Of a DNA stretch of 26,689 nt, positions 1-26,689 are shown in pieces. The stretch is from the IMG/VR virus record IMGVR_UViG_3300047553_000029, positions 1-26,689 of that record. One strand, 5' to 3'. The stretch comes from a virus. A model generated the notes under the pieces. It was not told where the DNA came from. It did no database searches and worked only from the letters and a program-made list of their open reading frames with translations. Numbering within the stretch: the stretch's first letter is position 1; every line of letters begins with the position of its first letter. The translations under genes were made by a program, and so were the position numbers.

Positions 1-13
1 GTTAGATGAGTTA

Positions 14-205
14 ATGGCTCATGAGTACACAATACCACTTGAATTAATTGTTAAATGTAAGGAGTTGATTGAGGTGGAGAAGGAGCAAATTGAAGAAGAT
101 TTTATAGCTGGAGAAATGAACAATGATTCACATCATTATACGGGCCGGAAGATTTATCAAGACGAACATGATTATTACAATAAAACATACACCAATGGAC
201 TTTGA
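14..205 (+). CDS. small hypothetical phage protein, possibly 5'-truncated
   Basis: Encodes 63 residues, rich in Glu, Lys and Tyr. A helical, acidic N-terminal half (residues 10-32, with EVEKEQIEEDF) is followed by a tyrosine-rich tail ending YYNKTY near the C-terminus. Short Bacteroidota phage proteins of this type, with a central EKEQI stretch and a terminal YYN-TY motif, occur in early regions and have no assigned role; this is recalled resemblance, not a search. The frame stays open to the left edge (Leu-Asp-Glu-Leu before the ATG), so the true start may lie outside the window. It overlaps the next gene by 11 bases, which supports it being translated in the same operon. Function unknown. 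Confidence 0.5.
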   Translation: MAHEYTIPLELIVKCKELIEVEKEQIEEDFIAGEMNNDSHHYTGRKIYQDEHDYYNKTYTNGL

Positions 206-431
206 AACCATACCCACCGATGACCCGATAGTGAGTGCAGTCATCAGAAAAATGTACCAACGCAGTCAAGTTGGAATAAAGAAATACGGAACGACAATGG
301 AGCGCAAAGATTTAACGCAAGCGCAATGGCTTACCCATTTACAGGAGGAAATGTTAGACGGAGCGATTTATTGCCAGCGTTTGCTTATAGATTTAGAAAA
401 CCTAAAGAACAAATCAGAAAACATTTTTTAA
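195..431 (+). CDS. MazG-like nucleotide pyrophosphohydrolase-family protein
   Basis: Encodes 78 residues from the ATG at 195. The frame is open further left with an ATG at 123, but that start would overlap the previous gene by 83 bases and add an atypical Ile-rich leader, so 195 is preferred. Residues 24-59 carry a KYG motif, then WLTHL, then EEMLD (51-55) and a following Tyr, matching the EExxD metal-binding helix of the all-alpha NTP pyrophosphohydrolase (MazG/dUTPase-like) superfamily. Such proteins hydrolyse (d)NTPs to monophosphates and may adjust nucleotide pools during infection. At 78 residues it is shorter than the usual two-helix-hairpin domain, so it may act as a multimer or be reduced. 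The family call is by motif; the substrate is unknown. Confidence 0.6.
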   Translation: MDFETIPTDDPIVSAVIRKMYQRSQVGIKKYGTTMERKDLTQAQWLTHLQEEMLDGAIYCQRLLIDLENLKNKSENIF

Positions 432-442
432 AACCAAATACC

Positions 443-652
443 ATGAAAAAGAAGAAAACACAATTAGAGCAAGTTAAGGCACACCTTCAATCCGGGAAAA
501 AAATTACAGCTGTGCAGGCTTATGAAAAATTTGGGACAATGCGACTTTCAGGTCTTATTTATAGCCTGAAAAAAATAGGCTTGCCAATCATTACCGAAAT
601 GATAACAAAAAACGGCGTTACCTTCGCTTCATATCAACTTGTAAAAAAGTAA
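443..652 (+). CDS. small helix-turn-helix DNA-binding protein
   Basis: Encodes 69 residues. A Lys-rich N-terminus (MKKKKTQLEQVKAHLQSG) leads into a compact helix-turn-helix: ITAVQAYEKFGTMRLSGLIYSLKKIGLPI (about residues 21-49), then a beta-hairpin-like end. This is the pattern of the phage HTH_39-type domain, where a first helix (ALxxFG) is followed by a recognition helix containing R-L-x-x-x-I-x-x-L-K. The ATG at 443 was preferred over one at 326 because the longer form would overlap the MazG-like gene by more than 100 bases and its extra residues look non-coding. It sits between the MazG-like and nuclease genes and is probably a transcriptional regulator; its target is not visible. Confidence 0.65.
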   Translation: MKKKKTQLEQVKAHLQSGKKITAVQAYEKFGTMRLSGLIYSLKKIGLPIITEMITKNGVTFASYQLVKK

Positions 653-654
653 TC

Positions 655-963
655 ATGTACAATTACAAAGCGACAGTTAACCGGGTTGTTGATGGGGATA
701 CTGTCAATCTTACCATTGATTTAGGCTTTAGATTGTCATATACAGCAAATTGCCGGATGGCAGGAATAAACGCCCCTGAAATGTCAGTCGATGCAGGCAA
801 GGATTCACGTACTGCATTAATGGAAAGCCTACCAGTTGGTCAGGTGGTAGACATCATCAGCACAGGACTGGATAAGTACGGCAGACCGATTGTAGTAATA
901 AAATCCAACGGAACGGACATTAATATAAAAATGATAACACAGGGCTTTGCAGTTAAAATGTAA
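655..963 (+). CDS. staphylococcal nuclease-like (thermonuclease) homologue
   Basis: Encodes 102 residues forming a single OB-fold SNase domain. The calcium-ligand and catalytic set is present: DGDT at 13-16, R34 and E42 in the RMAGINAPE segment, and R77 in DKYGRP, corresponding to Arg35, Glu43 and Arg87 of the staphylococcal enzyme. The domain therefore looks active and would cleave DNA or RNA in a calcium-dependent way. There is no signal peptide, so it acts inside the cell; host DNA breakdown or a role in recombination is plausible. It starts two bases after the HTH gene and is followed three bases later by a second nuclease gene. It is shorter than the mature secreted enzyme (about 149 residues), lacking much of the C-terminal helix. 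Confidence 0.85.
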   Translation: MYNYKATVNRVVDGDTVNLTIDLGFRLSYTANCRMAGINAPEMSVDAGKDSRTALMESLPVGQVVDIISTGLDKYGRPIVVIKSNGTDINIKMITQGFAVKM

Positions 964-966
964 CAA

Positions 967-1290
967 ATGGCAGACCTGACGGCTTCGCAAATAACAAAGC
1001 ACGCAATAATGATGCTGAATATGTGGGGTTATTACGTATGGCGAAATAATAACTTAGCAGTCAGAGGTCGAAAGTTCATAGGTGAAAGAGGTGTGCCTGA
1101 CATTATCGGCTACCATAAGCAAACAGGGCAGGCGGTGTATTGTGAGGTTAAAAAGATTGGAGATACCATAAAGCCAGACCAAACGCTATTTATGAGTAAA
1201 GCGAAAGCAGCAGGGGCGATGTGTTTGATAGCCCATGAAGTGAACAGGCAAATAAAGCTGGACTATTGGACAGAAGGGATGAAATCATAA
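967..1290 (+). CDS. VRR-NUC domain nuclease
   Basis: Encodes 107 residues making a minimal PD-(D/E)xK nuclease of the VRR-NUC type. The core is GVPDIIG (catalytic D45) followed by a beta strand ending CEVKK (E60, K62), and a later QTLFM segment equivalent to the conserved Gln helix. Known stand-alone phage VRR-NUC proteins are structure-selective nucleases, including Holliday-junction-type activity, so a role in recombination or resolution before packaging is likely. It follows the SNase-like gene closely and overlaps the sigma-like gene by 25 bases. The substrate is inferred from family only. Confidence 0.8.
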   Translation: MADLTASQITKHAIMMLNMWGYYVWRNNNLAVRGRKFIGERGVPDIIGYHKQTGQAVYCEVKKIGDTIKPDQTLFMSKAKAAGAMCLIAHEVNRQIKLDYWTEGMKS

Positions 1291-1772
1291 CAAGGCTTTA
1301 CAATGATGCAGATATAGCAGAGGCAATAGGTAAAATGCGCCCTGTTGAATTGCAGGATGACCTGCGTAGTGAAATGTTTATGGTACTTTGCCAAATGGAA
1401 GAAGCCCGGTTGATTGACCTGCACGAAAGAAAGATATTAAAGTTCTACCTTGTCCGTACTATGCTTACCATGATAAAATCAGACCGAAGCACCTTCTTTA
1501 AAGTTTATAGGCGTTATTTGGATGACTTGCCGGAAGGCTTTACAGAACTACAAGACAAGCAAGAAAGCAATGAAGAAGCCTTTGCAAGGGTAGAGCAGGC
1601 AATGACTGGGCTGCATTGGTACGAAAAATCTGTAATGGAACAATTTGCAGAACTGAAAAATATTAGCGAGTTATCAAGGCGTACCAAAATACCATACAGA
1701 AGTTTAAGCAAGACAATAAGCGATGCACGAAAGAAAATAAAAACAGAGATTAAAAGCAATATAAAAGAATAA
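1266..1772 (+). CDS. sigma-70-like transcription factor
   Basis: Encodes 168 residues, translated from a TTG at 1266 inside the end of the nuclease gene; the next in-frame ATG (at KMRP, residue 23) would drop the first helices. Residues about 29-75 (LQDDLRSEMF... then KFYLVRTML) resemble the start of sigma region 2. Residues 117-160 (WYEKSVMEQFAEL, then a SELSRRTKIPYRSLSKTI helix-turn-helix and a basic ARKKIK tail) resemble sigma region 4. Small two-region factors of this type in Bacteroidota phages are thought to redirect host RNA polymerase to phage promoters. It ends just before a gap holding a TAnnTTTG box. It could instead be a non-sigma HTH regulator; region 2 is weak by eye. Confidence 0.65.
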   Translation: MDRRDEIITRLYNDADIAEAIGKMRPVELQDDLRSEMFMVLCQMEEARLIDLHERKILKFYLVRTMLTMIKSDRSTFFKVYRRYLDDLPEGFTELQDKQESNEEAFARVEQAMTGLHWYEKSVMEQFAELKNISELSRRTKIPYRSLSKTISDARKKIKTEIKSNIKE

Positions 1773-1775
1773 TGT

Positions 1776-1783
1776 TAATTTTG
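1776..1783 (+). promoter_or_regulatory. candidate Bacteroidota -7 promoter box (TAATTTTG)
   Basis: TAATTTTG is an exact match to the Bacteroidota -7 consensus TAnnTTTG. It lies in the 25-base gap after the sigma-like gene, 14 bases before the ATG at 1798. No TTG -33 element is present 17-23 bases upstream, so it is only half a promoter by sequence. The surrounding string TTAATTTTGTT recurs before the gene at 26360. Confidence 0.3.
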
Positions 1784-1797
1784 TTAAAACCTACTAA

Positions 1798-2061
1798 ATG
1801 AGCGAACTAATCCACCAGCTTCAGATATTATTTGCAGCTATTTTAGCAGCGGTTTATTTCATTGAAATGGCAAGAATGCACAAGGCTTTGCGGCTTGATT
1901 TTAAGCCTTTCAACTGCTTGATGTGTTTATCTACGTGGTTAGCGTTAGCCTTCCAATTTGTGCCTTTTTATGCGCTTACATTCATCATTGTTTCATGCCT
2001 TGCGGGGGCATTGGTTAACCCAATTAAAAACTTTATTCAAAATATTAATTTCAAACAATGA
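1798..2061 (+). CDS. small membrane protein with a CxxC motif
   Basis: Encodes 87 residues. Two or three hydrophobic segments are visible: residues about 6-23 (LQILFAAILAAVYFIEMA) and 45-75 (a STWLALAFQFVPFYALTFII-type stretch that continues hydrophobic). Between them a short basic loop leads into PFNCLMCLSTW, a C-x-x-C pair at the edge of the second segment. The FxCxxCxxxW arrangement is common in small phage inner-membrane proteins of unknown role. It is not a typical holin (no lysis partner nearby), though that cannot be excluded. It overlaps the next gene by four bases (ATGA), indicating translational coupling. Confidence 0.6.
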   Translation: MSELIHQLQILFAAILAAVYFIEMARMHKALRLDFKPFNCLMCLSTWLALAFQFVPFYALTFIIVSCLAGALVNPIKNFIQNINFKQ

Positions 2062-2375
2062 CACAAAAGGAGATAGATTTTTGTCAGGAGCATATCATAA
2101 ACTTTGAATCTGTTAAATTAGGTTTCACGAGGAACATTCCGCATTCAGTATTAGGTGAATATGAAAGGCTTTATCAGACTTACCTTGACCCGCATTTTGC
2201 ATTGACTTACTATTGTTCTTCCTGCGTTTTTGATATGCTTATTAGGTTAAGCAACCATTTTGATAATGAGAAAAACAAGGCATTTACGTTCCCGGATGAT
2301 TTGGACAATATCCAGCCTGAAGAAGGTGCAGAGCCAGTAGAAATAAAGAAAAGAGGTAGAAAGCCAAAAGCATGA
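2058..2375 (+). CDS. hypothetical protein with basic, AT-hook-like C-terminus
   Basis: Encodes 105 residues. Residues 1-80 look globular, with aromatic residues and a YCSSC pair near residue 52. An acidic linker (PEEGAEPVE) then leads to a basic end, KKRGRKPKA, which resembles an AT-hook (core RGRP, here RGRKP). Such tails also occur simply as charged ends of phage proteins, so DNA binding is only a possibility. It overlaps both neighbours by four bases. No family recognised for the main part. Confidence 0.55.
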   Translation: MTQKEIDFCQEHIINFESVKLGFTRNIPHSVLGEYERLYQTYLDPHFALTYYCSSCVFDMLIRLSNHFDNEKNKAFTFPDDLDNIQPEEGAEPVEIKKRGRKPKA

Positions 2376-2926
2376 CAATTACACCAGCCGAGTTTTTGAA
2401 GTTAGAGTTAGAGATGGGCATCAGTGCAGATAACCCAGCCTTTAGAGATTTGGCACGCAAAACGGCTGAATGTATTACCGAACCATATACTGACGTTTTC
2501 GATTTTGGTGCAGGTACCGGGCTTTACAGCAATGCATTCCATGAATTAGGCAAGCCAGTTTTTGCCTTCGAAATATGGGAAGAGCACAGAAAATATATGT
2601 TCGAAAAGTTTCCGCAACTTTTTCAAACACAAACAATATTTACAACAGACCTGCTGTTAATGATTGAGGTGGCAGAACACATGACGGAAGCAGAATTGCG
2701 GTACTTTTTTAGCCGGGTTACACCGAGGCTTATATTATTTAGCAGTACGCCTTACAGCAACCCTGAATTTGATGCAATGTGGGGTCATATACATATTTTG
2801 CCTCCTGAAGAATGGGTATTTTTTTTCAAGGGTTTAGGCTATGAAGTTAAGCGGATGCCCGGACTTCCTACACCATGGGCGATGCTATTGGAAAAAACAC
2901 AAAACACAAACAAATATGAAAGGTAG
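2372..2926 (+). CDS. class I SAM-dependent methyltransferase
   Basis: Encodes 184 residues with a Rossmann-type methyltransferase core. Motif I is DFGAGTG at 44-50. The acidic residue ending strand 2 is E67 in FAFEIW. The strand 4 region IEVAEHM (98-104) resembles the xxVxEHx signature of small-molecule and lipid/sugar methyltransferases. WGHIHI and PEEW near residues 135-150 fit the C-terminal lid of the same family. There is no DPPY/NPPF, so it is not an amino-DNA methyltransferase. The gene lies between two unknowns and just upstream of a glycosyltransferase, which suggests a glycan or other small-molecule target. A T8 run at 2819-2826 (Phe-Phe-Phe) lies in frame and does not break the gene. 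Substrate unknown. Confidence 0.75.
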   Translation: MTITPAEFLKLELEMGISADNPAFRDLARKTAECITEPYTDVFDFGAGTGLYSNAFHELGKPVFAFEIWEEHRKYMFEKFPQLFQTQTIFTTDLLLMIEVAEHMTEAELRYFFSRVTPRLILFSSTPYSNPEFDAMWGHIHILPPEEWVFFFKGLGYEVKRMPGLPTPWAMLLEKTQNTNKYER

Positions 2927-3275
2927 CGTTATGTCAGCAATTCATCATCTACGGGCAGCCATAGAGTACATGGATGACTTTGTAAGGGAATCAAACAGAA
3001 AGCATGGCGGCTCACGGGGAGCGGCTAAATTCAGTGAGTACAGCAAAAAGATGAAGTGGGTATTAATGGACATGAGAACGTACCCACATTTTTGCGATGA
3101 AGTACGGGAAGGCTTTCGTAAAGAAATGCAAAGCGATGTATTTGCTTATGTATCCATAGCTGAAAAATGCAGCCTATTGGAGCCAGAACAGAGGGAAATG
3201 CTTGATGATGTATTGGATAGAATATTAGCAGGGGAAACGATTGAGGTACAACTAAAAGGTACACCATGCGAATAA
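2916..3275 (+). CDS. hypothetical helical protein
   Basis: Encodes 119 residues from ATG 2916, or 114 from ATG 2931. The first overlaps the methyltransferase by 11 bases, the second leaves four bases between them; an ATG at 2841 is unlikely because of the long overlap. The sequence is charged and mostly helical: HLRAAIEYMDDFVRESNRKH, a basic SRGAAKFSEYSKK segment, then EPEQREMLDDVLDRILAGE. No recognised domain. It overlaps the glycosyltransferase gene by 10 bases, so it is likely co-translated with it and might assist the modification genes on either side; that is context only. Confidence 0.55.
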   Translation: MKGSVMSAIHHLRAAIEYMDDFVRESNRKHGGSRGAAKFSEYSKKMKWVLMDMRTYPHFCDEVREGFRKEMQSDVFAYVSIAEKCSLLEPEQREMLDDVLDRILAGETIEVQLKGTPCE

Positions 3276-4300
3276 TGGCAGTAGGGGATAGGTTTAGCGG
3301 TGTAAGTTATCACAGGCTTTTTTTGCCGATAGCTTTCATGAAGCGTGAAAAGGCTTTCTTTTCGGATACGCTTTATCAAAAAGAACTGGAGCAGGGTTAT
3401 GACATAGTTCTAATTAATCGCTGCATCTTCGAAGATAGCAAGGTGAAGCCTGTACATGAGGTAATGGAGGTGAAGGCGAAGTACGGGTTTAAATTGGTTG
3501 TAGATGTTGACGACTATTGGCACCTTGACCAATGGCATATATTGAAACATGGCTACCCTACGCAGCAGATTATGGACTATATCATGGCAGCGGATATGGT
3601 AACCACTACTAACGAAAAGTTAAGGGATAGGATTTTAAGCCTTAATAAAAACGTTCATGTAGTGCCTAACGCTTTACCATACGGGCAAGACCAGTTTATA
3701 TCTGATATAGTACCAACGGAAGGAAAGGAAGGAAGATGTCGATTCGTTTATGCTGGAGGCGTAACGCACCAGCGTGACCTTGAAATCTTGCATAACCCAA
3801 TGAAAAGGGTGGCAACGGATTCAGAACTAAAAAAGCTAACGCATTTTACTATTTGCGGCTATGACGGGAGCAATGCCCGGAGCAAAGATATATGGGATAG
3901 GATGGTTCATAATTACACAGCAGGGCTAAAAGTTAGCTGTCATGTAAAATCTGCATTACCTGTTGCACAATACATGAACTTTTACAGCGAAGCGGATGCA
4001 GCGTTAGTGCCATTGGTAGGTTCAGAATTTAATAGCATGAAGTCCAACCTAAAAGTGTTGGAAGCGGCTTGCAAGAAGATTCCTGTAATAGCTTCAGATG
4101 TTTCACCTTATGCCGAATGTCCGCACGTTTTAAAAGTATCAAAGCAGGGTGATTGGTATAAACACATTAAGACATTAGCTAAATCCGAATCGGTAAGAAA
4201 AAGCATCGGATTGGCTAATTATGAATGGGCGGTAGAGAACCATAACTTGCACAAGTGGAATCAGGTGAGGGCAGAATTATTTAACAGCTTAATAGATTAA
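3266..4300 (+). CDS. GT-B fold glycosyltransferase (GT4-like)
   Basis: Encodes 344 residues. The N-terminal domain has VVDVDDYW (78-85), a motif seen in phage and O-antigen type transferases, and an inter-domain VVPNALPYG segment (132-140). The C-terminal domain starts with FVYAGGVTHQRDLE (160-173) and has the donor-binding pattern E254-FNSMK-SNLK-x2-E266 followed by PVIASDVSPY, equivalent to the E-x7-E region of GT4 enzymes. It should transfer a sugar from a nucleotide-sugar donor. Candidate acceptors are phage DNA, virion proteins or host surface glycans; the sequence does not decide. It has no signal peptide or membrane segment. It is coupled to the preceding unknown and lies downstream of a methyltransferase. 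Confidence 0.8.
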   Translation: MRIMAVGDRFSGVSYHRLFLPIAFMKREKAFFSDTLYQKELEQGYDIVLINRCIFEDSKVKPVHEVMEVKAKYGFKLVVDVDDYWHLDQWHILKHGYPTQQIMDYIMAADMVTTTNEKLRDRILSLNKNVHVVPNALPYGQDQFISDIVPTEGKEGRCRFVYAGGVTHQRDLEILHNPMKRVATDSELKKLTHFTICGYDGSNARSKDIWDRMVHNYTAGLKVSCHVKSALPVAQYMNFYSEADAALVPLVGSEFNSMKSNLKVLEAACKKIPVIASDVSPYAECPHVLKVSKQGDWYKHIKTLAKSESVRKSIGLANYEWAVENHNLHKWNQVRAELFNSLID

Positions 4301-4302
4301 TC

Positions 4303-4524
4303 ATGGAATTTTACGAAGTAGAATGGGATGACCATTATGGCGTAAAAAGGTTTGTTAGTATTCCTTACAATGAGATAATTGGTTGGGATGTACGGCAATA
4401 TCAAACTTTTAAATCTTATGTACCAATAATAAAGCAATCGAATCTTGAGTACAAGGGTAAAAATGATATAGAAGGCGCAACAGAATACTTAAAATGGCAG
4501 GCTTTTTTAAAACGTACAAATTAA
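4303..4524 (+). CDS. hypothetical small protein
   Basis: Encodes 73 residues, rich in aromatic residues (MEFYEVEWDDHYG..., IIGWDVRQYQTFKSY). It looks like a small beta-rich domain followed by a short helix (GATEYLKWQAFLKRT). It begins two bases after the glycosyltransferase stop, so it belongs to the same transcript. No family recognised and no function is proposed. Confidence 0.5.
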   Translation: MEFYEVEWDDHYGVKRFVSIPYNEIIGWDVRQYQTFKSYVPIIKQSNLEYKGKNDIEGATEYLKWQAFLKRTN

Positions 4525-4535
4525 ATTAATTAACC

Positions 4536-4730
4536 ATGCCAGTAGTTAAATGCAGCAACGGGAAATGGAGAATAGGTAACGGCTCATGCGTTTACGATAC
4601 CAAAGAAAAAGCGGTAGAAGTTTGGCAGGCTATATTAGCAACGGGTAAATACAAAACAGATGATAACACAAAAAGTAAAAATCAGCGAGGTAAAAGCAAA
4701 TCCGAACAATCCGAGGCTGATAAAAGATGA
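4536..4730 (+). CDS. small conserved phage protein (KCSNGKWRIGNG type)
   Basis: Encodes 64 residues. The first 40 (MPVVKCSNGKWRIGNGSCVY, then DTKEKAVEVWQAILATG) form a compact domain whose pattern, a K-C-S-N-G-K-x-R-I-G beta hairpin followed by a helix with K-A-x-x-x-x-x-A-I-L, recurs in many phages without known function. The last 24 residues are a hydrophilic Lys/Ser/Glu tail that overlaps the next gene by 71 bases in another frame, so the tail is probably shaped by the overprinted gene rather than by selection on this protein. The core may bind nucleic acid; that is speculation. Confidence 0.6.
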   Translation: MPVVKCSNGKWRIGNGSCVYDTKEKAVEVWQAILATGKYKTDDNTKSKNQRGKSKSEQSEADKR

Positions 4731-5844
4731 CAAGTTTAAAAAGCTGGTAAAGTCTATACAGGAATTTCCAGAGATGTTAAGCCTACGCCCTATTGTGGTT
4801 AACGCTGACATGATAGTGCTGGGTGGTAACATGAGGTTGAAAGCTTGCAAAGAAGCAGGATTGAAAGAAGTAGATATAATAAAAGCCGATGACCTAACAG
4901 AAGAACAACAGAAGCAGTTTATTATTAAAGATAACGTTGGCTTTGGTGAGTGGGACTGGGAAGACCTTGCAAATAATTGGGATGCTGAACAGTTGACAGA
5001 TTGGGGTTTAGATATACCGGATTTTAAAACGGAAGTGCTTGAAGCAGAGGAGGATGATTATGAAATACCCGAACATTTAAAGACTGATATTGTACTTGGA
5101 GATATATTTGAAATTGGACAGCACAGGTTAATCTGTGGGGATAGTACACAAACAGATACTTTTGCAAAACTATTTGAAAATCAATTAGCAGATTTAGTTG
5201 TAACAGACCCACCATATAATGTGGCATACGAAGGTAAAACAAAGGATGCTTTGACTATTGCAAACGATAGTATGTCCGATGATTCTTTCTACCAGTTCCT
5301 TTACGATTTCTATACAGCATTAGGCAGTTACACCAAAGCAGGTGGGGCTTGGTATGTTTGGCACGCAGATTCAGAAGGAGCAAACTTTAGGTCTGCAATG
5401 AAGAATGCAGGTATAATGGTAAAGCAGTGTCTGATTTGGGTTAAAAACTCAATGGTAATGGGAAGACAAGATTATCAATGGAGGCACGAACCTTGCCTAT
5501 ATGGTTGGAAAGAGGGTGCTGCTCACGGGTGGTATTCGGATAGAAAGCAGACAACTATATTAGAATTTGACAGACCAAGCAGGAACGCAGAACATCCAAC
5601 AATGAAACCAATTCCTTTGATTGCTTATCAAATTGGGAATAGTAGTAAACAGGGGGATATCGTAGCGGATGCTTTTGGAGGTTCAGGAACTACAATGGTG
5701 GCAGCACATCAATTAAACAGGAGGGGGTATCTTGTAGAGTTTGACCCAAAATATTGTCAGGTAATAGTGGACAGGATGATAAAACTTGACCCGAGTTTGG
5801 AGGTCAAAAGGAACGGGGTAAAATATATCAAAACAGGCAAATAA
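4660..5844 (+). CDS. ParB-like domain fused to DNA amino-methyltransferase
   Basis: Encodes 394 residues. Residues 1-90 form a ParB/Srx-like domain (KISEVKANPNNPRLIKDDKF, later VLGGNMRLKA). From residue 124 a DNA methyltransferase follows, with motif IV TDPPYN (162-167) before the conserved HPTMKP (302-307) and motif I DAFGGSGTT (327-335). Motif IV before motif I is the permuted beta-class order typical of N6-adenine or N4-cytosine enzymes. Known relatives in phages and mobile elements methylate short sites, often as a defence against host restriction. No restriction endonuclease is adjacent, so it is an orphan. The ATG at 4660 is required to keep the whole ParB domain and lies inside the preceding 64-residue gene. 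The next gene starts seven bases after its stop. Confidence 0.85.
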   Translation: MITQKVKISEVKANPNNPRLIKDDKFKKLVKSIQEFPEMLSLRPIVVNADMIVLGGNMRLKACKEAGLKEVDIIKADDLTEEQQKQFIIKDNVGFGEWDWEDLANNWDAEQLTDWGLDIPDFKTEVLEAEEDDYEIPEHLKTDIVLGDIFEIGQHRLICGDSTQTDTFAKLFENQLADLVVTDPPYNVAYEGKTKDALTIANDSMSDDSFYQFLYDFYTALGSYTKAGGAWYVWHADSEGANFRSAMKNAGIMVKQCLIWVKNSMVMGRQDYQWRHEPCLYGWKEGAAHGWYSDRKQTTILEFDRPSRNAEHPTMKPIPLIAYQIGNSSKQGDIVADAFGGSGTTMVAAHQLNRRGYLVEFDPKYCQVIVDRMIKLDPSLEVKRNGVKYIKTGK

Positions 5845-5850
5845 CAGGCT

Positions 5851-6216
5851 ATGCCAATAAAGAACCAACATCTTAATCAATTTAAGCAGGGTGAAAGCGG
5901 AAACCCAAACGGAAGACCGAGGAAGTATGTTAGCCTTCTGAAGGATGCAGGGTATAAATTATCCGAGATAAATGATACTATTCAGACGATGATGGCAATG
6001 GATATACAGGAACTCAAAGGGGTTTATGAAAACCCACAGGCTACCATATTGGAAAAGACAATAGCAAGTGCGATGCGGAAAAGTTTAGAGAAGGGTAGCT
6101 TGTACTCATTGGAAACGCTTTTAACAAGGGTTTACGGCAAGCCAAAGGAAACGGCAGAGGTAACTAATGACGGAAAGATTGAAGTGGTATTTGTAAATGG
6201 GAAGACTATTCTATGA
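5851..6216 (+). CDS. terminase small subunit-like protein (DUF5681-type)
   Basis: Encodes 121 residues. The N-terminus carries FKQGESGNPNGRPRK (12-26), the signature of DUF5681-type proteins found directly upstream of large terminases. The rest is helical (MDIQELKGVYENP, TILEKTIASAMRKSLEKGS) and ends in a short beta segment. The likely role is DNA recognition during packaging, as the small terminase subunit. It overlaps the large subunit gene by four bases, which is the usual terS-terL arrangement. Confidence 0.7.
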   Translation: MPIKNQHLNQFKQGESGNPNGRPRKYVSLLKDAGYKLSEINDTIQTMMAMDIQELKGVYENPQATILEKTIASAMRKSLEKGSLYSLETLLTRVYGKPKETAEVTNDGKIEVVFVNGKTIL

Positions 6217-7391
6217 GGATTGAACTGCCTGAACCACATATCAACCAGCTTCCTATCCTGCAATCACCTGCAAGGTTCAGGGTTGTAATGTGCGGCAGAA
6301 GGTTCGGCAAATCAGAACTATCACAAATCGAAATAATAACCGAATCACTCAAAGGTCATCAGGTCGCATACATTACGCCAACGTATAATCTTGCAAAGAC
6401 TTTTTTCGATAAGTTAGCAAAGGCTGTACCTTTCCCGGCAAACAGGTCAGAATTAACGATAAGCCTACCAACAAAGGGGAGTATCCAATTCTTTACAGGT
6501 GAGCGGCTTGATAATCTACGGGGTAGGAAATTCCACCTTGTTGTAGTGGATGAGGCTTCTTTTATTCCTAACCTTGAGGATGGGTGGTTAAATGCTATCC
6601 GACCAACACTTACCGACTATATCGGTAGAGCATTGTTTTTGTCAACCCCAAAAGGTAGGAACTATTTTTATTCCCTTTTTATGAAAGGAAGTGATGTAAC
6701 AGATTTCAGAAACAGTAGCCCTAACGATTGGGAATCTTTTAAATTTACAACTTATGACAACCCACACATAAATAAAACCGAGATTGATGACGCACGTACT
6801 CAATTACCTGAAGCGGTGTTTGAGCAGGAATACATGGCTAACCCAATGGAAAATGCGGCTAACCCTTTCGGTAGTGCTTTTATTCAGCAATGTACTTATC
6901 CAATGAGTACGGAAGCCCCTGCGGTTTATGGTATTGACCTTGCCAAATCTACGGACTGGACAGTTATTATCGGGATGGACAGAATGGGGGCAGTTTGTTA
7001 CTTTGACAGATTCCAAAACGATTGGCGAACTACAAAGCAGAAGATAAAACTACTACCAAAAGCACCCATACTGATAGATTCGACAGGGGTAGGAGACCCG
7101 ATAACAGAAGAACTTCAGCACGATGGGCTGGAAGTAACAGGCTTCAAGTTCAGCCAAACAAGCAAGCAACAACTTATGGAAGGGCTGCAAGCGGCTATAC
7201 ATCAGCGCAAAATAACCTTCCCGGCTGGCATAATAACGCAGGAATTGGAAATTTTCGAGTACCAATATCATGCAGGAGGTGTTAGGTATTCTGCACCATC
7301 AGGCTTTCATGATGATGTTGTTATGGCATTAGCTTTAGCAAATCAGCACGTTAACCAATATAGAAACAAAGGAAAATATTCTTTCGCATGA
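6213..7391 (+). CDS. terL: terminase large subunit
   Basis: Encodes 392 residues with both terminase domains. ATPase: Walker A CGRRFGKS (27-34), Walker B LVVVDEAS (109-116) with catalytic E114, and coupling motif STPKG (144-148). RNase H-like nuclease: D242 in YGIDLAKSTDW, D289 in ILIDSTGVGDP, and D367/D368 in FHDDVVMALALA, together giving the expected metal-binding acidic triad. It is the packaging motor and genome-cutting enzyme, docking on the portal. It is compact compared with the usual 420-600 residues. It overlaps both neighbours by four bases. Confidence 0.93.
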   Translation: MRIELPEPHINQLPILQSPARFRVVMCGRRFGKSELSQIEIITESLKGHQVAYITPTYNLAKTFFDKLAKAVPFPANRSELTISLPTKGSIQFFTGERLDNLRGRKFHLVVVDEASFIPNLEDGWLNAIRPTLTDYIGRALFLSTPKGRNYFYSLFMKGSDVTDFRNSSPNDWESFKFTTYDNPHINKTEIDDARTQLPEAVFEQEYMANPMENAANPFGSAFIQQCTYPMSTEAPAVYGIDLAKSTDWTVIIGMDRMGAVCYFDRFQNDWRTTKQKIKLLPKAPILIDSTGVGDPITEELQHDGLEVTGFKFSQTSKQQLMEGLQAAIHQRKITFPAGIITQELEIFEYQYHAGGVRYSAPSGFHDDVVMALALANQHVNQYRNKGKYSFA

Positions 7392-7996
7392 AATGGAGTG
7401 ACGTAACAGTAGGACAATACCAACAACTTGCCGAAATCGGTAAAATGGGGTTAAGCGATTTAGAAGCAACACAGGAAACGATTGCTATGCTATTTGGGTT
7501 AACCATTAATCAAGTCCGGCAACTAAAGCCGTTGAAGATGGCAAAGTATGTTGAAGAATTAGGTTTTCTAAAAACCGAAATAATCCCGAGGCGCAGAACT
7601 ATTCTGTATTGCAAAGGCTATTTCTACGGGGTTGACTATAGCTTTGTTGATTTTGTTACCAGCAAATACATTGAAACAAAATATTTTATGCAGGACTTTG
7701 TGGCTAACATCCACAACCTGCTGGCGGTTTATACGCATCAGCTGAAGTACGGCATCATAAAAAAAAGACCGAGAATATCGGAATTTGAAAAAGATGCGGA
7801 AAGATTGAAGGCTGCAAATATTGAAGAAGCAATGGGGGTGCTGGTTTTTTTTTATCCAACATTCGACAACTTGATGAAAACTACGCAACATTATTTGGAA
7901 CTGAACAACAAGACGGGGAGGATGAACAAACTGATAGAGAAGGCAATCACCCTTTCCTTGAACAATACGGCTGGATATACCAAGCACACCTTGTGA
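7388..7996 (+). CDS. tail assembly chaperone, zero-frame product (gpG-like)
   Basis: Encodes 202 residues. The start MKWSDVTVGQYQQLAEI, followed by a short helical region (ATQETIAMLFGLTINQV), is typical of small tail chaperones of Bacteroidota phages. Residue 155 falls at the end of a T9 run (7845-7853), where a -1 slip gives a longer product; the unshifted reading continues for 47 residues to TGA 7994-7996. The short and long forms would correspond to gpG and gpGT of lambda-like phages, coating the tape measure and recruiting tail tube subunits. It overlaps terL by four bases, an unusual position since such genes normally sit just before the tape measure gene. Confidence 0.65.
   Translation: MKWSDVTVGQYQQLAEIGKMGLSDLEATQETIAMLFGLTINQVRQLKPLKMAKYVEELGFLKTEIIPRRRTILYCKGYFYGVDYSFVDFVTSKYIETKYFMQDFVANIHNLLAVYTHQLKYGIIKKRPRISEFEKDAERLKAANIEEAMGVLVFFYPTFDNLMKTTQHYLELNNKTGRMNKLIEKAITLSLNNTAGYTKHTL
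7845..7853 (+). promoter_or_regulatory. probable -1 frameshift slippery site (T9)
   Basis: Nine Ts read in frame as GTT TTT TTT TAT. This contains the heptamer T TTT TTT in the right register for a -1 slip (X XXY YYZ). The -1 frame is open from 7825 to 8136, so the run lies inside the only window in which a slip gives the extension. No clear downstream stem or pseudoknot was seen by eye. RNA polymerase slippage on the U9 run is an alternative mechanism. Confidence 0.6.
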
Positions 7997-8136
7997 GCGA
8001 ATTTGAACGGGTTTCTCTGGATGATGTCTATAAAATGACAGCTGTACACTTCCTAAATGATTTGGCGTACCTAAAGGCTAAAAACGCCCATGATGACTAT
8101 TTAAATAAAAAGGCTCGTGGCAAAACAATCGCTTAA
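7852..8136 (+). CDS. -1 frame extension of the tail assembly chaperone (gpT-like part)
   Basis: A stretch of 94 codons without a start of its own, joined to residue 155 of the upstream gene by a -1 slip to give a fusion of 249 residues. It begins LSNIRQLDENYATLFG, passes an acidic linker (EQQDGEDEQTDREG), then has a well-formed domain: FLEQYGWIYQAHLVSEFER, then VYKMTAVHFLNDLAYLKAK. The W-x-Y followed by a helix with N-x-x-A/L-Y-L-K is the pattern of C-terminal domains of chaperones and minor tail proteins in these phages. It fills what would otherwise be a 120-base gap and ends 20 bases inside the next gene. A one-base assembly error in the T run would make it simply the true C-terminus. Confidence 0.65.
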   Translation, partial: LSNIRQLDENYATLFGTEQQDGEDEQTDREGNHPFLEQYGWIYQAHLVSEFERVSLDDVYKMTAVHFLNDLAYLKAKNAHDDYLNKKARGKTIA

Positions 8137-8824
8137 ATCTTTGCAGGCTGATGCGCTTAATGAAGGCTTCCTGAATGACCTCGGCAATGACAAAACAAAC
8201 TACGCAGATAAAAGACAAGCACCAGTTACTGAAAAGCTACTTATTGAGGTGGTAGGCAACTTCCTGCTTCAGGTGCAGGAAAACATAATTAAAGCTAATA
8301 AAGTTGATACTGGAAGGCTTTCTGAAGAATTAAGGCAAGGAGACCTTTTGAACAGCAAAGGCGTTTACTCCATAGAAGCAGGCTACCCACTAAACAGCGA
8401 AGCTGCCAATTATGCACCTTTTGTCAATCAGGGCGTAAAAGGATTTACATCCGGTGAGCCTTCTGATAGTCCTTTTAGCTTTAAATCAGCCCGACCAAAG
8501 TATGACGGGGTAATGGTGGATGCCATGTTGCAATGGGTAAAGCGTAACGGCATAAGCAGCAGGAGTGAGGACCAGCGCAGTAATTTGAGCAGGCTACAAT
8601 CAAAGCGGCAATCTGTCGGCAATGTTGATGTACAAAGACAAACAGCATACCAAATAGCTACAGCAATAAAGAAACGAGGTCTGCCGAAAACAGACTTCTT
8701 TACTTCAGCAGTTAGGCAATATTTCGGTGATGAATTTGTAGCAGCAGTTGGTTCGGCTTTCTTATCGGATGTTCGGGTGTACATAAAACAAGCGAATGCG
8801 CTAATTAATAGTGAGAATAAGTAA
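8117..8824 (+). CDS. HK97 gp10-like head-tail/minor tail protein
   Basis: Encodes 235 residues from a GTG at 8117, overlapping the frameshift extension by 20 bases. The segment NIIKANKVDTGRLSEEL (about 57-73) and later NYAPFVNQGVKG (98-109) are the hallmarks of the HK97 gp10-like family, which helps complete the tail or head-tail joint. The C-terminal part (RQTAYQIATAIKKRGLPKTD, then FFTSAVRQYF) matches the family's terminal helices. At 235 residues it is longer than many gp10-like proteins (about 120-150). The role is inferred from family and location. Confidence 0.65.
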   Translation: MAKQSLKSLQADALNEGFLNDLGNDKTNYADKRQAPVTEKLLIEVVGNFLLQVQENIIKANKVDTGRLSEELRQGDLLNSKGVYSIEAGYPLNSEAANYAPFVNQGVKGFTSGEPSDSPFSFKSARPKYDGVMVDAMLQWVKRNGISSRSEDQRSNLSRLQSKRQSVGNVDVQRQTAYQIATAIKKRGLPKTDFFTSAVRQYFGDEFVAAVGSAFLSDVRVYIKQANALINSENK

Positions 8825-8826
8825 TT

Positions 8827-10008
8827 ATGGCGATAACAGTTAACAGCACCCCTGAAGCGTACCCCTCGGCTCATGATGACCTTTGGTTTGTTACTACCAG
8901 CACAAATGTTGCACAGGCTAACTTTAAGTTTGTTTTTGATGTTTATATAAATAGCATATTGGTAGCACGGGTAAAACAATTCCCTGACCCATCTACTTCA
9001 AAGGGAATCTTCAATGCTGCTACGATTGTTCGCAGCTATCTATCTTCAGGCTTTAAACCGAACGCAACAGCTACACTGTTTTCATATAATGGGGCTGACA
9101 TTTACGTTAGCTATCAAATCCAATACGGGGAAGAATACGGTGGAACTACTTACACTAACCTAACCAATGCAACTTATCAGGCATACAACTTTTATGCACC
9201 AATTTTCAGAGACCCATCTACAAGTTATTTCGGAACAAGGGTAAGCAACTGGCTAACCTTTCGAGATACGACAAAAGTAGAGTGCGGATTTACTGAACCT
9301 TTGTTTGTTTCATGGGCTAATCCTTTTGGTGCAAATGTAAACATGACGGCAACGGTTAGGGTGATTAATGAAGCAGGTGGAACAGTTGGCAGCGCATCAA
9401 CTACGACAACTCAAAGCATAGGCAACTTTTTATTATTAGATATTTCACCGGGTGCAATTAACACGCACTTCGGAAGCACTATTATAAACGCCAACGCTTA
9501 CGGGTATGGAATCAAATTAAATTACGGGGCAACTAGCAGCAGCGAAATATTAGTAACATTGGCTTGCGGTGCGAAGTTTGTGCCTACTATCTTGACCTTT
9601 CAAAATAGTTTAGGCGGCTATGAATCATTTGGATTTAGGCTGGTAAACAAAGAAAAAAGAAACTATGAACGACAAGAATATGCTTTGGATAAATACCAAT
9701 ACAACGCCTCCGCTTTGGCTATGCGCCAGTACGACAGCTTCAAGCGATATAATCCGGGTAGCGTATCATTTTACACCAAGCAGGATGTATTGTTTCAGTT
9801 GCGGTCAGCAATGCTAAACGTACAAAATTATAACTGGCTTAAAGATTTATTAGGCAGCCCTGAAGTATACTTAACCAATGGAGGCTACCATTACCCAGTA
9901 CTGGTAACGAATACGAACTTTGATTCGAAAGTGCAGTATGCCGATAAAGGTAATTTTATGGAGTTGGAAGTTAAGTACCCAAACGCTGTAAATTCGCAGT
10001 ACCGATGA
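8827..10008 (+). CDS. tail structural protein, likely distal tail/tip component
   Basis: Encodes 393 residues, beta-rich, with many Thr, Asn and Tyr and no coiled coil, signal peptide or membrane segment. It begins MAITVNSTPEAYPSAHDDLW and has FVFDVYINSILVARVKQFPDP near residue 34, a type of opening repeatedly found in Bacteroidota phage virion proteins. The second half (KRNYERQEYALDKYQYN, GSVSFYTKQDVLFQL, VYLTNGGYHYPVLVTNT) looks like a compact beta domain. It overlaps the next large tail gene by four bases and stands two genes before the tape measure. Distal tail or baseplate role is inferred from context; a hub role is also possible. Confidence 0.55.
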   Translation: MAITVNSTPEAYPSAHDDLWFVTTSTNVAQANFKFVFDVYINSILVARVKQFPDPSTSKGIFNAATIVRSYLSSGFKPNATATLFSYNGADIYVSYQIQYGEEYGGTTYTNLTNATYQAYNFYAPIFRDPSTSYFGTRVSNWLTFRDTTKVECGFTEPLFVSWANPFGANVNMTATVRVINEAGGTVGSASTTTTQSIGNFLLLDISPGAINTHFGSTIINANAYGYGIKLNYGATSSSEILVTLACGAKFVPTILTFQNSLGGYESFGFRLVNKEKRNYERQEYALDKYQYNASALAMRQYDSFKRYNPGSVSFYTKQDVLFQLRSAMLNVQNYNWLKDLLGSPEVYLTNGGYHYPVLVTNTNFDSKVQYADKGNFMELEVKYPNAVNSQYR

Positions 10009-12050
10009 GAACGGAAATATACATAGAAGACCAGCGGCTGGATTTAACGCAGGATATTAGTGCAGAACTAACCTACTCAATAGACGATATTCAGGACTTC
10101 GGTACCCGGAACACATCATTTAGTAAAACGATTGTACTTCCCGGCAATGCGAACAATAACAAAATATTTGGACACGTTTTTGATTTTAACAGGTCAACGC
10201 CTTATGACCCAACAGACCAAAATTACGGCTATAATTTTAATCCTGCTGCGACTGCCCGGTGTGTTATCCTTATAGATAAGATTCAGGTATTTAAAGGCGT
10301 TTTAAGGCTTTTGGAAATTGTGATAGATAACGGGATAATAGAGTACGAATGCGCTGTATTTGGTGAATTAGGAGGATTTGTTTCTGCATTAGGCAATAAT
10401 AGATTAGAGAACCTTGATTTTTCAGCATATAACATAGCGTGGAATTATACCAACATACAAAACAGCTGGAATAATGTTACTGGTGGCGGTATTTACTTTC
10501 CACTAATAGATTACGGGGGTATGTCAGGCAACAAGGTAGATTTTGATTTTAAAGCCTTCCGACCTGCTTTTTATGTTAGGGAGATATTAAGCAAGATAAT
10601 AACAGCTTCAGGCTATACATGGGACTTCCCATTGTTATCTACGGCTTTGTTTGATAGGCTTGTAATACCTAACAATCAGCTGCGAATTAACAGCTTGACT
10701 ACACAGGTTTTTGATGCTGATTTTACCATTGGAACGTACAGCAACCCTACATATATTCCAATGACTGTTATTACGGCTGGTTCGTTTACTGGAACCAATC
10801 CAATAACATACACAGCAACAGAGCCGCTAAACCTTAACATAACCTGCCGACCTATTGGGCAAGTTAACACATTGACAAGCACACCGGGAACAGTTACATT
10901 TAGACTAAAGAAAAACGGAGCAGTATTGCGTGAAGAAAGCCGATTTGTGCCGTCATCAAATTTTTACGTAAATTTTAATCTTGATGTTACGGGTGTAAAC
11001 GTGGTTCAGTCTGATATTATTTCTGTTGAGGTTAGCAGCAACATTGTTTCTTACCAGTCCTTCGGTGGTCAGTTTACGCTTGACAGTTCTGTTCCTGTTG
11101 AAGTGCCTATTGCATACAATGATGTAATAAGCATAAACGATTGCCTACCAAAAGGAATATTCCAGCGGGACTTCTTTTCTTCTATTGTTAAGATGTTTAA
11201 TCTTTATGTTGTAGAAGATAAGTTTGTAGATAAAAAACTGGTCATTAAGCCTTTTGTTGATTTTTACAGCTACACAGCTTCAGCCCAATATGACTGGACT
11301 AATAAAATGGACAGGTCAAAGCCTATGCGATTAAAACCGATGTCGGAATTAAATGCAAGGTATTACCAGTTTGCTTACAAGCCTGATACTGATTATTATG
11401 GGGAGAATTACCGGAAAAAGTATAATCAGGGCTACGGGGATTTTATAGAAGATACGGCAAGCGAATTTGTAAAGGAAACAGAAAAGATAGAGGTAATTTT
11501 TGCAGCTTCACCATTATACCAATATTTGGGAACTGATAAAATCTATCCTGCAATCTATAAGCTATCAAATACAAAGCAAAGTGAAGACCCGATGGATTCG
11601 GTTATTAGGATAATGCAGGCGCAAAAGATAACTAACCGGGTTAGCTGGGCAATGAAGAACGGAGGTACTACGCTTGCAACGTATAATGATTACGGATATG
11701 CAGGGCATCTGTTTTTTAATACTGCATCATTTACGCAAACGAATCTAAACCCGACATCTGATATTAATTTCGGAGCACCTGCTGAAATTTATTTCCGGGT
11801 ACAGCAATACACATCTGTAAACCTATTTAATAGCTACTGGAGCGAATACATTGCAGAGATAACCGACAAGGACAGCAAGTTATTAACGGCTCAAATTAAG
11901 TTAAATGACACGGACATTTACAATCTTGATTTTGGGAAGTTGCTATATATAGACGGGAGCCTGTGGCGATTAAATCGGATTATGGATTATAACCCGATAG
12001 CTATGCAACCGACAAAGTGCGAATTTTTAAAAGTAATTGAATTAATATAA
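10005..12050 (+). CDS. large tail-tip/baseplate protein
   Basis: Encodes 681 residues. The N-terminal domain (1-110) contains YSIDDIQDFGTRNTSFSKTI, then LPGNANNNKIFGHVFDF, a block I associate with baseplate-hub-like proteins of Bacteroidota siphoviruses. A long beta-rich middle follows, and the C-terminus has FGKLLYIDGSLWRLNRIMDY followed by TKCEFLKV, a strand-rich end typical of hub or Tal-type proteins. No peptidase or lysozyme motif was spotted. Its stop overlaps the tape measure ATG by one base. It probably forms the tip that closes the tube and anchors fibres. Confidence 0.6.
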   Translation: MRTEIYIEDQRLDLTQDISAELTYSIDDIQDFGTRNTSFSKTIVLPGNANNNKIFGHVFDFNRSTPYDPTDQNYGYNFNPAATARCVILIDKIQVFKGVLRLLEIVIDNGIIEYECAVFGELGGFVSALGNNRLENLDFSAYNIAWNYTNIQNSWNNVTGGGIYFPLIDYGGMSGNKVDFDFKAFRPAFYVREILSKIITASGYTWDFPLLSTALFDRLVIPNNQLRINSLTTQVFDADFTIGTYSNPTYIPMTVITAGSFTGTNPITYTATEPLNLNITCRPIGQVNTLTSTPGTVTFRLKKNGAVLREESRFVPSSNFYVNFNLDVTGVNVVQSDIISVEVSSNIVSYQSFGGQFTLDSSVPVEVPIAYNDVISINDCLPKGIFQRDFFSSIVKMFNLYVVEDKFVDKKLVIKPFVDFYSYTASAQYDWTNKMDRSKPMRLKPMSELNARYYQFAYKPDTDYYGENYRKKYNQGYGDFIEDTASEFVKETEKIEVIFAASPLYQYLGTDKIYPAIYKLSNTKQSEDPMDSVIRIMQAQKITNRVSWAMKNGGTTLATYNDYGYAGHLFFNTASFTQTNLNPTSDINFGAPAEIYFRVQQYTSVNLFNSYWSEYIAEITDKDSKLLTAQIKLNDTDIYNLDFGKLLYIDGSLWRLNRIMDYNPIAMQPTKCEFLKVIELI

Positions 12051-14230
12051 TGGCGCAGCAAGAAGCGATAAATATAAAAGTAACGGTTGACAGCAAAGAT
12101 GCCCAGCAAGGGGTTGATAAGCTGCAACAAGGTGTAAAGCAAACAGGTGAAGCTGCCAAGAAAGCGGAAGCAGGAGCGAAGAAGGCTGGAGGTGCTTTTG
12201 CATCTATCGGCAACGCTTTAAAGTCTTTAGGTATTATTGGTTTGGTTGTTCGAGGCTTTGAGTTTCTACAGGAAATATTGATGAAGAACCAAAAAGTAGC
12301 GGATGCTTTTGCTATTGCTGGGGAGTTTATTAGCCGGGTGCTTTCTGATTTGGTAGAGTTCGTGGTGAATAATTTCGGGAAGGTTGTTGACCTATTTACG
12401 AAGGTCTTTAATGACCCGATGAAGTACGTTAAAGAATTAGGCGAGGCAATTAAAAACAACCTAATCGAAAGAGTTAAAAGCCTCATAGATGCCTATGGGT
12501 TTTTAGGTGAGATTATTAAGAACGTATTTACAGGAGAATTTGATAAAGCAGCAGAAGCCGCAAAGAATTTTGGTAAAGAGGTTGTTGATGTATTTACAGG
12601 CGTGGATGATGCTTTTGATAAAGGCGTGGAAGTTGTAAAGAATGCAACAGCTGCAATAGTTGATTATGGTAAAGAAACATTAGAGGCTGCAAAAAAAGGT
12701 GTAGCGTTAAGGAATAGCGCAAAACTGGCAGCGAGTGAAGCTGAAAGACAAGCTGCAATTTTTAAGCGGCAAGCAGAAGAACAAAGGCAAATAAGGGATA
12801 ACGAATTTGCAAGCATACAGGACAGGATAGAAGCCAATCAGAGGTTAGGTAAAATACTTGCCGACCAATTAAAATCTGAATTAAAAGCGGCAGAATTAGC
12901 GGTAGCATCTGCACAATACGAAAAGGATAAAAATAATAATCTTGACAATCAGATAGCTTTAAATCAGGCGTTAGCTGCTTTAGAAAGCAAACGTGAAGAA
13001 ATAACCGGGCAACGTTCAGAGCAGCTGGTTAATGAAGTTGCATTGCGGAAAGAATTATTAGACATCAATAAGCAGCAAACTGAATCTGATATTAAGCTGG
13101 ACATTGAAGCACGCAAAGCAGTCGCAAACAGGATAAAGGATGAAAAAGTAAAGCTGGAAACTTTACGGCAAATCGCTATTGATGAAGCGGCTATTGAATT
13201 GCAGCGATTACAAGATAATATAAAAACCCAGCAGGATGCTACAAAGCAGGTTTATGACCAGCAAGAAGAATTGGCAAAACAAGCATTGGCGAATAGAGAA
13301 ATAACCGAAAAGCAATTCAATGAAAAGCTGAAGGAAATAAATCAGCAGCGTGCAGATGCGGATAAAGAAACGAATGCAGCAAGGGTAGCGGCTGAAATTG
13401 AATACAAAGAGAAAAAGGCGGCTATTGCAGAAGAAATAATTGCAATAGATGAAAATATAGAAATGGAGAAATTCAAGCGTAATACTGAATCGCTTGAAAA
13501 GACAATTAACAATCAAAATTTAGAATTTGAGTTCAGAAGGCAAGCAATCGAATTAGAGCAGGAACAATTACAGGAAGCATTAAATAATAAATTAATTTCA
13601 GAGCAAGATTACACAAATAAATATCAGGAACTTGTAAATAGAAGAATGCAGATAGATGCTGAAGAAGTAGCGGCACAGCAGGCATTGCAAGACCAAAAAA
13701 ATGCTTTAGTACTTGCTGGTTTAGATATATTAAACGCAGCAGCAGGTCAAAATGAAAAGATAGCAAACGTAATATTTGCAATACAAAAGGCGATTGAAAT
13801 TGGAAGAATAATAACATCAACAGCTTCAGCGATTGCACAAGTTCAGGCAGGTGTTGCGGCTGTACCCGCAATATTGCCTCCGGGTGTACCGAACCCAGCT
13901 TTTGCGGCTGCCCTTGCTTTGGGTATAAAAAAGACAGTAGCGTTAAAGATTGGGGCTGCTGCACAATTAGCACAAATTGCAGCGGCTTCTATTTCCAAGT
14001 TCAAAAATGGTAATGCTCAAACTCCAAGCGGTACAGGTGGGCAAGGAGGTGGAATATCTACAGCTGCACCAATTCAGCCACAGCCAGCATTGCCAACAGT
14101 TACCCAGTTGGATAATCAAACTATTAACCGAATGGGGTCTGCAACAAATAGGGCGTATGTTTTAGAATCAGACATTAATAACAATCAGGAAAGGCTTATT
14201 AGAATAACAAGGGCTGCGAGGCTTGGATAA
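12050..14230 (+). CDS. tail tape measure protein
   Basis: Encodes 726 residues, dominated by Ala, Glu, Lys and Gln. An N-terminal coiled coil (AQQGVDKLQQGVKQTGEAAK) is followed by a hydrophobic segment at about 54-80. A long charged coiled coil then spans about 215-540, with heptads such as EAERQAAIFKRQAEEQRQIR. A second hydrophobic, Ala/Gly-rich region lies at about 583-647. The C-terminus reads RAYVLESDINNNQERLIRIT, a form common at the end of tape measures in these phages. Tape measures set tail length; at roughly 1.5 angstrom per residue this implies a tail of about 110 nm (an estimate). Minus-strand frames over this gene are artefacts of its biased composition. Confidence 0.88.
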   Translation: MAQQEAINIKVTVDSKDAQQGVDKLQQGVKQTGEAAKKAEAGAKKAGGAFASIGNALKSLGIIGLVVRGFEFLQEILMKNQKVADAFAIAGEFISRVLSDLVEFVVNNFGKVVDLFTKVFNDPMKYVKELGEAIKNNLIERVKSLIDAYGFLGEIIKNVFTGEFDKAAEAAKNFGKEVVDVFTGVDDAFDKGVEVVKNATAAIVDYGKETLEAAKKGVALRNSAKLAASEAERQAAIFKRQAEEQRQIRDNEFASIQDRIEANQRLGKILADQLKSELKAAELAVASAQYEKDKNNNLDNQIALNQALAALESKREEITGQRSEQLVNEVALRKELLDINKQQTESDIKLDIEARKAVANRIKDEKVKLETLRQIAIDEAAIELQRLQDNIKTQQDATKQVYDQQEELAKQALANREITEKQFNEKLKEINQQRADADKETNAARVAAEIEYKEKKAAIAEEIIAIDENIEMEKFKRNTESLEKTINNQNLEFEFRRQAIELEQEQLQEALNNKLISEQDYTNKYQELVNRRMQIDAEEVAAQQALQDQKNALVLAGLDILNAAAGQNEKIANVIFAIQKAIEIGRIITSTASAIAQVQAGVAAVPAILPPGVPNPAFAAALALGIKKTVALKIGAAAQLAQIAAASISKFKNGNAQTPSGTGGQGGGISTAAPIQPQPALPTVTQLDNQTINRMGSATNRAYVLESDINNNQERLIRITRAARLG

Positions 14231-14239
14231 ATTAAAAAC

Positions 14240-15118
14240 ATGGAAAAAGAATTACCTATTTACGAATTACAAATAGACGAGGCAATAGATGGCAGCGCAG
14301 AAGTTGACTTTGTTGCTTTGGTTGACCGACCTGCTGTGCAGCGTAACTTTTTAAAGTTTGCTGAAGATAGCTGGAACGATTACCCGGAAGCAGCGGTTAA
14401 CAATGCAAAGCGTGCATTAAAATGGGCAGAAGAGAACGGATGGGGTAGCTGTGGTGAGGCAACAGGCAAAGCAAGGGCTAACCAAATCGCAAATAAAGAA
14501 AATCTAACAAGGGAAACAATAGCCCGTATGGCATCCTTTAAAAGGCATCAGCAAAATAAAGATGTGCCTTATTCTGAAGGATGTGGCGGTTTAATGTGGG
14601 ATGCATGGGGAGGAGATGCAGGGATAGAATGGGCAATCAGAAAGCTGAAGCAAATTGATAAGCAACGTTTTAAAATTGAAGATGAAGAACAGCGGATTAT
14701 TTCAGGTGTTCTTATGTTAGCCGATACGCCAATTTATAGAAATGATGGCGTACAGGAGTACTACGTTGTTTTCAGTCCGCAAACTATTGCAGAGATTGCA
14801 CAAAAGTTTTTTCGCAAAGGTTATCAAAGCAATGTCAACCTGATGCACGACAGCGGGCAACAGCTTGAAGGTATTACTATGTTTGAAAGCTGGATAAAGG
14901 ACACTAAAAGAGGCGTTAGGGCAATGCAGGGCTTTGATGACGTACCTGATGGCAGCTGGTTTGGGTCTTACAAAGTTTATGATGATGCAACGTGGGATAA
15001 GATAAAAAGCGGTGAGGTTTTAGGCTTTAGCGTCGAAGGTGATTTTATTTACAAACAGAAAGTTAGCAAAGAAGAACAAATGATGCAGAAGATTATTGAA
15101 ATCTTAAGTTTGGTTTAG
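14240..15118 (+). CDS. XkdF-like prohead protease with inserted domain
   Basis: Encodes 292 residues. The N-terminus (YELQIDEAIDGSAEVDFVAL, VDRPAVQRNFLKFAE) and the C-terminal half (ISGVLMLADTPIYRND, NVNLMHDSGQQLEG, VLGFSVEGDF) match the XkdF/S78_2-type phage serine protease family; H203 and S264 are the likely catalytic pair. Between them, residues about 48-140 form an extra domain (YPEAAVNNAKRALKWAEENG, RMASFKRHQQNKDVPYSEG, CGGLMWDAWGGDAGIEWAI) that is known as a common insertion in phage proteases and portal-related proteins but has no assigned function. It should mature the capsid by cutting the scaffold and capsid precursors. A terminator follows the stop. Confidence 0.75.
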   Translation: MEKELPIYELQIDEAIDGSAEVDFVALVDRPAVQRNFLKFAEDSWNDYPEAAVNNAKRALKWAEENGWGSCGEATGKARANQIANKENLTRETIARMASFKRHQQNKDVPYSEGCGGLMWDAWGGDAGIEWAIRKLKQIDKQRFKIEDEEQRIISGVLMLADTPIYRNDGVQEYYVVFSPQTIAEIAQKFFRKGYQSNVNLMHDSGQQLEGITMFESWIKDTKRGVRAMQGFDDVPDGSWFGSYKVYDDATWDKIKSGEVLGFSVEGDFIYKQKVSKEEQMMQKIIEILSLV

Positions 15119-15142
15119 GTTTCTGTTTTGTGCAGTAGGTTG

Positions 15143-15179
15143 AACCCTGCCTGTTTCTACAGGTGGGGTTTTCTATTTT
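15143..15179 (+). terminator. rho-independent terminator after the protease gene
   Basis: An 11-base stem (AACCCTGCCTG at 15143-15153 with CAGGTGGGGTT at 15160-15170, including two G-T wobbles) closes a six-base loop and is followed by TTCTATTTT. It lies 25 bases after the protease stop and would separate the long tail operon from the scaffold and capsid genes. Confidence 0.8.
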
Positions 15180-15223
15180 GCCGATATATTTACTGATTAC
15201 TAATTATTGTAAATATTAATATT

Positions 15224-15811
15224 ATGACAGCTTTAGAAGCACTAAACAAAATCAAAGCCATGTTTGCCGAAGCAGGTGAACTGCCAGCGCCTGCACCCGG
15301 CTTGGCATTGGCTGAATATGTCCTTATGGGCGGTACGAAGGTAAATATAGATAAATTAGAAGTAGGCGGTAAAGTTGAGGTTATTGGTGAAGATGGCAGC
15401 CTTTCACCTGCCCCTGCCGGAGAGCATGAGTTGGCTGATGGTACAAAAATTGTAGTTGACGAAGCTGGAATTATTACCAGCGTATCCGCACCCATAGCAA
15501 CGCCTTCAGTTGAGGTGGAAGTGGAGGCAAAAGTTGATGAGGAAAAAGAAATGATGAAAAAGAAAATAGCTGAAATGGAAGCTGAACTTTCTGCCATGAA
15601 AGCCAAATTTTCAGAAGTAGAAAGTGCATCAGTTGCACAATCTGAAAAGTTTTCTTCTGCAATTACACAACTAACTGATGTAGTTGTAGGGCTTTGTAAT
15701 ACTCCATCTGTTGACCCATTGCCACAGGCTGATAAATCTTACAAGTTTGTAGAAAGCAAGCAAAGCAAGATTGACAAGTTTTTGGACATGGCAAAAAATC
15801 TTAAAAAGTAG
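15224..15811 (+). CDS. capsid scaffold-like protein
   Basis: Encodes 195 residues. A beta-rich middle contains GEHELADGTKIVVDEAGIIT (66-85), a short hairpin module often found in scaffold or protease-scaffold proteins. A helical coiled-coil region then spans about 103-140 (EEKEMMKKKIAEMEAELSAM), and the end is basic (SKIDKFLDMAKNLKK). This arrangement, small size, high Glu/Lys content, and location between protease and capsid genes fit a scaffolding protein. The basic C-terminus would contact the capsid, as in other scaffolds. The start ATG is preceded by AT-rich sequence without a Shine-Dalgarno. Confidence 0.7.
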   Translation: MTALEALNKIKAMFAEAGELPAPAPGLALAEYVLMGGTKVNIDKLEVGGKVEVIGEDGSLSPAPAGEHELADGTKIVVDEAGIITSVSAPIATPSVEVEVEAKVDEEKEMMKKKIAEMEAELSAMKAKFSEVESASVAQSEKFSSAITQLTDVVVGLCNTPSVDPLPQADKSYKFVESKQSKIDKFLDMAKNLKK

Positions 15812-15845
15812 TATCAATTTTAATAACAAATAAAAATCAATAACA

Positions 15846-16799
15846 ATGGCTTTTGACGTATCAACTTTGGCAGCGTATACCAAAGACAACTGGAAAGAAC
15901 TGGTAACAAGTTCTGTACTCGGCAGCAAGACTGCTAATTTAATTAAGAATCAAGGTAACGTTTTAGTAGGTGTTAAATCTGCTGAAAACATTACTATCAT
16001 GGACACCGATGCTTTCTTCCAATCAGGAGCAAGCTGCGGTTTTAATGCTTCAGGAACAACCACTTTTACTCAAAGGGCTGTAACTGTTGGTAAAATTAAA
16101 ATTAACGAAGCACTTTGTTTGAAGGATTTGGAAAGCAAGTTTTTGCAAAATGCACTTCCACAGGGTTCAACTTACACCGACATGATTTTTGCAGAGCAAT
16201 ACAGCAATAGAAAAGCTGAAAAAGTTGCCGAGCAAATGGAAATTGCTTTATGGCAAGGCGATACAGCTTCTGCAAATGGTAACCTCAATAAGTTTGATGG
16301 TTTGCTGAAACTTATCACCGCTGCTGGTGGTTCTGTTGTTAACGCTAACACTTCCACTTATATTTCAGGCGGTCCAATTGCTTCAATAACTGTTGCAAAC
16401 GTTATCAGCGTATTTGATGCAATCTATACCGCAATACCTGCAAAGGTTGTAGCAAAGGATGACATTACTATTTTCTGCGGAATGGATGTTTTCAGGCTTT
16501 ACACTATTGCCCTGAAAAACGCTAACCTGTTCGCTTACAATCTTGACATCAAAGCTGATAGCGAATTTTTCCTTCCCGGCACTACTGTAAAGGTTGTAGC
16601 TGTTCAAGGCTTGAACGGAACAAATGATTTGGTAGCTGCAAGAATTAGCAACCTGTATATGGGTACTGATTTGTTGAACGAAGAAGAAAGGTTCGAAATC
16701 TTCTACGCTAAAGAAGCTGACCAAATCCGCTACGTTAACGAGTTTAAAGCTGGTGTAAACTTTGCCTTCCCTGATGAGATTGTGAAGTTCTTCATCTAA
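15846..16799 (+). CDS. major capsid protein (HK97 fold)
   Basis: Encodes 317 residues, beginning MAFDVSTLAAYTKDNWKELV. The middle has FAEQYSNRKAEKVAEQMEIA then LWQGDT, matching the long spine helix and following P-domain strand seen in HK97-fold capsid proteins of Bacteroidota phages. The C-terminus (EERFEIFYAKEADQIRYVNE, FKAGVNFAFPDEIVKFF) is the usual A-domain end. It has no long N-terminal delta domain, which agrees with a separate scaffold gene upstream. It is followed by a strong terminator, so capsid transcripts can be produced at a high level on their own. Confidence 0.85.
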   Translation: MAFDVSTLAAYTKDNWKELVTSSVLGSKTANLIKNQGNVLVGVKSAENITIMDTDAFFQSGASCGFNASGTTTFTQRAVTVGKIKINEALCLKDLESKFLQNALPQGSTYTDMIFAEQYSNRKAEKVAEQMEIALWQGDTASANGNLNKFDGLLKLITAAGGSVVNANTSTYISGGPIASITVANVISVFDAIYTAIPAKVVAKDDITIFCGMDVFRLYTIALKNANLFAYNLDIKADSEFFLPGTTVKVVAVQGLNGTNDLVAARISNLYMGTDLLNEEERFEIFYAKEADQIRYVNEFKAGVNFAFPDEIVKFFI

Positions 16800-16808
16800 A
16801 GAATAATC

Positions 16809-16838
16809 GGGGGCAGCTAATAACTGCTCCCACTTTTT
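16809..16838 (+). terminator. rho-independent terminator after the capsid gene
   Basis: GGGGGCAG (16809-16816) pairs with CTGCTCCC (16824-16831) with one G-T wobble across a seven-base loop, followed by a T5 tract at 16834-16838. It begins 10 bases after the capsid stop and ends 20 bases before the next start, so read-through or a separate start is needed for the next gene. Confidence 0.8.
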
Positions 16839-16858
16839 AAAATTATAAATCAAGAAAT

Positions 16859-17359
16859 ATGCCCTGCGTACTTACACAAGGATTTACGTTAGATTGCCGG
16901 GATAGTATCGGTGGCGTGAAAGCTGTGTGGTTTATCGCTCATGCCAATGTTACAACTGTAACACAGGCTTCAGGAGTGGTAACTGCAATCACCGACACTT
17001 CTACATGGTACAAGTATAATTTGGTTAAAAATACTGCAAGCCTTACCGAGAATATCACAGGCACAGTTGAGAACGGAACTGTTCAGTATGCTCCAGAATT
17101 GAACATTATCATTAACAAGATGCAAGCAAATACTCGTAATGAAATTTTGCTTCTTGCTCAAAATACGCTCATGGCTATAGTGCAAGACCAAAATAACAAG
17201 TACTGGCTTTTAGGTTTGCAAAATGGTATAGACCTCACAACTGGTTCAGCTGCCACAGGTGTTGCAGGAGGTGACAGAAATGGTTACAGCTTGACCTTCA
17301 CAGGTACAGAGCCAGCGCTTGCTCCGGAAGTTCAGGCTTCAGTTGTTACTGGCTTGTAA
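16859..17359 (+). CDS. structural protein, probable major tail tube protein
   Basis: Encodes 166 residues, beta-rich and without Met-rich or coiled-coil regions. The opening MPCVLTQGFTLDCRDSIGG, a middle ENGTVQYAPELNIIINKMQA then RNEILLLAQN, and an end GGDRNGYSLTFTGTEPALAP form a pattern repeatedly seen in Bacteroidota phage virion proteins. Size, fold type and abundance signals (flanked by two terminators next to the capsid gene) fit a tail tube subunit. A head decoration protein is the main alternative. It lies away from the tail chaperone and tape measure, unlike in most siphoviruses. Confidence 0.6.
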   Translation: MPCVLTQGFTLDCRDSIGGVKAVWFIAHANVTTVTQASGVVTAITDTSTWYKYNLVKNTASLTENITGTVENGTVQYAPELNIIINKMQANTRNEILLLAQNTLMAIVQDQNNKYWLLGLQNGIDLTTGSAATGVAGGDRNGYSLTFTGTEPALAPEVQASVVTGL

Positions 17360-17383
17360 TAACTAACCCATGAATAACTAAAG

Positions 17384-17410
17384 GGCTGTCCAAATCGGGC
17401 AGCCTTTTTT
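17384..17410 (+). terminator. rho-independent terminator after the tube-like gene
   Basis: GGCTGTCC (17384-17391) pairs with GGGCAGCC (17397-17404) with one wobble across a five-base loop, and a T6 tract (17405-17410) follows. It is 24 bases after the stop. The upstream AAAG can extend the stem by pairing with the T tract. Confidence 0.85.
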
Positions 17411-17444
17411 GCGTAAATTAGCCGAATATACTATTTAGGTGTAG

Positions 17445-17825
17445 ATGATAACAATAAAGAAAAGCAATACAGAAACAATAATATTAACACTGACAGAGAA
17501 ACAAACTTTGGCAGCCCCTAATTATTTATTCGTATTCAAAAGCAGAATGCCTGAACAATTGGTTAGCTTTGTATTGCTAAATGCAGCAGACACAAGCGCA
17601 TACAAATACAGGTATAATCAGTTTAGCCTTGTAGTAAATAACTATTTCAGCAATAGCCCATCGGGTGAATGGCGGTACTACATTTACGAGCAGGCAAGTG
17701 CAACGAATAGGGATGAGGCAAAGACTGGTGGGTTATTAGAAGAAGGGATAATGAGATTAAATGAAGCAGAGGCTTTCGGATATGTTAGCTACCAAACGGA
17801 AACGGAATTTGTAACACATGGATAA
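17445..17825 (+). CDS. hypothetical protein of the head/neck region
   Basis: Encodes 126 residues. It is beta-rich (ETIILTLTEKQTLAAPNYLF, YKYRYNQFSLVV) and has a central GEWRYYIYEQAS segment followed by GGLLEEGIMRL. Similar small proteins with a first half ending in LF and a YxIYEQ strand are common next to portals and capsid genes in Bacteroidota phages, but no function is known to me. It overlaps the portal gene by eight bases, so it is probably co-translated with it and part of the virion or an assembly factor. Confidence 0.6.
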   Translation: MITIKKSNTETIILTLTEKQTLAAPNYLFVFKSRMPEQLVSFVLLNAADTSAYKYRYNQFSLVVNNYFSNSPSGEWRYYIYEQASATNRDEAKTGGLLEEGIMRLNEAEAFGYVSYQTETEFVTHG

Positions 17826-19818
17826 CTTATTTATATTAAAATTTGCAGAGGCAAGGCAACCAGAGTACCGAGAGAAAAAAGGTACTTATGGCGGTTACAT
17901 GGAGTTTGGTTATCATAACGACTACCCTAAATACCTTCTTGACCTTTACAATAAATCTGCAAAGCATAACGCAATAGTAAAGGGCAAAGTTAATTATATA
18001 ACAGGCAACGGCTGGAAGGCTACCGAGCCTGACCCGGTTGCAGAATCTTTCATTAAAAAGCCTAACCAATACGAAAGTTTAGCAGACTTGACCCGTAAGG
18101 TAAGCACAGATATTGAGGTTTTTGGTGGTGCATATTTGGAAGTAATTTGGAGCGCAGCAGGTGGGCAGCTTTATTCTGTTGGGCATATTGACTACACCAA
18201 AATCAGAACGAATAAAGACAATACACAGTTTTGGTTTAAGAATGACTGGCAGGATAGGAAGGAAGAAGCTGTGGTTATTAATGCTTTTAATTCTCAATTA
18301 AGGCAGGGCAGGCAAATCCTGTACATGAAGGAATATAGACCCGGATTAGAAACGTATAGCCTGCCGGGTTACATGGGTGCGTTAAATTACATTGAATCGG
18401 ACATAGAGGTAAGTAAGCACGTTTTGGGTAATGCGCAAACTGGCTTCAGTGCTTCAAAAATGGTAACCTTCCCGAATGGAGAGCCTACACCTGACGAGAA
18501 AAGAAATATTGAAAGAAGGTTTAGTGATAGGTTTACAGGGGCAGATGGGAAAAAGTTAATACTTTCTTTTGTAGATAGAACAGACCAGAAACCGATAGTT
18601 GACGATTTAGGGCAAAGCGATTTGACAAAGGAAGATTTTGCAAATGTTGATACGTTAATACAGACTAACATCTTTGCAGGTCATCAGATTGTCAGCCCGA
18701 TGTTATTTGGTATTAAAACTGAAGGGCAGCTGGGTGGCACAACAGAATTGCAGTCAGCTTTTGAGATATTCAAAAACACGTATGCAAACGATAAGCAGCG
18801 ATTTATTGAATCGGTTTTCAATGAGTTAGCAACTATAAAGGGTGCGACTTCTGAAATAGTAATCATTCCGGTTGAGCCTATTAGCTTTCAATTAACCGAA
18901 GCGGCTTTATTGCAAATTGCACCAAAAGAGTATTTGCTTGAAAAGGCTGGAATAGATTTGAGTAAATACGCACCAGTTGACGGCAATACAGGCAATTTGG
19001 TGGCATCTCATGCAAATGTGAACGAATCCTTGAAGAACTTAACAGGGCGGCAATATCAGCAGCTTATGAGGGTAGTGAGGCAATTCAGTCAGGGTAAGAT
19101 AACAAAACAGCAAGCATCGGTTATGCTTTCAGGTGGATTGGGTTTAAGTGAGGCTGAAATAAATACCATGCTTGGCGTGGATGATGACCCGGAAACGGAG
19201 GACCAATTTAATGAGCAGGGAAATGAAGCTGTAAAGATTTTTGAAGAATATGGGGAGCAAAGGGAGTTTTTTAACATATTCCGAGATAAGCCCGTTTATA
19301 GCAGCTTTGAGGCTTTCGTAATAGATAATAGCATAGATGGGGCAAGTGACAAAAAGATATTGGAACTGATTAAAAAAGACCCGTTAATTCCTGCCGCTGT
19401 ACTTGCAAAGGTTATTGGCAAAGAAATTGATTTTGTTTACGATAGGTTGCAGCACTTGCAGGATATTGGTGCAATTGTAAAGGATGAAGTAACACAGGCA
19501 AGAACGCTAACAAAACCGATTAACGAAATAATAGACGAGCCTTTGCGGACTACCATTGAGGTGCGATATTCTTACGAATGGAAAAAGGTAGTGCCACAAG
19601 GTCAAAGGAATACAGCAGCGCATCCATCAAGACCATTTTGTGCAAGACTGATGCAGTTAGATAGGTTATATACAAGGCGAGAGATTGAGGCAATAAGTGC
19701 AAGGCTGGGCTATTCCGTTTTTGACAGAGGCGGTGGCTGGTGGACAAGACCCAGCGGTTATCATAGCCCATCATGTAGGCACGAATGGAGAGCCAACGTT
19801 GTAGTAAAGAAAAAATAA
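17818..19818 (+). CDS. portal protein with winged-helix-like and MuF-like C-terminal regions
   Basis: Encodes 666 residues. Residues 1-390 look like an HK97/SPP1-type portal: NAIVKGKVNYITGNGW (51-66), STDIEVFGGAYLEVIW (96-111), and the stem/wing segments SPMLFGIKTEGQLGGTTELQ (293-312) then FEIFKNTY. A linker with low-order helices follows. Residues about 511-557 (KKILELIKKDPLIPAAVLAK, then DFVYDRLQHLQDIGAIV) resemble a winged helix. Residues 600-660 hold HPSRPFC (H602, C608), YTRREIEAI, GGGWWTRPSG and HSPSCRHEW (H649, C653, H655), resembling the Cys/His end of MuF-like minor head proteins. The portal forms the dodecameric DNA channel; the added parts may handle DNA or bring in the minor head function. 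Confidence 0.8.
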   Translation: MDNLFILKFAEARQPEYREKKGTYGGYMEFGYHNDYPKYLLDLYNKSAKHNAIVKGKVNYITGNGWKATEPDPVAESFIKKPNQYESLADLTRKVSTDIEVFGGAYLEVIWSAAGGQLYSVGHIDYTKIRTNKDNTQFWFKNDWQDRKEEAVVINAFNSQLRQGRQILYMKEYRPGLETYSLPGYMGALNYIESDIEVSKHVLGNAQTGFSASKMVTFPNGEPTPDEKRNIERRFSDRFTGADGKKLILSFVDRTDQKPIVDDLGQSDLTKEDFANVDTLIQTNIFAGHQIVSPMLFGIKTEGQLGGTTELQSAFEIFKNTYANDKQRFIESVFNELATIKGATSEIVIIPVEPISFQLTEAALLQIAPKEYLLEKAGIDLSKYAPVDGNTGNLVASHANVNESLKNLTGRQYQQLMRVVRQFSQGKITKQQASVMLSGGLGLSEAEINTMLGVDDDPETEDQFNEQGNEAVKIFEEYGEQREFFNIFRDKPVYSSFEAFVIDNSIDGASDKKILELIKKDPLIPAAVLAKVIGKEIDFVYDRLQHLQDIGAIVKDEVTQARTLTKPINEIIDEPLRTTIEVRYSYEWKKVVPQGQRNTAAHPSRPFCARLMQLDRLYTRREIEAISARLGYSVFDRGGGWWTRPSGYHSPSCRHEWRANVVVKKK

Positions 19819-19822
19819 GGCA

Positions 19823-20422
19823 ATGAGCAGAAACATTTTATTTATTTCAGTTGATACAATAAAGGACAGAACAGGGCTTCATTTTAATGTTGACCCAAAG
19901 CTGGTTTATCCTGACATTCTATTTGCACAGGATGCCTACATTTTGCCAATGTTGGGAACTGCTTTATACAATAGGCTGCAAGATGGAATAAATTGTAAAG
20001 ACCTTACCTGCGATGAAGAAACGTTGTTAAACGAATATATAACGCCCACTTTGGTTTATCAGGTTATGGCTGAATTGCCAATGGCTTTATCTTATCAGTA
20101 TTACAACAAAGGTGTAGTAAAAAAGACAGGCGAAGGGCAGACCGAGCCGAGTGCTTCAGAACTTACAGAAGTAGCACAAAGGTATCAGGCAAGGGCAGAA
20201 TTTTACAGGCAAAGGCTCATGAAATACCTAAAGCAGAACGCAAGTCAAAATCAAGTTAGTTGGGCTTCGCTTTATCAGAATCCGGGCAGCGGCTTTGATA
20301 CAGTTGTACCTGATGCTGAAGCCTATACAATTAGCGTATGGCTTGGGGATGATGACTGTTGCGCTGGTAAAACGTATGAAGAAAAATATCAAGGGAACAT
20401 AAACAGGTGCTGTGGCAAATAA
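19823..20422 (+). CDS. head-tail connector (adaptor-like) protein
   Basis: Encodes 199 residues. It starts four bases after the portal stop. The segment VYPDILFAQDAYILPMLGTA then LYNRLQDGI (28-56) and the later NKGVVKK (about 95) and RAEFYRQRLMKYLKQN (about 123-138) are typical of the helical head-completion proteins encoded next to portals in Bacteroidota phages. It ends with a Cys-rich tail (DDDCCAGKTY, INRCCGK), which might bind metal or form cross-links. It likely forms the ring that joins portal to tail. The role is inferred by position and helical pattern. Confidence 0.65.
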   Translation: MSRNILFISVDTIKDRTGLHFNVDPKLVYPDILFAQDAYILPMLGTALYNRLQDGINCKDLTCDEETLLNEYITPTLVYQVMAELPMALSYQYYNKGVVKKTGEGQTEPSASELTEVAQRYQARAEFYRQRLMKYLKQNASQNQVSWASLYQNPGSGFDTVVPDAEAYTISVWLGDDDCCAGKTYEEKYQGNINRCCGK

Positions 20423-20573
20423 AACGTTTCATAAAAAAAATCAAGAAAAGCTGAAGATTTATTTAGCTAAAATCGAAAAAAATGCTAACACTAAACCAAT
20501 TAGTAAAGAAGATACAGGACATAGCGGAAGCGCACAAGCAGATAAAAACAACGTACAACGGCAGCGTTTTTGA
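20412..20573 (+). CDS. possible small basic protein overlapping the next gene
   Basis: A GTG-started frame of 53 codons beginning VANKTFHKKNQEKLKIYLAK, lysine-rich and helical. It overlaps the connector gene by 11 bases and the following gene by 92 bases. Its first 23 codons occupy the only gap between them and look like coding sequence; the remainder may be overprinted. No Shine-Dalgarno helps decide. It may be a genuine small neck gene or chance. Confidence 0.3.
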   Translation: MANKTFHKKNQEKLKIYLAKIEKNANTKPISKEDTGHSGSAQADKNNVQRQRF

Positions 20574-20925
20574 TTTTTTGAGTAAGGGCAGCGATAATGT
20601 TTACCCTGCTTTCGTTTACGATGTTTCACAGGGGAATATTAACGGGACTGTATTAACTATTGATTTTTTGCTTTTCTTTTTTGACAGGGTTTTACCGGAG
20701 CAGTATAATGAAACGGAAGTGCTTTCTGACCAAGTGCTGATTTGTACGGACATTATTGCCCAGTTACGTTATCAGCTTTTTGATTTTTACGTAACAGGTA
20801 ATAACAACATACAATTTTTCAGGGAAGAAACGCCTGATGTTTTAGCAGGGGTGAGGGCTACTGTGAGTTTTGAAATACCATACGATGCTGATAGGTGCGC
20901 GGTACCGACAACTTTTGAATATTAA
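20482..20925 (+). CDS. probable tail completion/terminator protein
   Basis: Encodes 147 residues. It has an N-terminal amphipathic helix (LNQLVKKIQDIAEAHKQIKT) followed by alternating strands (YPAFVYDVSQGNINGTVLTI, DFLLFFFDRVLP) and a helix (EVLSDQVLICTDIIAQLRYQ). This alpha/beta layout and its place after the connector resemble tail terminator or tail completion proteins, which cap the tube and join it to the head. Sequence families in Bacteroidota phages start with the same LxLNQLVKK. The function is inferred. Confidence 0.55.
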   Translation: MLTLNQLVKKIQDIAEAHKQIKTTYNGSVFDFLSKGSDNVYPAFVYDVSQGNINGTVLTIDFLLFFFDRVLPEQYNETEVLSDQVLICTDIIAQLRYQLFDFYVTGNNNIQFFREETPDVLAGVRATVSFEIPYDADRCAVPTTFEY

Positions 20926-20942
20926 CTATTTATAATTAAGAT

Positions 20943-21293
20943 ATGGCTTCAGATTTTAGACCGGGTAAAAATGATGTTCAGATATGGCGCAACGATACAT
21001 GGCGGCAGACTTTCGTTTTGACTGCTAACAATGTCGCTATTAACTTAACAGGTGCGGTTATTACTATTCAAGTCCGTAAAGGGTGCGGTGGAACTTTGGC
21101 ATTAACTGCAAGCACTACTGATGGGGCGATAACTATTGGCGGTGCAAGCAATAATGAGATAACAGTTAACAAGCTGGTAAATATCGAAAAAGGGAAATAT
21201 CTGTATGATATGAACGTGGTATTTGCCAGCGGTTATGTTCGGACTTATCTTGAAGGTGATTTTATTGTTTACGATGATGTAACAAAGCCATGA
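20943..21293 (+). CDS. small beta-sandwich tail fibre-associated protein
   Basis: Encodes 116 residues. The pattern DVQIWRNDTWRQTFVL, INLTGAVITIQVRKG and KGKYLYDMNVVFASGYVRTY, then LEGDFIVYDDVTKP, fits short Ig-like/BppU N-terminal type proteins that occur directly before tail fibre genes. It overlaps the following fibre gene by four bases (ATGA), which suggests co-translation. It may be an adaptor between baseplate and fibre. No catalytic motif is visible. Confidence 0.6.
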   Translation: MASDFRPGKNDVQIWRNDTWRQTFVLTANNVAINLTGAVITIQVRKGCGGTLALTASTTDGAITIGGASNNEITVNKLVNIEKGKYLYDMNVVFASGYVRTYLEGDFIVYDDVTKP

Positions 21294-23347
21294 GTGATAT
21301 TAATATAACAGTTAACGACGAGATAGTAAACATTGACATAGTAGACGAACCCGTTTTAGTCAATGTGGTAAATAGTCCCGGTGTACCCGGTGCACCCGGT
21401 CAAGGTGTGCCTGTTGGAGGCACTACGGGGCAGGTATTGGCAAAGAATAGCGATACCAATTATGATACCGAATGGGTAGATGTTAGCGGTGGTGCTTGGG
21501 GTACGATTACAGGCACGTTGAGCAATCAGACGGACTTGCAGAATGCGTTAAATGCCAAAGTCCCATACACAGGAGCAACGCAAGATGTGAGCCTTGGGGA
21601 ATACGGAATAAATGTTGGTAATGTTATTTACGATACCACGCCAACGGGAATACCTACCGACCAAGGGGCAACGTATTGGGATGACCAATCGGAGACGGTG
21701 GCTTTGGTAATGAATGGAACGATACAGAAGATTGGTGAGGATACTTTTTATCCTGTAAAGAATAGCACGGGTTCAACGATAGCGAAAGGTGTTGCAGTAA
21801 GATTTGCGGGTACTGATGGGGCGAGTGGTAAGATACTTATTGCACCATTTTTAGCTAATGGGACTTACCCATCACAATATTACATGGGTATTACGGCTGA
21901 AGCTATTACCAATGGTTCGAATGGTAAAGTTTATCATTTCGGAAAGATAAGAGGGGTAAACACATCCGCTTTTGCTGATGGTGACATTTTATATTGTTCT
22001 ACAAGCGTTGCGGGTGGTTTTCAGACTGCTGCTCCGTCTGCACCGAATAACATAGTCATTGCTGCTGCGGTGATAAACGCTGCGAATAACGGCACGTTGA
22101 TGGTTCGTAGCACTACGGGTAGCAACATCAACACCGATGAGGGGGTATTACTGAGTACGCCTACAAGCGGTCAGGTGTTGAAGTACAACGGCTCACTTTG
22201 GGTGAACGATAGCGTGAGCGGTGCACTCGGCTACACCCCTGCCAATAGTGCAACCACACTCACGATTAACGGGGTGACTTACGATTTGAGTACATCCCGC
22301 ACTTGGACTATTTCAGCAGGTATTTCGGGGTCAGGTGCGAGTGGGCAGGTGGCTTATTGGACAGGAACGAGTGCGCAGAGTGGTAGTAATAATCTGTTTT
22401 GGGATAATGCAAATGGGAGGTTAGGAGTAGGGACTAATGCGCCAATAAGTCCATTGCAACTTAACGCAGATATGCCTACCGTAAATGGCTTAACTATTAC
22501 AAGAACTGGTGTTGCTTTAGCTGATGCAAATTTTCAAATCAGTAACCTAACTTCTTTAGCAGGTCAGTTTTGCCCATCTTATTTTTTTACAAGTAATTAC
22601 CTTGTTTCAAGTGCTACAATAGGTGGATTTATTGGTGCAAGAATAACAAATAATAGCTCATCTGATATTGGATTAATACTTGAAGCAAGGACTAAATCTG
22701 GAACTGCTTTATCATCAGGTTATATTGTATCCTTTAGGTCTTTTACAACTGACTATGTTCGTATTGCCCACAATGGTAATATGCTCCTCCAAAACGGAGG
22801 TACGTTCACCGACAGCGGTCAACGCCTCCAAGTTCAAGGCACAACATTACTCAACGGCAACGTAACATTCAGTTCCGCTACGGGGATGTTTTGGGATGCG
22901 ACTAATAGTCGGCTTGGGATTGGGACTAATGCGCCATTGTATAATTTGGATGTAACAGGTGGCGTAAGAATTGGAAGTAGTGCAAATGGGTTTATTTTTA
23001 ATAGTAATACAATAAGTACTTTTGGAAATATATTTTTAAGTATTCAAAGTGATAGGGTTTTCTCTATTACAGATAGCACGTTTAATAATGTATATTTTCG
23101 TGTAGTAAGAAATACTGGCAACACACTTCTCGGCTCAACCACCGACTCAGGCGAACGTCTTCAGGTGACGGGGACGGCTAAAATAACAAGTAAGTTGTCA
23201 ATGGGCGCAGGTACAACATCGGCAGCGCAAATAAACCTTGCATCTTCAACCGCTCCAACATCACCTGCAAACGGAGATATTTGGTTTGATGGAACAGATA
23301 TAAAAATGAGAATTGGAGGCGTAACAAAGACATTCACATTAGTATAA
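21290..23347 (+). CDS. modular tail fibre protein 1
   Basis: Encodes 685 residues. An N-terminal attachment-like segment (INITVNDEIVNIDIVDEPVL) is followed by a short collagen-like GVPGAPGQG (31-39). A conserved virion domain spans about 141-306 (FYPVKNSTGSTIAKGVAVRF, YHFGKIRGVNTSAFADGDIL, DEGVLLSTPTSGQVLKYN). A LTINGVTYDL block lies near 323. Two NLFWDNANGRLGVGTNAP-type modules (nucleotides about 22393 and 22888) and two SGQRLQVQGT/SGERLQVTGT motifs follow. The end (NGDIWFDGTDIKMRIGGV) is a short cap; no S74 chaperone motif is present. It should bind the host surface. Confidence 0.8.
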   Translation: MSDINITVNDEIVNIDIVDEPVLVNVVNSPGVPGAPGQGVPVGGTTGQVLAKNSDTNYDTEWVDVSGGAWGTITGTLSNQTDLQNALNAKVPYTGATQDVSLGEYGINVGNVIYDTTPTGIPTDQGATYWDDQSETVALVMNGTIQKIGEDTFYPVKNSTGSTIAKGVAVRFAGTDGASGKILIAPFLANGTYPSQYYMGITAEAITNGSNGKVYHFGKIRGVNTSAFADGDILYCSTSVAGGFQTAAPSAPNNIVIAAAVINAANNGTLMVRSTTGSNINTDEGVLLSTPTSGQVLKYNGSLWVNDSVSGALGYTPANSATTLTINGVTYDLSTSRTWTISAGISGSGASGQVAYWTGTSAQSGSNNLFWDNANGRLGVGTNAPISPLQLNADMPTVNGLTITRTGVALADANFQISNLTSLAGQFCPSYFFTSNYLVSSATIGGFIGARITNNSSSDIGLILEARTKSGTALSSGYIVSFRSFTTDYVRIAHNGNMLLQNGGTFTDSGQRLQVQGTTLLNGNVTFSSATGMFWDATNSRLGIGTNAPLYNLDVTGGVRIGSSANGFIFNSNTISTFGNIFLSIQSDRVFSITDSTFNNVYFRVVRNTGNTLLGSTTDSGERLQVTGTAKITSKLSMGAGTTSAAQINLASSTAPTSPANGDIWFDGTDIKMRIGGVTKTFTLV
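22393..22936 (+). repeat. repeated fibre module (FWDN/D-x-R-L-G-x-G-T-N-A-P), two copies
   Basis: Two copies lie at about 22393-22444 and 22885-22936, encoding NLFWDNANGRLGVGTNAP and MFWDATNSRLGIGTNAP. They share the 15-base string GGGACTAATGCGCCA at 22430-22444 and 22922-22936. A related reading, DNGTNVGIG, appears in the second fibre near 25137. Such units are exchanged between phage fibres. Confidence 0.7.
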
Positions 23348-23356
23348 AAACAATAT

Positions 23357-23650
23357 ATGAAACAAATAACCCCTTTCCCAGTATGGTTCAACGGTGCAAA
23401 CGTTGACGCAGAGTATTTCTCAATGAAATCAATAGACGATAACCTTGAAAATCAAGCACAGTTTTACTGGCAGCTATTCGCCAAAACGCAGGATGCAGAA
23501 GGTAATGATGTGGTAGGTCAGGCATTGTCACAAGGTAACCTAACTATGTCAGGCACTGACTACACCGATTGGGGAAATCAAGGTGGTTCTGATATTAACA
23601 ATTGGGCGTACACTTGGGCAGCAGGTTTCCTTAACATCACATTGATTTAA
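23357..23650 (+). CDS. hypothetical small protein between fibre genes
   Basis: Encodes 97 residues. The sequence (TPFPVWFNGANVDAEYFSMK, DNLENQAQFYWQLFAKTQD, LTMSGTDYTDWGNQGGSDIN) is acidic and aromatic with several Trp, and ends AAGFLNITLI. Small proteins of this type, starting with a xxPxxxWxxGxxxxAxYF pattern, frequently follow a fibre gene in Bacteroidota phages. It could be a fibre assembly or attachment factor. It overlaps the next fibre gene by one base. Function unknown. Confidence 0.6.
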   Translation: MKQITPFPVWFNGANVDAEYFSMKSIDDNLENQAQFYWQLFAKTQDAEGNDVVGQALSQGNLTMSGTDYTDWGNQGGSDINNWAYTWAAGFLNITLI

Positions 23651-26331
23651 TGGCGGTAGGGAATCCGATAACTGAACTTTCGACAACAGGGAACTTTGTA
23701 CCTGTAACAAGAACGCTAACAATAAACGGGGTAAGTTATGACCTTTCAGCAGATAGAAGCTGGAGCATAGCCTCACCCGGTGGCGGTTCGGTTACATCGG
23801 TAGCGATGACTGTACCGACAGGATTTAGCGTATCGGGTTCGCCTATTACTTCAAGTGGTACTTTAGCTGTAACCTTTGCAAGTGGTTACGCTTTGCCTAC
23901 AACTGTTAAGCAGTCAAATTGGGATGATGCCTACACCTTCGTTTCAAACTTTCCTTCCCAAACGGGTAACAACGGAAAGTTTCTTTATACGAGTGGCAGC
24001 GTTTTAAGTTGGCAGCCTGCTTTGCAGAATCCGATGACGGCAATCGGTGATATGATTTATGGCGGTGTATCCGGGGCTGTCACTGTGTTAACCGGCAACC
24101 AAAGTGCTGTAAGGCAATACCTGCAACAAGTTGGAACAGGTAGCGCATCAGCTGCACCGACATGGGGAGGCATTGTTTCAACCGATATAAGCGGTCAGGC
24201 GTTAACTAAAACAGATGACACCAACGTAACGCTTACGCTAACAGGAACGCCCGGAAATAGCGTTTTAAACGCTGTCGGCTTGACTTTGGGATGGAGTGGC
24301 ACACTAACGGCTGCAAGGGGTGGAACGGGTACGGGTGGCGTAACGGGCATCATGCTTGGCAATAGTACTGCGCCTGTTACTGGTGTCGCTGGTATAGGTG
24401 GGCAGTTATTACGTATTCATCCATTAACTAATCAATACGAGTTCTGGACACCTACTTATTTAGAATCGCCAATGACTACGGCAGGCGATTTGATAACGGC
24501 AAACGCAGCGGCAGCACCGATAAGATTACCTGCAAATCAAACTACTGATAACCTTTATTTACGTTCTGTAAGTGGAACGGTAAGTTACACATCTATTCAA
24601 GGTAGCCATATTGTAGGTGCTGGCATAACATCGACCAATGATACAAACGTACAAATATCTTTAGGTGGAACGCCTGCAAACAGCGTTCTCCGTTCTGTTA
24701 GTCTTACAATGGGCTGGGCTGGAACGCTTGCTGTTTCACGTGGTGGTAGTGGTGCTGCAACATTAACAGGTGTATTAATTGGTAATGGTACCAGTGCATT
24801 TACTGGTGTTACTGGTACCGCATTGCAATTATTAAGAAGAAATTCAACTGATACAGCATACGAATTTTGGACACCAACTTACATGAACAATCCTTTTACT
24901 ACTGCTGGGGATATTGTTTATTCAAACAGTGCAGGCGCACCAATAAGGCTGGGAGGCAATACAACAACTACAAGAAAATTTTTATCTCAAACTGGTGACG
25001 GAACCAATGTAACAAATATATCATGGCAGCAAATTACTGCTTCAGATATAAGCGGTGCTGTAACTGGTAGCGGAACAACAAGTTATTTGCCTAAATGGAC
25101 ATCATCAACTGCTTTAGGAAATAGTCAGATTTATGACAATGGAACGAATGTAGGAATTGGAGTTATACCTACACACAAACTTGATGTAGGTGGAAACATT
25201 GGTATTAATGGCGGTATAGCTTTAGCATCATCAGGAAACTATCATGTCTTATACGATAAAAACGCAGTACCGGGGCTTTATATAGGTAACTCCACAAGCC
25301 CTGAAAATATCTATGCAAATACAACACATAACTTTACGAATAAAAATGGAAGTACTACTTATGCGACTTTTGCGAGTGGTTTAATGACTTTTGAAGGTAC
25401 ATTAACAGCAGGGAATACATCTTCACCAAATGGCTCAATAATACTACAAGATAATTATTCTGTTGGTCATTTAAGTAATATAGGCTCAATGTACTCAACA
25501 GGTGGGCTGATGCTTGGGTATTCTGTAACCCCTTCAACATCTTCAGCAACTTCATTCGTTTCGGCTACTGGATTATCAAATTGGTTTAGGTCATCAATAG
25601 TTTTAGGAGAGAATATAAGTATTTATACGGGTGCAGCTCAAACTGTTTCAATCGGTTCTTCCGTTACAATGTCAGAGCGGCTTCGGTTATTTAATAGTGG
25701 TCAATTAAGGCTTTTAAATTATACGTCCGCTTCATCATTTACAGGGCTTACAGTTGGATTTCTTGGATTTACATCTACTGGGGTTATAACTACAAACGCA
25801 ATTCCGGGAGGCGTAAATGGAACACAAAACTATCTTGCAAAATTTGATTCAACAGGGTTAGCGGTTACAGATTCAAGGTTTGTTGATAATGGTACTAATT
25901 TCCTGCTTAATGGTGCAACTTCTTATGTTACTGGCTTTAATTTGATTGGTGATTTAGCAATACAATCAACTTCAACAAACGCTTCTAGTTTTGTAATGAG
26001 AAGCAATAATACTCCGACGAGCGGATTAGCAATAGCATTCATAGATGGTTACGCAATTACAACGGGAAGCACTTATCAAAGGGCTGGAGGCATTGAATTA
26101 AGGGCATCGCAGAACTGGAATAGTACTTCAGCAGGTACAAATATTTGGGTACAAACAACGCCTGACAATACTACAAACCCGGCTGATATGTTTGTTTTTT
26201 TAAATAACGGGGCAGTACGTTTTATTGGTAGAGGTACTAACCCAATAGGTGCAACAGCCGGGACAATGTATTACAACTCTACATCAAACCAAATGAGGTA
26301 CTACAACGGCACTTCTTGGATATCTTTTTAA
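23650..26331 (+). CDS. modular tail fibre protein 2 with internal repeats
   Basis: Encodes 893 residues, rich in Gly, Thr, Ser and Asn. It starts with a TLTINGVSYDLSADRSWSIA block (about 23-42) shared with fibre 1, then GGGSVTSVAMTVPTGFSVSG. Three repeats start at NPMTAIGDMIYGG, SPMTTAGDLITAN and NPFTTAGDIVYSN. Then come GTTSYLPKWTSSTALGNSQI, DNGTNVGIG and HKLDVGGNIGINGG motifs, a later NYLAKFDSTGLAVTDSRFVD unit, and an end GTMYYNSTSNQMRYYNGTSW. It has no S74 autoproteolytic chaperone and no lectin fold at the tail. It should be a trimeric beta-rich receptor-binding fibre. Gene ends 28 bases before the next start. Confidence 0.8.
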   Translation: MAVGNPITELSTTGNFVPVTRTLTINGVSYDLSADRSWSIASPGGGSVTSVAMTVPTGFSVSGSPITSSGTLAVTFASGYALPTTVKQSNWDDAYTFVSNFPSQTGNNGKFLYTSGSVLSWQPALQNPMTAIGDMIYGGVSGAVTVLTGNQSAVRQYLQQVGTGSASAAPTWGGIVSTDISGQALTKTDDTNVTLTLTGTPGNSVLNAVGLTLGWSGTLTAARGGTGTGGVTGIMLGNSTAPVTGVAGIGGQLLRIHPLTNQYEFWTPTYLESPMTTAGDLITANAAAAPIRLPANQTTDNLYLRSVSGTVSYTSIQGSHIVGAGITSTNDTNVQISLGGTPANSVLRSVSLTMGWAGTLAVSRGGSGAATLTGVLIGNGTSAFTGVTGTALQLLRRNSTDTAYEFWTPTYMNNPFTTAGDIVYSNSAGAPIRLGGNTTTTRKFLSQTGDGTNVTNISWQQITASDISGAVTGSGTTSYLPKWTSSTALGNSQIYDNGTNVGIGVIPTHKLDVGGNIGINGGIALASSGNYHVLYDKNAVPGLYIGNSTSPENIYANTTHNFTNKNGSTTYATFASGLMTFEGTLTAGNTSSPNGSIILQDNYSVGHLSNIGSMYSTGGLMLGYSVTPSTSSATSFVSATGLSNWFRSSIVLGENISIYTGAAQTVSIGSSVTMSERLRLFNSGQLRLLNYTSASSFTGLTVGFLGFTSTGVITTNAIPGGVNGTQNYLAKFDSTGLAVTDSRFVDNGTNFLLNGATSYVTGFNLIGDLAIQSTSTNASSFVMRSNNTPTSGLAIAFIDGYAITTGSTYQRAGGIELRASQNWNSTSAGTNIWVQTTPDNTTNPADMFVFLNNGAVRFIGRGTNPIGATAGTMYYNSTSNQMRYYNGTSWISF
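24028..25062 (+). repeat. three in-frame repeats in fibre 2
   Basis: Repeat 1 spans 24028-24465 (146 codons), repeat 2 24466-24888 (141 codons), and repeat 3 is partial, 24889 to about 25062. Each begins (N/S)P(M/F)T(A/T)xGD(M/L/I)(I/V)(Y/T). Repeats 1 and 2 share TNDTNVQISLGGTPANSVL-like, LGWSGTL/MGWAGTL and YEFWTPTY(L/M) segments. The third loses the second half. They have diverged at DNA level, so they are old duplications. Confidence 0.75.
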
Positions 26332-26343
26332 TGCTTAATTTTG
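26316..26343 (+). promoter_or_regulatory. candidate Bacteroidota promoter (TTG-N17-TAATTTTG)
   Basis: TTG at 26316-26318 is followed after 17 bases by TAATTTTG at 26336-26343, fitting the Bacteroidota TTG-N17-23-TAnnTTTG pattern. It lies 17 bases before the ATG at 26360. The -33 element falls inside the fibre's last codons. It could start transcription of the next operon. Confidence 0.45.
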
Positions 26344-26359
26344 TTTAAAATATAAAAAA

Positions 26360-26689
26360 ATGACCTATAAAGATTTAATCCAAACAATGAATTTAATCAG
26401 CCAAAACATCGGGCAACAGGAAACTAAAACACAAAAAAAACTATTCAAGATTTATGAAAGATTAAAAAAGTATCATGAAAACTATCAGGAGCAGTTTCAG
26501 GAAATTAGATTAGATGCTGCTTTAGTAGATGAAAAAGGTGCTTTGGTTTTAGATGAAAAGGGTGAATATAAATTCACGAAGGAAGGGGTCAGGCAAGTTG
26601 AAAAAGCTGTTAAGGAATTATTGTCAAAGGAGTTTGATTATCAAAAAATTGAAGTTCTTAATGTCAACGGGTTAGAGAATCATACATAT
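26360..26689 (+). CDS. partial gene, possible DUF1617-like phage protein
   Basis: Only the first 110 codons are in the window and the frame is still open at the edge. The N-terminus (MTYKDLIQTMNLISQNIGQQ) and a helical, charged middle (KLFKIYERLKKYHENYQEQF, EIRLDAALVDEKGALVLDE) resemble small phage proteins of DUF1617 type, which contain a long coiled helix followed by a KGEYKFTKEG type stretch. This call is weak. A promoter-like sequence stands just before it, so it may begin a new transcript. Function unknown. Confidence 0.55.
   Translation, partial: MTYKDLIQTMNLISQNIGQQETKTQKKLFKIYERLKKYHENYQEQFQEIRLDAALVDEKGALVLDEKGEYKFTKEGVRQVEKAVKELLSKEFDYQKIEVLNVNGLENHTY

Follow-up and report, generated by a model that had tools for sequence, protein, structure and literature searches.

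A conserved run of nine Ts probably joins two reading frames in a probable tail assembly chaperone gene of Bacteroidota phages

Frameshifted tail assembly chaperones are well known among phages, and the initial annotation of the viral DNA considered here suspected another one. This DNA, a stretch of 26,689 nucleotides (positions 1 to 26,689 of the IMG/VR virus record IMGVR_UViG_3300047553_000029) that was analysed as a whole, is called the window in the following. Directly downstream of the gene for the large terminase subunit (terL), a gene starting at position 7388 passes through nine consecutive Ts (T9), and the -1 frame behind them encodes a further domain. The locus raises the question whether the two halves are made as one protein by a programmed net shift of -1, which function such a protein would have, and which machinery, RNA polymerase or the ribosome, slips on the run.

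Two overlapping reading frames at a T9 run

The features of the locus and its neighbors are the following.

6213..7391, + strand: terL, directly upstream (phrog_2, E 2.9e-45; Pfam Terminase_6N/6C), overlapping the start of the putative chaperone gene by 4 nt
7388..7996, + strand: 0-frame open reading frame encoding the predicted short product of 202 aa, i.e., a 155-aa N half up to the slip and a 47-aa 0-frame tail; start, length, and synteny after terL are kept in homologues
7845..7853, + strand: T9, the putative slip run, with an in-frame heptamer T TTT TTT at 7846-7852 inside; its phase is identical in relatives
7852..8136, + strand: -1-frame C half of 94 aa (LSNIRQ...GKTIA) with the conserved core F..YGWIYQA...LNDLAYLK, lacking a start of its own before the GW motif
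7853..7996, + strand: dual-coding stretch in which the 0-frame tail overlaps the -1-frame C half, with purifying selection in both frames
8117..8824, + strand: next gene (235 aa, GTG start), overlapping the end of the -1 frame by 20 nt
12050..14230, + strand: tape measure protein of 726 aa (phrog_1538, tail length tape measure, E 4.7e-05; phrog_21537, virion structural protein, 2e-33)

The arrangement claimed at the outset is borne out by the letters. The sequence GTT TTT TTT TAT at 7844-7855 does contain a run of nine Ts, which constitutes the longest homopolymer in the window; the -1 frame, described as an open stretch from 7825, is open up to 8133 and closed by a TAA at 8134-8136; and joining both frames at the codon 7850-7852 gives the fusion of 249 aa that had been set against 202 residues unshifted. 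The fusion had also been said to remove a gap of 120 nt; this gap, between 7996 and the GTG at 8117, does disappear, as the -1 frame extends 20 nt into the next reading frame. AlphaFold models are mostly helical with a mean pLDDT of 78; they show the 0-frame tail as a single extended helix, predicted with low confidence. Three genes lie between the 7388 gene and the tape measure gene. The product of the first of these (8117-8824) looks by eye like an HK97-gp10-type head-tail or tail-completion protein; phrog and Pfam profile searches returned no family match for it.

Conservation of the run among relatives

Relatives were found by searching with each half separately, and profile searches with the C half then yielded three sets of loci. 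In each of the first seven relatives of the N half, 52-92% identical, the run is T9 with unchanged phase, and both frames are open. The resulting survey set of 242 records corresponds to 190 distinct homologous local sequences or 55 clusters at 85% nucleotide identity. T9 is present in 135 of the distinct sequences, while 50 are uninterrupted, one each carries T8, T7, and T10, and two are truncated and cannot be read at this place; counted by cluster, 35 have T9, 19 are uninterrupted, and one has T7. T9 is therefore found in 35 of the 36 clusters of the frame-shifted type, although the chance of such a run per sequence is 0.12 for the residues V-F-F/L under the genes' own codon usage. Elsewhere in the 220 kb around the sites, no run of nine or more Ts was found against about six expected, an absence which fits slippage by polymerase or by ribosome. 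The relatives with T8 (L206) and T7 (L102) both keep the frame arrangement and an intact heptamer, and in all 35 T9 clusters tested the -1 frame overlaps the following gene by 4-47 nt. Across the homologues, both the T run and the open -1 frame, whose conservation had been in question, are thus kept. The sole T10 member (L187) has its run 20 bases from the end of the contig, and might represent either an assembly error or a fresh in-frame fusion.

Selection on the overlapping frames provides a second line of evidence. Substitutions in the overlap are spread over the three codon positions, unlike those in zones read in one frame: in 49 independent sister pairs, the codon-position counts amount to 316:161:331 in the overlap vs 111:72:287 in the downstream zone read in the -1 frame only (chi-square p = 1.7e-11). 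The 0-frame tail measures 45-85 codons in all representatives, and synonymous -1 recodings stay open for 45 codons in 23% of cases; this shuffle test of the 0 frame disregards relatedness, and the sister-pair comparison is the test relied on. Purifying selection on both frames in the overlap suggests that the unshifted 202-aa product is also used.

Relatives with both halves in one frame

The 50 uninterrupted sequences (19 clusters, exemplified by L104, L016, and L067) carry both halves in one frame. In the nearer of their two clades, that of L067, the alignment passes through the junction without a gap (VVFFLSSI in the frame-shifted form vs VMNWITNI), which argues for a real fusion protein and for a net shift of exactly -1. 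Maximum-likelihood analysis places the uninterrupted forms in two clades, both inside the T9 forms, and the L067 clade falls within a clade of support 99/94. The simplest reading of this topology, which depends on the rooting, is that the shift is ancestral to both uninterrupted clades and was twice replaced by direct fusion. Since these two clades apparently manage with the fusion alone, the ratio of two products would not be essential in every relative. Part of an uninterrupted clade (L128-L145) shows CGT TTT TTT CTT, i.e., T TTT TTT in frame at the position of the former slip, where a -1 shift could yield a truncated product; this heptamer is not conserved within the clade.

Isolates and prophages carrying the site

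A genome scan identified a prophage of Mucilaginibacter pedocola with T9 and both frames open, whose two halves are matched separately by the family profile. In the more distant prophage with T7 (L102), the run amounts to the heptamer T TTT TTT itself, in phase, and the -1 frame behind it is open; a viral scan with its N half gave no match. Relatives in isolated phages were recovered through fold search only: searches with both models led to gene P12024S_38 of Nonlabens phage P12024S, which lies immediately behind terL and has T9 in phase with an open -1 frame, and the same T9 is present in Nonlabens phage P12024L. By tblastn, the two halves of the window's protein found no match among 50,697 phage records. 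The family of P12024S_38, phrog_32199, matches the N half in 14 of 42 members (best E 3.9e-06) and aligns with L185 over 124 of 175 positions; the window protein itself receives no phrog_32199 score. P12024S_38 (Inhavirus) hence resembles the window gene in its homologous N half, its place after terL, its T9 in phase, and its W-containing C half in the -1 frame. It differs in that it is annotated as hypothetical, that its C half is called from an internal ATG only, and that the frameshift is unannotated.

The neighboring call P12024S_39 (L265, 23663-23830) is this internal-ATG fragment of the -1-frame C half, and P12024L_41 is similar by position. Flavobacterium phage 6H (L264, 10048-10927, - strand) gave a weak Foldseek match to a 191-aa gene ending in T TTT TTC, after which about 300 bases are unannotated; here, the -1 frame stops immediately and is later open over a W-containing stretch, and different recoding, a separate start, or a sequence error are all possible, so that this locus was left out of the evidence. 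No comparable site was found in Riemerella phage RAP44, Olleya phage Harreka_1, or Bacteroides phage BS-TP2, whose gene order after terL is different. The terL of OQ791282.1, recorded as 'Shigella phage Henu10', matches that of Riemerella phage PT15 (ON933637.1) in coordinates and identity, and its host label may be wrong.

A probable two-product gene

A net -1 change on T9 that fuses the two halves, as proposed in the initial annotation, is supported by homologues, independent isolates, and uninterrupted relatives. On this comparative evidence, the 7388 gene, which sits in a phage tail module, very probably encodes two products in a programmed manner. Two explanations would dispense with programmed slippage. 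A one-base assembly or sequencing error, mentioned at the outset as an alternative, would make the true gene a single frame with T10; homopolymers are error-prone, the T10 of L187 lies at a contig edge, and two clades do have both halves in frame. Nevertheless, T9 recurs in 135 distinct local sequences, drawn from many metagenomes, as well as in the genomes of isolates, and an error is thereby refuted at the level of the family; selection on the 0-frame tail, which T10 would not predict, also speaks against it. This explanation retains a negligible probability. Alternatively, the halves could be two separate genes, the C half being started on its own, perhaps with coupled translation, at a TTG in the run or at an internal start. 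Roughly one member in two does begin the -1 frame with TTG (66 of 136), and some ATG, GTG, or TTG precedes the GW motif in 120 of 135. The first -1 codon of the other 70 is TTA, however, so that a TTG start within the run is not conserved, and the uninterrupted relatives place both halves in one chain. Moreover, the window's lineage and the L221 group have no ATG, GTG, or TTG at all before the conserved GW motif, in agreement with the original claim that the -1 domain has no start of its own; an independent start of the C half is therefore rejected for the window's lineage and is very improbable overall.

Polymerase or ribosome

Either machinery could produce the fusion. RNA polymerase slippage alone, in which the enzyme would stutter on T9 and a fraction of the mRNA would carry U10, the fusion then being read in frame, is given an even chance. 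Ribosomal -1 frameshifting alone, i.e., a tandem slip of tRNA-Phe on U_UUU_UUU (7846-7852) at low efficiency as in lambda G/GT, is a serious possibility that falls somewhat short of that, and both kinds of slip could also contribute together. Nine Ts are the classical length from which transcriptional slippage has been predicted in bacteria (PMC1088944), where slippage runs usually comprise eight or more (PMC3711429), and the 135 distinct frame-shifted sequences with T9 display just such an A/T run of 8-9 or more under selection. All members, among them the relatives with T8 and T7, likewise hold an in-frame slippery heptamer of the type X_XXY_YYZ; in the T9 forms its presence is not a test, because T9 holds an in-frame heptamer in any phase. 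An exact T9 instead of T7 nearly everywhere is harder to reconcile with a ribosomal slip. The same is true for position 7852, at which a C would be silent in both frames, yet occurs in none of 36 clusters (p ~0.01 if the clusters are independent, 0.08 if only 20 are), although the all-pyrimidine codons UUU and UUC both rank with the more shift-prone ones in E. coli (PMC4066793). Furthermore, where the frame-shifted forms have V-F, the uninterrupted relatives mostly show T, S, K, or R, so that the protein itself seems not to need the Ts.

Ribosomal sites commonly have a stimulator, either a structure downstream or an SD-like element upstream, though some do without one. Folding of sliding 60-nt windows across 43 members revealed no strong conserved downstream RNA structure, the mean fold z-score never falling below -0.57, which counts somewhat against the ribosome. 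In E. coli, heptamers without a stimulator reach at most about 10 times a background near 0.05% (PMC4066793), and U_UUU_UUU is a weak site (PMC5009743). In favor of the ribosome, the known tail-chaperone frameshifts are described as ribosomal, with a ratio of 30:1 in lambda (PMC5009743) and frameshifting of 6-7% in tested genes (PMC3711429), and the chaperone gene of E. coli phage 9g uses the site CCCUUUUUUU (PMC4276943). In the literature searched, no phage tail chaperone was found whose production relies on slippage of the polymerase. The ribosomal precedent and the two relatives with T8 and T7, which keep the frame arrangement with an intact heptamer, point to the ribosome, whereas the run-length evidence leans slightly toward the polymerase. 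The complete reading, a tail chaperone whose two forms would be set by RNA polymerase slippage on an invariant T9 conserved in a large set of Bacteroidota phages, with two losses through in-frame fusion, is tentative and has a little less than an even chance.

A probable tail assembly chaperone

By analogy with lambda gpG/gpGT, standard reading would give the 202-aa protein, and a minority of decoding events would slip by net -1 on T9 to give the 249-aa fusion with the -1-frame C domain, both the slippage and its rate being predictions. In this model, the N half shared by both forms would cover the tape measure, and the C extension, confined to the rarer form, would bring in the subunit of the tail tube. 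Like G/GT, the gene is predicted to yield two products with a common N domain by changing frame toward the end of the first one, as the conserved T9, the two open and selected frames, and the uninterrupted homologues of the fusion indicate; it lies upstream of the tape measure, not immediately adjacent to it as is usual. Family matches are weak: Phage_TAC_7 is matched by 4 of 42 members (best E 4.5e-4), and a match to phrog_18582, tail assembly chaperone, reaches 0.003. The window protein itself matches no TAC family, and Foldseek, VIA-align, and a sequence search of the PDB returned no significant match to solved structures. Of the label 'tail assembly chaperone' in the initial annotation, the two-form architecture and the place in the tail module hold up, while the family matches are weak and confined to a few members. 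Judged from architecture, context, and these matches, a role as tail assembly chaperone is nonetheless probable.

A different two-product protein of the tail module or the head-tail region, e.g., a two-form structural or packaging-linked protein, would suit the place directly after terL, the weak family matches, and the absence of a similar solved fold. Yet chaperones are typically small proteins in two forms, one with a C extension, encoded upstream of the tape measure, and two independent TAC families appear among the weak matches. In addition, the extensions of the capsid and tube proteins known in two forms are Ig-like (PMC5009743), whereas the extension in this case is modelled as helical. 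A protein other than a chaperone is thus unlikely. The 7388 gene, part of a siphovirus-like tail module of Bacteroidota phages, would very probably yield two products in a programmed way and most likely encodes the tail assembly chaperone.

Comparison with known systems

Lambda G/GT and its siphovirus counterparts (HK97 and others) likewise consist of a small protein in two forms related by net -1, the longer one with a C domain, and their genes precede that of the tape measure within a tail module. In contrast to lambda, the slip site in the present family is a strictly conserved T9 and not a GGGAAAG-type heptamer, the gene directly follows terL and is separated from the tape measure by three genes, and the 0 frame continues for 45-85 dual-coding codons past the slip; no significant sequence relationship between lambda G/GT and the family was found. 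Shigella mxiE, the spa genes, and IS elements, in which slippage occurs on T9 or A9, also combine an A/T run with a selected open frame beyond it, and differ in being secretion, regulator, or transposase genes. E. coli phage 9g has its T-run slip site in a tail chaperone gene as well, described as a -2 shift with T7 in an unrelated phage.

What sets the family apart is that very distant phages keep T9 exactly, that the 0-frame tail is dual-coding, that the gene lies after terL, and that a direct fusion apparently replaced the shift twice. The family is without functional annotation, and no description of it was found in the open-access literature searched. The analysis uncovers a large family of predicted two-product genes that had gone unannotated in environmental Bacteroidota phages, and it corrects gene calls that split the halves or miss the second one. 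It also offers a natural test between recoding by the ribosome and recoding by transcription at one run, and the relatives that apparently gave up the shift bear on why tail chaperones come in two forms. P12024S, P12024L, and the M. pedocola prophage are isolates in which the slip mechanism is directly testable.

Genome context

The gene order of the window between 6213 and 19818 is unusual: terL is followed by the tail genes with the tape measure, and these in turn by the head genes, comprising an XkdF-type protease (14240), a scaffold-like gene, the major capsid protein (15846), and the portal (17818). The N-terminal part of the XkdF-like protease (14240-15118) matches phrog_2859. Upstream of terL, the region 4660-5844 encodes a ParB N-terminal domain fused to a DNA methylase.
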